Origin: Caldanaerobacter subterraneus
GTDB lineage: Bacteria; Bacillota; Thermoanaerobacteria; Thermoanaerobacterales; Thermoanaerobacteraceae
Reading direction: 5' to 3'
Assembly (NCBI RefSeq): GCF_004345675.1
Contig: NZ_SLWU01000017.1
Span: 1-63,592 of the forward strand
Length of the DNA stretch: 63,592 nt
In this document: piece after piece, positions 1 through 63,592 of the stretch
Numbering within the stretch: position 1 is the stretch's first letter
How the letters are laid out: every line of letters begins with the position of its first letter
The notes under the pieces: generated by a model
The model's input: the letters and a program-made list of their open reading frames with translations, nothing else
What the model was told of the DNA's origin: nothing
Database searches by the model: none
Program-made: the position numbers and the translations under genes

Positions 1-127
1 CATGTTGGAAGAAGGGTATTTTTTTGTCTTTTTGCCCTTTAAATGCCTCAAAAATTTTTTAATTACCCCCTTGACATTTTACCGTTTGTCTTTTTTACTT
101 TAAAAAATTCAGAAACTCTCTAAAAAA

Positions 128-136
128 ATTATACCA
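128..136 (-). promoter_or_regulatory. extended -10 promoter reading out of the window
   Basis: On the minus strand a TATAAT hexamer is preceded by TG and one base, an extended -10 element. It lies beyond the amidase terminator and points towards position 1, so it probably drives a gene outside the window. Positions 1-127 would be its leader. I see no convincing start codon or ORF there. Confidence 0.4.
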
Positions 137-139
137 TGA

Positions 140-180
140 ATAAAAAATAAAACAAAAATGCCCCAAAATCTATAGGGGCA
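140..180 (-). terminator. intrinsic terminator of the amidase gene
   Basis: A perfect TGCCCC/GGGGCA stem with a 10-base loop is followed on the minus strand by a long T-rich run. It lies just after the stop codon of the acetamidase gene. Confidence 0.75.
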
Positions 181-194
181 AGGAATTAAAAAAA

Positions 195-1502
195 TCAATT
201 TTCTGCTTTTGTATAATGCTTTTTTACTATATCCAATATACCCTTCTTTTCTAAAATTTCTACTGGAACCAAAAATGTAACTGTAACTACCCCTGGCAAT
301 CGCCCTATTTCAATTGAGCCTGTTATGGTAGCTCTGTTCAAAACTTCTGGTAAAGGCAATTCTAAAAATTTTGCAGCTCTTTCTAAACCATTGTTTACAG
401 CTTCATTCAAATTTGCTCCAGTACCTATGAAAGAAAGCGGATATGATTTCTCTAACGAATCGGCTCCCCACTGGTTTGCTAATTTCTTAGCTTTTTCAAG
501 CTCTTCTTCTGTAAAAGGACGAGCTAAATATGGCAAATCTTCAAAATTAGGTAACAATATTGGCCCCTCTATTTTCAAACCTTTTAATACTTTCACTCTA
601 AGTGTAACTATCCCAGCAACATCAGTAGTATGGCCTGCTATCTCTCCATCCCCCTGCATCGCGTGCATATCACCCATATACACTCCAGCACCTTTTACTT
701 TAACAGGGGCAATAACTACTGCTCCTTTTCTAACTCTATTTATATCCATATGTCCATCCGTTCTATGTCTTTCTAATTCTTCTTTAGTAATAGCATATTC
801 ATGTTCAGCGCCTATCAAAAATGTGCCAAAATCTCCTGCGTTATGAGAGTCCGGCATTTTTATAGAAGGCAATGTCCCTAACTGTCCTAAAAAAGGCCTC
901 ATTCGTGAGATTACTCCTACCAGATCATGAGGTGCCAAAGTAACTGCAGGATTTTGAGCAGAATTATGAGGTATCCTCATATATTCTCTTCCATTTGCTG
1001 CTATTTTTTCTGCAGCCTCTTTGCCTACAGTTACTCCAATATTTTCTTCTTTATCTAAGACCATAGTATAACCATGTTCAAATTTAAATGGAACTACATC
1101 TGCTCCACAATTAGCACAGCGTATAGAATCTGGCCCCACACCTTCTATAACAGTTTCTGGATATACTGTGCCACAGTTAGGACATTTAGCAGCTACAAAA
1201 GGATCGCTTATATATCTTCCTTCTATTACCTTTTCTTTACCTGAAGCTGTAGCAATTGATGTTACCTGAATATCTTCAATATATATTGCTACTACATCAC
1301 CAACTTCTGCATTTTCAACAAAAACCGGCCTAGTAACTTCATGCCCTCCTTTTAGCTTAGGGGTAAGCATTGGCCCCCAACACCCCGGCGCAGTATTAGC
1401 TATAATGTATCCTCCATCCTTTACTGCTTTTATCATTTCTTTTTCAGGATCAAGAATGCCATCGGTAAACTCATCCACATATACGACATTTCTCGCTTCC
1501 AT
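195..1502 (-). CDS. acetamidase/formamidase family protein with zinc-ribbon insertion
   Basis: The 435-residue protein belongs to the FmdA/AmdA family, cytoplasmic amidases that hydrolyse formamide or short amides to acid and ammonia. Family blocks seen include GGHEVTRPV near residue 53, the DMHAMQGDGE block and the C-terminal region. A four-cysteine module (C107, C110, C129, C132) looks like an inserted zinc ribbon. The ATG start has AAGGGG eight bases upstream. The gene is a single transcription unit with its own terminator, downstream of a PTS operon that also ends in a terminator. The true substrate cannot be told from the sequence. Confidence 0.85.
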   Translation of the reverse strand: MEARNVVYVDEFTDGILDPEKEMIKAVKDGGYIIANTAPGCWGPMLTPKLKGGHEVTRPVFVENAEVGDVVAIYIEDIQVTSIATASGKEKVIEGRYISDPFVAAKCPNCGTVYPETVIEGVGPDSIRCANCGADVVPFKFEHGYTMVLDKEENIGVTVGKEAAEKIAANGREYMRIPHNSAQNPAVTLAPHDLVGVISRMRPFLGQLGTLPSIKMPDSHNAGDFGTFLIGAEHEYAITKEELERHRTDGHMDINRVRKGAVVIAPVKVKGAGVYMGDMHAMQGDGEIAGHTTDVAGIVTLRVKVLKGLKIEGPILLPNFEDLPYLARPFTEEELEKAKKLANQWGADSLEKSYPLSFIGTGANLNEAVNNGLERAAKFLELPLPEVLNRATITGSIEIGRLPGVVTVTFLVPVEILEKKGILDIVKKHYTKAEN

Positions 1503-1577
1503 AGTCTTAACCCCTTTTTACAGTTTTAGATATCAATCCATAATATTAAATTCTATAAAAAACCAAAACTCCTGCAT

Positions 1578-1602
1578 AAAAAAGAGAGCCTCTGCGGCTC
1601 TC
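1578..1602 (-). terminator. terminator of the PTS operon
   Basis: On the minus strand GAGAGCC, a five-base loop and GGCTCTC are followed by TTTTTT. It sits six bases beyond the IIC stop codon and separates the PTS operon from the amidase. Confidence 0.85.
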
Positions 1603-1607
1603 ACAAC

Positions 1608-2873
1608 TTATTTGAATAGACGCCCTATCAAGCTTATTAAAATTCCTAGCCACTGGAAATCAGAATCCCCAAATGTTGTGTTTTCAAATCCAAGAGCTCC
1701 TAAGGCTGGCAATAAGAAAGCAGCACCAAAGCTTATAATAATTCCATTTACGAAGGAACCTAATACTGCACCTCTTTTTCCTCCCATCGCATTACCTATT
1801 ACTCCTGCTGTACCCCCTACAAAGAAGTGGGGCACAAGTCCAGGAATTATCACTGGAAGGTTGAACACAGGCATCAACAACATAGAAACTATTCCACCTA
1901 AGAAGCTGAATATAAAACCTATAATAACAGCGTTCGGCGCGTAAGGAAATGTAACAGGGCAATCCAAAGCGGGTTTTGCTTCAGGAACTATTTTGTCAGA
2001 AATACCTTTAAAAGCCGGTACAATTTCTGCGACAATCATCCTAACACCATAAATTACTACGCCTACTCCAGCTGCAAAGGTCAACGCCTCTACTATGGAA
2101 TAAACTATGAAGTTTTGACCTCCACTCAATTTAGTCTCTACATAGGTACCTCCAGCAGCAAAAGCTGCAATAAGAAATACAATTATCATCGTAACGCCAG
2201 TTGCGACTAATGACTCTCTTAAAAAGCCTAGCCCTTTAGGGAAAGAAAGATTTTCAGTACTATCTTGTGGATTCCCAAACCATTTTCCAATTGTTCCTGA
2301 TACAAAATACCCTAACGTTCCAAAATGTCCTAATGCAATATCATCTGTCCCTGTAACTTTCCTCATGTATGGATGAATCCACGCAGGCATTAATACTTGC
2401 ATTAGCCCTAAGATAATTGACCCTACAACTACTAACCACACACCACTCAATCCAGCTGTACCTAATGTAGCAGAGATTAGGCACGCCATATAAAAGCTAT
2501 GATGCCCAGTAAGCCATATGAACTTGAGAGGAGTAAACCGCGCTAATAATATATTAACCAAAAATCCAAAAACCATGATTAGAGCTGTCTCTTTCCCTAA
2601 AGTTTTTTGAGCTATAGCAACTATAGCTTCATTGTTAGGTACTACTCCCTTTATTCCAAAACCTACCTCTAACATTGGTCCTAATGCATTAAGCGACCCT
2701 ATCAATGTAACAGCACCAGCTACTAAAATTAAGAATCCCAGAACAGTTTTTATACTGCCAGTTATTACTTCTGAGAAAGTTTTCTTTTGCACTATTAAAC
2801 CTATGAATGCTACAATTCCTACCAGAATGGCAGGTACACTTAAGATATCTTGAAGAAACTTAAGAAAAGCCAT
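1608..2873 (-). CDS. PTS ascorbate-type transporter subunit IIC (UlaA family)
   Basis: This 421-residue polytopic membrane protein has about ten hydrophobic segments and resembles the UlaA/SgaT family, the permease of the L-ascorbate phosphotransferase system. Family-like stretches include LTGHHSFYMA near residue 120 and a C-terminal IPGLVPHFFVGGTAG block. The ATG has an AAAGGAGGT site. It lies directly downstream of the IIB gene and the PRD regulator on the same strand, so the three are probably one operon. The substrate is unproven: no ascorbate catabolic genes are nearby, so another sugar acid or alditol is possible. Confidence 0.85.
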   Translation of the reverse strand: MAFLKFLQDILSVPAILVGIVAFIGLIVQKKTFSEVITGSIKTVLGFLILVAGAVTLIGSLNALGPMLEVGFGIKGVVPNNEAIVAIAQKTLGKETALIMVFGFLVNILLARFTPLKFIWLTGHHSFYMACLISATLGTAGLSGVWLVVVGSIILGLMQVLMPAWIHPYMRKVTGTDDIALGHFGTLGYFVSGTIGKWFGNPQDSTENLSFPKGLGFLRESLVATGVTMIIVFLIAAFAAGGTYVETKLSGGQNFIVYSIVEALTFAAGVGVVIYGVRMIVAEIVPAFKGISDKIVPEAKPALDCPVTFPYAPNAVIIGFIFSFLGGIVSMLLMPVFNLPVIIPGLVPHFFVGGTAGVIGNAMGGKRGAVLGSFVNGIIISFGAAFLLPALGALGFENTTFGDSDFQWLGILISLIGRLFK

Positions 2874-2899
2874 TCTCTTTTTACCTCCTTTCTAACTTT

Positions 2900-3190
2900 T
2901 TAAATATTTAAAGCTTTATTTATAGCTTCTTTAATTTCTTGCACATTAACATAATTTTTTACCACTGCTATTTTGGGTTTTATTCCCTCCAATTGTTGAG
3001 CTAGTTCATTAGAAGTTATTACTATATCCACATCACTTCCTGCTCCTTTTGCTGTGGTTATATCTGTAGTAATAACTTCCGCATCCAAGTTTAACTCTTT
3101 TACTGCTTTTTCTATGCTCATTTTCAATACTAAAGAACTTCCTAAACCCATACCACAAACCGCCATTATCTTTAATTTTTTCCCATCCAT
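2900..3190 (-). CDS. PTS subunit IIB, lactose/ascorbate type
   Basis: This 96-residue cytoplasmic protein carries the IIB phosphocysteine loop in the string AVCGMGLGSS, with C12 as the predicted phosphorylated residue. It should accept phosphate from a IIA domain and pass it to the sugar carried by the IIC subunit encoded 26 bases downstream. The start has GAGGTG upstream. No free-standing IIA gene is present in this operon; the only IIA is the C-terminal domain of the adjacent regulator. Confidence 0.88.
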   Translation of the reverse strand: MDGKKLKIMAVCGMGLGSSLVLKMSIEKAVKELNLDAEVITTDITTAKGAGSDVDIVITSNELAQQLEGIKPKIAVVKNYVNVQEIKEAINKALNI

Positions 3191-3210
3191 TTTATAAACA
3201 CCTCATCTCT

Positions 3211-5328
3211 TCAACTTATTTGGTTGATCAATTCTACCACTTCTTCTTCGCTTTTTGCATCCATAATCTTTTTTAACAATTCATTATTCGCCAAAACTTC
3301 TACTAACTGTCGCAATGCTTCTAAATGCTGTGTATTATCTACAGCAGCAAATGAAACCACTATTTTAACTGGATCATTGTCCTTATTCCCAAAATTTATT
3401 GGGTTTTTTAATGTAATTAAACTCATACCTACTTTTTTTACACCAGCATTCGGCCTTGCATGTGGCATTGCCACACCAGGAGCAATAACTATATAAAGGC
3501 CCATATCTTTTACCGTCTCTATCATTGCCTCAATGTACCTAGACTCTACAACACCGCTTTTCTCTAGCAACTCACCTCCTATCCTTACAGCTTCTTCCCA
3601 ATCTTTTGCCTCAACATTTAGCTTTATGGTATCTTTTGTCAAAAGGTCCTTCAACACTGGATGAACAACTCCTCTCCTATTTTCATATGATGCTATGTTG
3701 AAAAAAATTAGTAAATCTTCTAGCAATTTTTCGCGATCTTTTATTACGCAATGCCTATTTATGATTTCCATAAGCTCGTCTACCACATCCAAGCGCTTAT
3801 CTTGAGGCTTAGCGAGGAATTTACTCAATTTTTCTATATCCCTATCCGTGAGAAGAGGATTGACCTCGACTACTTTTACTTCATCACATTTGAGCGGAAT
3901 AGTAGACACTATCAAGTCTATTTTTTTATCCTTTAAAACCTCTTTAATCTGGTGAAAAGCGATAGTGTCAATTATGTGTACATCAAAAACAGATTGCAAT
4001 CTGGAAGAAAGGAGTTTTGCTGTCCCTATTCCTGTGCTACATACAACTAATACATTGGGCTTAATAGAAATAGCGGTCTTTTTTCTTTCTATTGCTGCAC
4101 CAAAATGTATGACAAAATAACCTATTTCTTCTTCATTCAAGTTCCTGCCTGTGTACTCTTCAATAGGCTTTAAGCTCTCCCTAACTATTTCAAAAAGTTC
4201 TCTGTAATTAGTTTTAATTTCATCTAGAATGGGATTTTTTAATTTTAAATCGTGCTTCAAGCGGTATATCGTGGGTCTCAAATGATCTAGTAAACCTTCA
4301 AAAAGTTGCTGATCTTCTAAAAGGTTTTCTTTTATCCTTTCACTAACATTTCGTATGATTTTTTCTGTAAGAAGCTGATATTCAATCCAGTTTTCATTGA
4401 GGTAAGTTTTAGGCTTAGCTACATTGCTTCCTAATAAATGGATAGTGATGTATCCAATTTCATCTACAGGTATTGATACATTAAAGCGGTCTTCTAACAT
4501 CTTAGCTATATTTGATGCAACAGCGAATTCCTTAGTCATTTCTAAAGCTTTTAATTCCTCTTTTGGCATTACTATATCCTTGCCCAGTTGAATTCTCTTT
4601 ATTGCAATCGCTATGTGAATCACAAGTCCAGAAAAAGCCGCATCGGAAAAAATTGTCTCCAGCTCTCTTTCTGCTATCTGCACACATTGCTCTATATACG
4701 GTATGTCTATATCCTCAAAAAGCTTTGCAATCTGACCACTGCCGCCCAAACTTCGCCCATAGAAAGGTGCCTTTACAATATCCAATGCTTTGTCAATATC
4801 TATTGCTTCTGTAAGAAGTTCAATAGCAGCTCTTCTTAACTGCTTTTCATCTCCAACGACTTTTACACCGTATTTGGGTAAAGCTTTAAGGTAAAGCCCT
4901 CTTTCCTCTAACCATTCTTTTACTTTTTTTAAATCGCTTATGACTGTGCTTCTTGAAACCATAAGCTTTTCAGCTAAAGTGTTTATTGTGATGTAGTCTC
5001 TCTGTTGGATAAGCTCGCTTAATATTACATTTACTCTTTCTTTTTGGGATAAGTTGTAATAATAAGGAGAAAGAGTGTCTAAGAAGGATAAGGCTTTGTT
5101 TCTATGTTCTAATAGTTCAGAAAATTTCACGCCTACATTCGGTTTTCTAATTAATTGTGGCAAATTATTATACTTTAAAAACTCATCAATAGCATCGAGG
5201 TCATACCTTATAGTTCTAGAGCTTACATTGAATAATTTTGCAAGCTCAGAAATTTTTATTGGCTCGTTTGAATTGATAAGTTTCATCAAAATTTGTTTAC
5301 TTCTGTCATTGAGAGTGATAATTATCAC
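3211..5328 (-). CDS. BglG/MtlR-type PRD regulator with PTS IIB-like and IIA domains
   Basis: The 705-residue protein has an N-terminal HTH (about 5-60), a second Mga-like HTH (about 80-165), two PRD domains (about 190-400, with conserved His in GLVIHIAIA, YITIHLLG and YFVIHFGA), a IIB-like domain with VVCSTGIGT (about 425) and a fructose/mannitol-type IIA domain with MPHARPNAG (H623 as phospho-acceptor). Such proteins are transcription activators controlled by PTS phosphorylation. The best start is GTG; a GAGGTGA ribosome-site-like string overlaps it, so ATT or ATC codons 6-12 bases further in cannot be excluded. It probably controls its own PTS operon. Its IIA may also serve the transporter. 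Confidence 0.88.
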   Translation of the reverse strand: MIIITLNDRSKQILMKLINSNEPIKISELAKLFNVSSRTIRYDLDAIDEFLKYNNLPQLIRKPNVGVKFSELLEHRNKALSFLDTLSPYYYNLSQKERVNVILSELIQQRDYITINTLAEKLMVSRSTVISDLKKVKEWLEERGLYLKALPKYGVKVVGDEKQLRRAAIELLTEAIDIDKALDIVKAPFYGRSLGGSGQIAKLFEDIDIPYIEQCVQIAERELETIFSDAAFSGLVIHIAIAIKRIQLGKDIVMPKEELKALEMTKEFAVASNIAKMLEDRFNVSIPVDEIGYITIHLLGSNVAKPKTYLNENWIEYQLLTEKIIRNVSERIKENLLEDQQLFEGLLDHLRPTIYRLKHDLKLKNPILDEIKTNYRELFEIVRESLKPIEEYTGRNLNEEEIGYFVIHFGAAIERKKTAISIKPNVLVVCSTGIGTAKLLSSRLQSVFDVHIIDTIAFHQIKEVLKDKKIDLIVSTIPLKCDEVKVVEVNPLLTDRDIEKLSKFLAKPQDKRLDVVDELMEIINRHCVIKDREKLLEDLLIFFNIASYENRRGVVHPVLKDLLTKDTIKLNVEAKDWEEAVRIGGELLEKSGVVESRYIEAMIETVKDMGLYIVIAPGVAMPHARPNAGVKKVGMSLITLKNPINFGNKDNDPVKIVVSFAAVDNTQHLEALRQLVEVLANNELLKKIMDAKSEEEVVELINQIS

Positions 5329-5420
5329 CTCTTTTTAAGTAAATTATATTATACTTCTATGATAATGAAAAGCTTAACATTTTTCAATAGAATTGTGGCA
5401 AAAGTAAACTATTATTTTGC

Positions 5421-5447
5421 CAAAAAAATAAAGGAGTCACCCCCTTT
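5421..5447 (-). terminator. weak terminator of the aminotransferase gene
   Basis: A five-pair AAAGG/CCTTT stem is followed on the minus strand by ATTTTTTT, immediately after the aminotransferase stop codon. The stem is short, so read-through into the PRD regulator is possible. Confidence 0.4.
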
Positions 5448-6613
5448 TAAAGTTTTGCCATAAATTCTTTCATCCTCTTTACCGCTTCTTCTAAGTTTTC
5501 CATTGATGTGGCATAGGCCAGCCGCACATACCCTTCTCCATGTTCCCCAAAGGCATTGCCCGGCACAACTGCAACTTTCGCCTCATAAAGAAGCCTTTTT
5601 GCAAATTCCATTGATGTAAGCCCTGTAGTTTTTATCGATGGGAATATATAAAATGCCCCTTTAGGCTCAAAACAGGAAAGCCCCATCTCCCTTACGCTTT
5701 CAAGTAAGAACTTTCTCCTCTTGTCATATTCTTCTCTCATTTTTATTATATCCTCATCCCCATTTCTCATAGCCTCAATTCCCGCATACTGACACATTGT
5801 AGCCGCAGCTGTAACAGCGTATTGATGAAGTTTAGCTATATGTTTGGTAAAATGCTCAGGAGCAGCTATATACCCGAGACGCCATCCCGTCATAGCGTAG
5901 GATTTTGAAAATCCGTTAATGGTAATAGTTCTTTCCCACATGCCAGGCAGGGAGGCAAAACTTGTATGCTTAAATCCACCGTATACCAATTCGGAGTAAA
6001 TCTCATCTGTTACTACAATAAGGTCATGTTTTTCTACTACTTTGGCTATCTCCTCTAAAGCCTCTTTTGGCATTACTGCTCCTGTAGGATTGTTTGGATA
6101 GGGTAATATCAAGACTTTTGACCTTTCGGTTATATATTTTTCCAGCACATCTGCTCTTAATATAAAGTCGTCTTCTTCATAAGTAGGAACAAAAACTGAT
6201 TTTGCTCCAGCTATAACAGTGCAGGGATGATAAGCTACAAAAGAGGGTTCTGGTATTAGCACTTCGTCCCCTTCTTCTGCCAAGGTGCTTAAAGTTACAT
6301 ATATTGCTTCTGTAGCCCCTATTGTAACTAAAATTTCTTTTTCAGGGTCATAATATAGGCTATACCTTCTTTTTAGATAATCTGCAATTTCTCTTCTAAG
6401 CTCAATGAGTCCTGCGTTCACAGTGTACCCTGTCATGCCCTCATCTAAAGCCTTTTTTGCCGCATTTCTTATGTGCTCTGGTGTTATAAAATCTGGCTCT
6501 CCAATGGCAAGAGAAATCGCCCCTTCAACTTCTCTAGCCATGTTAAAAAAATACCTAATTGTGGATATTTCTATGGCCTTTGCTCTTTTGGCAATCCTGT
6601 CTTCAAAGTTCAT
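5447..6613 (-). CDS. PLP-dependent aminotransferase, class I/II
   Basis: The 388-residue protein is a fold-type I aminotransferase of the aspartate/aromatic group (PatA/AspC-like). Visible motifs are YPNNPTGAV (substrate and cofactor contacts), the PLP lysine in GFSKSYAMTGWR near residue 233 and the C-terminal arginine region RLAYATS. It transfers an amino group between an amino acid and 2-oxoglutarate in the cytoplasm. The ATG follows AGGGGGAT. The gene appears monocistronic. The exact amino-acid substrate cannot be assigned from sequence. Confidence 0.88.
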   Translation of the reverse strand: MNFEDRIAKRAKAIEISTIRYFFNMAREVEGAISLAIGEPDFITPEHIRNAAKKALDEGMTGYTVNAGLIELRREIADYLKRRYSLYYDPEKEILVTIGATEAIYVTLSTLAEEGDEVLIPEPSFVAYHPCTVIAGAKSVFVPTYEEDDFILRADVLEKYITERSKVLILPYPNNPTGAVMPKEALEEIAKVVEKHDLIVVTDEIYSELVYGGFKHTSFASLPGMWERTITINGFSKSYAMTGWRLGYIAAPEHFTKHIAKLHQYAVTAAATMCQYAGIEAMRNGDEDIIKMREEYDKRRKFLLESVREMGLSCFEPKGAFYIFPSIKTTGLTSMEFAKRLLYEAKVAVVPGNAFGEHGEGYVRLAYATSMENLEEAVKRMKEFMAKL

Positions 6614-6682
6614 TTCTAATCCCCCTGTCTTATAAAAATTTCTACTATTATACTTCTACAAAAATACTAAAAATCCTTTAAA

Positions 6683-6713
6683 AATAAAAAAATTACCCGC
6701 CAAGAAGGCAGGT
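6683..6713 (-). terminator. terminator of the OsmC gene
   Basis: On the minus strand ACCTGCC, a five-base loop and GGCGGGT are followed by AATTTTTTT. It ends four bases past the OsmC stop codon. Confidence 0.8.
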
Positions 6714-6716
6714 TTT

Positions 6717-7160
6717 TTACTCAATTACTACATCAGATAATACAAGCCTCACGGGATTTGCGAGAGAATCACCTACTGGGCAGGTATTTTCAATAAATTT
6801 AACAAACTCTTCTATTTTCTCTTTTGGCGAGTTAGATTTTATGTGCATCTTAAACCTTATCTCTTGAAAACCAGGTCTTACACCAGGTTTCCCCATAAAT
6901 CCATCTGTGTCAAGGTCACCTTCTAATTCCACCCAGAAATCTTGCAGGTCTATTCCTTTTGCTTTTGCAAAAGCTGAAGCAACAATTGTTTGACAAGAAC
7001 CCAAAGCGCAGAGCAATGCTTCCACAGGATTCATCCCTTTATTTGTACCGCCTAATTCTTTTGGCTCATCTAGCACTATTTTGAAACCTCTTACCTCACT
7101 TTCAACCGCTAAACCTTCTGGCAACTTTCGTGAAACTGCTTTAAATGTTTCAATTGCCAT
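6717..7160 (-). CDS. OsmC/Ohr family protein
   Basis: The 147-residue protein matches the OsmC/Ohr fold, thiol peroxidases that reduce organic hydroperoxides. Catalytic cysteines are visible in the CALGSCQT stretch (C56 by family pattern) and near residue 126 in ENTCPVGDS. The ATG has GGAGGAG upstream. It lies 63 bases downstream of an AhpD-like gene on the same strand, so the two may form a small peroxide-defence operon. The subgroup is closer to the YhfA-like OsmC branch than to classical Ohr, by my reading. Confidence 0.88.
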   Translation of the reverse strand: MAIETFKAVSRKLPEGLAVESEVRGFKIVLDEPKELGGTNKGMNPVEALLCALGSCQTIVASAFAKAKGIDLQDFWVELEGDLDTDGFMGKPGVRPGFQEIRFKMHIKSNSPKEKIEEFVKFIENTCPVGDSLANPVRLVLSDVVIE

Positions 7161-7223
7161 TTAAGACTCCTCCTTTTTACATTTATCGCATTTTTATCAT
7201 TTTAGACGGCTTTTTAATGGATT

Positions 7224-7556
7224 TTACTTTACAGCCTGTTCTAAAACCTTTATAGCCTCAGTCGCATATGCCACACCAGGTCCTCCACTCATAAGCACTG
7301 CTACTCCCAGTGTCTCCATTATTTCTTCTTTTGTAGCACCTGCCTGAAGTGCAGAATTCACATGAGCAAGTATGCAGTAAGAGCACCTAATTGCAACAGC
7401 AATTCCAAGCGCAATAAGTTCCTTTTCTTTGGTAGACAACGCTCCATTTTTTGTAGCGGCATGGTGTAGTTGATTAAAAGCTCTCATGACTTCAGGAATT
7501 TCTTTTCCCATCTCCCCCATTATTCTTTCTAAATCCTTCACATCAAGGTTTGCCAT
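7224..7556 (-). CDS. carboxymuconolactone decarboxylase/AhpD-like protein
   Basis: This small helical protein has the AhpD signature C58-S-Y-C61-x3-H65 typical of alkylhydroperoxidase-like disulfide reductases. The first ATG is chosen because GGAGGTG lies five bases before it; the in-frame extension of ten codons upstream lacks a site. That gives 110 residues, the usual length. With the downstream OsmC gene it suggests peroxide or thiol-redox defence in an anaerobe. An actual gamma-carboxymuconolactone decarboxylase role is unlikely because no aromatic pathway is nearby. Confidence 0.87.
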   Translation of the reverse strand: MANLDVKDLERIMGEMGKEIPEVMRAFNQLHHAATKNGALSTKEKELIALGIAVAIRCSYCILAHVNSALQAGATKEEIMETLGVAVLMSGGPGVAYATEAIKVLEQAVK

Positions 7557-7747
7557 AAAAACACCTCCATTTTTAGTTTTTCTCATCTAAACAAACATCA
7601 TACAGTTTTTTCCTTCCCTTCCCTTACGGGAGGGGGTAAAATTTTGATAAAATAAAAACGATAATTGTTTGACAATTTTCTTTTGATTATATTTTATCAC
7701 TCTTACGTTAAAAATTCAACAAGCTCAGGTAAAAAAAGAAAAAATTT

Positions 7748-8728
7748 TTAAAACATCACCTCAATCAAATTATCAATAGTTATATTTGCCATATAATCTT
7801 GAAGATTTATCTTTGAAAGAGCCTTCCTCACCTCTTCCTCAGAGTGCTTTACCCCTTTTAATAAATCCTCCACTTCAGAAATGTCGTACTTCCCAAAGAA
7901 ATCTCCGTATATTTTTACATCTTTTATTATACCCTTTTCTACATTTAGATTGACTTCTACAGTACCGCCGGGGAATTTTTTCTCATGCTTCATTTTATAG
8001 TCGGGAGAAGACCCGAAATTCCACTCCCAAGTGCCGTATTTCTCTTCTACTAATTTGTTTATCTTTTTTAAATCCTCTTCTGTAAATTCGTACATCTCTC
8101 CTCCGCCAGTTTGCTCCTTTATGTGTTCCATTATTAAATTTATAAATTCCTCTATAGTGATAGGCTCTTTTAAATATTCGCTTATATTCGCCACTCTTTT
8201 GGATACAGACTTAACTCCCTTATCTTCAAACTTAACAGGCCTCACCTTTAAAGCAGCTGACAGGTCTGTAATATTTGATGAAAAGAGCAAAGTTCCGTGG
8301 TGCAGAATCCTATTCTTGTAATAATACTGGGCATTTCCAGATATCTTTTTCCCATCAATGGTTATATCATTTCTGCCGGAAAACTCTGCTTCCACTCCTA
8401 ATTTTCTAAGAACGTCTATAATAGGCTGTGCAAACCTTTTAAAATCTGTAAATCCACCCTCATCTGCATTTACAATAAACGTAAAGTTTAAGTTGCCTAA
8501 GTCGTGAAAAACCGCCCCTCCCCCTGATAGCCTTCTGACAACGGGAATTTTGTGTTCTCTTACATAGTCCAAATTTATCTCTGCCAGAGTATTTTGATTT
8601 TTGCCAACTATTATGCTGGGTTCATTGCGCCAGAGCATAAAGCATTCGTCTTTGAATTCCTTTAAAACGTATTCTTCAGCTGCCAAGTTGAAATAGGGAT
8701 TTGTGTTTTTGTTATAAATATACAGCAT
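7748..8728 (-). CDS. lplA: lipoate-protein ligase A
   Basis: The protein (326 residues from the chosen start) attaches lipoate, through lipoyl-AMP, to the lysine of carrier domains such as GcvH. It shows the RRLSGGGAVFHD lipoate-binding motif near residue 70, the catalytic-lysine region KISGNAQ and a C-terminal accessory domain (about 240-326), so it is a full-length bifunctional ligase. The start MLYIYNK is preferred over the ATG seven codons upstream because GGGGTGGAG sits just before it. It is divergent from the gcv operon, whose H-protein is a plausible substrate. Confidence 0.9.
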   Translation of the reverse strand: MLYIYNKNTNPYFNLAAEEYVLKEFKDECFMLWRNEPSIIVGKNQNTLAEINLDYVREHKIPVVRRLSGGGAVFHDLGNLNFTFIVNADEGGFTDFKRFAQPIIDVLRKLGVEAEFSGRNDITIDGKKISGNAQYYYKNRILHHGTLLFSSNITDLSAALKVRPVKFEDKGVKSVSKRVANISEYLKEPITIEEFINLIMEHIKEQTGGGEMYEFTEEDLKKINKLVEEKYGTWEWNFGSSPDYKMKHEKKFPGGTVEVNLNVEKGIIKDVKIYGDFFGKYDISEVEDLLKGVKHSEEEVRKALSKINLQDYMANITIDNLIEVMF

Positions 8729-8761
8729 ACACTCCACCCCTCGTCTCAATTTTAACGATTG

Positions 8762-8791
8762 TTGACTTAAAGTCTATGGATAATATATAAT
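8762..8791 (+). promoter_or_regulatory. promoter of the gcv operon
   Basis: TTGACT and TATAAT are separated by 18 bases, giving a start of transcription near 8798. That is about 47 bases before the first glycine aptamer. Confidence 0.65.
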
Positions 8792-8844
8792 GATGGTAAA
8801 AGTATAGCATAATTTTAAAAAAAATTGAATACTGTCTAGATGAA

Positions 8845-9037
8845 GATAGCGAGAGATTATCTTCCATAAATGGAAGATAGCCGAAGGGGAAATACAAAGG
8901 CCCGCCAAGCCTTTGTAGAAGCTCTCAGGCGGCAGGATCGCTATCGGATAGGCCTCTGGAAAGTCTCGTAAAGAGCACCGAAGGAGCAATACATATGGAA
9001 GGCCATATGTAGAAGCTTTCAGGTAGAAAAACAGAGG
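8845..9037 (+). ncRNA. tandem glycine riboswitch (gcvT element)
   Basis: Two aptamers lie in series. Aptamer I (8845-8945) is closed by GATAGCG/CGCTATC and contains GCCGAAGGGG and CTCTCAGGC. Aptamer II (8953-9037) is closed by CCTCTG/CAGAGG and contains CACCGAAGGAGC and CTTTCAGGT. This matches the cooperative glycine riboswitch known to precede gcv operons. The 3' strand of the second P1 (CAGAGG) is also the 5' strand of the downstream terminator. Glycine binding should therefore block termination and switch the operon on. Confidence 0.95.
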
Positions 9038-9094
9038 AGTTGTGATGGCACTTAATCTTTTCGTGCTCACTCACAGCTCCTCTGTTTAAATTTT
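9029..9094 (+). terminator. riboswitch-controlled terminator
   Basis: A long stem pairs ACAGAGGAG-T-TGTGA and GCAC with GTGC, TCACA and CTCCTCTGT; the tail is TTTAAATTTT. It overlaps the P1 strand of aptamer II, so the two folds exclude each other. Confidence 0.8.
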
Positions 9095-9112
9095 ATGAAA
9101 GGGTGTGATAGT

Positions 9113-10219
9113 TTGGATAATCTCAAAAAAACCCCATTGTATGAAATTTATCCTAAGTACAATGCAAAAATAATAGACTTTGCCGGCTGGGCAATGCCAG
9201 TTCAATTCGAAAGCATAATATCAGAACACGAAGCTGTCAGAAATGCAGCAGGTCTTTTCGACGTATCCCACATGGGAGAAATAATTGTAAAAGGAAAAGA
9301 TGCGTTTCCTTTCCTCCAAAACCTCCTCACAAATGACCTTTCCAAGTTAAATGACAATCAGGTGCTTTACACTTTCATGTGCAATCACAACGGAGGAGCA
9401 ATTGACGACCTTCTAGTTTACAAGTATTCCAACAACTACTATCTTTTAGTAGTTAATGCAGCAAATATAGAAAAGGATTACAAATGGATGCTGAATAATG
9501 CAGGAATATACAAAGTGGAAATTGAAAATGTGTCAGATAAGATAGCAGAACTAGCAATTCAAGGTCCAAAAGCAGAAGAAATCCTTCAAAAACTGACTGA
9601 TGAGGACCTATCTCAGATCAAGTTCTTCTACTTCAAAGATAAAGTAAAAATTGCTGGTGTAGAATGCTTAGTTTCTCGCACAGGTTACACTGGTGAAGAC
9701 GGATTTGAAATTTATATGCCGAATGAACATGCTGTCACCCTGTGGGAGAAAATTTTAGAGGCAGGCAAAGATTACGGCCTCAAGCCGGCAGGTCTTGGCG
9801 CAAGAGATACACTTCGCTTTGAAGCAGGTTTACCCCTTTACGGAAATGAATTAGGAGAGGACATAACTCCTTTAGAAGCAGGTTTAGGATTTTTTGTGAA
9901 GTTTGACAAAGGAAATTTTATTGGAAAAGACGCTCTTTTAAAACAGAAGGAACAAGGATTAAAGAGAAAACTGGTAGGATTTGAAATGATAGACAACGGA
10001 ATTCCAAGACACGGGTATGAAGTACATGCTGATAATCAAAAAATTGGCTATGTGACTACGGGTTATTTCTCTCCAACTCTTAAAAAGAACATAGGACTCG
10101 CTTTGATTGACTCAAAATATGCCCAAATAGGAAATCAAATTGAGGTAATAATAAGAAATAAGCCGCTTAAAGCGGTGATAGTGGATAAGAATTTCTACAA
10201 GAAAAATTACAAAAAATAG
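9113..10219 (+). CDS. gcvT: glycine cleavage system T protein (aminomethyltransferase)
   Basis: GcvT moves the methylene group from aminomethyl-lipoyl GcvH to tetrahydrofolate and releases ammonia. The 368-residue product has the folate-binding GCV_T domain (about 10-265, with DVSHMGEI and [13 protein letters not shown]) and a C-terminal barrel domain. The start is set at TTG because AAAGGGTG lies about eight bases upstream. The ATG six codons earlier lies right after the riboswitch terminator and has no ribosome site. It is the first gene of gcvT-H-PA-PB. Confidence 0.93.
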
Positions 10220-10231
10220 GAGGGTTTGAAC

Positions 10232-10612
10232 ATGAAAGTTTTAGAAGGCCTTTATTATTCAAAAGACCATGAGTGGGTAAAAGTAGAGGGAGACAAGGTA
10301 TACATAGGAATCACAGACTATGCTCAGCATTCACTGGGAAACATCGTTTACGTTGAACTTCCGGAGGTAGGATCTGAACTTTCTGCTGGAGATGTACTTG
10401 GAGTAGTAGAATCTGTAAAAGCTGCTTCAGACGTGTACACTCCAGTAGACATAAAAGTGTTGGAAGTAAACAATTCTCTGGTGGAAGACCCATCCCTTAT
10501 AAACAATGACCCATATGGAAGCTGGATGGTGATAGCAGAGCTTAAAGACAAATCTCAGTTAGATAAACTAATGAAGGCCGATGAGTACAGAAAATTCTTA
10601 GAGGAGGAGTGA
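10232..10612 (+). CDS. gcvH: glycine cleavage system H protein
   Basis: GcvH is the lipoylated shuttle of the glycine cleavage complex. The 126-residue product has the lipoyl-lysine K63 within [13 protein letters not shown] and the family sequence YYSKDHEWV at its N-terminus. ATG is preceded by AGGAGGG at seven bases; an in-frame TTG six bases earlier is less likely. Lipoylation probably depends on the divergent lplA. Confidence 0.95.
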
Positions 10613-10617
10613 TAGTT

Positions 10618-11958
10618 ATGTTTCCGTATCTCCCCATCTCCTCCGAAGATGAAAAGGAAATGCTAAAAACCATAGGAAAAAACTCTATTGAAGAATTATT
10701 TGAAGTCATCCCAAAAGAGGTTAGGCTAAATCGCCCCTTAAATTTGGGAAAACCCATGTCAGAGCTGGAGGTTAGAAAGCGCTTAGGAAGTTATGCAGAT
10801 GAGAATAAAAATTTAAGCCAGCTTGTGAGCTTTTTAGGCGCAGGAGTGTATGACCACTACATCCCTTCTGTTGTAAAACACATAATCTCAAGGTCAGAAT
10901 TCTACACGGCTTACACCCCATACCAGCCAGAAATAAGCCAGGGAACACTTCAAGCCATTTTTGAATACCAGACGATGATAACAAACCTCACGGGAATGGA
11001 AGTCACCAACGCTTCCATGTACGATGGAGCAAGCGCCTGTGCAGAGGCTGCAATGATGGCCTGTGACGCTACAAAAAGGAAATCTATAATAGTGTCAAAG
11101 ACTGTAAATCCAGAGACAAGAAAGGTTTTAAAAACCTATATGCATTTTAAAGAAGTGGAAGTAGTAGAAATAGAAGATGCGGATGGAGTAACTGACATTG
11201 AAAAATTAAAAGAAGTGATTGGCCCAAACACCGCAGCAGTCATAGTACAGTACCCCAACTTCTTTGGGATAATTGAAAACTTGCAGGAGATTGAAAAAAT
11301 AACCCACGAACAAAAGGCCATGCTCATCACCTATGTACATCCAATACCTCTGGGAATTTTAAAATCACCTGGAGAAATCGGTGCAGACATAGCAGTAGGA
11401 GACGGTCAATCCCTTGGAAATGGACTCCATTACGGAGGACCGTACTTGGGATTTCTGGCAACTACTCAGAAGCTTCTTCGCAGAATGCCTGGAAGAATAG
11501 TAGGTCAGACAAAAGATGTAGACGGGAAAAGAGGATTTGTCCTCACCCTACAAGCAAGAGAACAGCATATAAGAAGGGAGAAGGCAACTTCTAACATATG
11601 CTCTAACCATTCTCTAAATGCTTTAACTGCTGCAGTATATCTCGCTACAATAGGCAAAAAAGGGATTAAGGAAGTAGCTTACCAGTGCTTGCAAAAAGCT
11701 CATTATGCTTATACAGTGCTCACTGAGTCAGGCAAGTATAAACCAGCTTTTAACAAACCTTTCTTCATGGAATTTGCTCTTAAAACAGACAAAGATGTAG
11801 CCGAAATAAACAAAAAGCTTTTAGAAGAAGGGATACTGGGCGGTTACGACCTCCAGAGAGATTACGAAAAGTACAAAAATGTCATGTTGCTTGCATTTAC
11901 TGAAAAGAGGACAAAAGAAGAAATTGATAGGTTAAAATCTCTCCTGGAGGTGATGTAG
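10618..11958 (+). CDS. gcvPA: glycine dehydrogenase (decarboxylating) subunit 1
   Basis: This is the N-terminal half of the split P-protein, which decarboxylates glycine and passes the aminomethyl group to GcvH. It is 446 residues from ATG, with GGAGGAG overlapping the end of gcvH. Typical blocks are [15 protein letters not shown] near residue 100 and [14 protein letters not shown] three codons upstream is less well placed. It needs gcvPB as partner; the split form is common in Firmicutes and thermophiles. Confidence 0.94.
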
Positions 11959-11959
11959 G

Positions 11960-13417
11960 ATGTTAAAAGAGTATGAAAGCCTCATATTTGAACTTTCAAA
12001 AGAGGGAAAAAAGGCTTATACTCTTCCACCCCTTGATGTGGAAGAAAAGCCTTTAGAAGATATGCTCCCTAAGGAAATGCTCAGAGAAAAAGAAGTGGAT
12101 TTACCCGAAGTGAGCGAAGTTGACGTAATAAGGCATTACACTCTTCTATCCCAGAAAAACTATGGTGTAGATATCGGATTTTACCCATTAGGCTCCTGTA
12201 CTATGAAATACAATCCCAAGATTAATGAAGACATGGCTTCTCTTCCCGGCTTTACAGAACTTCACCCGTATCAGCCGGAAGAAACCGTGCAAGGCGCATT
12301 AAAGCTCATGTACGAGCTAGAAAAGGCTCTTTGCGAAATCACAGGTATGGATAGATTTTCACTGCATCCTGCAGCAGGAGCCCACGGCGAACTCACAGGT
12401 TTGATGATAATAAAAGCATATCACGAGCACAGGAATGATAAAAAGCGCAAAAAAATAATAGTACCAGATTCTGCTCACGGTACAAATCCAGCCAGTGCAG
12501 CAGTTGCTGGCTTTGATGTGATTGAAATAAAGTCAAATAAAGAAGGGGCCATAGACCTAGAAGCATTAAAAGCGGTTTTAAATGATGAAGTAGCTGGCCT
12601 CATGCTCACAAACCCAAGCACGCTAGGCCTCTTTGAGGAAAACATTGTGGAAATAGCAAGACTCGTGCATGAAGCAGGCGGACTCCTTTATTACGATGGT
12701 GCTAACCTAAATGCAATAATGGGAATAAGCCGTCCTGGAGATATGGGATTTGACGTAGTGCATCTAAACCTCCATAAAACTTTCTCAACTCCTCATGGAG
12801 GTGGCGGTCCTGGTTCCGGCCCTGTAGGAGTCAAAAAAGAATTGGCAGATTTCTTACCTGTCCCAACTGTAGAAGAAAAAGATGGCAGATACTTCCTCGA
12901 CTACGATAGACCACTTTCAATAGGAAAAGTGAGAAGCTTCTACGGCAACTTCAATGTGATGATAAAGGCATACTCTTACATCCTCACAATGGGAGCTGAG
13001 GGATTAAAGAGGGCAAGTGAACTGGCAGTATTAAATGCCAATTACTTAAAAGAAAAACTAAAAGGGTATTACAAAGTGGCAGTAGATAAGACTTGCATGC
13101 ACGAATTTGTACTGGCAGGACTCGCCGAAAAATCAGGTGATGTGAGGACACTCGATGTGGCAAAAAGGCTCATAGACTACGGCTTCCATCCGCCAACCAT
13201 ATACTTCCCTCTGATCGTGGAAGAAGCTCTCATGATAGAGCCTACAGAAACAGAAACTAAAGAGACGCTGGACGCTTTCGCAGAAACGCTTATAAAAATA
13301 GCTAAAGAGGCAAAGGAAAATCCAGAGCTTTTGAAAGAGGCTCCTCATAACACTCCTGTAAGAAGGCTTGATGAAGTGCTGGCTGCTAGAAATCCTGTCA
13401 TCAGGTGGACAAAATAA
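11960..13417 (+). CDS. gcvPB: glycine dehydrogenase (decarboxylating) subunit 2
   Basis: This 485-residue protein is the PLP-carrying half of the P-protein. The cofactor lysine is in [20 protein letters not shown] near residue 270, and the PLP pocket block [12 protein letters not shown] is present. It starts one base after the gcvPA stop, with GGAGG at nine bases, so the two halves are translated together. No lpd (L-protein) follows; dihydrolipoamide dehydrogenase must be encoded elsewhere. Confidence 0.95.
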
Positions 13418-13449
13418 AGGAGGACCATCGAGAGAAGCTGGGGGATATA

Positions 13450-13480
13450 AAAAAGCGGGGTTTTTGCCCCCGCTTTTTAT
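13450..13480. terminator. bidirectional terminator between gcvPB and the ABC permease
   Basis: A perfect AAAAAGCGGGG/CCCCGCTTTTT stem stands between convergent genes. Both strands read a T-run after the GC stem. It overlaps the stop codon of the permease gene. Confidence 0.9.
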
Positions 13481-14667
13481 CTTCCTCTGCTTCTAGTTGC
13501 CACATCGAATATCACAGCTGTAGCTAAAACCAGCCCTAAAATTATATACTGAAGTGAAATATCGACTCCCAGCAAGTTCATGCCGTTTGTCAAGGTACTC
13601 ATCACAAAAGCTCCAATGAGAGAATTTACAACTTTACCCACACCGCCGCTTGCTGACACTCCTCCTATGAAGGCACCAGCAATAGCGTAAAGCTCAAACA
13701 AGGTACCGGCAGTAGTCGTAGCAGATTGAAGTCTGGATGCAAAAAGTACTCCAGAAAGCCCTGAGAGAAATCCCATGGAGGCAAATACAATGAGAGTTAT
13801 CTTATTAACGTCTATACCACTTAACGCAGCTGCTTCAGGGTTTCCCCCTACAGCGTATATATGCCTTCCTAATACCGTTCTATTTGTTATAAAACTGTAT
13901 ACTGCTGTTACAATCAAAACTATTACAAATGTCCAGGAAATACCTCTGTAGCGAGCCAAAGTAAAGGTCAAATACAACAACAGCCCACTTATAAATACCA
14001 TTTTTAAAAGGAACATATCCCATGGCAGTACATCAAATCCCCTTCTTGCTTGCTCATTTCTGTTCTTAAGCGAAAAATATACAATTAACACTACTCCTAT
14101 TATGCCTATCAAAAGGGTGAGTTTGTGATAACCTGGCATGAAATTCTTCAAAAAAGGCAAATCTGGTATGAAGTCATTTCCTATAGCATTAAAGGTCTTA
14201 TTTGTTATTATTATGGTACCAGGCCCTTTTGTAGCAAGAAGAAGTGCTCCTCTATAAGCAAGCCATCCTGCTAGTGTTGCCACAAAAGCAGGAATTCTAA
14301 GATAAGCTACCAATGACCCGTTTAAAAGCCCTGCTAAAGTACCCAATATCAGGACTATGAGTATAGCAGTAAAAGCTGAAAAATGGTGAAACTGCATCAG
14401 AATGGCGGCAATTGCCCCTAAAAATCCTGACAAAAACCCTACAGAAAGGTCTATATGACGTATGACTATTATCAAGGTCTCCCCAATTGACAAAACCGCA
14501 ATATAACCTGTCTGATCCACCAAGTTGCTTATATTAACGGGCAGGAGAAAATCGCCGCCAGAGAGAATTGCAAAAACTATCATTATAACCAATAAAGCAA
14601 TAAACATTGCATAGTCTCTGACATTTTCCCTTAAAAACTCTTTTAAATGCCCATAAAAAGATCTCAT
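13477..14667 (-). CDS. mmsB: monosaccharide ABC transporter permease (MmsB/XylH family)
   Basis: The 396-residue membrane protein of the BPD_transp_2 (ribose/xylose) family forms the transmembrane channel. It has about ten to eleven hydrophobic helices; family blocks include the IRHIDLSVG segment near residue 68 and AVGGNPEAAALSGI near residue 275. AAGGAGG precedes the ATG. It is the last gene of the operon binding protein-ATPase-permease. Overall it looks most like the multiple-monosaccharide (ChvE-MmsAB) permeases, so xylose, glucose or galactose are candidate substrates. Confidence 0.88.
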   Translation of the reverse strand: MRSFYGHLKEFLRENVRDYAMFIALLVIMIVFAILSGGDFLLPVNISNLVDQTGYIAVLSIGETLIIVIRHIDLSVGFLSGFLGAIAAILMQFHHFSAFTAILIVLILGTLAGLLNGSLVAYLRIPAFVATLAGWLAYRGALLLATKGPGTIIITNKTFNAIGNDFIPDLPFLKNFMPGYHKLTLLIGIIGVVLIVYFSLKNRNEQARRGFDVLPWDMFLLKMVFISGLLLYLTFTLARYRGISWTFVIVLIVTAVYSFITNRTVLGRHIYAVGGNPEAAALSGIDVNKITLIVFASMGFLSGLSGVLFASRLQSATTTAGTLFELYAIAGAFIGGVSASGGVGKVVNSLIGAFVMSTLTNGMNLLGVDISLQYIILGLVLATAVIFDVATRSRGR

Positions 14668-14682
14668 CGCGGTTAACCTCCT

Positions 14683-16206
14683 TCAGATGACTGCGTAGGC
14701 CATTACTTTTTCCTGATTTGCTTCGTCTCCTTTGAGCTCTCCTGTTATCCTTCCTTTGCTCATGACGTATATCCTATCGCTCAACCCCAATATCTCTGGC
14801 AGCTCCGAAGAAATAAGTAAGATTGCCTTTCCTTCCATAGCCAGTTGCCTTATCAAAGTGTATATTTCATACTTTGCACCAACATCAACGCCTCTAGTAG
14901 GTTCATCCAGTATTATCACCTCAGGCTCAACAAAAAGCCCTTTGGCCACTAAAACCTTCTGCTGATTCCCACCGCTTAGCGTAGACACCTTCACCTCTAC
15001 ATGCCTAGCCTTTATTCCCAATTTTTTTTGGAAATTCTGTGCAACAGCTATTTCCTCCAGCTCATCTATAACCATCTGCTTCGTCAAAGTCTTTAAGTTT
15101 GAAAGCGTAATGTTTTCTTTGACCGTGTTTATGAGAATCAGCCCTTTTTGTTTTCTGTCCTCTGTGAGGTATAGCAATTTATACCTTATAGCATCTGCTG
15201 GTTTTCTGAAATGAACCCTTTGGCCGTTTAAAAATATCTCTCCCTGCACAAAATACCTGTAAAGATTGCCAAAAAGGCTAAGCCCCAGTTCTGTACGACC
15301 TGCCCCTACTAAACCAAACAGCCCAACTATTTCTCCTTTTCTAACCTTTAAATTAACATCCTTCACAAGATACCGCCCTGTCTTTGGGTCGACAACACTC
15401 CAGTTTTTTACTTCCATTACAACCTCATCAGAAGGCTTAGAGAGGGGAGGAGGGTACAGGTTTGTTATCTCCCTCCCCACCATGTGCTTTATTATTTTTT
15501 GCTCGTCTACTTCTTCTTTTTTACAGTCAAAATAAGCTACAGTCCTTCCGTCTCTTAATACCGTTATAGAATCCGCAACTTTTAATACTTCCTTTAACCT
15601 ATGGCTTATGAGTATTATCGTCACTCCCTGCTCTTTAAGTTCTTTCAAGAGAGAGAGGAGGTTTTCACTTTCTGTTTCACTGAGGGCAGAAGTAGGTTCA
15701 TCCAATATGAGGACTTTTGGATTTTTGGAAAGAGCTTTTGCTATCTCTACCAGCTGCTGCATGCTGACACTCAAATCCTTAGCTTTTGCTGTTGGGCTGA
15801 TTTCTTCTCCTTTGACTTTTTTAAGCAATTCCTTTGCTCTAGCTATTTCTTCCATCACATCGACTACTGCGCCCTTTTTAATTTCGTTTCCTAGAAATAT
15901 GTTCTCATACACTGTCATCTCTGGAACAAGAGATAATTCCTGATGAATTATAGCGATTCCAGCCCTTTCACTGTCTTTTATGCTGAAAAATCTCACAGGG
16001 TTACCCTCTATGAGGATTTCTCCTTCATATTCGCCATAAGGGTAGACCCCGCTTAAAATCTTCATCAGGGTACTTTTGCCTGCTCCGTTTTCTCCTACCA
16101 AGCAGTGAATCTCACCTGGGTATACTTTAAAATTTACATTGAATAGCACCTGGACACCGGAAAAACTTTTATTGACGTTTACAAGCTCTATAAGCGGGGC
16201 ACCCAT
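14683..16206 (-). CDS. mmsA: monosaccharide ABC transporter ATP-binding protein (MmsA/XylG family)
   Basis: The 507-residue protein carries two fused ABC cassettes, as usual for this family. The first has Walker A GENGAGKST (about 38) and Walker B VLILDEPTSAL. The second has a degenerate Walker A GLVGAGRTE (about 292), a good signature LSGGNQQKV and Walker B VIILDEPTRGVD. It energises uptake by the permease encoded 15 bases downstream. GAGGAGGTG precedes the ATG. Confidence 0.92.
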   Translation of the reverse strand: MGAPLIELVNVNKSFSGVQVLFNVNFKVYPGEIHCLVGENGAGKSTLMKILSGVYPYGEYEGEILIEGNPVRFFSIKDSERAGIAIIHQELSLVPEMTVYENIFLGNEIKKGAVVDVMEEIARAKELLKKVKGEEISPTAKAKDLSVSMQQLVEIAKALSKNPKVLILDEPTSALSETESENLLSLLKELKEQGVTIILISHRLKEVLKVADSITVLRDGRTVAYFDCKKEEVDEQKIIKHMVGREITNLYPPPLSKPSDEVVMEVKNWSVVDPKTGRYLVKDVNLKVRKGEIVGLFGLVGAGRTELGLSLFGNLYRYFVQGEIFLNGQRVHFRKPADAIRYKLLYLTEDRKQKGLILINTVKENITLSNLKTLTKQMVIDELEEIAVAQNFQKKLGIKARHVEVKVSTLSGGNQQKVLVAKGLFVEPEVIILDEPTRGVDVGAKYEIYTLIRQLAMEGKAILLISSELPEILGLSDRIYVMSKGRITGELKGDEANQEKVMAYAVI

Positions 16207-16222
16207 TTTTACACCTCCTCAA

Positions 16223-17359
16223 TTATTTAGGCCACTTAAAGTCGCTCTCTTTATAGTAGCCAGAGTCTATGAGAACCTGCTTTACATTGTTCTTATCCAC
16301 CACTTGGACAGGTGACGGCTTAGATGGAACATCCTTTACTCCGTTGTTGTAAGTCTTCGTAGACTCAGGTGTGCCGCCTTTGAGGTAAGTGAGAGCCACA
16401 TTTATAGCGTCTTTAACCAGTATTCTCACATCTTTGAAAACAGTCATAGACTGTTTTCCATCGATTATATACTGGATAGAAGGCTTTTCTGCGTCCTGCC
16501 CTGTAATCACATAGCTCTTGATGTCGGGATCTGCTGCGAAAGTATCTGCGATAGACCTAGCAGTTCCGTCATTCGGAGCAAGGATGAATACATTTCCTTT
16601 GAGATCTTTAGGTGCTTTTGCCAAATTAGCTTGAGCCAAGTTCTTTGCCGTATTGAAATCCCAGTTTGTTGTAATTTGACCTATTATATCTGCCATTTCC
16701 TGACGAGTCAAATCTTTTTTATCTTTGAGAGCATTTGCCTTGTCAGAATTTGCAATCACAAAAGTGCCATCGGCAATCTTAGGCTGCAAAACTTCCCATG
16801 CACCCTGGAAGAACAAGAAGGAGTTGTTGTCAGATAAAGCTCCTGCATAAAGGTAAAGTGGATTCCCTTTGCCAGTCGCATGGTCCACCAGATATTGTCC
16901 CTGTTGCTGCCCTACCTGAACGCTGTCAAAAGTGACATAATAGTCTACAGCATCGGTATTAAGTATCAAGCGGTCATAAGAAATCACTTTTACTCCAGCC
17001 TTTTTAGCTGCTTCTGCTGATGCTGCAGCAGCATTAGCATCGTGTGGGCACAGAATGAGAACTTTAATGCCCTTGCTCAAAAGCGTCTCTACATTTGCCT
17101 TTTCTTTAGCAGGGTCTCCCTGGCTGAAAAGTATCTCTGCAGCATACGGAGTGTCTTTTAGAGCATCTTGGAATCTAGTTTCATCCTGAATCCATCTCGG
17201 CTCGTCTTTTGTAGGCAATACTATCCCAATCGCTAATTGCTTTCCTGAAGAGCTAGAGCTAGACGCAGGTTGCTTTGAAGAGGAACACCCTCCTAAAAAT
17301 GCACTGACTACAAGTAGTAGGGCTGTTAAAACCAGAAAAATTTTACCTTTCCTAGACAT
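16223..17359 (-). CDS. sugar-binding lipoprotein of the ABC transporter (ChvE/XylF-like)
   Basis: The 378-residue extracellular binding protein starts with a lipoprotein signal (hydrophobic h-region, lipobox LGGC with C25) and a Ser-rich linker. The mature domain is a type I periplasmic-binding fold. Segments such as PTKDEPRWI, YDRLILN, TGQDAEKPS and TVFKDVR resemble ChvE-type multiple-sugar receptors more than classical XylF. It heads the transport operon. A terminator separates it from the sensory operon, so it should have its own promoter in 17360-17500, which is probably activated by the YesN-type regulator. Confidence 0.88.
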   Translation of the reverse strand: MSRKGKIFLVLTALLLVVSAFLGGCSSSKQPASSSSSSGKQLAIGIVLPTKDEPRWIQDETRFQDALKDTPYAAEILFSQGDPAKEKANVETLLSKGIKVLILCPHDANAAAASAEAAKKAGVKVISYDRLILNTDAVDYYVTFDSVQVGQQQGQYLVDHATGKGNPLYLYAGALSDNNSFLFFQGAWEVLQPKIADGTFVIANSDKANALKDKKDLTRQEMADIIGQITTNWDFNTAKNLAQANLAKAPKDLKGNVFILAPNDGTARSIADTFAADPDIKSYVITGQDAEKPSIQYIIDGKQSMTVFKDVRILVKDAINVALTYLKGGTPESTKTYNNGVKDVPSKPSPVQVVDKNNVKQVLIDSGYYKESDFKWPK

Positions 17360-17503
17360 CCTTACACCCTCTCCTTTTTAAGTTTTACTGCATTTATATA
17401 ATTCTATTTCTTCTTTAAAATCACCTCTGAAAGTTTTTTTGTTATCCTTTACTTTTTTATTTTTCTTGCTCTTCCGCTTTTACCTTAGCTGTAATTTTTT
17501 AAG

Positions 17504-17530
17504 ACAAAAAAATACAGGCTTTACGCCTGG
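17504..17530 (-). terminator. terminator between the sensory and transport operons
   Basis: On the minus strand CAGGC, a short loop and GCCTG are followed by TATTTTTTTG, directly after the sensory binding-protein gene. It implies separate control of the transporter genes. Confidence 0.7.
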
Positions 17531-17532
17531 AA

Positions 17533-18615
17533 TTACCTAGAAACACTTATATTTCTGTACACCTGATCTTTTGTATGAAAGCCATCTTTTATTACAGTGT
17601 CATCAAGATTTGACCTGTCAACTGGAATAGGTTCAATGACATAATAAGGAACGTAATACTTGCCGTCATATATGGTATTTTTGACATCCAGCTTTTCTCC
17701 TCTGGCAAGCTTCATTGTCATTTTAGCTGTAGCATCTGCTAATTTGTCAATTGGCTTGTACACAGTCATAGCTTGTGTCCCTTCAACTATTCTCTGACAT
17801 GCTGCAAGGTCCGCATCTTGTCCAACTACTGGGATTTTACCCGCCAGCCTGTGTAAAGCTAAAGCTTCTATAATCCCACCTGCCAGCGCATCATCCCCTG
17901 CAATAATAGCATCTACTTTTATCCCCTTCTGCAGCACTTCATCTGTCACATTAAAAGCATACTCTGCCATCCAGTTAGGCGCCCAATCCTCTTTCACAAT
18001 TTTTATGTCTCCCCTATCTATAAAGGGTTTTAATACGCTGTCATAACCTTCTTTTATCATCTTTGTATTATTGTCCGTAGTAGCCCCATTTACAATAAGG
18101 TAATTACCCTTAGGAACTCTTTTCACTAAATACTCTGCCATAAACTTCCCCACTTTTACATTGTCAAAGGAAATATAAAGGTCCACATTAGACCTTGTAA
18201 CCAGTCGATCGTAAGATATAACCTTTACTCCTTCTTTCTGAGCTAGGGATACAGCATATGAAGCTTTCTCCAGGTCATTTGGAACAATTATTAAAACGTC
18301 AATCTTTTGCTCCAAAAGGTATTTTACTTGTTTTAGCTGGTCTTCATCATCATTATTGGCATTTTGAACCAGTACCTCTGCTCCAAGTTCTTTTAACTTA
18401 GCCATTACAATATCCCTGTCTTTAACCCATCTTTCCTCTTTTAAAGTACCCAAAGAAAAGCCTATTTTTACTTTTTTGCTTTTATCCTCTTCTCTATATA
18501 AATTTTTCGCACTGTGGTAGGCAACTACTTGTTTGACAGTTAAAAATCCCAGAAATACCGCTATAATCGTTAAAATCACTGCTATTACTAACTTCACCAT
18601 TTCCCCCACTTTCAT
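17533..18615 (-). CDS. membrane-anchored xylose-binding-like sensor protein (XylFII type)
   Basis: The 360-residue protein has one N-terminal hydrophobic helix (about 8-28) without a lipobox cysteine, so it is likely held in the membrane as an uncleaved anchor. The outer domain is very XylF-like: EERWVKDRDI, YDRLVTRSNVDLYISFDN, GQDADLA and TVYKPIDKLA. In Clostridium a protein of this kind (XylFII) binds xylose and activates a LytS kinase rather than feeding the transporter. Its position right after the kinase/regulator pair supports a sensory role here. Confidence 0.85.
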   Translation of the reverse strand: MKVGEMVKLVIAVILTIIAVFLGFLTVKQVVAYHSAKNLYREEDKSKKVKIGFSLGTLKEERWVKDRDIVMAKLKELGAEVLVQNANNDDEDQLKQVKYLLEQKIDVLIIVPNDLEKASYAVSLAQKEGVKVISYDRLVTRSNVDLYISFDNVKVGKFMAEYLVKRVPKGNYLIVNGATTDNNTKMIKEGYDSVLKPFIDRGDIKIVKEDWAPNWMAEYAFNVTDEVLQKGIKVDAIIAGDDALAGGIIEALALHRLAGKIPVVGQDADLAACQRIVEGTQAMTVYKPIDKLADATAKMTMKLARGEKLDVKNTIYDGKYYVPYYVIEPIPVDRSNLDDTVIKDGFHTKDQVYRNISVSR

Positions 18616-18618
18616 TTC

Positions 18619-20208
18619 CTACACCCCCTCTTTGAACTCTGTGGGCGTTACCCCTGTGACCTTCTTAAAGATTTTGCTGAAATAATTTGGGTCACTGTAT
18701 CCTACTTTGTAACTCACTTCTTTTACACTTAGGCTTGAATTTTTTAAAAGTTCTTTTGCCTTTCGTATTCTCAAATTTGTAAGGTAATCCACAAAATTTT
18801 CCCCTACCTGTTCTTTAAAAAACTTGCTAAAATAGTGATAGCTCATGTTTACTTCTCTAGCAGCATCTTCTAAACTTATGTCTTTGCTAAAATTTTCTTC
18901 AAGGAAATTTATTACTTTCATTGTAATATTATCCCATTTCTTTTTGTTAACTACTTTTATATTTTCCACAATGTCTTTTAACATTTTTATAAAAACAAGC
19001 TTTAATTCTCTCAAATCCTCTATTTTCAGCAACTCTTCAATTTGTGCTATTTCTTCTTTAAAACTTCCTTCTTCAAGGTAATAGTAGAAACTCCTTCTTA
19101 TTATTCCCACGAGCTCTATCAATTTAGACTTAATTTTTCCTGCATCTTTATCATATTCTAAAATCATCCATTCATAAATCTCATCAAAAACTTTAAAAGC
19201 TCTAGCTAAATCGCCTTCCACAAGTCTCTCAATAAATAATTTTTCTTTATCCAGAGGATAAGGAAAGTGCGATATAGTAGAAGTGCCAACTGCATCATCA
19301 AAATGGACAATTGTATCATCGGGAAAAAGTTTTAAAGCCATCTCTGCTTCATAGTAAGATTTCACTATGTTATTGAAGCTATACTCTCTGCCGATTCCTA
19401 CTCTTAAATTTTCTTTTTCTGACCCTTGTAAACTTTCCAGAACTTTATTGGCTATTTTCACAGAAGAGTTTTTGACCTCAAAAGGAGTTTTCTCTTCTAC
19501 AGGAAAATAAACACAGATTTTATCCATAAAAAAGGGCCCCAATATGCATTTACTTACCCCTTTTAAAAAAATTCTCAAATGCTCATACAGGCTTTGCCTT
19601 TTAAGGTTTACTTCTATGCTCTTTTCTCTTTCATTACTAGTATCAGATCTCATGAGAAATATCATAATATATCCCTTTTCCAGCTTCATATCAAAGATTT
19701 CTTCATAAAAATCTAAACTACCTCCGACATATCCTCCAAATAGCACCGTGTACAAAAACTGTTCTTCCAGATAAGGCATAATTTTATTGATTTTCTCTCT
19801 AAGTTCTATTTCTTTCAGTACTGCTTTCCTTCTTTCCTCTATGACCTTTGAAGCCTTTTCAATAACTTCTATTATTTTGTTTTTATTCAGTGGTTTTAAG
19901 AGGTAATCCATAACTCCTAAATTAATGGCCTCTTTTGCATAATTAAAATATTCGTAAGCTGTAATAATCACAAAAATCATCTCTTTGTGCCTTTCTTTAA
20001 TCTGCCTTATCGCTTCTATTCCATCAATTCCAGGCATTCTTATGTCCATAAAAATAAGGTCCGGCTTTAACAAATCTGCCTTCTCTATAGCTTCCCTGCC
20101 AGACTTAGCTGTGCCCACAATTTCAGCCTGTACATTGTTTTTTTCTATTATAAACTTAATAGAATCAAGGACTATTTGCTCATCGTCAGCTATTAACAAC
20201 TTGACCAT
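18619..20208 (-). CDS. YesN-type response regulator, AraC family
   Basis: The roughly 529-residue regulator has a receiver domain (about 1-120, D55 in LIFMDIRMPG, K near 104 in DYLLKPL), a long central helical region and two AraC-type HTH motifs at the C-terminus (VSYKVGYSDPNYFSKIFKK). It should bind DNA when phosphorylated by the upstream kinase. ATG at 20208 is preferred over an in-frame GTG four codons upstream because AAAGGA lies just before it. It overlaps the kinase gene by 23 bases. Likely target: the adjacent sugar ABC operon. Confidence 0.9.
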   Translation of the reverse strand: MVKLLIADDEQIVLDSIKFIIEKNNVQAEIVGTAKSGREAIEKADLLKPDLIFMDIRMPGIDGIEAIRQIKERHKEMIFVIITAYEYFNYAKEAINLGVMDYLLKPLNKNKIIEVIEKASKVIEERRKAVLKEIELREKINKIMPYLEEQFLYTVLFGGYVGGSLDFYEEIFDMKLEKGYIMIFLMRSDTSNEREKSIEVNLKRQSLYEHLRIFLKGVSKCILGPFFMDKICVYFPVEEKTPFEVKNSSVKIANKVLESLQGSEKENLRVGIGREYSFNNIVKSYYEAEMALKLFPDDTIVHFDDAVGTSTISHFPYPLDKEKLFIERLVEGDLARAFKVFDEIYEWMILEYDKDAGKIKSKLIELVGIIRRSFYYYLEEGSFKEEIAQIEELLKIEDLRELKLVFIKMLKDIVENIKVVNKKKWDNITMKVINFLEENFSKDISLEDAAREVNMSYHYFSKFFKEQVGENFVDYLTNLRIRKAKELLKNSSLSVKEVSYKVGYSDPNYFSKIFKKVTGVTPTEFKEGV

Positions 20209-21667
20209 AATTCCTTTCACCCTTTTTATCAGGAATTTTTAAAGTGACTTTGGTGCCTTTCCCTATCTCACTTTTTATCTCGATAACATCCTCTACACTA
20301 GATATGTCATAAAAAACGAGCAATCTGTGTATTATATTGTGCATGCCAATACCTGTAACATGCTTTTTATCTACATCAGGACTATCAAGCGCCAGAATAG
20401 CCTTTATCTTTTCCTGCTCCATTCCTACACCATTGTCAGCAATTTCTACCAGCACTTTTTCACCTTCTTTATAAGCCTTTAAAACAATTAATCCGTCTCT
20501 TTCTACATCCTCTAATCCATGGATAAAGGCATTTTCTACCACAGGCTGAAGTATCATGCATGGCATTTCCAAATCTAAAACCTCTTCTTCTACATCCAAT
20601 TTAAAATCTATCTTATCTCCAAAGCGAGTCTTTAAAATGTAAATATAACGCTTGACATTTTCTATTTCGTCTTTTAAAGTCACAGTAGAATCCAGCTTTT
20701 TCAAATTATACCTAAAAAGATTAGCCACATTTTCTATGAATTCGGCCGATTTTTCTGCACCTTCCATCATGGCAAGTTGGGCAGCAGCATTTAAAGTATT
20801 GAAGAGAAAATGAGGATTTATCTGAGATTGAAGGGCTTTTAGCTCTGCCTCTTTTATCTTCCTCTCCATCTCAGCCTGTTTCTTTATCTCACTTATATAT
20901 TTTTTTATGTTAACTACCATTTTGTTGAAGGCTTCAGACAGCACTTTTATCTCATCGTTTGTTTTAAGTTCAATAGGCCTCACTTCAAAATCTCCTTTTG
21001 ATACCCTTACAGCAAGGTGGGATAAATCAATGATAGGTTTTGTAATCTTATATGTGAACAAAAAAGCCAGGAATATACTAAACCCAATAGAGATTAAGAT
21101 TAAGAATATATTCAAATAGCTCAGATACTCCATATTCTTTGTAATTGAAGCATATTTTGCTGACCCTTCCTGCAACTTGTTATTTAAAAGATTTGTCATA
21201 TAAAATTTTATATAATCGCTTATTTTAATGGATTTTGTGAAATGGTCAATATATTCACTAGTAATCCTCCCTCTCTTAGCGTTTACAGCCGCATCTGCCT
21301 CTTCAAGGAGTTTATTAATCATATTAGCTATATCCTTAAGCATAAGGCTATCTGTATCATAGTAATTCTGACTTAATATATCAGAGGCCTTGTTTTCTAA
21401 TTTATTGTACAAAGAGTAGTAATTTAAAAGCGCATCAGAGGATTTTGTGGCAAGATATCTTTCTACTTCCGTTTCCAGCATATTTACATCTGAATTTAAA
21501 TTGTTCAAATACACATAATCTACGAAGATCGATTTAAGCTTTTCTATAGCTACCTTAGCGTTGTAATAAGAATAAAAGCTGGTCATACCCATCAAGACAG
21601 TTACAATAAGATAATAAATTATCAGCTTTTTGCGAATTCCCCCTGCTTTCCACAAGTCTCTAAGCAT
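20186..21667 (-). CDS. LytS/YesM-type sensor histidine kinase
   Basis: The approximately 493-residue membrane kinase has a TM helix near residue 17, an extracellular helical sensor (about 35-170), a second TM (about 175-198), a HAMP linker (about 200-255) and a His_kinase domain of the YesM type with the phospho-acceptor in QINPHFLFNTLNA near residue 280. The ATPase domain follows with VVENAFIHG and GIGMHNI. GAAGG lies eight bases before the ATG at 21667. It stands between two anchored sugar-binding proteins, which probably contact its outer domain. Confidence 0.9.
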   Translation of the reverse strand: MLRDLWKAGGIRKKLIIYYLIVTVLMGMTSFYSYYNAKVAIEKLKSIFVDYVYLNNLNSDVNMLETEVERYLATKSSDALLNYYSLYNKLENKASDILSQNYYDTDSLMLKDIANMINKLLEEADAAVNAKRGRITSEYIDHFTKSIKISDYIKFYMTNLLNNKLQEGSAKYASITKNMEYLSYLNIFLILISIGFSIFLAFLFTYKITKPIIDLSHLAVRVSKGDFEVRPIELKTNDEIKVLSEAFNKMVVNIKKYISEIKKQAEMERKIKEAELKALQSQINPHFLFNTLNAAAQLAMMEGAEKSAEFIENVANLFRYNLKKLDSTVTLKDEIENVKRYIYILKTRFGDKIDFKLDVEEEVLDLEMPCMILQPVVENAFIHGLEDVERDGLIVLKAYKEGEKVLVEIADNGVGMEQEKIKAILALDSPDVDKKHVTGIGMHNIIHRLLVFYDISSVEDVIEIKSEIGKGTKVTLKIPDKKGERNYGQVVNS

Positions 21668-21680
21668 CTTTTGCACCTTC

Positions 21681-22688
21681 TCAGTCTAGTGATTGGATTC
21701 TCTTGAAATATTCGTTAACATTTTCTTTAGTAATGACATTCACTCCAATGTCTACAAAAGTAGAGACTGTATTTTTTTTCTTAAACTCCACCATCGCCTT
21801 TACACTTTCATACCCTATTTTATAAGGGTCGCTCATAACTGTCCCGTATATAACGCCTTTTTCAATGTATCTTAAAATATCTGGAGTATCGCCGTATCCC
21901 ACCACAGTAATCTCTCCTACCTTGTTAAAATCTACAACCACTTGAGCTGTGCCAATTGTATCAACAGAATCTGTCACATATATAGCGTTTATCTTATCCT
22001 TTCCGCTTATAATAGATTGAGTAATCTCTTCTGCACTCAAGGTCCCGAGTTTTGATGTATAAACTCTAACCACTTTCATTTCCGGATAGTTCTTTATTGC
22101 GTCCAGAAAGCCGTTAATCTTAAGATTTTGATTGACACTATCCAACTGATAGTCATTGCTGACAATTATGGCTATGTTGGCTTTTCCCTTTGTCGCCTTT
22201 GCCATAAGTCTTGCAGCTTCTTCTCCCAGATGAAAGCTGTTCGTGCCTATAAAAGCTTGCCTTTTGCTGTCCTTCGCATCGTTTTCCACTGTGATAACAG
22301 GAATACCCTCTTTATAGGCTTCTTCAATTAAATTTGCAAACTCTTCATTGTTAGCAACATGGGTAATTATTCCGTCAACTTTTGAAAATATAGCAATTTC
22401 CAAGTACTTAAGCTCTTCTTGTATGTTATTGAACTTGGGAGCATTGAACTCAAGTGCCACATTGTAGTACTTAGCCGCCTCCATCGCTCCCATTTTTATT
22501 TCCTTCCAGAAAGGATCTACTGAATTTTGTCCCACCATGTAGAAATGATATTCAGGTACTTTGGCAAATATAGGCTTTTGAGCAGTCTGAAATTTATACA
22601 GCAAAAAGGCTGAAATAGAAATGGCGATAATTGATACTATTATCACTTTGTCAAGTAATTTAAAAAATTTCTCTTTTAACGTTTTCAT
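21681..22688 (-). CDS. membrane-anchored sugar-binding sensor protein (RbsB-like)
   Basis: The 335-residue protein has one N-terminal hydrophobic helix (about 14-32), no lipobox, and a type I periplasmic-binding domain with FYMVGQNSVDPFW, NNEEFANLIEEA and VGYGDTPDILRYIE. It is the first gene of the sensory operon. The start is set at MKTLKEK because GGAAGGAAG sits seven bases upstream; an upstream in-frame start lacks a site. It differs clearly from the XylF-like sensor at the other end of the operon, so it may detect another ligand or act as a second input to the kinase. Confidence 0.83.
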   Translation of the reverse strand: MKTLKEKFFKLLDKVIIVSIIAISISAFLLYKFQTAQKPIFAKVPEYHFYMVGQNSVDPFWKEIKMGAMEAAKYYNVALEFNAPKFNNIQEELKYLEIAIFSKVDGIITHVANNEEFANLIEEAYKEGIPVITVENDAKDSKRQAFIGTNSFHLGEEAARLMAKATKGKANIAIIVSNDYQLDSVNQNLKINGFLDAIKNYPEMKVVRVYTSKLGTLSAEEITQSIISGKDKINAIYVTDSVDTIGTAQVVVDFNKVGEITVVGYGDTPDILRYIEKGVIYGTVMSDPYKIGYESVKAMVEFKKKNTVSTFVDIGVNVITKENVNEYFKRIQSLD

Positions 22689-22727
22689 GAAATTACTTCC
22701 TTCCCTTCGCAATTGTCCCTTGATATA

Positions 22728-22756
22728 ATGATAAACCATCTTTTTCGGTATATCAA
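22728..22756 (-). promoter_or_regulatory. promoter of the sensory operon
   Basis: TTGATA and TATCAT are separated by exactly 17 bases on the minus strand, about 40 bases before the first sensor gene. Confidence 0.55.
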
Positions 22757-22776
22757 CGCTAAAAATCTGTTAAATT

Positions 22777-22800
22777 AAAAAAGGTGCGAAAACGCACCTT
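22777..22800 (-). terminator. terminator of the FBP aldolase/phosphatase gene
   Basis: On the minus strand AAGGTGCG, loop TTTT and CGCACCTT are followed by TTTTTAA. It overlaps the stop codon of the gene. Confidence 0.9.
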
Positions 22801-23887
22801 AGTCCTTCTCCCACCTGTCCTTCAATTTTTCCATTAGATGAGGTAAAGTAGTATACTCCAGTTCCTGAAGTGGCAATCTGTGAGGTTCAAAGGGCCCCAG
22901 AGTTCTCATGTAATCTGCTATTTCTAATGCTTTCTTCCTAGCGCTGTCAAAGGCTATGTCTTTAAAGAGGTCTTGTGGTCCTATCAACTTCCCTTCCTTT
23001 AATTGAAATCCCAGAGCGCACACTCTAGGAGGCCCGTCAAATCTGGTAGGAACTGCATCCTCCAAAGATACAGGAATCATAGGGCCAGTGTGAGACCCTC
23101 TCATCCATCCAGAAACAAGGTGAGGGTTTGCAAAGGCTTCTAAAACCTCTCCCACAGCAGGAAGTCCATTCTGGCACCTCACAATGAGCACAGGGTCATC
23201 TTTCCCTATGTATTTCCCTGCCATCAAATTCATCCTTTGAGTGGAAGAAACTGCTGCTATTTCATTGTTTTTTGTATACACTTTTCTTATACAATATCTC
23301 CCCGTCGCCCCTATGAAAACAAGCATATCATAAAGCTCTTCTGGAGTGTTAAAAACTATTTTTTTCCCTTCATACATATCATAAACCTCAAATTTAAACC
23401 CCTGATGCATTGAAGGGTCAATTATAAGCCCTGCAGTGTTGAAAGGGTCAGCAAACATCTTGTAAAGAGGCAAATTCCAAGCTCCCGGCTCAGTTTTATC
23501 TGCAATAAATATCACCACAGGCTCACTTTTTCTCTCTTCAAATTCCATCTCTGCAACACCAGGTCCCATACCTTTTATATTGCCAGAAAAAGAATCTTTC
23601 AATAGGTCTTGCCCTGCACCGTATAGCTTTAATTCCCTTGCCCTTTCTGTACATGCTAGAAAAGTGTCCCAGGCTAATTTATGAATTTTTTCACTGTCCA
23701 CTCCTTCTCTGTGAGTCATTATGAGCTGTATGTCGTCACCAACTCTTGTAACATGAAAATCAATTAGCATATCACCTTTTTCTTTCAGCATTTTTTTGGC
23801 AATTTCTAAAAGGTCTGGATGAACATCTGTATGCCCTACATATCCGCCGATATCCGCTTTGATAACTGATAGGGTGATTTTGCTCAT
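22799..23887 (-). CDS. bifunctional fructose-1,6-bisphosphate aldolase/phosphatase (archaeal type, FBPase V)
   Basis: The 362-residue protein matches the archaeal/deep-branching bacterial enzyme that both condenses triose phosphates and dephosphorylates fructose-1,6-bisphosphate, giving a one-way gluconeogenic step. Family hallmarks are KADIGGYVGHTDVHP at the N-terminus (metal-binding Asp and His), GAGQDLLKD near residue 107, ADKTEPGAWN and the C-terminal GPQDLFKD block. The ATG has GGGGGT upstream. It is monocistronic and ends in its own terminator. It supports a thermophilic lifestyle. Confidence 0.92.
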   Translation of the reverse strand: MSKITLSVIKADIGGYVGHTDVHPDLLEIAKKMLKEKGDMLIDFHVTRVGDDIQLIMTHREGVDSEKIHKLAWDTFLACTERARELKLYGAGQDLLKDSFSGNIKGMGPGVAEMEFEERKSEPVVIFIADKTEPGAWNLPLYKMFADPFNTAGLIIDPSMHQGFKFEVYDMYEGKKIVFNTPEELYDMLVFIGATGRYCIRKVYTKNNEIAAVSSTQRMNLMAGKYIGKDDPVLIVRCQNGLPAVGEVLEAFANPHLVSGWMRGSHTGPMIPVSLEDAVPTRFDGPPRVCALGFQLKEGKLIGPQDLFKDIAFDSARKKALEIADYMRTLGPFEPHRLPLQELEYTTLPHLMEKLKDRWEKD

Positions 23888-24022
23888 CTTCTTACCCCCT
23901 TTTATTTATTATGTTACATTCTATGAATAATGCTATACTTCTTATACTTTAATTTTAAATTATTATGACTCTTTTTTCAATAGTATGTCCTAAATTCTTT
24001 CCGTTCATTTTAGAAATAGTTG

Positions 24023-24050
24023 AAGGAATTTTTAAAAGTCTGTCGAAATA
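24023..24050 (+). promoter_or_regulatory. sigma-H-like promoter
   Basis: AAGGAATT is followed after 14 bases by GAAATA, which resembles the Spo0H consensus (AGGAWWT and GAAT boxes). It lies about 40 bases before the PPC-domain gene. Confidence 0.45.
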
Positions 24051-24088
24051 CTAGTGAGTAGTGATAAAAACCCAAAGAAAGGATGGGG

Positions 24089-24523
24089 ATGTTTATGGGC
24101 TATAAGAATGTATCAGTTGAAAGGAGATTTATTGGAAGATTTCCTCATGGAAGCGATTTGCTTCAAGAAATTAATAAGCTCATCACTCAGGAAAATATTC
24201 TATCCGGAGAAATAAGAATAATTGGGGCTGTATCAAAAGCAGTATTTGGATATTATAACTCAGAAAGCAAAAACTACATCTACATCTCAAAAGATGAACA
24301 TATGGAAATCTTAAATTGCATAGGAAATATCTCCGTAAAAGATGGAAAGCCCTTTGCTCACGTCCACATAACTTTAGCAGACAAACACGGCAATGCATAT
24401 GGTGGTCATTTGATGGAAGGGACAATAATATTCGCTGCAGAATTTGTAATAACTGATTACGGTGACAATAAATTAGAAAGAGTCTATGATGAAACAACAG
24501 GACTGCAATTGTGGAATATATAA
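24089..24523 (+). CDS. PPC/DUF296 domain protein
   Basis: This 144-residue protein consists almost only of a PPC (DUF296) domain, a trimeric fold found alone in bacteria and fused to AT-hooks in plants. The metal-site-like motif KPFAHVHITLADKHG and the GGHL turn are present. Three in-frame ATGs lie close together (24083, 24089, 24095); the middle one has GAAAGG at six bases and is used here. No AT-hook is visible. The function in bacteria is not established. It stands alone between two terminators and may be under sigma-H control. Confidence 0.85.
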   Translation: MFMGYKNVSVERRFIGRFPHGSDLLQEINKLITQENILSGEIRIIGAVSKAVFGYYNSESKNYIYISKDEHMEILNCIGNISVKDGKPFAHVHITLADKHGNAYGGHLMEGTIIFAAEFVITDYGDNKLERVYDETTGLQLWNI

Positions 24524-24550
24524 GCCCGGCTTTCTTAGCTGGGCTTTTTT
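24522..24550. terminator. terminator shared by convergent genes
   Basis: The stem AAGCCCGGC/GCTGGGCTT is followed by TTTTTT on the plus strand. It overlaps the end of the converging FAD oxidoreductase gene. Confidence 0.85.
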
Positions 24551-25599
24551 ATTATTCTTGTAAGAAATGGAATATACTTTATTACTTCTACATTGGTTTT
24601 GTAAATAAGATTTTTTACAATAGGATTACCAATTATACTCAAAATTCTATCATAATCCTCGTTTGTCATTTCATCCATTGCTCTTCTCAAATCCACCATC
24701 TTCTGTATTTGTGTTATTATACCTTTTACTTTTTCTTCGTAATCTTCTCCTTTAACAATTGAAGTAGCACAATAAAGAGCTGTCTTTATAGAATTAACAA
24801 GTCCAAAGCCAAAGGCGGGTTCTAAAAAACCTCCCGCATTGCCTATAACATAAATATTATCAATCTTATGATTTTTAGCTAAACAACTTCCCACTTCTGT
24901 TTCAAAAGTTTCAATCATCCTATAATTTAATTTTTCGTGATACAAAAAAGTCTGCCACATATCTTCAATTTCTTCCTTTAAGGTATACGTGGATACAAGA
25001 GTTATTGTGGCTTTGTTGTTTCCAACAGGTACAAGATAGGCAAAACCTGACCTTGCATAAAGCCTGTTAAACCACACATACACAGTATGGGGGTCAAAAT
25101 CACCTAAAGCAATCCCCCCTTTAATCCTAGAAGAAACTATATTTTCACATTGCGTGAGCTGTTTTACTATCATATCATTTCCAGTGGCAATTACTACATA
25201 ATCATATATTTTACTTAGCTTTTTATAGTCCGCATTTGTATTAAAGAGTATTTTTGACTGCACTTCTTTAGCCAATTGATTTTCTAAACTTTTTTCACCT
25301 TGTCCTCTTTCAAAAATGTACCCTAACTTTCCTTCAACTTTGATTTCCTTCTTAGGTGATTTAATTACCACTTTTTTTATTTCATTCAATGGCTCAATTG
25401 ACATCCCCAATTGGCTTTTTAAAAAATTTAAAGGGTCTTTATGAGGTCTGTGCATAACTTGCAATATAATTTCTCCAAAAGAAAATAGGTTACCAATCCT
25501 ATGTTTTCTTTCATATATCTCACAGCTTACTCCTAATTTCTCAAGGCCTAAAGCACAACTTAAACCAGATATTCCTGCTCCAATTATTGCAACTTTCAT
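24535..25599 (-). CDS. FAD-dependent oxidoreductase, paralogue B
   Basis: The protein begins with a Rossmann dinucleotide motif (VAIIGAGISGLSCA) followed by the acidic strand YERKHRIG. It has a central ATG motif (YVVIATGN) and a second nucleotide site YVIGNAGGFLEPAFGFG near residue 250. This is the layout of geranylgeranyl-reductase/squalene-epoxidase-like flavoproteins. The start MKVAIIG is used because AGAAGG lies seven bases before it. It is clearly a tandem paralogue of the next gene upstream. The substrate is unknown; no isoprenoid genes are nearby. Confidence 0.8.
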   Translation of the reverse strand: MKVAIIGAGISGLSCALGLEKLGVSCEIYERKHRIGNLFSFGEIILQVMHRPHKDPLNFLKSQLGMSIEPLNEIKKVVIKSPKKEIKVEGKLGYIFERGQGEKSLENQLAKEVQSKILFNTNADYKKLSKIYDYVVIATGNDMIVKQLTQCENIVSSRIKGGIALGDFDPHTVYVWFNRLYARSGFAYLVPVGNNKATITLVSTYTLKEEIEDMWQTFLYHEKLNYRMIETFETEVGSCLAKNHKIDNIYVIGNAGGFLEPAFGFGLVNSIKTALYCATSIVKGEDYEEKVKGIITQIQKMVDLRRAMDEMTNEDYDRILSIIGNPIVKNLIYKTNVEVIKYIPFLTRIIKKPS

Positions 25600-25601
25600 T
25601 T

Positions 25602-26702
25602 TCATACCTTCTTTCTCTGTGTATAAGGTTTATTGTGTTTTCTGTTAAAAGTGTACTTCATAAAAGTCGCACCATATTTTATCGCATTAAAATTAGTATG
25701 GTATATTAACTTTTTTATGGGAGGAAAAGTTAATACTTTTATAAACTTATCTAGCTTGTCATTGTCCATCAGGTCTAAAGCCTTTCTAAATTCCAACATC
25801 TTTATGTTTGCTTCTGACAAAGGCTTGATCTCTTTTTCAAAATCGCGGCCTTTTAATATGCTTTCTGCAGCTATTACACCGCTTAAAATAGAATTAAAAG
25901 TGCCAAAACCCAAAAAAGGCTCTATAGCCCCTCCCGCATTCCCAACAAAAAGGAGGTTTTCATATTGATGAGGAAAACAATTGCCTGAATCATGAGTCAA
26001 ATCCACCATATTAATAATATCCACATCTAGCTTTTCTACTTTTAAAAAAGTATCCCAGTAATACTGCAGTTCTTCCTTAGAAATATAGGGTATGACCATT
26101 GCAAGAACAGCCCTTTTTTCATTATAAGGCATGAGGTATACATAACCACTTTTTGTGTAAAGGGTATTTATCCACATAATAAGAGTGTTGACTTCAAAAT
26201 TCCCTATCACACTGGCAACTCTCACCCAAGTACTTACTAATTCCTGCCAGCATCCCAGCTCTTTTGGAATCTGAGAATTACCTGTAGCAATAATCACATA
26301 ATCGTACTTGTCCTTCAAATCCTTATAATCAGCCTCCACATTAAAATTCACTGGAACAACCAATTTTTTGTACAACTGATTTTCTAAAGAATCCTCACTT
26401 TGTCCTCTCAAAATCATGTATCCTAAATTATTTCCTGACACAATTCCTTCCACGCTAGGTCCTTTCATTACAATCTTTTTAATTACGCTATTAGGCAAAA
26501 TCTCTATCCCGCACTTTTTCTTAAGATATACCAAAGGGTCCCTGACAGGCCTATTTATAACTTTCAAAAGACCTCCTACATGATTAAAAAGCTCTCCCAC
26601 TTTATCTTTTCTCTCAAAAATAGAAGGCATAACTTTGTACCTTTGAAAGGTGATAGCTGCAGCCAAACCAGAAGGCCCAGCCCCTATTATTGCAATCTTC
26701 AT
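25602..26702 (-). CDS. FAD-dependent oxidoreductase, paralogue A
   Basis: The 366-residue protein shares the layout of its downstream neighbour: IAIIGAGPSGLAAA at the N-terminus, FERKDKVGELFNH, YVIIATGNSQ near residue 145 and LFVGNAGGAIEPFLGFG near residue 255. Both have matched segments around INRPVRDPLVYLKK / MHRPHKDPLNFLKS, so they arose by duplication. No transmembrane segment is evident, and the basic C-terminus (RKHNKPYTQRKK) is distinctive. It starts one base after the helical-protein gene, which suggests one operon of three genes. Function unknown. Confidence 0.8.
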   Translation of the reverse strand: MKIAIIGAGPSGLAAAITFQRYKVMPSIFERKDKVGELFNHVGGLLKVINRPVRDPLVYLKKKCGIEILPNSVIKKIVMKGPSVEGIVSGNNLGYMILRGQSEDSLENQLYKKLVVPVNFNVEADYKDLKDKYDYVIIATGNSQIPKELGCWQELVSTWVRVASVIGNFEVNTLIMWINTLYTKSGYVYLMPYNEKRAVLAMVIPYISKEELQYYWDTFLKVEKLDVDIINMVDLTHDSGNCFPHQYENLLFVGNAGGAIEPFLGFGTFNSILSGVIAAESILKGRDFEKEIKPLSEANIKMLEFRKALDLMDNDKLDKFIKVLTFPPIKKLIYHTNFNAIKYGATFMKYTFNRKHNKPYTQRKKV

Positions 26703-26703
26703 T

Positions 26704-27168
26704 TTAGCTCATCTCCGGCCTGTTTAAGACTTTATTATTCGGAATAGAAGGTTTAGACTCCAAGCTTTCAATCTCTATTTGCAACAAAGAGATAAATCTC
26801 ATCACATCATCTCTCATCTGTGTAAAAAGTTGTCTCACGTAAGGGTTTGGAATATTGACCACTGTCTCATTGTAAAAAGCTTGAAGGTTGACAAGATTTT
26901 TTAAAAGGTCTTGAAGCATGTCCAGAGGTTCCTGTGACATGTTTTTCTTAACAGTAGAAGTTATATTAAGTTCCTTCTGCGCTCTTTTTATATCCTGATG
27001 ATGATTTTTTACCATAGTCTCCATTTGTTTTAGTAAAGCCTTTATTTGACTGTCAAAGCTGCCAGTTTTATATTCTTTTACTTTCTCCAGCAAAATATTT
27101 TCTAATTTCCGAGCCTCTATAAAACTACTTAAAATCATTTCCTGTTGCGTTATCTTCTGCATACTCAT
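26704..27168 (-). CDS. small helical protein of unknown function (coat/ferritin-like?)
   Basis: I do not recognise this 154-residue protein with certainty. It is strongly helical and acidic/basic, without signal peptide or TM segment. An ENILLEKVKEYKTG stretch and an NHHQDIKRAQKEL stretch recall the four-helix spore-coat/ferritin-like proteins of clostridia. The C-terminal 25 residues are proline- and asparagine-rich. AAGGCGGG precedes the ATG. It leads the operon with the two FAD enzymes, so it may be a structural or carrier partner for them. Confidence 0.65.
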   Translation of the reverse strand: MSMQKITQQEMILSSFIEARKLENILLEKVKEYKTGSFDSQIKALLKQMETMVKNHHQDIKRAQKELNITSTVKKNMSQEPLDMLQDLLKNLVNLQAFYNETVVNIPNPYVRQLFTQMRDDVMRFISLLQIEIESLESKPSIPNNKVLNRPEMS

Positions 27169-27260
27169 CCCGCCTTTTTAATTATCTTCTCACAATTGAA
27201 ATTTTTATATACCTGTTTAAAATGGGAAATACGTGGAATATTAAGATTGAGGTGAATAGG

Positions 27261-27356
27261 ATGGGAAATCTTGATGAAATAAAAAAGTTAATGGAAGAAC
27301 TTATAAAAAGTGAGAAAAAAGAGAAATGGCGAGCAAAGAAATGGAGGAAGTTTTAG
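27261..27356 (+). CDS. 31-residue ORF overlapping the next gene in another frame
   Basis: An ATG with GAGGTG six bases upstream opens a 31-codon frame (MGNLDEIKKLMEELIKSEKK and a basic tail). Its end overlaps the start of the 151-residue ORF in the -1 frame. That downstream ORF has no good ribosome site of its own. A run of six A at 27315-27320 lies in the overlap. This may be the true 5' end of the downstream gene, joined by a frameshift or separated by a sequencing error, or a coupled small ORF. Confidence 0.4.
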   Translation: MGNLDEIKKLMEELIKSEKKEKWRAKKWRKF

Positions 27357-27781
27357 AAAAGTCAATTTCAGAAATAAAAAATATACTCCTTACAATAAAA
27401 AAATACATTGGCAGTAAAAACATAAAATTGAGAAGTTACAGCGGGAAAATTTTTGAGGTAGGAGAAGGCATAGTAATTTTTGATAAAAGCATTGACGAAA
27501 AGATAATATTAAAACCTGACAACAATTTTTATCACTACAAAGTAAAAGGGGAAGAATTAACCGCTACTCCCATTCCTGACCTTAAGATTCACGATTACAT
27601 CACTTATGACACTTTATTTGAAACAGTGAAAAATTCTCTCAAGCGTTGCATTCAGAAGAACGAGGAGGAAATACGCCTTTACAAAAACACAGTATACAAG
27701 ATAGACAAATACAACAAAGAGCTTGAAGAAATACTCTCATTAAAAAAGTCCGTAGAGGGGAAAATGGAAAGTGATTTGTAA
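27326..27781 (+). CDS. hypothetical coiled-coil protein
   Basis: The 151-residue product is not a family I recognise. It has an N-terminal helix (about 1-30), a beta-rich middle (KIFEVGEGIVIFDKS, about 45-90) and a C-terminal coiled coil (about 100-150). There is no signal peptide. The ATG at 27326 lacks a ribosome site, whereas the ORF starting at 27261 in another frame has a good one. Read through by a -1 shift at the A-run, the two would give one continuous helical N-terminus. It precedes the DUF881 gene on the same strand. Confidence 0.6.
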   Translation: MASKEMEEVLEKSISEIKNILLTIKKYIGSKNIKLRSYSGKIFEVGEGIVIFDKSIDEKIILKPDNNFYHYKVKGEELTATPIPDLKIHDYITYDTLFETVKNSLKRCIQKNEEEIRLYKNTVYKIDKYNKELEEILSLKKSVEGKMESDL

Positions 27782-27873
27782 CATTTTTGTAATCAAAAGT
27801 TAATAATTTCTTAATAAATTTTAATAATTTACGTGGTATAGTTAATTTAGAACTATAAAAGGAAGTGGAGAAA

Positions 27874-28617
27874 TTGAAGGGAAAGCTATTGCAAATTTTG
27901 AGCTTATTTTTGGTTTTTGTCACAATGGGATTCATGATTTCAATGCAAATTAAAACTGTTCAAGGAGGTATAAAGCAGCCTCTTCCCCCTGTTTCTTCCA
28001 CCAACTACGCCAGAGTAGAGGAACTCACACAGCAGCTTAAAAAAGTTCAAGAGGAAAAGCAAAATTTAGAACAGCAATTGGCAGAACTTACAAAAAGATT
28101 TCAAGAATACGAAGAAGCAGCTTCAAAAAATGATGCCGCTTTGAAAAACCTTCAGAAGGACGTTGAAAATTATAAAGCTCTCGCTGGCTTCACAGACATG
28201 GTAGGTCCCGGAGTAATAGTCACAGTAAGTGACAGCGACCTTCAGCCCCGCGAAGGAGAAGACCCAAACCTTTACTTAGTTCACGATGAAGACCTTCTAA
28301 ACATAGTAAATGAATTAAAAGCAGGGGGAGCAGAAGCGATAGCGATAAATGATCAGCGCTTGATTGCTACTTCTGAGATAAGGTGTGTAGGCCCTACAAT
28401 AAATATAAATTCAACAAGATATGCACCACCTTACGTGATAAAAGCCATAGGAAACCCTGAAACTTTAGTAGCTTCCTTAAAATTAAAAGGTGGAATAATA
28501 GAAACATTAGAATTTTATGGTATTAAAGTGGATATACAAACATCAGATAAAGTGGTAGTGCCTGGATACAGCGAACCTGTAAAATTTTTCTATGCAAAAC
28601 CCATAAACAACCCTTAA
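27874..28617 (+). CDS. DUF881 family membrane-anchored protein
   Basis: The roughly 247-residue protein has one N-terminal TM helix, a coiled coil (about 45-95, rich in Q, E and K) and a globular DUF881 domain. Family blocks are GPGVIVTVSDSD, LLNIVNELKAGGAEAIAIN and the SEIRCVGPTININ stretch. Relatives (YlxW/YlxX) sit near cell-division genes in bacilli; the function is unknown. The start is ambiguous: TTG at 27874 has AAGGAAG at eight bases, while GTG at 27865 would have the site nearly touching it. Confidence 0.85.
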   Translation: MKGKLLQILSLFLVFVTMGFMISMQIKTVQGGIKQPLPPVSSTNYARVEELTQQLKKVQEEKQNLEQQLAELTKRFQEYEEAASKNDAALKNLQKDVENYKALAGFTDMVGPGVIVTVSDSDLQPREGEDPNLYLVHDEDLLNIVNELKAGGAEAIAINDQRLIATSEIRCVGPTININSTRYAPPYVIKAIGNPETLVASLKLKGGIIETLEFYGIKVDIQTSDKVVVPGYSEPVKFFYAKPINNP

Positions 28618-28618
28618 A

Positions 28619-28649
28619 AAAGACAGGTTTATCCATTAAACCTGTCTTT
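28619..28649. terminator. terminator between convergent DUF881 and GNAT genes
   Basis: A perfect 12-pair AAAGACAGGTTT/AAACCTGTCTTT stem with a seven-base loop overlaps the end of the GNAT gene and follows the DUF881 stop. Both strands carry T-rich tails. Confidence 0.85.
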
Positions 28650-29738
28650 AATCTTTTTTATAATTCCATTTTCCACGATAACGCATTTACACAGAAGCTT
28701 ACCCAAAAAAGTAGGCTTTGAAGCCACAAATCTCATATTCCTCTTCTTCAAAGATGTCCAATTCCTCTTATACTCTTCATCTCCCCTTAAAAAGTCAAAC
28801 ACTCTGTCCCCTTCTTCAATAGAATGCTTAATGGCAAGCCCTACCGCTATGTTCCCAACACTCCTTTTGCTGTACTCAATATCGTATCCGCTTATATAAT
28901 AGTACCTAATACCACCTACGTGATAGCTTAAAAGGCTTGCTACTGTCTTAACACCGTCTTTTAGTTCAAATAGGCTAAGCTCTCCTTTTAAGAACATATC
29001 TTCTGCTACGTCTTTGTGAAAATCCCTTATCCTCTTTGAGTAAAAAACCCCTGGCATGTGTTTTTGCCTCCACCTTTTCTGGTGAAGGTTTATCAAAGTA
29101 TCCATTGCTCTATCCACCAGCTCAAAATCTCTTACTACGTAAAAGCTAGCATCGTACTCTTTAAAAAATCGCCTGACCTCATAATTTAAATTGCGCCTGA
29201 ATTTGCCCTCCAGCCCTTCAAGGTATTCCTCCCACGTATCAGGCAGTTCTATATAAGGGCATATATCCTGCACTTCATAATCATAATAGAGATTACTGCC
29301 CATTATATACGGGAAAAATTCGCTATCTTCAGGAATATGCTCTAAATCAAGCACTGTCAAAGAATCAATTCTCTTTTCCAAAAAATCTACAATCGCAGTG
29401 TAAAACTGCTTTTCATATCCACTTCTCACAATAAAATCTAAATAATCGCTGTTTGTAGAACCGATGAATTTTATCCTCTTGGCAAAAAGGCCCTTTTCAA
29501 AATAAGTTATCATAAAAGGAGCAATACCTATAGGAATAGTTCCTTCATAAACGACAATTATTTCCAAATTTTTGCCGTGCCCAAAGTATTTCCACCAGTT
29601 TAAAACCCACTCAAACGTATTAAAAGGATACACTTTTCCCTCTTCTTCTAATTCATGCCAAATATCCTCTATTTCCAACAATCCAGAAATATTTGTAATC
29701 CTCTCAACTGTCATGTGAGATATCTTTCTTTCATCCAA
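28629..29738 (-). CDS. GNAT-fold acetyltransferase (CelD/BioF2-like)
   Basis: The approximately 369-residue protein resembles the FemAB/CelD-like GNAT proteins that transfer acyl or aminoacyl groups in envelope or polysaccharide modification. Seen are a C-terminal acetyltransferase-like block (YYISGYDIEYSKRSVGNIAVG and VFDFLRGDEEYKRNW) and an N-terminal half with NTFEWVLNWWKYFG. TTG at 29738 is preferred because GGAGGG lies seven bases upstream; ATG at 29714 overlaps the DedA stop as ATGA but lacks a site. The acceptor substrate is unknown. It is translationally coupled to the DedA gene. Confidence 0.75.
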   Translation of the reverse strand: MDERKISHMTVERITNISGLLEIEDIWHELEEEGKVYPFNTFEWVLNWWKYFGHGKNLEIIVVYEGTIPIGIAPFMITYFEKGLFAKRIKFIGSTNSDYLDFIVRSGYEKQFYTAIVDFLEKRIDSLTVLDLEHIPEDSEFFPYIMGSNLYYDYEVQDICPYIELPDTWEEYLEGLEGKFRRNLNYEVRRFFKEYDASFYVVRDFELVDRAMDTLINLHQKRWRQKHMPGVFYSKRIRDFHKDVAEDMFLKGELSLFELKDGVKTVASLLSYHVGGIRYYYISGYDIEYSKRSVGNIAVGLAIKHSIEEGDRVFDFLRGDEEYKRNWTSLKKRNMRFVASKPTFLGKLLCKCVIVENGIIKKIKDRFNG

Positions 29739-30331
29739 AGCACTACCCTCCAAACCACATATAAAAATATTATAAACCCTATGGTAGATACAAAATATAC
29801 CCAAAGGGGCTGACTCTTGGTCAAAAAGTCCACTTTTATAAGCTGCTTTGCTGCCAGATAAGATATTAAAGTCCAAAAGGAAGACCATATCAAATCAGCA
29901 ATTGCAGAAAAAATCACATAAACGGTAAAATTCATTCTGGTAATCCCAGACGCCCAAATAGCAGGAGTGCGCGGCAGTCCCACCAGCCTTCCAAGAAGAA
30001 CAGTAAAACCGCCGTACTTCGCAAACCATTTATCCATAGCCTCTAAGTCTTTCACAGTTATTTTCAAATACTTGCCGTATTTTTCTACAACTGGCCTTCC
30101 CTTGTAATATCCCACTAAATAGGCTATCACATTTCCAGTGACATTGCCTAAAGCTGCTACAAGCACTATAGCAACTAAATTCATCTCTCCCTTTACCGCA
30201 AGGTATGCTGCTGCAAAAAATAAAATCTCCACAGGACCAGGAAGTCCAGTCCCCTCATAAGCAAGCACAAGAAAAAGGGCTATGTAGCCGTAGTTTACTA
30301 CAGCGTTATATAAAAAAGATTGGCTTTCCAT
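29711..30331 (-). CDS. DedA family membrane protein
   Basis: The protein of about 206 residues has four to six hydrophobic segments and the DedA/SNARE-associated (VTT) domain. Motifs are YEGTGLPGPVE near the N-terminus and LGRLVGLPRTPAIWASG in the middle, where DedA proteins have the conserved FxRxxPxxR pattern. DedA proteins scramble or flip lipids such as undecaprenyl phosphate. The start MESQSF is used because GGTGA lies close by; an in-frame TTG nine codons upstream is weaker. The GNAT gene overlaps its end. Confidence 0.87.
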   Translation of the reverse strand: MESQSFLYNAVVNYGYIALFLVLAYEGTGLPGPVEILFFAAAYLAVKGEMNLVAIVLVAALGNVTGNVIAYLVGYYKGRPVVEKYGKYLKITVKDLEAMDKWFAKYGGFTVLLGRLVGLPRTPAIWASGITRMNFTVYVIFSAIADLIWSSFWTLISYLAAKQLIKVDFLTKSQPLWVYFVSTIGFIIFLYVVWRVVLWMKERYLT

Positions 30332-30380
30332 GGCTTCACCATCCGTTATATTTTTCAAGTTTTATTATATCATAAAAAAT

Positions 30381-30404
30381 TAAAACAGTGCAATTTAGCC
30401 CTGC
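30381..30404 (-). terminator. weak terminator of the glycosyltransferase operon
   Basis: On the minus strand CAG-GC/GC-CTG with one mismatch is followed by TTTTAATTTTTT, one base after the stop region of the glycogen-synthase-like gene. Confidence 0.45.
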
Positions 30405-30405
30405 T

Positions 30406-31581
30406 TTACTTTTTCGCTTTTTTATACTCTTGTACAACCTTCCTATACATTTCATAGGTCTTTTTAGCAATACTTCCCCAGCTGAACATCTCCTCAACTC
30501 TTTTCCTTCCATTTATCCCAAATTTCTTTGCCAACTCTCTATTCTCCAGGAGAATATTTATATATTTCGCAAGCTCTTCAGAGTTTCCCGGCTCTACCAA
30601 AAAGCCTGTCTCCTCATGCACCACAACTTCTTTAATCCCACCTGTAGCGCTTGCCACAACGGGAGTCTCACAAGCCATCGCTTCCAAATTTATTATGCCA
30701 AAGGGCTCATAAATAGAAGGGCACACAAACACTTCTGCATTGCTATAAAGCTCTACGATATCTTCTTTTTCCACCATTTTGTTTATCCAAATTATATTGT
30801 CGTGCAACTTCACCTTTTGCTCTACCTCTTCCAACACCTCTGGCGTGTCTGGAGAGCTGGCGCACAGCACCACTTTTACATCCTTAGGCAAATATTTCAC
30901 TGCATCTATCAAGTGAGTAATCCCTTTCTGCCTAGATATTCTCCCTACAAAGAGAATGTACCTTCCTTCAATTCCGTACTTTTTTCTAGCAACATTTCTA
31001 TCTATCTTTTTGTACTCCTTTAAATCTATCCCATTGTATATGACCTCTATCTTTTCTTCAGGAACGTCGTAATATTTCAATATGTCCTCTTTTGAGCCTT
31101 GGGAGACGGCTATAATCCTGTCAGCAGCTTTAATTCCTGTTTTTTCCATCCAGGAACTCAATTTATACCCATTCCCCAACTGTTCTTCTTTCCACGGCCT
31201 TAAGGGCTCAAGGCTGTGAATTGTCACAACTAAAGGCTTATCATAAAGCTTTTTAGCTAAAAAGCCTGCCATGAAGGTGTACCAGGTGTGGCAATGAAGG
31301 ACATCGGAATCAACAGGGTCCTTCACCATCGCCAAATCTATTGAAAAAGGACCTAAAACTTTTTGATACCTAGGATCTAACCCTTCTTTTAACTCCTCCC
31401 ACTCTTTATATCCCTTTACAGTCAAATTCTCCGAAAAAAATTTCTGGTCCCCAAAACACCTCACATCTACTTTCATTAACTTGGACAACTCTCTGGTCAG
31501 GTAGTCTACATGAACACCTGCTCCTCCATAAATATTAGGAGGGTATTCATTGGTAAACACCGTGACTTTTAAATTATCCAT
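30406..31581 (-). CDS. glycogen synthase-like GT4 glycosyltransferase
   Basis: The 391-residue protein has the two Rossmann domains of GT-B enzymes. The N-terminus VFTNEYPPNIYGGAGVHV is that of the actinobacterial-type glycogen synthase. The C-terminal E-x7-E motif is in CPSIYEPFGIINLEAM near residue 300. It should add glucose from NDP-glucose, or make maltose-1-phosphate as in GlgM. The second is attractive because a maltokinase is next door. ATG at 31581 overlaps the maltokinase stop by eight bases. Last gene of the operon. Confidence 0.85.
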   Translation of the reverse strand: MDNLKVTVFTNEYPPNIYGGAGVHVDYLTRELSKLMKVDVRCFGDQKFFSENLTVKGYKEWEELKEGLDPRYQKVLGPFSIDLAMVKDPVDSDVLHCHTWYTFMAGFLAKKLYDKPLVVTIHSLEPLRPWKEEQLGNGYKLSSWMEKTGIKAADRIIAVSQGSKEDILKYYDVPEEKIEVIYNGIDLKEYKKIDRNVARKKYGIEGRYILFVGRISRQKGITHLIDAVKYLPKDVKVVLCASSPDTPEVLEEVEQKVKLHDNIIWINKMVEKEDIVELYSNAEVFVCPSIYEPFGIINLEAMACETPVVASATGGIKEVVVHEETGFLVEPGNSEELAKYINILLENRELAKKFGINGRKRVEEMFSWGSIAKKTYEMYRKVVQEYKKAKK

Positions 31582-33076
31582 AGCTAACCCCCATTTCCTG
31601 CGGTTTTTTGAGCTCTTCAATGCATTCTAAAATACCCTTTAAAGGTATCTTAAACCAAGTAGGCCTGTTGTTTACCTCGTAAATACCTTCAAAAAGTGCC
31701 TTATCTAGTTTAAAAAGAGCCAAAACTTTTAAGAAGTTTTCTTCTTTAGGTAGCACATCTGAAGCCTCTTCTGATACTGCTTTAAGGTACCCTTCAATAA
31801 AGGCTTCCTCCACTTCTTTTTCCCATGAAACCAGGAGTTTCTCTACTTCTTCATCCTCTCTCTTCATTTCTTTTTCTAAATAATTAAAATAAGCAGCATA
31901 AGCAGCATAGCTGAAAGACCTGAGCATCCCTGCGACATCTTTTAAAGGGGATATCTTCTCTCTTCTCACCTCTATGGGCTTTGTAGGTTCCCCTTCAAAA
32001 TCTATTATCACATATCCTCTCTCTGTTTTTAAAATTTGCTCAAGATGAAGGTCCCCATGGCACCTCATGTACTTACCAAGGGAAATATGAGAAAACTCAT
32101 CCAATTCTTCAAAAATAAACTGTCCAAAGTCTTTTATGGTATCAAGCAAAGAAGTCGTGCCTTCATCAAATTGTTTACCTTCTACAAAAGCCAAAAGCTT
32201 AGAAAAATTTCCTTTTATACTCTCTAGAATCTTTTCTACATTTTCCTGACTTATGTCTATCTTTGTAAATGACAATTTACTGTGCATTTCTCCAATAATC
32301 CTAGCTATCTCCTTAACTTCTCTAACATATTCTGTAAAATCAATTCCCTCAGTTCTTCTATAAATTACATCTTTCAAATACTGCTGTGTGTACTGCCACA
32401 TATCTCCTTCATTTTTTATATACTCTACTACCATAGCTACTGTATATTTTTCCCCTGTCGGCAGCTCATACAAAAAATAACCTCTTATATCCTGTACATT
32501 TTCAAATCCTGCTTTTTTAAGCTCAAATGTCATCTCTAAATCAGGGTTTATTCCCTCCGCAAACTTCCTGTAAGTTTTTATTATTTCATCTTTCCTCAAA
32601 TAAGTCAGACTGTTTGTAGATTTATTGCTCAATCTCTCTACTTTGTATATATCTTCATCCTTCACAACATATGGGACAAGCTTTGCCCCTGATCGAAATT
32701 CTACAGCTTTTCTTGTTGTTAAAACTTCATTCAGCCACTTTACATAGGGAAGAGAGTCAACTGCATCGTATATGAAGTACCTTTCGCCTTCCACCTCTAC
32801 CTCATCTATCAAATCAGCCTTCTTAAAATTTTTTGATATGAACACTGGAAGATAATAAAAGGCAGTAAACGGATTAAAACTTAAAGGAGTTTTAAGGATG
32901 ATGCCTAAAATTATCACTGCCAATATCTCTTCTTTTCTCTCATAAACAATAAGATAATCCTTGACAAACAGGTTTAAAATTTCATGGGCTTTTTCCTGAA
33001 ACCACCTAAATTTTTTCAAGTTTTCGCCTTTTATTTGTGATATAATTTTTTCCATTACACCACTTCTTTCCTTCAT
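31574..33076 (-). CDS. maltokinase-like protein (Pep2/Mak family)
   Basis: The 500-residue protein resembles maltokinase, an ATP-dependent enzyme making maltose-1-phosphate. It shows the kinase catalytic loop CHGDLHLEQIL near residue 345, the metal site IIDFEGEP about 15 residues later, and an N-terminal cap with KFRWFQEKAHEI. The ATG at 33076 overlaps the upstream stop as ATGA; a second ATG at 33055 is also possible. With the GT4 enzyme it suggests alpha-glucan or trehalose-linked metabolism. A trehalose synthase fusion is absent. Confidence 0.83.
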   Translation of the reverse strand: MKERSGVMEKIISQIKGENLKKFRWFQEKAHEILNLFVKDYLIVYERKEEILAVIILGIILKTPLSFNPFTAFYYLPVFISKNFKKADLIDEVEVEGERYFIYDAVDSLPYVKWLNEVLTTRKAVEFRSGAKLVPYVVKDEDIYKVERLSNKSTNSLTYLRKDEIIKTYRKFAEGINPDLEMTFELKKAGFENVQDIRGYFLYELPTGEKYTVAMVVEYIKNEGDMWQYTQQYLKDVIYRRTEGIDFTEYVREVKEIARIIGEMHSKLSFTKIDISQENVEKILESIKGNFSKLLAFVEGKQFDEGTTSLLDTIKDFGQFIFEELDEFSHISLGKYMRCHGDLHLEQILKTERGYVIIDFEGEPTKPIEVRREKISPLKDVAGMLRSFSYAAYAAYFNYLEKEMKREDEEVEKLLVSWEKEVEEAFIEGYLKAVSEEASDVLPKEENFLKVLALFKLDKALFEGIYEVNNRPTWFKIPLKGILECIEELKKPQEMGVSYG

Positions 33077-34050
33077 AAATTTTGTAATTTTAAAATCGAA
33101 GCAGCAAGCTCTGGAGAGACAGGGTTTATATGCACACCTGTGCCCAGCTCGAACCCTGCCGCTATCGTAAGCCTAAGAGCAATTTCTATATGCCAGTGGT
33201 AATTTCTTATATCCCGAGGAGGCAGAGTGTGAAGGACAATGTTGTAAGGAGGCATCTCAAACTCTTTCTCGTATTTCTCAATCAAAGGCTTTAAAATCTC
33301 CACAAATTTTGAGAGAGAATCCTCATCTATCTCCTCAAACTTTTCCTGATGCTCTTTTGGAATTATCCACGACTCATAAGGATACTGAGAAGCATATGGA
33401 GCTATTGCCACAAACTTTTCATTCTCCCCTATCAATCTCACACCTGCTTCTCTTTCGTACTCAATAATTTCGCAGTAAGGGCATTTTCTTTCCTTTTTTA
33501 TATACTCCTGAGTGCCCTCAACTTCCCTGTTCACCAGCTCGGGGACAAAAGGAATTGCTATGACCTGCCAATGGCCGTGCTCAAGAGAAGCCCCTCCTCT
33601 TGGCCCAAAATTCTTAAAAACCTGAACGTACTTTATCTTTTCATCTTTCACAATTGATCTGTATCTTTCAATTATGGCGTGAAACACCCTTTTCATCTGT
33701 TCCAAAGTCAAATTCCCAAAAGTAACATCGTGGTAAGGAGATTCCACAATCACTTCTGCCACACCATAGCCGTACTCTCCTCTGTAAAGAGAAGGCACAT
33801 CAATCTCTTTTACCTCCGTATTTAACGCTGCGAATTTATTTGTGAACCCCCTCACAAGCCACTTCCCTTGTCCATCTTTTATCTCCACAAGAGAAGGAGG
33901 CGTCATATTTTCATTTCTCGGACAAAAAGGACAATCTTTGCTTCCCTTCTTTTCCTGATGAGCAATTGCAAAGTCATGAGGCCTTTTCGCCCTCTCAACC
34001 GCTATAATCACCATTTTCCCTGTAACTAAATCAAATCTTATCTCAGACAT
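33073..34050 (-). CDS. galT: galactose-1-phosphate uridylyltransferase-like protein
   Basis: The 325-residue HIT-superfamily nucleotidyltransferase swaps UMP (or AMP) between a nucleotide sugar and a sugar-1-phosphate. Zinc ligands are in CPFCPRNENM (near 36) and CPYCEI (near 195). The active-site string reads LEHGHWQ, where classical GalT has HPHxQ, and a second histidine pair is in YHWHIE near residue 285. AGGAGAG lies six bases before ATG 34050; the longer frame to 34104 has no site. It leads the operon galT-maltokinase-GT4, so an alpha-glucan-linked ADP- or UDP-glucose role is possible. Confidence 0.83.
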   Translation of the reverse strand: MSEIRFDLVTGKMVIIAVERAKRPHDFAIAHQEKKGSKDCPFCPRNENMTPPSLVEIKDGQGKWLVRGFTNKFAALNTEVKEIDVPSLYRGEYGYGVAEVIVESPYHDVTFGNLTLEQMKRVFHAIIERYRSIVKDEKIKYVQVFKNFGPRGGASLEHGHWQVIAIPFVPELVNREVEGTQEYIKKERKCPYCEIIEYEREAGVRLIGENEKFVAIAPYASQYPYESWIIPKEHQEKFEEIDEDSLSKFVEILKPLIEKYEKEFEMPPYNIVLHTLPPRDIRNYHWHIEIALRLTIAAGFELGTGVHINPVSPELAASILKLQNL

Positions 34051-34088
34051 AGTGTTCTCTCCTATTCTAGATATTTCCTTATCCATCA

Positions 34089-34104
34089 ATGCAATCGAAT
34101 GCAT
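34089..34104. promoter_or_regulatory. operator copy 1 (LacI-family-like dyad)
   Basis: The 16-base near-palindrome ATGCAATCGAATGCAT has a central CG typical of LacI-family sites. It lies in the galT leader. A second copy differing at one base lies 53 bases away. Confidence 0.6.
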
Positions 34105-34141
34105 AACTCTTCAAAAAAATAAAAGCATAATGGAGCAATTA

Positions 34142-34157
34142 ATGCAACCGAATGCAT
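34142..34157. promoter_or_regulatory. operator copy 2 (LacI-family-like dyad)
   Basis: ATGCAACCGAATGCAT lies just downstream of the -10 of the galT promoter, where a bound repressor would block transcription. It matches copy 1 at 15 of 16 positions. Confidence 0.6.
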
Positions 34158-34166
34158 TCTATTTTT

Positions 34167-34195
34167 ATAATATACCTTGCGCTTAAAATTGTCAA
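34167..34195 (-). promoter_or_regulatory. promoter of the galT-maltokinase-GT4 operon
   Basis: TTGACA and TATTAT are spaced by 17 bases on the minus strand. The operator at 34142-34157 covers the expected transcription start. Confidence 0.75.
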
Positions 34196-34273
34196 ATGGA
34201 TTTTATCTCTAAAGAGTTTACGACACTCAAACAATAATTATTATTCGCAGATAAAAATTTTTTTAAAAAACTA

Positions 34274-34302
34274 TTGACAAGAATAAAGATTGGTATTATA
34301 AT
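34274..34302 (+). promoter_or_regulatory. promoter of the wHTH-Fur-peroxiredoxin operon
   Basis: Perfect TTGACA and TATAAT hexamers are spaced by 17 bases. A 10-base AT palindrome (AATAATTATT at 34232-34241) lies about 35 bases upstream and could be a metalloregulator site. Confidence 0.75.
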
Positions 34303-34350
34303 AAAATTGAACTCAGTACAAAATTGAATTTAATTTAAAGAGGTGAGAAA

Positions 34351-34527
34351 ATGGAAGTAAAGGAACTAGTCTTGAAAACTTTAAAAGAATCCCCTCAACC
34401 TCTAAGGCCAGGTGACATTGCCGAAAAAGCAAATTTAGACAAAAAAGAGGTAGACAAGGCTATAAAAGAATTAAAAAAGGAAAACCTAATAATATCACCC
34501 AAAAGATGCTATTATGCAGCAAAATAA
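34351..34527 (+). CDS. 58-residue winged-helix DNA-binding protein
   Basis: An ATG preceded by AGAGGTG opens a 58-codon frame. The product has a compact HTH: KTLKESPQPLRPGDIAEKA (helices 1-2), LDKKEVDKAIKELKKENLI (recognition helix) and a short wing ISPKRCYYAA. It resembles small archaeal-like or MarR-type wHTH regulators and has no other domain. It is the first gene of an operon with a Fur-type regulator and a peroxiredoxin, so it may act in the same oxidative or metal response. Confidence 0.75.
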   Translation: MEVKELVLKTLKESPQPLRPGDIAEKANLDKKEVDKAIKELKKENLIISPKRCYYAAK

Positions 34528-34549
34528 TTTAAAGAAAGAAGTAATGAAA

Positions 34550-34990
34550 ATGACTTACAAGGTGGAGGAATTAAAGGACTACCTTAAAAAACATGGGATA
34601 AGGCCTTCTACAATAAGGCTTAAAATCCTTCAGTATCTTTTGGAAAACAGAATACATCCAACTGCAGAAGACATTTATAAATCCCTAATAAATGACATAC
34701 CAACTCTTTCAAAAACCAGTGTTTATAACACTTTAGACCTATTTCTTGAAAAGGGCGTTGTAAACACTTTATCCCTCAAAGAAAAAGAGCTGCGTTACGA
34801 CATCAACACTTACTTGCACGGTCACTTTAAGTGCGAAGTGTGCGGAAAAGTTTATGACTTCCCTGTAACTGACAAAATTTTAGAGGTCAATGAATTAGAA
34901 GGGTTTACAATTAAGAGCATTGACATAAATGCCTATGGCATATGCAAAAAATGCAATGAAAAAATAAAAAATAATAAGGAGGAAGAGTAA
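34550..34990 (+). CDS. Fur family regulator (PerR-like)
   Basis: The 146-residue protein has an N-terminal winged helix ([32 protein letters not shown]) and a C-terminal dimer domain with [11 protein letters not shown] and CKKCNE, the two CxxC zinc motifs of Fur/PerR proteins. Starts at 34514, 34544 and 34550 are possible; AAGAAG stands eight bases before 34550. The position directly ahead of a peroxiredoxin points to PerR, a peroxide sensor. Metal and peroxide specificity are inferred, not shown. Confidence 0.87.
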
Positions 34991-34991
34991 A

Positions 34992-35654
34992 ATGGAGGAA
35001 ATTAGAATGAAGTTACTAGGAGAAAAATTCCCATCTATGGAGGTAATGACAACTCACGGAGTAAAGAGATTGCCTGAAGACTATGCAGGAAAATGGTTTG
35101 TGCTCTTCAGCCACCCAGCAGACTTCACACCAGTTTGCACAACAGAGTTTGTAGAATTTGCAAGAAAAGCTGAGGAATTCAAGCAATTAAACACTGAACT
35201 CATTGGGCTTTCAGTCGACCAGGTATTCTCTCACATCAAATGGGTAGAGTGGATAAAGGACAACACAGGAATACAAATCCCCTTCCCAGTAATAGCCGAT
35301 GAACTAGGAAGAGTATCCAACCAATTAGGAATGATTCATCCAGGAAAAGGAACAAACACAGTGAGAGCAGTATTCATTGTAGATGACAAAGGAGTAATAA
35401 GACTTATCATGTACTATCCACAGGAAGTAGGAAGAAACGTGGATGAAATACTAAGAGCGCTGAAAGCACTGCAAACAGCAGACCAGTACGGCGTCGCACT
35501 TCCTGAGAAGTGGCCAAACAACTACTTAATTAAAGACCACGTTATAGTTCCTCCTTCCACTGATGAAGCTTCTGCCAATGAGAGAAAAGAAAAGATAAAG
35601 GCAAAAGAAATTGAGGCTTTTGACTGGTGGTTCGTACACAAACCTTTGAAATAA
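34992..35654 (+). CDS. peroxiredoxin, Prx6/archaeal type, apparently 1-Cys
   Basis: The 220-residue thiol peroxidase has the peroxidatic site [12 protein letters not shown] (C49) and the family's long C-terminal arm ending in FDWWFVHK. In related archaeal enzymes this arm carries cysteines; here there is only one cysteine in the whole protein, so it should work as a 1-Cys enzyme or with an outside thiol. AGGAGG precedes the ATG and overlaps the end of the Fur gene. The Fur-type protein upstream probably controls it. Confidence 0.92.
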
Positions 35655-35686
35655 GGTCACCCATAAAATATCCCTTCTTTTTCGAC

Positions 35687-35724
35687 AGCGACGACCTTTT
35701 TAACAAAGTAGGTCGTCGCTTTAG
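35687..35724 (+). terminator. terminator after the peroxiredoxin gene
   Basis: A perfect 11-pair AGCGACGACCT/AGGTCGTCGCT stem with a 12-base loop is followed by TTAGTTTGTT. The T-tract is imperfect. Confidence 0.65.
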
Positions 35725-35754
35725 TTTGTTGACAAATAAAATTTTTATGAGATG

Positions 35755-35763
35755 TGATATAAT
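35755..35763 (+). promoter_or_regulatory. extended -10 promoter of the threonine aldolase gene
   Basis: TG, one base and TATAAT form an extended -10. A TTGACA hexamer lies 23 bases upstream, too far for a standard -35. Confidence 0.45.
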
Positions 35764-35799
35764 GAAAGTAAGCTTAAGTTGATAGGGGGAGATGGACAA

Positions 35800-36840
35800 A
35801 TGAAATATATTGACCTAAGAAGCGATACAGTAACCCAGCCCACTCCTGAGATGAGAGAAGCCATGTACAAAGCTGAAGTGGGCGATGACGTATACGGAGA
35901 AGACCCTACTGTGAGAAAACTTGAAGAAATGGCAGCAGAAATGCTAGGAAAAGAAGCAGCAATGCTTGTGACCAGCGGAACTCAAGGGAACCAAGTCTCA
36001 ATAATGACTCACACTCATCCAGGAGAAGAAATCATACTAGAGGAAAATTCCCACATAATAACCTATGAAGTTGGAGGGATAGGCTATCTCGCTGGAGTAC
36101 AGGCAAAAACTTTGAAGGGCAATAAAGGAGTTTTAAATCCGGAAGATGTGGAAAAAGCTATAAGGCCTAAAAACATACACTTTCCTGAGACAAGCCTAAT
36201 CTGCCTTGAAAACACACACAATAGAGCAGGTGGCACTGTGACTCCAATTGAAGTCATGAAAAAGATATATGAAATCGCACAAAAGCATGGAATACCTGTA
36301 CATCTGGACGGCGCCAGAATATTTAACGCCGCGACATATCTCAAAGTAGATGTAAAAGAAATTGCGAAATATGCTGACAGCGTGATGTTCTGCCTTTCAA
36401 AAGGGTTATGTGCCCCTATCGGGTCTATCGTCGTCGGAACAAAAGAATTTATTGAAAGGGCGAGGAAATACCGCAAGATGCTGGGAGGAGGAATGAGGCA
36501 GGCAGGTTTCATCGCTGCTGCTGGCATCGTAGCCCTTGAAAAAATGACAAAAAGGCTTCAAGAAGACCATGACAATGCAAGGCTTCTGGCCGAAGGTCTG
36601 AAAAACATCCCCGGGATAGACCTTGATATGGAAACAGTGCAAACTAACATAGTAATGACTGATATTTCTGGCACTGGAATGACAGGAAGGGAATTTTCTC
36701 TAAAGTTAAAAGAACACGGCGTTTTAGTAAATGGGGGAGATGACTTTTCAGTAAGATTTGTGACTCACTATTACATAACTAAAGAAGACGTAAAGAAGGC
36801 CTTGAGTGCAATTGAAAAAGTGGTAAGAGAAAAGCATTAA
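35800..36840 (+). CDS. ltaE: low-specificity L-threonine aldolase
   Basis: The 346-residue PLP enzyme cleaves threonine or allo-threonine to glycine and acetaldehyde. Motifs are [16 protein letters not shown] at the N-terminus, [11 protein letters not shown] near residue 168 (cofactor-binding Asp) and the PLP lysine in [12 protein letters not shown] near residue 202. ATG at 35800 has GGGGGAG upstream; an in-frame TTG seven codons earlier overlaps the ribosome site. It could feed glycine to the gcv operon. It is monocistronic. Confidence 0.92.
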
Positions 36841-36866
36841 AGAGAGGGTAACCCCCTCTCTTTTTA
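36838..36866. terminator. terminator between convergent ltaE and sbcC
   Basis: The stem AGAGAGGG/CCCTCTCT is followed by TTTTT on the plus strand and by A/T-rich sequence on the other. It overlaps the sbcC stop codon. Confidence 0.75.
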
Positions 36867-39800
36867 AGTATACTCTATCCTCACTTTGCTTCCCTCTCCT
36901 GAAACGGTAGGAGGCGTCACTATGAGCTTGACAGGGACCCTGTCTTTGAGTTCTTCTACATGGCTTATTATGCCAACTACCATCTTATCTTTTTTCAGCC
37001 TTTCCAGTGATGTCATAACTACGTCAAGAAGTTCTGAATCAAGGCTTCCAAATCCCTCATCCAGGAAGAAAAATTCTAAAGGTGCTTTTCCTTTTAACTG
37101 TATGTGGGAAGAAAGAGCTAAAGCAAGTGATAAAGAAGTCAAAAAAGTCTCTCCACCAGATAAAGTATCAACAGAACGCCTTACACCGCCATTGAAGTCA
37201 TCCCTCATTACAAAATTATTTTCAGAATCAATCTCTAGTGCGTACCTGCTTCTGCTTATTTCTTTAAGCCTTTTTGAAGCGGAAAAAGTAATGTATTTGA
37301 GCTGTTTTGATGCGATGAAATCCACAAATTTATTGCCTTGGAACAATTTATCCAGTTCTTCCAGCATGTCTATTACGTGTTCTAACTCTTTTTTCTTTTT
37401 GGTCAACTCTTCTACCTTCTTCAGGTTTTCCTTCATATCATGAATAGCCTTTTCTGTAGCACCAATTTCTTTTCTTTTGCCCGTCAAAATCTCCTCCAAC
37501 TCTCTAATCCTTTCCTCTAATCTGTTCCAATGCTCCTCTTCAATTTGCCTTCCCTTAAGAAACCCTTCCAATCTTTCTATATTCGCGACAAGAGAAGTGT
37601 ATTCATTTTCAAATCTTTTTACTTCTATTTCAATTTCACTCATCTCTTCACTGCTAATCACAAAACTTAAAGCCTCTTCCTTTGTCTTAAAGCCCTCTTT
37701 CGACAGCGAAAGTTCCAATTTTTCTATTTGCTCCTTCAACATGTTGGTCAATAAAATTTGATTTTCCAAAGTGGAGACTTTTTTGCTTTCTATTTCCTGC
37801 TTTTTTCTCCTCTCCTCTTCCAGCCTATTTTTTAAAAAGCTCTCTCTCTGCAGAATTTCCGCTCTTTCCTTTTGAACATCTTCCAAATACTTTTTTACGT
37901 CTTTCCCTTCAGAATACGAATAGAGTTCTTTTTGCATCTTCTCTAAAACGCTTCTTTTTTCCTTCCCTACTTCTACTACCTGCGTCTTCCTCACTATCAA
38001 CTGGTTGAGGTCTTCTAACACTTTTTCTCTTTTAATGTTTAATTCTTCTAAATTCTTTTTTAAGGACTCTACTTCTTCTCTTAGTTTTTCAATCAATTTT
38101 TCTTTCTGATTGATTTCCTCTACTTTTTCTGAAAAGTTCGCATACCCCAACTTTTCTTTCCAATTTTCTAATTCTTTCAATAGACTCTGATATTCCCTTT
38201 CAATCCCTTCAAAAGAAAGTTTATACTCCTCAAGAAGCTTTAAATCCTTTTGCAATCTCTCTTTTATGCGAGCTTCTTCCAATGCAAGCTGTCCTTTTTC
38301 TTCTTTTAATCTCTTAAGGACTTTCTCCTTTTCCTCCTTTTCTTTCGCCCAGTCCTCCAATTTTTCCTTTTCTTCTTTAAATTTTACCTCCATCTCTTCT
38401 ATCTCTTTTCTCAAAATTTCTAAATCAATGCCCCTTAAATTTTCTTTCGCTTTTTCAAGCTCAGCCCTTGAAATCTCTTCTTTTGCTGTAAATCCTGAGA
38501 GCTGACTTTTTAGCATAATGAGCTTTTCTTGTAAAACTTCTCTTTCAGTTCTTAAACCCCTTTCTAGCTTCTTTTTCTCCTCAATCAACTTCTCGTCCAC
38601 TTTCTTTGCCAGATTTATGTGGTGAAAAGACCCGCATACGGGGCAAGGCATTCCCTCTTCCAGGCCTTCTGCCAATTCTCCCGCCATGTTCTTCCTGACA
38701 ATCTCTTCAATCTCTTTCTGCAAAGCATCCAGCGCTTTACCTTTTTCTTCATATTCTCTCTCAGTTTCTTCTAACTCACCTACAAGCTTTTCTCTCTCCT
38801 CTAAAACCTCTTTTAAAGTCTTCTCCAGCTTTTCTTCTAATTCTTTATTCCTTTGCGCTTCTATAAGCTTTAACCTCTTTGACTCCAGTTCTTTTTGGAA
38901 ATTGAAGAGCTCTTCACTTGAAAGAGGCTTTTGGACTTCAAGAAGGTTGAAAATACTTTCCTCTTTTTGTAACTCTTCCTCTTTTTCAGTAAGTTCCACC
39001 TTTATCCTCTCGTACTCTCCCTTCTGCTTTTCTACAAGTTTTTCTATCTCTTCGATCTTGTAAGCCTTTTCCTCTCTTTCTCTTTTGACCCTTTCAAACT
39101 CTTTCTCAAGCTCAAACGCTTTAAATACATTCTCCTTCTCTTCTGTACTAATCCTTATGCTTACAATCTTCTCTTCTTTTTCTGCGATATTCTTCTTCAA
39201 GTTTTCTATAGAAAGAAATAATTTTTCCTTTTCTTCTTCTAACCTTTTAATATTGCTTTCTAAGTTTTTATACTCTGTCAAAAGCTTTTCTCTTTCTTCA
39301 GATAGCCTTTTTATCTCATCTTCAATCTGAACAGCCCTTTTGAGCCTTTCTTCTTTCTCAATAAGAAGAGGAATTTTCTCTTCTTTTTCCCTAAAAGTTA
39401 TTTCGTAATCTTTCTCTATCTTTTCAAGTTGCGCACTCACTTCCTCCAACTCTTTAGCGTGTTTTTCTAGTTCTTTCTTGTTCAATAAAAGCTTTTTTTC
39501 TGTCTCCTCTACAGAATCTATATATGGCTTTACAGAAAGGGCTTTTCTTGCCTTCTCAATTTTCCCTCTTTTTACCTCTATTTCAGAGGCTTTTTCATCT
39601 AACAATCTCTTTTTCTCTAAAAACTGGTTTAACTCCTTTTGCCTTTCCCATATCTCTTTCAATTTTTCTCTCTCTTTTAAAAGCTCTTCTCTTTCTGCGC
39701 TCAAATTTTTTTCTTCTTCTTTAAGAAGTTCTAACTTGGCTAGCGCTTCTTTTAAAGCCTCTTCTGTAACACCCTCATAGCGAGAAAGCTCCCCATTTAC

Positions 39801-40397
39801 CATCCCCAGAAGGAGAGCTTTTTCATTTTTGACTTTCCTCACTTTTTCCATTAAATCATTTCCATATCTTTCTAAGCCAAAAATCCTCTCCAGCATATCC
39901 CGCCTTTCTCGTCCACTTAATTTCAAAAATTCGCTAAATTTCCCCTGAGGAAGTACTACAGATCTGGTAAAGTCCTCTGCAGTAAGTCCTATTATTTCTA
40001 CTATTTTCTGATGAACCTCTCTTTCTTTCTCTGCCAGCACTTTTTCTCCTTCTGCGGTTATCTCTCTTAGCCTTGCCAAAGTAGTCTTGTATCCGCCATT
40101 TTTTAAATCTTTTTTTATGTTTCTCTCTACTATGTACCTCCTTCTTTCAGTCCCTACTCCTATTTCAAATTCATATACCACAGAAGTGGAAAGGGAGTCA
40201 GTGTTTATAAAGTCTTTGCTGTTTCTGGGAATTTTTCCGTACATCGAAAGGGTGATAGCATCTATTATGGTGGATTTCCCGCTTCCCGTCGGGCCAAATA
40301 TTCCAAAAAGCCCTTTTTCAGTGAGAAGTTCAAAATTTATGACTTGCTCTTCTGTAAAGCTGTTAAGGCCAGAAATTTTAAGTCTAATAGGCTTCAT
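36864..40397 (-). CDS. sbcC: exonuclease subunit SbcC (SMC-like ATPase)
   Basis: The 1177-residue protein has split ABC ATPase halves at its ends (Walker A FGPTGSGKST near residue 35; LSGGETFLTSLSLALA and Walker B FFFLDEGFGSLDS near the C-terminus) separated by a very long Glu/Lys-rich coiled coil. The zinc hook CPVCGSF lies near residue 585. With SbcD it opens and trims hairpin and blocked DNA ends. The ATG overlaps the sbcD stop as ATGA. Last gene of addB-addA-sbcD-sbcC. Confidence 0.95.
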   Translation of the reverse strand: MKPIRLKISGLNSFTEEQVINFELLTEKGLFGIFGPTGSGKSTIIDAITLSMYGKIPRNSKDFINTDSLSTSVVYEFEIGVGTERRRYIVERNIKKDLKNGGYKTTLARLREITAEGEKVLAEKEREVHQKIVEIIGLTAEDFTRSVVLPQGKFSEFLKLSGRERRDMLERIFGLERYGNDLMEKVRKVKNEKALLLGMVNGELSRYEGVTEEALKEALAKLELLKEEEKNLSAEREELLKEREKLKEIWERQKELNQFLEKKRLLDEKASEIEVKRGKIEKARKALSVKPYIDSVEETEKKLLLNKKELEKHAKELEEVSAQLEKIEKDYEITFREKEEKIPLLIEKEERLKRAVQIEDEIKRLSEEREKLLTEYKNLESNIKRLEEEKEKLFLSIENLKKNIAEKEEKIVSIRISTEEKENVFKAFELEKEFERVKREREEKAYKIEEIEKLVEKQKGEYERIKVELTEKEEELQKEESIFNLLEVQKPLSSEELFNFQKELESKRLKLIEAQRNKELEEKLEKTLKEVLEEREKLVGELEETEREYEEKGKALDALQKEIEEIVRKNMAGELAEGLEEGMPCPVCGSFHHINLAKKVDEKLIEEKKKLERGLRTEREVLQEKLIMLKSQLSGFTAKEEISRAELEKAKENLRGIDLEILRKEIEEMEVKFKEEKEKLEDWAKEKEEKEKVLKRLKEEKGQLALEEARIKERLQKDLKLLEEYKLSFEGIEREYQSLLKELENWKEKLGYANFSEKVEEINQKEKLIEKLREEVESLKKNLEELNIKREKVLEDLNQLIVRKTQVVEVGKEKRSVLEKMQKELYSYSEGKDVKKYLEDVQKERAEILQRESFLKNRLEEERRKKQEIESKKVSTLENQILLTNMLKEQIEKLELSLSKEGFKTKEEALSFVISSEEMSEIEIEVKRFENEYTSLVANIERLEGFLKGRQIEEEHWNRLEERIRELEEILTGKRKEIGATEKAIHDMKENLKKVEELTKKKKELEHVIDMLEELDKLFQGNKFVDFIASKQLKYITFSASKRLKEISRSRYALEIDSENNFVMRDDFNGGVRRSVDTLSGGETFLTSLSLALALSSHIQLKGKAPLEFFFLDEGFGSLDSELLDVVMTSLERLKKDKMVVGIISHVEELKDRVPVKLIVTPPTVSGEGSKVRIEYT

Positions 40398-41596
40398 GCT
40401 CCCTCATCCTCTTTCCCAATTATGCTCATAAAAAGTTCCACCATCTCTTCTGAAGGAGGAACTTTCTTCTCTTTTAGGTAAAACTCCTGAAACAGCTCTC
40501 TTATGTCTTTATCCTCTACCTCGATTTCTTCAAAGACATCCTCTTCTTCCGGAAGGATTGGCCTTATCTCTACTATATCAGGCATAAGCCTTTTCATTTC
40601 CCTTATCTGAGAGGAAGGAAGAGGAGATTCTGTTTTTATTTCAAAATAAGCCCACACATCCTTGTCCTTATACTCTTCACAAATTTTTAGAGCTTCATCT
40701 ATCCCATCGCACCTGAAAACCTCAATGGGCTTATAATTTTTAAAGTAAATTTCTTTTACGTAAGCTTTCTCTCCCGCTTTTAAATCCACCAGATATGCGC
40801 ATTTTGATTGATTCATCTCGCTCTTGCTGTACTGAAGAGGAGAACCTGAATAGTACACAGGCAGTACATCAGAAACCCTTTGAGGCTTGTGAAGGTGCCC
40901 CAAAGCAATGTACTGAGCCTTTTCGGGAAGATGCCTTAACTCCACAGTAAAACTTCCTCCAAGCTGAATAGGCCTTTCTGAGCCTGCTTCCTCTCCCCCT
41001 GCCACAAAAATGTGCGAAACAGCTATGTTTATAGTATCTTCCCTGTAATTTTTTGAAAGCTCTTCAAAAAGCCTGCCGACTCTTTCAGAATAGCTCTTCT
41101 GCCTCTCTTCCTCCTCCAGGCTTTCAGAAAAAATCTCATTAAGCCTTTTCTCGCTGGGGTAGGGAAGGGCTATCACAACAGCCCTTTCCCCTTTTATCTC
41201 TACCTCAAAAAAGCCTTCCCCTGAATTGTGAATCTTAAACCTGCCAAAGTCTCCTGTTGGCACAATAGTTTTAGTAGACCCCAAAAGTATTACTCCCTGT
41301 TCATAGGCAAGAGGGCTTGCGGCAGAAAGCCTTTCCGGGTTATCGTGATTGCCTGCAATTGCCAAAATAACTCTTTCTCCATTGGCGAGTCTTTTTAAAG
41401 TATTGTAAAACAGCATTTCTGCCTTTGCAGGAGGGTTTGAAGAGTCATAGACATCTCCAGCTATTATCACCAAATCCACGTCATTCTCTTCAGCTATTTT
41501 TACAAAATCATCTAAAAATTTTTCTTGTTCGGCAAGCCTTGAAAAATTTTCGAGAGTTTTCCCTAAATGCCAATCTGAAGTGTGTAAAATCCGCAT
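40394..41596 (-). CDS. sbcD: exonuclease subunit SbcD (Mre11-like nuclease)
   Basis: The 400-residue metallophosphoesterase shows all nuclease motifs in order: ILHTSDWHLGK (residues 3-13), IAGDVYDSSNPP (about 45), IAGNHDNPERLSA (about 80), VSHIFVAGG (about 195) and ALGHLHKPQ (about 230). It is the Mn-dependent nuclease partner of SbcC. Eleven bases separate it from addA. The C-terminal capping domain (about 280-400) is present, so it is full length. Confidence 0.95.
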   Translation of the reverse strand: MRILHTSDWHLGKTLENFSRLAEQEKFLDDFVKIAEENDVDLVIIAGDVYDSSNPPAKAEMLFYNTLKRLANGERVILAIAGNHDNPERLSAASPLAYEQGVILLGSTKTIVPTGDFGRFKIHNSGEGFFEVEIKGERAVVIALPYPSEKRLNEIFSESLEEEERQKSYSERVGRLFEELSKNYREDTINIAVSHIFVAGGEEAGSERPIQLGGSFTVELRHLPEKAQYIALGHLHKPQRVSDVLPVYYSGSPLQYSKSEMNQSKCAYLVDLKAGEKAYVKEIYFKNYKPIEVFRCDGIDEALKICEEYKDKDVWAYFEIKTESPLPSSQIREMKRLMPDIVEIRPILPEEEDVFEEIEVEDKDIRELFQEFYLKEKKVPPSEEMVELFMSIIGKEDEGA

Positions 41597-41606
41597 TTTA
41601 TCACCC

Positions 41607-44600
41607 TTAGTACTTTATGATAGTATCATTAAAAAAGAGGTAGATGTACTTCTCTTTTACCTTCTTTCCCGTGATTTCTTCTAAAGCCTTTCCATAGAGG
41701 TCTATCTGAACTCTGTATTTATCCCTGATTTCTTCGATCTTCCCATTTTCAACATAATCTGTCTTATAGTCTATTAAAACTAGCTCTCCTTCTTCTTCAA
41801 AAAAGCAGTCAATAATTCCCTGTACAGCTATAAATTCTTCTTGATACACTTCAGGCAAATCTCTATAAATTTCTCTGCTACTAATCTTTATGTGAAAAGG
41901 CACTTCCCTTCTTACTTCCTTTGCCTTAAGTAACCTTTTCCCCAGTGGAGTTTTAAAAAATCTTTCTATTTTATTTGCATCCACTTCTTTTGCCTGCTCT
42001 TCTGTCAGAATTTCATTTTTCACCATATCCTTAATCTGTTCTTTTATCCCCCGGTAAGACAAATCCTTTGAAAGGTCAAGCTTTTGCATGACAAGGTGCA
42101 TGGCTATTCCCCTTTCAGCAGGAGTCAGTCCCCTTTTCTTCTCCAAAAAGAGGGGGGTTTTTAAAACTCTTCTCTCAAAAATAGAAGTAGTCTCCTCATC
42201 AATCACTTCATCATTTAGAATCCTCTTGATTTCCGTAACAGAGAGCTTGGCAGGAAGCTTGCTCGACCTATCATAAGGATAAACGTAGTTAAGCCTTTCT
42301 TCAACCTCTTTTCTGAACTCTGTGTGTAAACCTTCTAAATTGAGAGCATTTAATCTCTCCAAGACTTCTATTCCTTCATCTTTTTTCCTTTCAACAATAA
42401 CATCTCTTTTGTTCCAAATTTTCACTTCCCATTTTGAAGAGTCTTGTTCCAATTCTGGAGAAATTTCTGCAAATTCCCTCAAAAGCTTAAGATCCCTATG
42501 CCTGATTAAGGCAGAACCTATCCAGTCTATATAGCTTCTGCTCTTTAATACATCGTACTCAGAAATCTTTTTCCCCAGAAGTTTTGCTTTGCCCCATTTT
42601 TTTGCTCTTTCTTTTATGTCTTTTACGCTTGCCACCAGAATGAGCTTTTCTTTTGCCCGTGTTAAAGCTACATACAGAACTCTCATCTCTTCAGAAAGGC
42701 TTTCTAGCTTTATTTTATATTTTATGGCTTCTTTTACAATGCTGGGATATGAAAGCCTTCTTCTATAATCCACAAATTCGGGCCCAATGCCTAGAAAATG
42801 ATGATAGAGAATTTTTTCGTTCAAATCCTTCGTATTAAACTGCTTTCCCAACCCAGCCACTATCACAATAGGAAATTCCAAGCCTTTGCTTTTGTGTATG
42901 CTCATTACCCTCACTACATTCTCATTTTCCCCAACTGTCTTAGCACTTCCCATATCTGTACTCGTCGTCTTTAAGCGGTTTATAAAATTGACAAAGTTAA
43001 AAAGCCCTTTGAAACTCGTCTCCTCGTACTCTTTAGCCCTTTCAAAAAGCACCCTCAAATTAGCCTGCCTCTCTACTCCTTGGGGCATCGCCCCGACATA
43101 GGAGTAAAAACCCGTCTCTTCGTACAAGTACCACAAAAACTCATCCACAGGCATGTAAATTGATTTTTCCTGCCACCTTTTTAATGAATCCAAAAAATTT
43201 CTCACCTTTTCTCCCAGTTCATCTTCTCTCAAAGAAGCTTTTTTTAAGGCTTCATATATAGTTCCGTCAGCATCTTCCAATCTTATATCGACAAGTTCTT
43301 CCTCGGTGAAAGAAAATATCGGAGACCTCAGTACTGCCAGAAGAGGTATGTCCTGCATTGGATTGTCTATCACCTGCAGAAGGGAAAGCATTGTCTTTAT
43401 TTCCGCAGTATCAAAGTAGCCGGCATTAGTATCTGCGAAAACAGGAATTCCCATCTTTACAAATTCCTCTTCGAAAGCATAAGCCCATTTTTCAGTAGCT
43501 CTTAAAAGCACGCAAATGTCTCTATATTCAACAGGCCTGTACCCCCCAATTTCTTTGTCATACACTTTAAATCCTTCTCTAAAAAGACCTTTTATCCTCT
43601 CCCCAACAACATGGGCTTCCACCTGCATATCGTCCAAAATTTCTTCATCTTCTTCAAATTCCTCTTCTCTTTCTCTCTCTATCAAGTGAACTTCTACAGT
43701 CCTTTCATTTTCCTTTTCAAAAGGATTACTTTCATAATTTGCCCCATAATTTAATTTTTCTTCCTCTGAGTAGTCTACTTCGCCTATGTTTTTTGACATT
43801 ATCTTTTCAAATATGTAATTTACTGCGTCTATAATCTCTTTCCTGCTTCTAAAATTTTTATAAAGGAGTATTTTCTTATTTTCCCCTTCTTGAGAATAAC
43901 TTGTGTATTTCTCAAAAAATATATAAGGATTGGCCTGCCTAAATCTGTATATGCTCTGCTTCACATCTCCCACCATAAACCTGTTCGGTGGATTGTCCCT
44001 AGCAATCAAACTCAGTATAGCCTCCTGTATCAGGCTTGAATCTTGGTATTCATCTATGAATATTTCTTCAAACTTTTCTCTGTAGTAAGAAACTACTTCT
44101 TCATTACTCAAAATCTTTAGAGCAAAATGTTCTATGTCCTCAAAGTCTATCACACCTTTTTCCTTTTTCTTTTCTCCGTACTTTTTATCAAACATCAAAA
44201 TCAAATCTGCCAAAGCTTTCATGACAGGATACAATTTCTTTATCTCTCTTTTAATCTCTTCTTCTTCATCTATAAAAAATTTATCTCTTATTTCCCTTAT
44301 CCGCTTTTTTACGTCCTCTCTCAATTTCCTGACTTCTTCCTTTACTTCTGCATCAGCTTCCTTGCTAGCTTTAGGAAGTCTCTCAAAAGAGATGGCCTCT
44401 ATTTTTTTCTTGAATTCATTCCAGCTTTTTGAATCAATTAACTCTTTTAAATGATGTGCCTCCGATTGAAAAAGCGAGAGATAGCCCTCTAATCCCCTTT
44501 CCTCTCTTAACTTCTCAATCGCGACACTCATCCCATTTAAAAGCCCTAAAATTTCTACTTTTATGCTGTCTAGTATCACTTCCGCCCATTTGGAATCTTC

Positions 44601-45221
44601 AAAAGAGAAGTCTTCTTTCACCTCGAAAGCCTCAAGCACATCATTCAGCCACTTCTCAGGCCATGGCAAGGACCTTATGAATCCATAGAGCTTCAAAAGT
44701 ACATCCTGAAGATATTGGTCCCCCTTTGTCCCGCCATAGCTCTCCACCAGAAGGAGAAAGCCCTCATCATTTTTCTCGTACAGCTCCTCAAAAAGCTCCT
44801 CCATCGCCTCCAGCTTTAAAAGCAATGTCTCTGTATCATCTCCTACCCTGAAACTAGGGTCCAAGTCCAGCAAAAAGAAATGCTTTCTCACTACATCTAA
44901 GCAAAAAGAGTGGATTGTCGTAATAGTAGCTTTATTAAGGAGTGTAAGCTGGTCAGCAAGCCTTTTGTCCTCCGGATGCTGGTCAAGGAGGGAAATTAAC
45001 CTTTCTGCAATTCTTTCTCTCATCTCAGAAGCAGCTGCATTGGTAAAAGTGACGACCAGCAATCTATCTATGTCTACAGGTTTTTCTGGGTCTGTCACAA
45101 TATTTATAATCCTCTCTACTAACACTGCTGTTTTCCCTGAACCGGCAGCCGCTGCCACCAAAACATTTTTACCCCTCGTTGTTATCGCTTCCCTCTGTTC
45201 TTCCGTCCACTTGACTTCCAT
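41607..45221 (-). CDS. addA: ATP-dependent helicase/nuclease subunit AddA
   Basis: The 1204-residue UvrD-type helicase with a C-terminal RecB-like nuclease works with AddB in double-strand-break resection. Seen are Walker [17 protein letters not shown] near residue 28, helicase motif [24 protein letters not shown] (motif V), [10 protein letters not shown] (motif VI) and the nuclease core GIIDCFF plus LIDYKTDYV near residue 1150. The gene starts inside the end of addB with a 53-base overlap, in another frame. Confidence 0.95.
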
Positions 45222-48200
45222 CTTCTTTCACTTCCTCTTCAAAAATACTCCACAGTTTTTCTTCTTTGCTTTCTATTCTCCTGTAGTCATTGCCCTTAAA
45301 ATTGGTCTCAAATTTGCATATAGAAGAGTAAGGGCAGTACTGGCAGGCCGTCTCCTTTTCTTTCTTGTAAGGCAAAATGGAAATATCCCCTTGGAGCATT
45401 TCCTCAGCGAGCTTTCTGCTCTTTTTCTTTACAAATTTTCTTAAAATCTCAAATTGCTCTTCTGTCAGTCCTTTTGTGTTTTTGCCGATAGTCCCATCCT
45501 TATTGATAGAAGCAGGGATTATATAGGAAGTCCCTTCTATCAATTTATCCATCTCCCTTATTATATCTAAGTTTTTAAGCACAAATCCTTCTAACCGCAG
45601 CCTTTTCATTATTTCCTTATACAATTCCTCATCAGAAATATCTTTGTCTGCCCTCACAATAGGATCGTCTATTTTGAAGTAGAATATCCCCGCAGGAGAT
45701 AAGTTTGCCTTCCCTTCAAAAGCGCTCTCCAAAATGGCATCTAAGTACACAAGAAGCTGAAGTTCAAGTCCATAAAGTACATCTGAAAGGTCAAGAGTTT
45801 TGTCTCCCGATTTATAGTCTATTATCCTTACATATGTTTCTCCTTCTTTTTCAAGGACGTCCACTCTGTCAATTCTGCCTATCAGCTTTATTTCTTCTCC
45901 GTTTGAAAGCACGATTTTTATAGGAGGATATTTTTGATTTTCACCAAAAGCCACTTCATGACCTAAAGGCACAAAAGAGCTCCTCTTCATGTGTTCAGAA
46001 ATTATCCATACAGCCTTGGACAGCACCCTCTTTAGTCTGTTTGCGAGGTATCTGTATCGAGAACTGCTCTTTAGGATGTAGCCCGGAATTTTGTCTACCA
46101 TCTCTTCTACAATTATGTCAACTGCATCATTACACCACTCTTTATCAATCTCCTGCCAGGTAAGCTCCTCCTTTTCTAAAGCCTTGGCAATTTCATTGAG
46201 GACATTATGCATGAAAATTCCAAGGTCAGGAGGCTCAAAACCGTAAATTTTTCTCTCTTTAGCCTTAAGCCCGTACTGCACAAAATAGGCAAAAGGACAG
46301 GCAGCATACTTCTCAAGCCTTGATACACTAAACTCCATTTCTTCTCCGTAAAGCTTTTTTATCTTTAAAGGAGGTATTCTTTTTATCTGATTGTCATAGA
46401 CAAAACCTTCTAAAGTATCTTCTAATTTTTTCTTCCACTCATCTTTTGTCCTATACCATTTATAGACCTCCAGCCAAATAGGGTGAATTTTGCCTGTAAT
46501 ATTCCATTTTTTGAAAGATTTAATCATCTCATTAAAAGTGGGCAAAGGCACTGTCACCCGGTTTAGATTTTCTTCGTCTGTGTCCATTTCCACGATATTT
46601 GTACTAACCTTTATCTTAGGAAATATCCTTCTTAAGCGAGAAATTATTATAGAAGGCCTTAGGCTCCTCCCTTCGTGGTCTGCAATTGGATAGCTTATTT
46701 TAAGAAACTCGCTGGCGGAAGTTAAAGCTGTGTACACTAGAAATTGTTCTTCAAATACCTTTGCCTTTGTATCTCTGTCAAGCTCAAGGTCCAAAGATGA
46801 AAGCAAATTTCTCTCTTCGTCTGAAAATATGCCTTCTTCAAAGGAGGAGGCTGGAAATACCCCGTCATTTGCTCCAAGAAGGTAAAGAACTTTGCTGTTG
46901 TGACTTTTCATCCTGTCCACACTTGTGACCAAGACTTCGTCTAATGCAGGTGGAATGCTTGCAATCTGGTACTCATCAAAACCTATGGATATAAGCCGTG
47001 CAAATTGCTCTAAAGAAATTTTTTCTTCTCCCAGCACTTCTACCATTTGGTCCAACACGTCCACCACTATGTCCCAAATTTGAGCGTATTGATTTGCTGT
47101 GTCAAATTCTCCCCTGTTTTTAAACTCTTCAATAAACTTTTCTATCTTCTCAGGCAATTTATTCTCAACCAAAAAATCATAAAGGACTTCGCAGGCTTCT
47201 TTTACATTTTTTGAATGAGAAAATCTTGTGTAAAACTTCTCTAAAGGCAAATACACTCTTTCCCTTACTTCATTTACTTTATTTATAATCTGTTTTTCCC
47301 TCTCCTCCATCAAAAGGCTGTCAGTTTTATAGTCTATTCTGTACTCCCATCTTTCTTTCCATTTATTCCCTTTTATTCCGTTTGCCAAAACGTAGTTTTC
47401 CAAAAGATTTATTTCCTCTTTGTCTATTCCCGTAAAACCTGTCTTGAGGTATCTAAAAACCGATTCATAAGACCAATTTTTTAGATATATTTCAAAAATA
47501 GAAATCACATATACTATGATGGGATTGTTAGTTATGTTTATCTTCAAATCGATAAAGTGAGGAATACCATAATGGGAAAATATAGCTTTTACAAGCTTAT
47601 AATATCTTTTTAGGTCCCTTGTGGCAACCACAATGTCAGAGTATCTCATGTGTTCATCTCTTATCAATCTAGCTATATCGCGAGCTACCTCTTCTACCTC
47701 GCTGTACATATTTGTAGCTTTAAAAATGCTTATATTTTTTGTCTCTTCATTGTAAATTTCGTAAGGATGTGAAAAGAAATTTTTCTCCAAAAAAGCAAGC
47801 TCTTTATTATGTTCAAATCTTTTGGGTATTCCTTTGTTCAAATTAACAGGCTCCTCAACTGAAATGCCATTGGTTTCACATATTTTAATTAGTCTTTCTT
47901 CTGTTTTTTTTGTAGTGTAAAAAAGGTGGGTAGGATCAATTGAATCTATTGAAGGGTCTAATGTCAAGGTCACACTCACCCTTGTAACTTTCTTTAAAAG
48001 CTTTTCTATCACCTTATATTGCTTTGGAGTAAAACCGGTAAAGCCATCTATCCAAAACTCTGCTCCTTCAAACTGCAAAGACTTCTCCAGTTTTTTAGAT
48101 AAAAGGTCTAACTCATCTTCTTCGTCTATGTAGTTTTTGTGCAATACCTCTTCAAAAGAAGAATATATGAGGACTAAGTCCTCAAGTTTTTCCTTTAATC

Positions 48201-48648
48201 CCAATTTCTCTATTTTTTCGCTAGCGTCAATTAACTGAAAAGGTGTGACATCAAATCTCTTGAATTCAGTTATGGCCTCAGAAATTTTTTTAACAAATCC
48301 TTGCTGTCTAGAAGCCTTGGAATATACTTTGAGTTTTTCCTTGTTTTCTTCCAAGACTTTGTATATTACCATAGACTTTCCACAGGCCTTCATATGCTGA
48401 CGGGCAAGCCCCCCTACTTCTACAAAGACCCTGTTTGCCAGGGTTTTAAAGCTTAAAACCTGTGCCCTCATCTTCTCATCGCGTTCAATCATATCAAGAA
48501 GGTACTTCTCCGCCTCAAATGTAAATTGTTCTGGGACAAGAAGGATAAGAGGATGGTCAGCACCGTCATTTAATTTATGTTTTATTTCTTCAAGACAGAA
48601 ATAGGTTTTGCCACTTCCTGCCCTTCCGTATATAAACCTTATGCTCAT
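45169..48648 (-). CDS. addB: ATP-dependent helicase/nuclease subunit AddB
   Basis: The 1159-residue AddB has an N-terminal Walker [11 protein letters not shown] (residues 9-18), an inactive-helicase middle and a C-terminal nuclease domain ([19 protein letters not shown] near residue 930). Four cysteines fit the family's iron-sulfur staple: one in YAACPFAYF near residue 785 and three in [11 protein letters not shown] near the C-terminus. TAGGAGC precedes the ATG. It is the first gene of the operon; an attenuator-like hairpin lies in its leader. Confidence 0.94.
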
Positions 48649-48668
48649 AAAATCAGCTCCTAAGTTTT

Positions 48669-48713
48669 CTATATTACAATAAAAAGCAAGGCAAAACCTT
48701 GCTTATCTTCCAT
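48669..48713 (-). CDS. possible 14-residue leader peptide of the addB operon
   Basis: An ATG with AGGTG eight bases upstream opens a frame of 14 codons (MEDKQGFALLFIVI) that runs through the terminator-like hairpin and ends just before the addB ribosome site. Its placement is like that of attenuator leader peptides. There is no run of regulatory codons, so the control signal is unclear. Confidence 0.35.
   Translation of the reverse strand: MEDKQGFALLFIVI
48678..48704 (-). terminator. attenuator-like terminator in the addB leader
   Basis: On the minus strand AAGCAAGG, loop TTTTG and CCTTGCTT are followed by TTTATT. It lies between the predicted addB promoter and the addB start, with no upstream gene to terminate. 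The plus strand has no matching T-run. Confidence 0.65.
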
Positions 48714-48745
48714 TCTCACAACACCTGCACTTTCTTCTAAATATA

Positions 48746-48754
48746 ATTATACCA
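48746..48754 (-). promoter_or_regulatory. extended -10 promoter of the addB operon
   Basis: TG, one base and TATAAT on the minus strand predict a transcription start near 48739. The leader would be about 90 bases and include the hairpin and the 14-codon frame. Confidence 0.55.
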
Positions 48755-48768
48755 TCATTTTCTCCATG

Positions 48769-48798
48769 TTGAATTATTTTATTTTTTTGTGATACAAT
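48769..48798 (+). promoter_or_regulatory. promoter of the exchanger-like gene
   Basis: TTGAAT and TACAAT are spaced by 18 bases, with an extended TG in front of the -10. It is divergent from the addB promoter. Confidence 0.5.
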
Positions 48799-48842
48799 AT
48801 TCCACTGAGAAAACAAAACAGCCTGTACAAAGGAGTGTAGAA

Positions 48843-49838
48843 ATGATACAGGACGTTATAATGCTGATTTTAAGCCTTGCATTCATACTCATCTCCTGCA
48901 TTTTTTTCACCAACTCGGTAGAGTGGTTGGGAAAAAAACTAAACCTCAATCAAGGAGTAGTGGGAAGTATCTTGGCGGTTGTTGGGACTGCCTTTCCAGA
49001 GACAATTATACCTATCATTGCTATTATCTTTTATAGTGGAAAAGAAGCAAGTCAAATTGCCACAGGAGCGATTTTAGGCGCACCTTTTATGCTTTCAACA
49101 CTGGGATTTTTGATGACGGGAGCTTCGGTAATACTGTATTCATCTGCAAATAAAAGAAGTATTAAAATGAACGCAGACCCTAATGTCTTCAGAAGAGACC
49201 TTGAATATTTTATATTGATTTACACACTAGCTATATTTACCTCCGTGTTCAACCAGTTCAATGAAGTGAGACTCGCATCAGTTTTACTTTTATTAACCCT
49301 GTATTTCCTTTACGTAAGAGCTACATTCAATAGCGAAGGAAAAATAGAACAAAATGTAGAAGAACTCTTGTTTTCACGGATTTTTAGCCTCCCTCCTACA
49401 TTATCTTGGATAATAATTCAACTATTTATTTCTCTTTCTGGCATAATTTTCAGTTCTCATTTGTTTGTAGGGTATGTTAAGGACCTTTCTCATTTAATGG
49501 GAGTATCTCCACTCATACTTTCTCTTGTAATAACACCTATTGCAACAGAACTGCCTGAAAAATTTAATTCAATAGTATGGGTAGGGCAAAAAAAAGATAC
49601 TCTTGCGCTTGGAAACATAACGGGTGCAATGGTGTTTCAGTCTTCTATACCAGTTATTATGGGGATTTTGTTTACCCCATGGAATATAACAGGAATAGCT
49701 TTTTTAAGTGTAGCTCTGGCATTGACTTCTGCTACTTTAAATTTAATATGGATAAACATGAAAAAATCAGTAAATCCTTTTATACTCATGTCCGGAGGAA
49801 TACTGTACGGAATATTTTTATTTACTGTAATTCATTAA
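48843..49838 (+). CDS. sodium/calcium exchanger-like membrane protein
   Basis: The 331-residue integral membrane protein has about ten hydrophobic helices arranged as two repeats. Each repeat has a conserved cation-exchanger (CaCA-like) signature: VVGTAFPETIIPIIAI near residue 40 and VITPIATELPEKFNS near residue 225. The buried acidic residue in each repeat fits cation coordination. AAAGGAG is eight bases before ATG 48843; the longer frame to 48789 lacks a site. Ion specificity is not clear. It is followed at once by a decayed DUF1646 transporter. Confidence 0.8.
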   Translation: MIQDVIMLILSLAFILISCIFFTNSVEWLGKKLNLNQGVVGSILAVVGTAFPETIIPIIAIIFYSGKEASQIATGAILGAPFMLSTLGFLMTGASVILYSSANKRSIKMNADPNVFRRDLEYFILIYTLAIFTSVFNQFNEVRLASVLLLLTLYFLYVRATFNSEGKIEQNVEELLFSRIFSLPPTLSWIIIQLFISLSGIIFSSHLFVGYVKDLSHLMGVSPLILSLVITPIATELPEKFNSIVWVGQKKDTLALGNITGAMVFQSSIPVIMGILFTPWNITGIAFLSVALALTSATLNLIWINMKKSVNPFILMSGGILYGIFLFTVIH

Positions 49839-49839
49839 T

Positions 49840-50537
49840 CCGCAATCTCACCTCTGTTGTTCATATAATTACAGCCATAATAGCCTCAATAATATTAGTA
49901 GAAATAATTCACTTGTTGCCTTTGAAATACAAAGATAAAGTAGTGATTACTGTCATTGCTTCTCTTTCAATAGGCATAGGTGCTGCATTGACTCTAATTG
50001 GATACCTTTATCAACAATAGTAACCTCAAAATTAAATGAAAGCTTCTTTTACCTTTTTACTACCTTAGGTATTTACATTATACTAGCTGTATTAGCCTGA
50101 GGCTTTTTTGGGTTTATTATATATTAACAAATTGAGAAAAACAACTATTTTATTATAGAAGAAATAAAAAAGTTGAAAAATTTCAATTTATCCTTATTCA
50201 AGCATTTAAAATTTTCGTTTTTATTCTGGCATTGGAACTTTTAGGTGCAGGATTTAAACCTATTATTGACAATTATATAATTCATCTTGATAGCCAACTT
50301 TTATATTGGATAAATATGGCAGCGACCGAAATTTCTCCTCACATGACAACAGAACAAATCTGAGCAATATTGATGGGTCTTCTAATAAGTGGCAGCATGC
50401 TGATTCCAGGAAATATACCCAATATCATATCTGCAGGAAAGCTTAATATAAAAAGCCGCGAATGGGCTTTGGTAGGAATTCATTTGTTCATTAGTTGGTT
50501 TAGTTGTATATTTCATCATACATTTTGTAATTTGATT
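49840..50537 (+). pseudogene. decayed DUF1646 family transporter
   Basis: Translation in changing frames gives recognisable pieces of one membrane protein: VVHIITAIIASIILVEIIHLLPL, then IGIGAALTLIG, then after a frameshift near 50010 the STIVTSKLNESF piece, an in-frame stop, a frame with ILALELLGAGFKPIIDN, another stop, and LISGSMLIPGNIPNIISAG. The family string ALTPIGEPLSTI is broken by the shift. At least one frameshift and three stops are present, and the N-terminal part is missing. DUF1646 proteins are predicted cation (Na+) transporters. Confidence 0.75.
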
Positions 50538-51266
50538 TTACTTTACTCTGTTTGTAAGTCTCCCTATTCCCTCTATTTCAATAGTTACAACGTCTCCCGG
50601 TTTTAAGGGACCAACGCCAGAAGGTGTTCCGGTAAGTATCACGTCGCCGGGATTTAATGTCATTATGTGAGATATAAAACTTACAAGCGTTGGAACGTTA
50701 AATATGAGGTGTCGGGTATTGCTCTTTTGCTTTACTTCCCCGTTTACATATGTAGTTATATTTAAAGAAGTAGGGTCTAGGTCTGTCACAATCCAAGGCC
50801 CTATAGGCAAAAAGGTATCAAAAGACTTGGCTCTTGTCCACTGGCCATCTTTTGCCTGCAGATCTCTTGCTGTCACATCATTGGCTATAGTATAGCCAAG
50901 TATGTAATTTTTTGCTTCCTCTATAGAAACATTTTTAGCTTTTCTTCCTATGACAACAGCCAATTCTCCTTCATAATCCACTCTTCGAGACATTTCAGGA
51001 AGAATTATGTAATCATCAGGCCCAATTACTGCAGTGGAAGGTTTTATAAATAAGGTGGGTTCCTCTGGAATTTTGTCCCCCATCTCTTCTATGTGGTCTT
51101 TATAATTTAAACCTACGCATATAGCCTTAGAAGGAATACAGGGAGGAAGAAGTTTTACTTCATTTAATCCGTATAAAAAAGCTCCCCCCTCCTTCAATAA
51201 GATGACCTTGTCGTTTTCTAGGATACCATAACTGTCAGGTTCTCTATCCACTCTCACAATCCTCAT
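50538..51266 (-). CDS. fumarylacetoacetate hydrolase family protein
   Basis: The 242-residue protein has the FAH fold used by fumarylpyruvate hydrolases, oxaloacetate tautomerases and decarboxylases. Motifs are [10 protein letters not shown] near residue 53, the [11 protein letters not shown] stretch, metal ligands in [12 protein letters not shown] near residue 97, and [16 protein letters not shown] near the end. ATG at 51266 has AAAGGAGG at seven bases, preferred over earlier in-frame starts. The substrate cannot be fixed from sequence. The converging pseudogene touches its 3' end. Confidence 0.88.
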
Positions 51267-51321
51267 ACTCATTCCTCCTTTAGATAGATTTGAATAGTAT
51301 TTTACCATAAAAAAGATAATA

Positions 51322-51352
51322 AAAAAATAGCCTAAAAAGGCTTATTTTCGGT
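51322..51352 (-). terminator. terminator downstream of the hemerythrin remnant
   Basis: On the minus strand AGCC and GGCT arms with AT extensions are followed by ATTTTTTTATT. It overlaps the end of the small ORF. Confidence 0.6.
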
Positions 51353-51473
51353 TTTTTATATATTCACCTACTTTTTTATCTTCTTTGTTTATATGGTTGA
51401 CAAACCAGTCTACAAGGAACTCTCTATAGTTTCGTTGCCTACTGACAAGGACTCGGTCCACTTTATCATCCAA
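51342..51473 (-). pseudogene. C-terminal remnant of a bacteriohemerythrin
   Basis: A 43-codon frame with a TTG start reads FLVDWFVNHINKEDKKVGEY near its middle, which matches the last helix of bacteriohemerythrins, including the iron ligands in the H-x4-D spacing. The four-helix bundle's first three helices are missing. GGAGG lies only three bases before the TTG; a better placed ATG is in another frame and soon stops. I read it as a fragment of a lost O2-binding protein, perhaps still transcribed. Confidence 0.55.
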
Positions 51474-51537
51474 TTTCCTCCCCTATAAAAACTGTCGATT
51501 CAATTTTAAATCTTTTTCGACAAAAAATCAATAAAAA

Positions 51538-52713
51538 TTATTCATACCGTAAAGCCTCAATTGGATTGAGATTAGCAGCCTTATTCGCAGGATACACGCC
51601 AAAGAAAAGTCCCACCAAAACTGAAAAAGAAAAAGATACCAAAATCGTGCTCAAAGTAGGATTTGCATCTATATTCATAGCCTTCCCTAAAGTCACTGCT
51701 AAAATATATCCTGCTATAATTCCCAATATTCCACCCAACCCGCTTAAAGTTAAAGACTCAATAATGAACTGTAGAAGAATATCTCTCTTTTTTGCCCCTA
51801 GTGCTTTTCTTATTCCTATCTCTCTCGTTCTTTCTGTAACCGATACAAGCATTATATTCATTATTCCAATTCCACCCACTAAAAGTGAAATCCCAGCAAT
51901 TCCTCCAAGAAGTAAACTCAGCGTAGTAGTAACACTATTTACCGTTGATAAAATCTGTGACTGGTCAATTATCCTAAAAGCACTGGTATCGCCTTTAAAA
52001 ACCACCAACAGGTGATTATTTATTATATTTTTGGCTATTTCTACAGTATCAGGATTTGACGCCCCAATATATATTTGCCTTATATTTTTATTTTTGTCAA
52101 AATAAAACATGGTCTTTATTGGAATAAATATTGCGTCATCGTCTGAACCTGCAATTGAAGATCCTTTTAATGCTAAAACTCCAACTACTGTAAAAGCCTG
52201 ACCGTTTAATTTTATAGTTTTCCCAACCGGATCTGTAAACCCAAACAATTCTGTCGCAACATTGTGCCCTAAAACCGCAACTTTATTTCTTCCCTCATCA
52301 TCCATTGGCGAAATAAATCTTCCTTCAGCTACCTGTATGCTGCGAATTGCCTGGTAATCACTATTTACTCCATTTACCATAACAGAATCTACTGAATTGT
52401 TGCCGTACTTAGCAGTGACATTTGAAGAGATGACAGGTGAAACCGCTTTTATATAATTCCCATCCTTTAATGTCATCGCTTGCTCATAAGTGAGAGACGC
52501 TTGAGATCCGCGTCCCATAACACTCACCATTATGAGGTTTGACCCCATGCTCTGAATTTGGGAAGTTACACTCTTTGTAGAACCCTGCCCTATGCTGACC
52601 AACGCTATCACAGCTGTAACACCTATTATGATTCCCAACATTGTCAAAAACGACCTTAACTTATTGCTAAAGATACTCCTTATAGCAATTTTCAATGCCT
52701 GTACATATCTCAC
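51538..52713 (-). CDS. ABC transporter permease (MacB/YknZ-like)
   Basis: The 391-residue protein has one N-terminal TM helix after ALKIAIRSIFSNKLRS, a large extracellular MacB_PCD domain (about 45-240) and three C-terminal TM helices with RTREIGIRKALGAKKRDI between the first two. This is the MacB fold, a mechanotransmission transporter. The start is GTG with GAGGTGA seven bases upstream and a four-base overlap with the ATPase gene. It should work with the ATPase and adaptor of the same operon to export peptides, toxins or drugs. Confidence 0.9.
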   Translation of the reverse strand: MRYVQALKIAIRSIFSNKLRSFLTMLGIIIGVTAVIALVSIGQGSTKSVTSQIQSMGSNLIMVSVMGRGSQASLTYEQAMTLKDGNYIKAVSPVISSNVTAKYGNNSVDSVMVNGVNSDYQAIRSIQVAEGRFISPMDDEGRNKVAVLGHNVATELFGFTDPVGKTIKLNGQAFTVVGVLALKGSSIAGSDDDAIFIPIKTMFYFDKNKNIRQIYIGASNPDTVEIAKNIINNHLLVVFKGDTSAFRIIDQSQILSTVNSVTTTLSLLLGGIAGISLLVGGIGIMNIMLVSVTERTREIGIRKALGAKKRDILLQFIIESLTLSGLGGILGIIAGYILAVTLGKAMNIDANPTLSTILVSFSFSVLVGLFFGVYPANKAANLNPIEALRYE

Positions 52714-53408
52714 TGCGCCTTCACCTCATTCCCTAGAATGCGCCCATCTTTTATTCTCACTATCCTCTTTGCCTGAGCTGCTATATTTGGGTCGTGAGTG
52801 ACAACCACCACTGTATTACCTCTTTCATTCAATTCAGTTATTATTTTCATTATCTCATTTCCACTTTTTGAATCTAAATTCCCTGTAGGCTCATCTGCTA
52901 AAATTATACGAGGATTATTAGCCAGTGCTCTAGCTATAGCAACCCTCTGCTGCTGACCCCCTGAAAGTTCATTGGGCCTGTGCTTCATCCTGTCTTTAAG
53001 CCCTACAAGCTCTAAAAGCATCTCTGCTCTCTCTCTTCTCTCCTTTGCAGGAACACCTTTGTATATCATAGGCAGTTCTACATTTTCTAAAGCAGTCATC
53101 CTCTGCAGCAAATTGAAGTTTTGAAATACAAACCCTATTTCACTGCATCTCAAATCTGCCAGCTGATTATCAGTAAGCTTACTTGTATCAATACCATTAA
53201 GGAAATATTCACCAGATGTCTTCGTATCAAGACAACCTATTATGTTCATCAATGTCGTCTTACCTGAGCCCGACTGTCCTACAATTGAAACAAATTCACC
53301 TTTCCGGATATCCAAATCTATTCCATCTAATGCCCTTACTTCATTCTGCCCGATTCTATAAATTTTTGTTAAATTTCTCATTTTTATCAGTACTTTATCA
53401 CTATTCAT
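52710..53408 (-). CDS. ABC transporter ATP-binding protein (MacB/LolD/YknY-like)
   Basis: The 232-residue ATPase has Walker A GQSGSGKTTL near residue 43, signature LSGGQQQRVAIARAL near residue 147, Walker B IILADEPTGNLDS and an H-loop in VVVVTHD. It pairs with the MacB-type permease encoded next and overlaps the adaptor gene by ATGA. It belongs to the lipoprotein/macrolide branch rather than to the importers. Confidence 0.93.
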   Translation of the reverse strand: MNSDKVLIKMRNLTKIYRIGQNEVRALDGIDLDIRKGEFVSIVGQSGSGKTTLMNIIGCLDTKTSGEYFLNGIDTSKLTDNQLADLRCSEIGFVFQNFNLLQRMTALENVELPMIYKGVPAKERRERAEMLLELVGLKDRMKHRPNELSGGQQQRVAIARALANNPRIILADEPTGNLDSKSGNEIMKIITELNERGNTVVVVTHDPNIAAQAKRIVRIKDGRILGNEVKAQ

Positions 53409-54964
53409 CTATTATTGCCCCCTGAGGAAGAGTTGTTCTGCCATGACCTGTTAAAGCTTCCTCCTTGAAAGCTTCCACTCGGCCTTTCAGTATTTCTATT
53501 GAATCCTCCCTGCGGCCTCATCATAAAATTAAAGCCTTGAGGATTTCTATTGTTACTATTAGCCAAAGAGGAGTTCAAAGGAATTAACACCCTGTCGCCT
53601 TCCTGCAGTCCACTTACTATTTCTACAAAATTGTTGTTGTGAATTCCTGTTTCTATAAACCTTATATTATTTCTAAACAAGTTCCTCATATTATTGGCAT
53701 TGGCATCAGAAAGATTTTGATTTTTCATATCATCTGTATAAAGTATCACATATTGTCTATTTCCCAGCGTCTGTACTGCCTGTATAGGGAGGAGTAAAAC
53801 ATCGTTTTTTTCTGCAACTGTAATAGCTACATCCATTGACATACCAAGCATTAGATCCTCACTCGGGTCTACCTGTATAGTTACATTGTACGATGCAACG
53901 CCATTCTGTATAGTTGGCAACTGTGATACTTGAGATACCGTTCCACTAAATACCTTTCCTGGTAAGTCATCAGTTGTAAGCTGGACCTTTTGACCTATTT
54001 TTATATTCTTAATATCTGTCTCATCAACGGAAAGGTTCACAATATATCCCGAATTGCCTACGATTACTGCTGTATCTGGCTGGCTCTCATAAGATGAAAG
54101 CTGTGTAATGTCCAAAACAGGCACAAAACCTGTCTGCACGTAAGAAGCATTGAGATTATTATTGCCTGCGTTACTGCTAAAATTCCCCAGAACATCTCCT
54201 TCTTTTATGTTCTGACTTAATATTTTCCCATCAATTGGAGAATAAATCTTTAAACTCTCAATCTGCTTTAAAATTTGATTATAGTTATTTTGAGCCTGCA
54301 TTACTTTTATTTTGTCGCTTTGTATTTGAGCATCACTTATATTGCTTGAAGAAAGCTTAATTAAAACCTCTCCCTTTCTGACATTCTGCCCTGATGAAAC
54401 ATATATTTTTTCCACAGTTCCTGAAACTTGCGCTGTGACATTAGTCCCGCTATTACCAGAAGGTTGTCCTTCTTCGCTTCCATTAGATTTATTAACATTA
54501 ACTACTGCAACTGGCATACCTGGAGTGACATCTTGGCCTTCTTTTACCAAAATTTCTACTACTCCGTCAACAGGAGAAGTGATGCTAAGTTTTGCAACAG
54601 CGCTATTGTAATTTTTTGTGTCCTGATTTAATTGTTGAGTCGCCAAATCAAGATTTAATTTAGCCTGTTCCAGCTGATTATTTAAATTATCGTCCTCAAG
54701 TTCATATAAAAGGTCACCTTTTTTGACTGAATCGCCTACATTAAAATACACCTTTTTTACAACTCCGTTTTTTAAAGTAATCGCTCTCACATCTCCTGTT
54801 AAATTACCTGTACCGGTAATTGTCATGGAAATGTTTCCTCGAGTAACAGTTACGTATGGAATCTGTGAAGAAGTAGAAGTTTTGGTTTTGTTTAGAAAAT
54901 AAAATGTAGCAATACCTGCAATTAGAAGGATAGCGACAATTACGTATGCATACTTCCTTTTCAT
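53405..54964 (-). CDS. HlyD/MacA-like membrane-fusion protein with duplicated hairpin
   Basis: The 519-residue adaptor has one N-terminal TM anchor (about 5-25). Unusually it carries two barrel-sandwich half-motifs, each with a helical hairpin: VVKKVYFNVGDSVKKGD near residue 70 and GTVEKIYVSSGQNVRKGE near residue 185. A beta-barrel domain follows (about 300-400), then a 50-residue C-terminal tail rich in Asn, Gly, Phe, Ser and Arg. It links the ATPase/permease to the outside in Gram-positives (YknX-like). AGAGGTGG precedes the ATG. First gene of a three-gene efflux operon. Confidence 0.87.
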   Translation of the reverse strand: MKRKYAYVIVAILLIAGIATFYFLNKTKTSTSSQIPYVTVTRGNISMTITGTGNLTGDVRAITLKNGVVKKVYFNVGDSVKKGDLLYELEDDNLNNQLEQAKLNLDLATQQLNQDTKNYNSAVAKLSITSPVDGVVEILVKEGQDVTPGMPVAVVNVNKSNGSEEGQPSGNSGTNVTAQVSGTVEKIYVSSGQNVRKGEVLIKLSSSNISDAQIQSDKIKVMQAQNNYNQILKQIESLKIYSPIDGKILSQNIKEGDVLGNFSSNAGNNNLNASYVQTGFVPVLDITQLSSYESQPDTAVIVGNSGYIVNLSVDETDIKNIKIGQKVQLTTDDLPGKVFSGTVSQVSQLPTIQNGVASYNVTIQVDPSEDLMLGMSMDVAITVAEKNDVLLLPIQAVQTLGNRQYVILYTDDMKNQNLSDANANNMRNLFRNNIRFIETGIHNNNFVEIVSGLQEGDRVLIPLNSSLANSNNRNPQGFNFMMRPQGGFNRNTERPSGSFQGGSFNRSWQNNSSSGGNNR

Positions 54965-55056
54965 ATTGCCACCTCTTTAATCGAAAGGTTTGTAAATATA
55001 CTAGCAGAAAATTATGATACAAAAATTATTACAAATATGTGAGAAATTTGTGTGCA

Positions 55057-55083
55057 AAAAGGTCCGCTGACTTTTAGCGGACC
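55057..55083 (-). terminator. terminator of the MATE gene
   Basis: On the minus strand GGTCCGCT, a seven-base loop and AGCGGACC are followed by TTTTTG. It begins right after the MATE stop codon. Confidence 0.9.
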
Positions 55084-55084
55084 C

Positions 55085-56470
55085 TTATACTTTTATGTAC
55101 TTCCACTTTCCTGCTCTAAACCTAAAAATGTACATTATCGAACGAACTATAAAATCGGTAAAAACCCCAATCCATATCCCGTAGATGTCCATCCCAAAAT
55201 TTTTAGCTAAAAAAGAACCCAATACTATCCTGAAAAGCCAAAGGCCTACCACAGTAGTAACTACAACATACGATATATCGCCTGCAGCCCTTAATACTCC
55301 CGCCATCACCACCATAATTGCAAGAAAGGGCTCTACTACTGCAAATATTTTTAAAATGCTAGCAGACACTCTTATAACTTCCGGATCGGTAGTATAAAGC
55401 GCTGCAAGCTGTTTGGAAAACACAAACATAAAAACGCCTATAACAGAAATTACTACAACAGAAATATTCCTGGAAACTTTGGCGTAAGTCTCCGCCATAT
55501 CAAATTCTTCTGCCCCAAGGCTCCTTCCTACTAAGGCTGTAGCTGCTATTGAAAAACCAAATATTGGCATAAACGCAAGGCTGTTTGCATTCATTCCTAT
55601 TTGATAGACGGCTATAGCTGTTGTGCCCATTGTGGACACTATTATCTGAACTACTAAAAATCCTCCCTGCATCACCAGCTGCTCTAAAGAGGCAGGAACT
55701 CCTATTTTTATAATCCTTTTCATCATATCAAAATCTAATTTAAAGGGCCCTCTGATGGCTATTCCCGCCTGGTTTTTCCCAGAATAAATTAAATAAGGTA
55801 GAAGTATCCCACCTACTATGCGCGCAGCTGTCACAGAAAAAGCCGCACCTTTAACACCAAAAGGAGGTATCAGGTACCTACCTTTATAAGGTACACCAAA
55901 AACCAAAAGCGCATTTAAAATGAGGTTTATTATGTTTACAACTGCAGTCACATACATGGGAGTTTTTGTATCCCCCGCCCCTCTTAATGCACCTCCCAAT
56001 ATTAAGGCAATGACCATAAAAGGAAACCCTATGAGAGCAATTCTGTAGTACAAAATAGCAAATTCAAAAACCTCAGGCTCAATCTTGCCAAAGAGAGTTT
56101 TTATGATAGGAATGTCAAAGGCATATCCTAAAAGTGTAAATAAAAGTGTCAAAAAAACTGCCATTATAAAAGACTGCGAAGTAGCAGTCTTAACCCCTTC
56201 AATATCTTCCTCACCAACAAGTCTAGCCACAACCACTGTAACACCTGTAGACAATCCTGCAAAGACTGCTTGTAGAAAAAATATAACCATGTTTATAAGC
56301 CCTACAGCGGCAAGGGCAGCCGCACTTATACGTCCAACAAATATGGTGGAAATCATTCCTACTGCCATCACAAGCATTTGCTCAGCTATAGAAGGCCAGG
56401 CAATCTCCATGACTTCTTTTGCTACATTTCGCCTTTCCTCTTCTTTTGCTTCCAATTCAATCCCCCCCAT
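55085..56470 (-). CDS. MATE family efflux transporter
   Basis: The 461-residue protein has twelve predicted TM helices in two MatE halves. N-half motifs include AWPSIAEQMLVMAVGM and FIVGRI-like TIFVGRISAAALAAVG; the C-half has KIGVPASLEQLVMQGG. It exports cationic drugs or metabolites using Na+ or H+. The ATG has only a weak AGG upstream, and a TTG five codons in is preceded by GGGGGGA, so the exact start is uncertain. It lies seven bases after dinB, so they are probably co-transcribed. Confidence 0.9.
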   Translation of the reverse strand: MGGIELEAKEEERRNVAKEVMEIAWPSIAEQMLVMAVGMISTIFVGRISAAALAAVGLINMVIFFLQAVFAGLSTGVTVVVARLVGEEDIEGVKTATSQSFIMAVFLTLLFTLLGYAFDIPIIKTLFGKIEPEVFEFAILYYRIALIGFPFMVIALILGGALRGAGDTKTPMYVTAVVNIINLILNALLVFGVPYKGRYLIPPFGVKGAAFSVTAARIVGGILLPYLIYSGKNQAGIAIRGPFKLDFDMMKRIIKIGVPASLEQLVMQGGFLVVQIIVSTMGTTAIAVYQIGMNANSLAFMPIFGFSIAATALVGRSLGAEEFDMAETYAKVSRNISVVVISVIGVFMFVFSKQLAALYTTDPEVIRVSASILKIFAVVEPFLAIMVVMAGVLRAAGDISYVVVTTVVGLWLFRIVLGSFLAKNFGMDIYGIWIGVFTDFIVRSIMYIFRFRAGKWKYIKV

Positions 56471-56476
56471 TTTAGC

Positions 56477-57631
56477 CTATTTATTATCTTTTAGAAGTTC
56501 GCTTCCTTTTTTGATTATTTTTTTCCCTATTCTTTTATTTATCTCTTCTGCCAAATTCCCAGCTTTTATTACTTTAACCAATCTTTTATCTAAGAAGGAC
56601 AATTGCTCATATTTCACAGGGCTTAAATTAGACACAGAAAGTCCTATCAGTCTAACATATTGCTCTAATTTCCACTCTTCTAATATCCCTTTTGCCACCT
56701 CATAAATGTCTTCACTAAATCTTATGTATTTATCTACTGTTTTGCTCTTTGTGTGAACAGCAAAATCTGCAGTTTTTATTTTCACAGTAACTGTCCTGCA
56801 GTAAAGCCTTTCTTTGATAAGCTCTTCCGATACAATTTCAGAAAATTCTTTTAGATGTTGAATTAGCAGTTCTTTATTCTTTGTATCTTTTTCCAAAGTC
56901 TTTTCTTTCCCTATAGACTTAATCTCCCTCATCGTCTCGACAGGCCTCTCATCAATACCTCTAATTCGATTGTATATCTCTACCCCTGTTTTCCCAAAAA
57001 GTTCTATAAGATTTTCTTGAGGAAGTTTTAATAAATCTTCCACAGTCTCTATCCCTATACTTCTTAGTTTTTCCGCAGATTTTTCGCCTATTCCATGGAC
57101 TTTCGTAACAGGAAGGGGCTTTAATATTTCTGGTACCATGTCTTCTGTTATCACCATCAAACCATCTGGTTTATTCCAGTCAGAGGCAAGCTTTGCAAGA
57201 AATTTGTTGTAAGAAATGCCTACAGAAACAGTAAGGCCTGTCGCATCTTTTACTCTCTTCTTTATTTCCAGGGCAATATCCTCAGGATTTTTGTCAACAT
57301 GTGTAACATCTAAATAAGCCTCGTCTATAGATACAGGCTCTACAAAGGGAGTTATGTCGTATAAGATTTTAAAAATCTGTTCTGATACTTCTTCATATCG
57401 TTTTCTCCTGACAGGCAAAAAAATGCCCTGAGGGCACAGTTTTTTTGCCATGTACATTGGCATAGCAGAGTGAATCCCGTACTTTCGCGCCTCATAAGAA
57501 CATGTGGAAACAACACCTCTTCCTGATAATCCTCCAACAATGACAGGCTTCCCTCTGTATTCAGGATTATCCTGTTGTTCAATGGACGCAAAGAAAGCGT
57601 CCATATCAACATGGATAATCTTTCTTTTCAT
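56477..57631 (-). CDS. dinB: DNA polymerase IV (Y-family)
   Basis: The 384-residue lesion-bypass polymerase has the catalytic acidic residues in HVDMDAFFASIE (residues 7-18) and SIDEAYLDVT (about 101), the CSYEARKYGIHSAMP fingers block, the HhH region with KVHGIGEKSAEKL (about 175) and the little-finger domain (about 240-345). No clear beta-clamp box was checked at the C-terminus. GAGGGA precedes the ATG. It lies 14 bases downstream of trmL on the same strand. Confidence 0.93.
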   Translation of the reverse strand: MKRKIIHVDMDAFFASIEQQDNPEYRGKPVIVGGLSGRGVVSTCSYEARKYGIHSAMPMYMAKKLCPQGIFLPVRRKRYEEVSEQIFKILYDITPFVEPVSIDEAYLDVTHVDKNPEDIALEIKKRVKDATGLTVSVGISYNKFLAKLASDWNKPDGLMVITEDMVPEILKPLPVTKVHGIGEKSAEKLRSIGIETVEDLLKLPQENLIELFGKTGVEIYNRIRGIDERPVETMREIKSIGKEKTLEKDTKNKELLIQHLKEFSEIVSEELIKERLYCRTVTVKIKTADFAVHTKSKTVDKYIRFSEDIYEVAKGILEEWKLEQYVRLIGLSVSNLSPVKYEQLSFLDKRLVKVIKAGNLAEEINKRIGKKIIKKGSELLKDNK

Positions 57632-57645
57632 AAATTTCCCTCATT

Positions 57646-58116
57646 TCATCTCATATTGGGAAAACCCAACTGCTTTAAGGCTTCATATACTATTATGGCA
57701 ACGGAATTAGACAAATTAAGAGATCTCCAGAGGATTTTCTCGTGCATCGGTATGCGTATACAGTCCTCGTAATATTCGTCTATGAGCCACTGAGGCAATC
57801 CTGTCGTTTCTTTTCCAAAAATCAAAAAAGCTTCGTCTTCATATTTGACTTCATGGTAGTATTTGTTTGCTCTTGTAGTAGCAAGGTAAAACTTCTTCCC
57901 TTTATGCTTTTCCAGAAACTCTTGAAGGTTTTCATATACCGTGAGGTCCAATAAGGGCCAATAGTCAAGCCCTGCCCTTCTTACATCTTTCTCATCTATA
58001 CTAAAACCCAAAGGTTTTACAAGGTGAAGTCTGCTTCCTGTAAGTACACAGGTTCTTGCAATATTACCCGTATTCTGGGGTATCTCAGGTTCAACAAGTA
58101 CTACATTAAGTGGCAT
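57646..58116 (-). CDS. trmL: tRNA (cytidine(34)-2'-O)-methyltransferase
   Basis: This 156-residue minimal SPOUT methyltransferase modifies the wobble base of some leucine tRNAs. The three knot motifs are present: PEIPQNTGNIART (residues 10-22), LIFGKETTGLPQWL (about 97) and RIPMHEKILWRSLNLSNSVA (about 120), the usual YrlM/CspR pattern. AGGGGG precedes the ATG. An extended -10 promoter lies upstream, so it is the head of trmL-dinB-MATE. Confidence 0.93.
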   Translation of the reverse strand: MPLNVVLVEPEIPQNTGNIARTCVLTGSRLHLVKPLGFSIDEKDVRRAGLDYWPLLDLTVYENLQEFLEKHKGKKFYLATTRANKYYHEVKYEDEAFLIFGKETTGLPQWLIDEYYEDCIRIPMHEKILWRSLNLSNSVAIIVYEALKQLGFPNMR

Positions 58117-58155
58117 TTTTGAACCCCCTGTATGTGCAACTAACTTTACAAATCT

Positions 58156-58164
58156 ATTATATCA
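58156..58164 (-). promoter_or_regulatory. extended -10 promoter of trmL-dinB-MATE
   Basis: TG, one base and TATAAT lie about 40 bases before trmL on the minus strand. No good -35 is seen. Confidence 0.45.
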
Positions 58165-58198
58165 CAACAGCTTTATAATTAAAAAATTCACCATTTTC

Positions 58199-58312
58199 CT
58201 AGTTGTCAAATATTTTCACTAAAACTTTAATCAGCACAAAAAATATGACTAACATCAAAAAAGTCATTCCTATTCCTACAATAGCGATTCTAAATATATT
58301 AAGTAAATCCAT
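58199..58312 (-). CDS. oadG: OadG-like small membrane subunit (37 residues)
   Basis: An ATG with GAGGTGG five bases upstream opens a 37-codon frame. The product is almost entirely one TM helix with the pattern IVGIGMTFLMLVIFF, like the gamma subunits of sodium-pumping decarboxylases. Those have a single N-terminal helix that holds the complex together. It lies 84 bases downstream of oadB on the same strand. It lacks the usual hydrophilic zinc-binding tail, so it is a minimal form. Confidence 0.65.
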   Translation of the reverse strand: MDLLNIFRIAIVGIGMTFLMLVIFFVLIKVLVKIFDN

Positions 58313-58396
58313 TTTGTCCACCTCTTTTAAATTTTAACTCCTCTAGTCAGAGGTCTGCAAAACCTCCTCCCTATAGTCCAAACTCAACACTTTTAA

Positions 58397-59506
58397 TTAC
58401 ACAATAGAACTAACAAGTGCTATTACAATACCTCCTGCTATGATAGAACCTATTTGGCCTGCGACATTTGCTCCTGCTGCCTGCATCAAAATAAAATTTG
58501 TAGGGTCTTCTTCTTGGGCCATTTTTTGCACAACTCTAGATGACATTGGAAAAGCCGATATTCCAGCAGCTCCTACCATTGGATTTACTTTATTCTTTAA
58601 AAACAAATTTAAAAACTTTGCAAACAATACTCCTCCCGCTGTATCAAATATAAAAGCTATAAGTCCCATTCCAAATATCAAAAGAGTTGTAGGTGTCAAA
58701 AATTTGTCGGCAGTCATAGTAGAACCTATTGTTATCCCAAGTAAAAGTGTTACAAGATTGGCAAGTTCATTTTGCGCAGCCTTTGAAAGCCGTTCAACCA
58801 CACCGCTTTCTCTTATTAGGTTACCAAACATTAAAGAACCTACAAGAGGAACACTACTTGGTACTAAAACTCCTGCAACAAATGTCACCGCTATTGGAAA
58901 AAGTATCTTAGCTGTTTTTGAAACTTTATTCATGCGCAAATCCATTCTAATTTTTCGTTCTTCCTTAGTAGTCAGGATCCTTATCACGGGGGGCTGGATT
59001 ATTGGAACTAAGGCCATATAGGAATAAGCTGCAACTGATATAGGCCCTAAAAGCTTTGGTGCAAATAAATTAGCTACGTAAATAGATGTAGGTCCATCTG
59101 CAGCGCCAATTATACCTATAGAAGCTGCTTCTTTTAAATCAAAACCCAGTATATAGGCAAAAATTATTGTTAAAAATATTCCTAGTTGGGCTGCAGCGCC
59201 AAAAAATATCATGAAAGGTTGCTGGAGAAGGGGTGAAAAATCTATCATTGCCCCAACTGCAATAAAAATAAGGATAGGAAAAAGTTCTGTTTTTATTCCT
59301 GCATTGTATAGAATGGTAAGAAATCCATTCTCCCCTATAGCAGAGGAAAACGGAATATTGGCAAGTATTATGCCAAAACCTATTGGCAAAAGTAACATTG
59401 GTTCGTATTCCTTTTTTATTGCAAGATATATAAGGATACCTCCAATTATAAACATTACAACATGGCTTAAAGTAAGATTTGATATTCCTTCTATAAAAGC
59501 CTTCAT
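58397..59506 (-). CDS. oadB: sodium ion-translocating decarboxylase beta subunit (OadB family)
   Basis: The 369-residue membrane protein is the OadB/GcdB/MmdB family, which couples decarboxylation of a carboxybiotin carrier to Na+ export. It has about nine to eleven TM helices. Conserved blocks include GIIGAADGPTSIYVAN near residue 135 (the Asp is the family's key Na+ residue), FGNLIRESGVVERL, and MQAAGANVAGQIGS near the C-terminus. AAAGGAGG precedes the ATG. No alpha or biotin carrier subunit is encoded nearby. A yybP-ykoY riboswitch lies in its leader. Confidence 0.9.
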   Translation of the reverse strand: MKAFIEGISNLTLSHVVMFIIGGILIYLAIKKEYEPMLLLPIGFGIILANIPFSSAIGENGFLTILYNAGIKTELFPILIFIAVGAMIDFSPLLQQPFMIFFGAAAQLGIFLTIIFAYILGFDLKEAASIGIIGAADGPTSIYVANLFAPKLLGPISVAAYSYMALVPIIQPPVIRILTTKEERKIRMDLRMNKVSKTAKILFPIAVTFVAGVLVPSSVPLVGSLMFGNLIRESGVVERLSKAAQNELANLVTLLLGITIGSTMTADKFLTPTTLLIFGMGLIAFIFDTAGGVLFAKFLNLFLKNKVNPMVGAAGISAFPMSSRVVQKMAQEEDPTNFILMQAAGANVAGQIGSIIAGGIVIALVSSIV

Positions 59507-59542
59507 TATTAGTTCCTCCTTTTGTAAAATATAACATACAAA

Positions 59543-59583
59543 AGCAAGACCTATATAGTGTTTACCTCTATAAAGGTCTTGCT
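59543..59583 (-). terminator. riboswitch terminator in front of oadB
   Basis: On the minus strand AGCAAGACCT pairs perfectly with AGGTCTTGCT, with extra ATAG/CTAT pairs inside. TTTTGT follows. The 5' arm includes the 3' strand of the aptamer P1, so the two folds compete. Confidence 0.8.
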
Positions 59584-59677
59584 CAAAACTCCGTCCGGAG
59601 TTTCTAACCTGCCGGAGAAAATTTCCCGTGCTGACGACAGGTTAAACCACATACTGTGGCAAGCTACTCCCCTTTAC
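59571..59677 (-). ncRNA. yybP-ykoY (Mn2+) riboswitch upstream of oadB
   Basis: The minus strand reads AAAGGGGAGTAGC, a hairpin, AACCTGTCGTCAGCACGG, CTCCGGCAGGTT, a second hairpin (AACTCC/GGAGTT) and GCAAGACCTTT. These are the conserved segments of the yybP-ykoY manganese aptamer in the right order. P1 pairs AAAGG with CCTTT. Mn2+ binding should hold P1 and free the downstream gene from termination, an ON switch. Usual targets are Mn2+ exporters. Confidence 0.87.
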
Positions 59678-59686
59678 TTATGTTTA

Positions 59687-59715
59687 ATTATATATTAAAT
59701 CGTTATCACAATCAA
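59687..59715 (-). promoter_or_regulatory. promoter of the riboswitch-oadB unit
   Basis: TTGATT and TATAAT are spaced by 17 bases on the minus strand, and transcription would start just before the aptamer. Confidence 0.65.
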
Positions 59716-59721
59716 TGTAAA

Positions 59722-59749
59722 AAAGAGGCGGAAACCCGCCCCTTTTTAG
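59722..59749 (-). terminator. terminator of the PepSY gene
   Basis: GGCGG and CCGCC arms around a short loop are followed on the minus strand by TCTTTTTT. It directly follows the PepSY stop. Confidence 0.75.
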
Positions 59750-60315
59750 TTTTCTCCCTGTTGCTCAAGTTGTACAGTGTCATTGTCAGAAGTATTTGCT
59801 TTTTCAACTTCTCCAGCTTTTTCTTTTTCATGCTTTTCATTGTCCTGTCCCTTGTCCTGTGCCAATACAGCACCATTTCCTGCATCGACTTTTACATCAA
59901 CTACACCGCTATTTGTCTTAATCTCTACGTTGTACACAAGGTATCCATTTTCATTGTCAAGGCTTACCTTCTCAACTGTTCCTGGTACTACTTTCAATGC
60001 TGCTGCCTTTGCTTCATCAGGTGTTATTTTGGTAAGGGAAGAAAGCTGTGCACTCTCCTGTGCTTCATTGTCTTTTACAGCTTCGCTGCCTTTCCCATTG
60101 TCTTGCGGATTGGCAACTTTGATTGTCCCCTGGTAAACTGGTTGCTGCTCTTCTACATTCTGTTGGTCATTTGAAGTAGCTGCTTTTGTTGCTGTCACTG
60201 CTGGAGGAGTGGAGGGCGAAGTCTGTGCCTTTGCAATCCCCTGATAAGTAGCACCTCCTATTAACCCTAATGCCATTGCACCTGCCACCATGTAGCTTAT
60301 TAGCTTTTTACTCAT
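59746..60315 (-). CDS. secreted PepSY-domain protein
   Basis: The 189-residue protein has a signal peptide (MSKKLISYMVAGAMALGLIG, cleavage near AKA), a linker rich in Gln, Asn and Thr, and one PepSY domain (about 95-150, ITPDEAKAAALKVVPG to DVKVDAGNGAVLA). The C-terminal tail is rich in Lys and Glu. PepSY domains are thought to bind or inhibit peptidases at the surface. AAAGGGTGG stands before ATG 60315; an in-frame longer start lacks a site. It is monocistronic. No target protease is nearby. Confidence 0.8.
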   Translation of the reverse strand: MSKKLISYMVAGAMALGLIGGATYQGIAKAQTSPSTPPAVTATKAATSNDQQNVEEQQPVYQGTIKVANPQDNGKGSEAVKDNEAQESAQLSSLTKITPDEAKAAALKVVPGTVEKVSLDNENGYLVYNVEIKTNSGVVDVKVDAGNGAVLAQDKGQDNEKHEKEKAGEVEKANTSDNDTVQLEQQGEN

Positions 60316-60422
60316 TCTTACCACCCTTTCATTATTTTTTGTTGATGGCCTACCATCAACTTTCAATTTCATTTTATAACCCCAACATTAAAAGAACATT
60401 AATGAAAAATTAATTTCTGAAA

Positions 60423-60451
60423 TTGACTCCTCTAAAAAATAGTGCTATTAT
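60423..60451 (+). promoter_or_regulatory. promoter of the nikR-nickel transporter operon
   Basis: TTGACT and TATTAT are spaced by 17 bases. The -10 lies inside the NikR-like dyad, which fits repression by bound NikR. Confidence 0.7.
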
Positions 60452-60469
60452 TTTCTAAGAAAATAGCAC
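60442..60469. promoter_or_regulatory. NikR-like operator
   Basis: GTGCTAT and ATAGCAC are separated by 14 bases, a perfect 7-14-7 dyad. This geometry resembles reported NikR sites (GTGTTAC-type half-sites with 13-14 base spacers). It overlaps the -10 of the nikR operon. Confidence 0.7.
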
Positions 60470-60489
60470 AGCATAAAGGAGGGATTTGT

Positions 60490-60906
60490 CTGGAAGGCAT
60501 CGTGCGCTTTGGCGTTTCCATGGAGTCAAAGCTTTTAAAACAGTTTGACGAACTGATTGAAAAGAAAAATTATAATAACAGGTCCGAAGCCATAAGAGAC
60601 CTCATTAGAGATTTCATAGTAGAAAATCAGTGGGAAGCAGAGGATGTTGAGACAATAGGCACAATAACCTATGTGTTCAACCATGAGGTTAGAGAAATTA
60701 ACGATAAACTCACAGATATGCAGCACAAACACTATAAAAACATCATATCCACTATGCATGTACATCTAGATGAGCACAACTGCATAGAAGTCATGATAGT
60801 AAGAGGCAAAGCAAAAGAAATTGTGAAGATCGCCGATGAAATAATAAGCACAAGGGGAGTAAAGCATGGAAAGCTTGTAATGACTACAACCGGTGAAAAT
60901 TTATGA
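60490..60906 (+). CDS. nikR: nickel-responsive regulator NikR
   Basis: The protein of about 138 residues has an N-terminal ribbon-helix-helix ([20 protein letters not shown], then [13 protein letters not shown]) and a C-terminal ACT-like nickel domain with [18 protein letters not shown], giving the His/His/Cys site. The start is unusual: CTG at 60490 has AAGGAGG at seven bases; GTG at 60502 is the alternative, and the only in-frame start upstream (GTG 60442) lies in the operator. It heads nikR-nikMNQO and probably represses it when nickel is plentiful. Confidence 0.92.
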
Positions 60907-60919
60907 GAGGTGAGGATTT

Positions 60920-61612
60920 ATGCATATACCTGACGGGTACTTGAGCCCTCAGACATGCGCTGTAATGGGGGCCGCCATGGTTCCTGTTCTCTATAAATCC
61001 GTAAAAGAAGTAAATAAAGAGCTTGATAAGAAGGACATACCAACGATGGCAATAGGTTCGGCTTTTTCTTTCACAGTCATGATGTTCAACGTCCCAATAC
61101 CGGGCGGTACAACAGCCCATGCCATCGGCTCCACCCTTCTGGCAATAGTATTGGGCCCCTGGGCTGCGGTCATTTCTGTTACGGTAGCCCTTATAATACA
61201 GGCCCTCCTCTTTGGCGATGGAGGGGTACTGGCTTTAGGAGCAAATACTTTCAATATGGCTTTTCTAGCCCCCTTCGTTGGATACGGAGTTTACAAGCTT
61301 ATGATGCGCCTTAAATTAAAGAAAGTTTTATCCTCCGCAATAGGTGCATATGCTGGAATAAATGCAGCAGCTTTTGCAACAGCAGTAGAGCTTGGCATAC
61401 AGCCAATGCTTTTCCACACAGCTACAGGAAAAGCCCTTTATTTCCCTTATGAACTTAACATATCTATCCCTGCTATGATGTTTGCTCATCTCACTGTTGC
61501 AGGTTTCGTAGAAGCTATTGTAACAGCTTTAGTTATATACTACCTAGAAAAAGTAGAAGAAGATAATATACTCTACCAGTACTCCTACAGGCTAAGGGGT
61601 GAAAAAAGATGA
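60920..61612 (+). CDS. nikM: ECF nickel transporter substrate-binding subunit NikM (CbiM family)
   Basis: The 230-residue membrane protein starts with MHIPDGYLSP, the metal-binding N-terminus of NikM/CbiM, where the amino group and H2 bind the ion. It has about six to seven TM helices. Family blocks are NVPIPGGTTAHAIGS, LFGDGGVLALGANTFNM and MFAHLTVAGFVEA. Because NikR precedes it, nickel is more likely than cobalt. GAGAGGTG precedes the ATG. Confidence 0.92.
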   Translation: MHIPDGYLSPQTCAVMGAAMVPVLYKSVKEVNKELDKKDIPTMAIGSAFSFTVMMFNVPIPGGTTAHAIGSTLLAIVLGPWAAVISVTVALIIQALLFGDGGVLALGANTFNMAFLAPFVGYGVYKLMMRLKLKKVLSSAIGAYAGINAAAFATAVELGIQPMLFHTATGKALYFPYELNISIPAMMFAHLTVAGFVEAIVTALVIYYLEKVEEDNILYQYSYRLRGEKR

Positions 61613-61926
61613 AAAAGCTTTATATCATAGCTTTAATAATTATTCTCCTTACTCCTTTAGGCCTTCTGGCTTCAGGTTCTGCGTGGGGTGAGTGGAGCCT
61701 CGATGAAGTCAAAGAAATGATAGGATATGTGCCTGAAGGCATGAGTAAATTTGCAGAACTGGTGAAAGGCATACTGCCTGATTACAGTATTCCTGGCTTT
61801 GACGCCAATTTCTTTCAACAGGCGATAGGCTATGTATTTTCAGCCGTCATAGGCATTGCCGCAATACTCATAACATTTGCCATATTAGGAAGAGTAATGG
61901 GAAGGGTTAAGAAGAAAAATGGATAG
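61609..61926 (+). CDS. PDGLE-domain subunit NikN (CbiN-like)
   Basis: This 105-residue protein has an N-terminal TM helix, an outer segment with WGEWSLDEVKEMIGYVPEG and a PDYSIPGF string, and a second TM helix. That is the PDGLE layout of NikN, the auxiliary core subunit of nickel ECF transporters. It overlaps nikM by ATGA and nikQ by eight bases, so translation is coupled. Confidence 0.87.
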   Translation: MKKLYIIALIIILLTPLGLLASGSAWGEWSLDEVKEMIGYVPEGMSKFAELVKGILPDYSIPGFDANFFQQAIGYVFSAVIGIAAILITFAILGRVMGRVKKKNG

Positions 61927-62734
61927 ATTTTTAGAAAAGACTATTCAAGGCATCTATGGAATTTTTGAAGATTTGTTTTATTCTGATGAAATTGCTGCAA
62001 AAAAAGGCCTTATGCAGTCATTAGATCCAAGAGTAAAACTTTTATCTATTTTACTTCTCATTGTAATAGCTAACTTTGGAAAGAGCATTCTTTTTCTTTC
62101 AGTATTTGCTATTTATACGGTAGTTCTAGCTTTTCTTTCAAAAATACCTTTGAAAGCCTATATAAAAAGAGTTGCTGTTATCTCAATAATTTTTACAGGA
62201 ATAATACTTTTACCTTCAACTTTCAACTTTTTTGAAAAAGGAAGTCCTCTAATTTACTTTGGCAAAAACTTATACATCACAAAAGAAGGCGCCTTAGCTT
62301 CTCTTACACTCATGATGAGGTCATTTGTCTCTCTATCTTTTGTGTACATTTTGTCCCTGTCGACAAAGTGGACAGATATATTAAAGGCCTTCAGATCTTT
62401 TCATCTGCCACAGGTTTTTACCACAACTCTTGAGATGGCCTTCAGGTATATCTTTTTGTTTTTAGAAGTCTCTTTAAATACGTTTTTAGCGCGTAAAAGC
62501 AGAAACGTAGGAAAAATCAAAGGGAGAGATGGCAGGAAATTTGTCGCTTCTGTCATCGGAAGCATCTTAATACGATCCAATGAACTTACAGAAGAAGTGT
62601 ACAAAGCGATGGTCTCAAGAGGTTATAGAGGAGAATACAAAACCTTCTCTTCTTTTAAAATGACCCCATGGGATTACATTTGGATTTCTTCTAATCTGAT
62701 TTTTATAATAGCCCTATTTAACGCCAAATTATAA
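61919..62734 (+). CDS. nikQ: ECF transporter transmembrane subunit NikQ (CbiQ family)
   Basis: The 271-residue T-component has about five TM helices and the coupling motifs with the Ala-Arg pattern: AFRSFHLPQVFTTTLEMAFRY near residue 155, and VYKAMVSRGYRGEYKTF near residue 230. These helices dock on the ATPase. It begins inside the end of the PDGLE gene. Confidence 0.9.
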   Translation: MDRFLEKTIQGIYGIFEDLFYSDEIAAKKGLMQSLDPRVKLLSILLLIVIANFGKSILFLSVFAIYTVVLAFLSKIPLKAYIKRVAVISIIFTGIILLPSTFNFFEKGSPLIYFGKNLYITKEGALASLTLMMRSFVSLSFVYILSLSTKWTDILKAFRSFHLPQVFTTTLEMAFRYIFLFLEVSLNTFLARKSRNVGKIKGRDGRKFVASVIGSILIRSNELTEEVYKAMVSRGYRGEYKTFSSFKMTPWDYIWISSNLIFIIALFNAKL

Positions 62735-62760
62735 AGTTTTACAGGAGGAGATTTTGTAAA

Positions 62761-63489
62761 TTGGATAAAGTTTTTGAACTAAAAAACGTGTCTTACTTTT
62801 ACACCCCAAAAGTTCCTGCTTTAATAGACATAAGTTTTGACGTGAAACTTAAAGAAAAATTGTTTATATTGGGTGCAAATGGAAGTGGAAAATCTACTCT
62901 TTTAAAGCTAATGGATGGACTAATTTATCCTCATGAAGGTCAAATACGATTTTTTGGAAAAGTGATTGGAGATAAAAGAACCTTTGACGAATATGAATTT
63001 AGAAGAAGAGTGGGTTTTGTCTTTCAAGACTCTGACGTGCAGCTTTTTAACACAACTGTGTTTGATGAAATAGCTTTTGCCCCCCTACAGATGGGTATGA
63101 AAAAAGAAGAAGTAGAAAAACTAGTAAATGAGATTCTCATTTCCTTTGGAATTGAAAAACTAAAAGATAGACCTCCTCACAGACTAAGTGGGGGAGAAAA
63201 GAAAAAAGTAGCTTTAGCTTCAGTAATGGTAATAGACCCTGAAGTTTTACTCTTAGACGAACCAACTAACGGCCTTGATCCGCGATCAAAAAAGTGGCTT
63301 TTATCAAAATTAGAAGAATTAAACCAAAAGGGTGCCACTCTTGTCATCGCCACCCACGACCTTGAGATGGCAAAAAAATTTTCAGATAGAATAATAATTC
63401 TAAATGAAGAACATAAAATAGAAGCTATAGGGTATCCTGAAGAAATTTTAAATGATGAAAAGCTCCTTCTCAAAGCCAATTTAATTTGA
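62761..63489 (+). CDS. nikO: ECF nickel transporter ATP-binding subunit NikO (CbiO family)
   Basis: The 242-residue ATPase has Walker A GANGSGKSTLL near residue 38, a Q-loop in VFQDSDVQLF, signature RLSGGEKKKVALAS near residue 140, Walker B VLLLDEPTNGLDP and the H-loop ATHD. The start is TTG with GGAGGAG ten bases upstream. It completes nikR-nikM-nikN-nikQ-nikO. No terminator is seen before the window edge. Confidence 0.92.
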   Translation: MDKVFELKNVSYFYTPKVPALIDISFDVKLKEKLFILGANGSGKSTLLKLMDGLIYPHEGQIRFFGKVIGDKRTFDEYEFRRRVGFVFQDSDVQLFNTTVFDEIAFAPLQMGMKKEEVEKLVNEILISFGIEKLKDRPPHRLSGGEKKKVALASVMVIDPEVLLLDEPTNGLDPRSKKWLLSKLEELNQKGATLVIATHDLEMAKKFSDRIIILNEEHKIEAIGYPEEILNDEKLLLKANLI

Positions 63490-63499
63490 ATAAAAATAG

Positions 63500-63592
63500 A
63501 GGCTGTCCAAAAACAATAATTTTTAATAACCAGAATCAAGTATTTAATACCATTAAATGTTAATATTGAACTATGCAGCAAATAACAAGAGG
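63500..63592. mobile_element. possible terminal repeat of an insertion sequence, cut by the window edge
   Basis: From 63500 the sequence reads GAGGCTGTCCAAAAACAA, like the outer ends of several IS families that start with GAGGCTGTC and a run of A. The 75 bases after it are noncoding and AT-rich. No transposase is inside the window, so this is only a hint. Confidence 0.3.

Follow-up and report, generated by a model that had tools for sequence, protein, structure and literature searches.

A terminator-like hairpin between promoter and addB as a candidate leaky remnant in the leader of a break-repair operon

The leader of an addB-addA-sbcD-sbcC repair operon carries, between a predicted promoter and addB, a terminator-like hairpin with no same-strand gene to stop. 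It lies in the window analysed here, that is, the whole stretch of 63,592 nucleotides, part of a 2.58-Mb assembly. The element is read, at about an even chance, as a lineage-specific orphan intrinsic terminator, probably debris of a rearrangement, acting as a leaky brake independent of translation. Sequence comparison makes a leaky remnant most likely, rather than a new control system, because the mini-peptide readable from the leader is no better than chance and neither element occurs in nine related species. The hairpin adds no new mechanism and fits the known orphan 5' terminators, a common kind, 15,930 of which are reported as predicted in 302 genomes (Naville and Gautheret 2010, PMC2965389). 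As described in that survey, these are weaker than 3' terminators; the addB hairpin resembles them in this weakness, in its position in a 5' leader and in having no upstream gene to stop. The main text of the survey does not name addB.

The repair operon that the earlier note had placed downstream of the hairpin is borne out: Pfam supports all four genes, and NCBIfam additionally AddB and SbcD (Table 1). The same gene order is found in B. subtilis, where it is described as a putative operon (PMC1533848). The closest AddB relatives in the named collection belong to Thermoanaerobacter species and a Clostridia MAG. If the first ATG of addA is used, the addB and addA frames overlap by 53 bases (window 45169-45221, minus strand). 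For the divergent exchanger-family gene, ATG 48843 is the likelier start.

Table 1. Features of the window, and arrangements upstream of addB in other genomes of the genus (G, genome; L, locus)
Feature	Position or genome	Strand	Basis or remark
addB	45169..48648	-	TIGR02773, 1685.5 bits
addA	41607..45221	-	UvrD helicase and PD-(D/E)XK domains
sbcD	40394..41596	-	subfamily model TIGR00619 over its cut-off; equivalog NF041754 below
sbcC	36864..40397	-	AAA_23 and SbcC_Walker_B
Divergent Na/Ca exchanger-family gene	48789..49838	+	PF01699; ORF from first start codon
Extended -10 promoter element TGGTATAAT	48746..48754	-	sequence; no good -35
Weak SD-like AGGTG of leader ORF	48722..48726	-	8 nt ahead of ATG 48713
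Leader ORF MEDKQGFALLFIVI, 14 codons	48669..48713	-	ATG at 48713; peptide read by eye; chance 16-37%
Terminator-like hairpin AAGCAAGG-TTTTG-CCTTGCTT	48684..48704	-	8 perfect pairs, 9 counting G-T pair
Short T-run TTTATTGT behind stem	48676..48683	-	sequence; TTTATT directly 3' of hairpin
addB ribosome site AGGAG	48657..48661	-	sequence; duplex of surroundings -10.1 kcal/mol
Exchanger directly upstream of addB	G003, G004, G006, G010
Inserted UPF0236-family ORF directly upstream of addB	G002/L005 (T. wiegelii) 3509-4834	-	weak ISL3-transposase match
Broken antitoxin-like gene between exchanger and addB	G007/L010 about 1160-1445		same DNA as part of L002
Exchanger reduced to its ends	G008/L004
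FAA hydrolase directly upstream of addB	G009/L006

Toward addB, the leader presents in order the promoter element, AGGTG, ATG 48713, the hairpin with TTTATT, the addB ribosome site and the addB ATG 48648. The physical description given in the earlier note holds. The extended -10 element is present and is one of eight TGNTATAAT sites in the window, and the perfect eight-pair hairpin with its T-run is on the addB strand. The nearest same-strand stop codon is 1833 nt upstream of the hairpin, the adjacent upstream gene being divergent; termination of an upstream same-strand gene was consequently rejected, none lying within 1.8 kb. Between the hairpin and addB, the minus strand has no promoter-like site among those listed by the promoter scan. 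In sequence, a G+C-containing stem followed by a T-run, albeit a short one, corresponds to an intrinsic terminator; in position, between a predicted promoter and a gene and with nothing upstream on the same strand to terminate, it corresponds to an orphan 5' terminator.

The hairpin is beyond chance. A stem of at least 8 pairs with at least 4 G-C pairs and a T tail arises at a frequency of 0.0004 when the 194-nt intergenic stretch is dinucleotide-shuffled, and of 0.0008 in shuffles of the 96-nt leader. The folding energy of the whole leader is ordinary relative to shuffles (z = -0.56). Among the 15 intergenic terminator-like hairpins of the window, 14 lie within 67 nt behind a same-strand stop codon, and the addB leader hairpin is the sole exception. 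Twelve of these 14, counted as hairpin-strand pairs with three palindromic sites taken on both strands, start 0-5 nt past a stop codon or overlap one. Premature termination at the leader hairpin is thus plausible, given a hairpin well above chance and no same-strand gene to stop, and this part of the attenuator proposed in the earlier note stands; the leader-peptide part is unsupported.

The predicted strength of the stem sets a limit on what it may do. At 37 °C the stem has -10.9 kcal/mol; this weakens to -4.9 at 65 °C and -3.9 at 70 °C, although the stem is still predicted to be paired at 65-70 °C. The 3' hairpins of the window mostly range from -5.6 to -9.6 kcal/mol at 65 °C, with two at -1.2 and -2.2, so the leader stem is weaker than most of them. 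The growth range of Thermoanaerobacter species is roughly 55-75 °C, and at -4.9 kcal/mol read-through may therefore be large or complete; with a stem marginal at 65-70 °C, the hairpin may fail to terminate at all. Such an inert relic, a left-over hairpin with neither a terminating nor a regulatory role at 60-70 °C, is rather unlikely. The weak stem, the short T-run and the absence of the hairpin from nine congeners agree with it; against it, the presumably working 3' hairpins of the window exceed the leader stem only modestly in stability at 65 °C. With no gene to terminate, a leader stem might also affect mRNA stability or translation initiation instead of termination. This is considered improbable, as 35 nt separate the stem from the addB ATG and it is outside the ribosome site, is followed by a T-run and is not conserved.

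If the hairpin acts as an orphan terminator, RNA polymerase would start near 48739, the predicted start, and reach the hairpin after about 35-55 nt. A fraction of the polymerases would terminate near 48677-48683, whatever the state of translation. The outcome would be an RNA some 60 nt long and addB-addA-sbcD-sbcC mRNA kept at a constantly lower level. The leader revealed no sensing part. A non-chance hairpin, its standing as the sole exception of 15 and the perfect extended -10 upstream all speak for an orphan terminator, as do its absence from the congeners, the homology of the following stretch to two of their leaders, the differing upstream arrangements and the weakness itself. Against this reading stand the marginal stem at growth temperature, the start site being a predicted one, and the debris origin being an inferred one.

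Two other functions would use the same landmarks. A span of about 60 nt is bounded by promoter and terminator, as it would be in a gene for a small RNA that ends at the hairpin, with incidental read-through into addB; this is given very little credence, since an Rfam match above chance was not found and there is no conservation in the family. In the leader stretch, no Rfam family matches at gathering score, and the best permissive matches fall far under gathering scores. Least probable of all is an operator bound by a protein on DNA: a 21-bp palindrome does lie downstream of the promoter, but the genome has no other such site within 2 mismatches, a LexA-like palindrome was not seen by eye, and a T tail fits RNA.

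The earlier note had gone further and proposed attenuation coupled to translation of a 14-codon leader ORF with a well-spaced ribosome site running through the hairpin. The ORF and its AGGTG, 8 nt before the ATG, are indeed present; neither is above chance. In shuffles of the 40 nt preceding the stem, a start whose SD duplex is at least as good occurs in 16% of cases (ATG) or 37% (ATG, GTG and TTG). No frame has a stop codon within the hairpin region, and every start upstream of it consequently reads through. The duplex of AGGTG with the anti-SD reaches -6.4 kcal/mol, versus -10.1 for the surroundings of the addB ribosome site. The leader ORF and its ribosome site are therefore compatible with chance, and no run of regulatory codons was found in the ORF. 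With the left arm masked, the alternative fold has -7.0 kcal/mol, and 66% of shuffles do as well or better; no antiterminator or competing structure above chance was found in the leader, and this candidate was dropped.

A translation-coupled attenuator with a leader peptide is accordingly very improbable. The spacing of the AGGTG is suitable and the stem begins 9 nt past the start codon, so that an initiating ribosome would cover the left arm. Against this stand a chance-level ORF in a region open in every frame, the lack of antiterminator and regulatory codons, the absence from all nine congeners, and terminators that sit directly behind stop codons. The last arrangement is a published proxy for polymerase outrunning ribosomes (reviewed in PMC7858274), and it suggests that transcription is uncoupled from translation in the window; in the relatives' loci L002-L006, just 2 of 11 hairpins are close behind a predicted stop and the proxy is unconfirmed there. 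Leader-peptide control was thus rejected on chance level, open frames, SD and non-conservation. A variant is still more improbable, namely an attenuator gated by translation initiation and recently born in one Thermoanaerobacter lineage only, in which a ribosome at the leader start covers the left arm and prevents termination. If true, the break-repair operon would go up with active initiation and down when initiation is inhibited. The element is weak evidence that break repair is under translation-coupled control.

In pyrBI-type attenuation of E. coli, the leader ORF extends into the terminator hairpin. The addB leader ORF likewise overlaps its hairpin; unlike in pyrBI, it is a chance-level frame of 14 codons, and coupling is doubtful. 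For B. subtilis vmlR, pausing and both transcription and translation attenuation are reported (PMC9226507). Both are Firmicute leaders with premature termination, which for addB is only a prediction, whereas the addB leader differs from the vmlR report in having no alternative structure above chance. No attenuator of addAB or of a repair operon and no Thermoanaerobacter transcript map was recognised in the literature searched.

AddB is encoded in all nine other genomes of the genus, with 71-76% identity across the N-terminal 400 residues. In G009, the first addB frame (L006 4992-6149; G009:C9) is open for only about 385-398 codons, likely a frameshift or an assembly error. Conservation of both leader elements in relatives, the absence of which the earlier note had named beforehand as refuting its proposal, was not found: the hairpin and the leader ORF are each missing from the addB leaders of all nine congeners and of G001. 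Since AddB is only 71-76% identical to that of the congeners, this absence does not exclude a function inside the source species. Congener leaders are short and follow a conserved promoter core, AATAATGTGGTAACAT (TGTGCTAACAT in G007, TGTGGTGACAT in G008). The sequence that follows the hairpin shows homology to the addB leaders of G007 and G005 (p = 0.002 each) and not to the six others tested, and the promoter aligns weakly to the congeners' core (p 0.02-0.26 over eight congeners). On these alignments, an extra ~60-70 nt appears to have entered the addB leader of the source lineage.

Hairpins of similar sequence, AAGCAGGG...CCTTGCTT or CCCTGCTT, occur in congeners G002, G003, G004, G005, G008 and G010. 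In all five contexts examined (G002, G004, G005, G008 and G010), they are upstream of a different gene, which we take to be a dehydrogenase-like ORF, judging by its N-terminus; being upstream of another gene, they are regarded as look-alikes and not as counterparts. On a wider scale, the AddB search gave matches in 11 of 24 genomes of the order, 12 of 36 of the class and 106 of 169 of the phylum, 77 of the last over the cut-off. The phylum upstreams come from 70 of the 76 non-own genomes over the cut-off and from G036, six genomes with matches split in two and 29 below the cut-off being left out; with 11 family genomes, 82 upstreams were compared. A terminator-like hairpin is present in 16 of the 71 other addB upstreams of the phylum, each with a co-directional ORF before or around it, which is why they are taken for ordinary 3' terminators. 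This reading is less certain in G041 and G075, where the listed ORF stops >200 nt ahead of the hairpin.

The stretch upstream of addB has been rearranged repeatedly across the genus (Table 1, lower rows), and that of G005 ends like that of G009. Most likely, the hairpin is what remained after an insertion and loss of DNA in this rearrangement-prone stretch, and it is most simply taken as debris of a rearrangement upstream of addB. One proposal of the survey of orphan terminators is that inserted elements, once decayed, may supply terminators for exaptation as attenuators, termed "mobile attenuators" (PMC2965389). The addB hairpin resembles these in possibly deriving from decayed inserted DNA, and differs in having no second copy in the genome: none is found within 2 mismatches, which led to the rejection of a dispersed repeat or transposon end, and the leader stretch has no second match below E = 0.2 in its own genome. 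Searches of the own genome and the family did not find a source sequence for the hairpin. One candidate is the antitoxin-like gene that is broken in G007 and intact in relatives from genus g3, with a ParE-like gene behind it in some loci. The leader stretch aligns to the G007 stub with a score of 45 (p = 0.01 against shuffles). An equally high score is reached by 1-15% of 88 other gene 5' ends, depending on the cut, the best-scoring of which belong to unrelated genes, and the own genome has no match to the G007 insertion. A direct origin from the antitoxin stub is only suggested by this alignment.

If the hairpin terminates, the leader would be a clean case of an operon gaining a crude brake from a stray terminator landing in its leader, one of the ways in which attenuators have been suggested to arise. 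The consequence for DNA repair would then be only a lower level of AddAB and SbcCD, without regulation.

Further observations were made alongside. The loci of four congeners share a hairpin, CTCATCTTAAAGGTGAG with TTTTTCCACC, ahead of addB (minus strand; L002 3432-3448, L003 3702-3718, L004 4582-4598, L005 1939-1955). In genus g3 of the same family (G011-G019), there is no close AddB, and five of the nine genomes have only weak AddB matches (E 3e-4 to 3e-8) in frames of ~1040-1070 codons, from which a diverged AddB or a RexB type may stand in for AddB. Elsewhere in the window, tandem glycine riboswitch aptamers (Rfam RF00504, 60.3 and 45.3 bits) are found at 8840-9037 on the plus strand, before an ORF at 9095.
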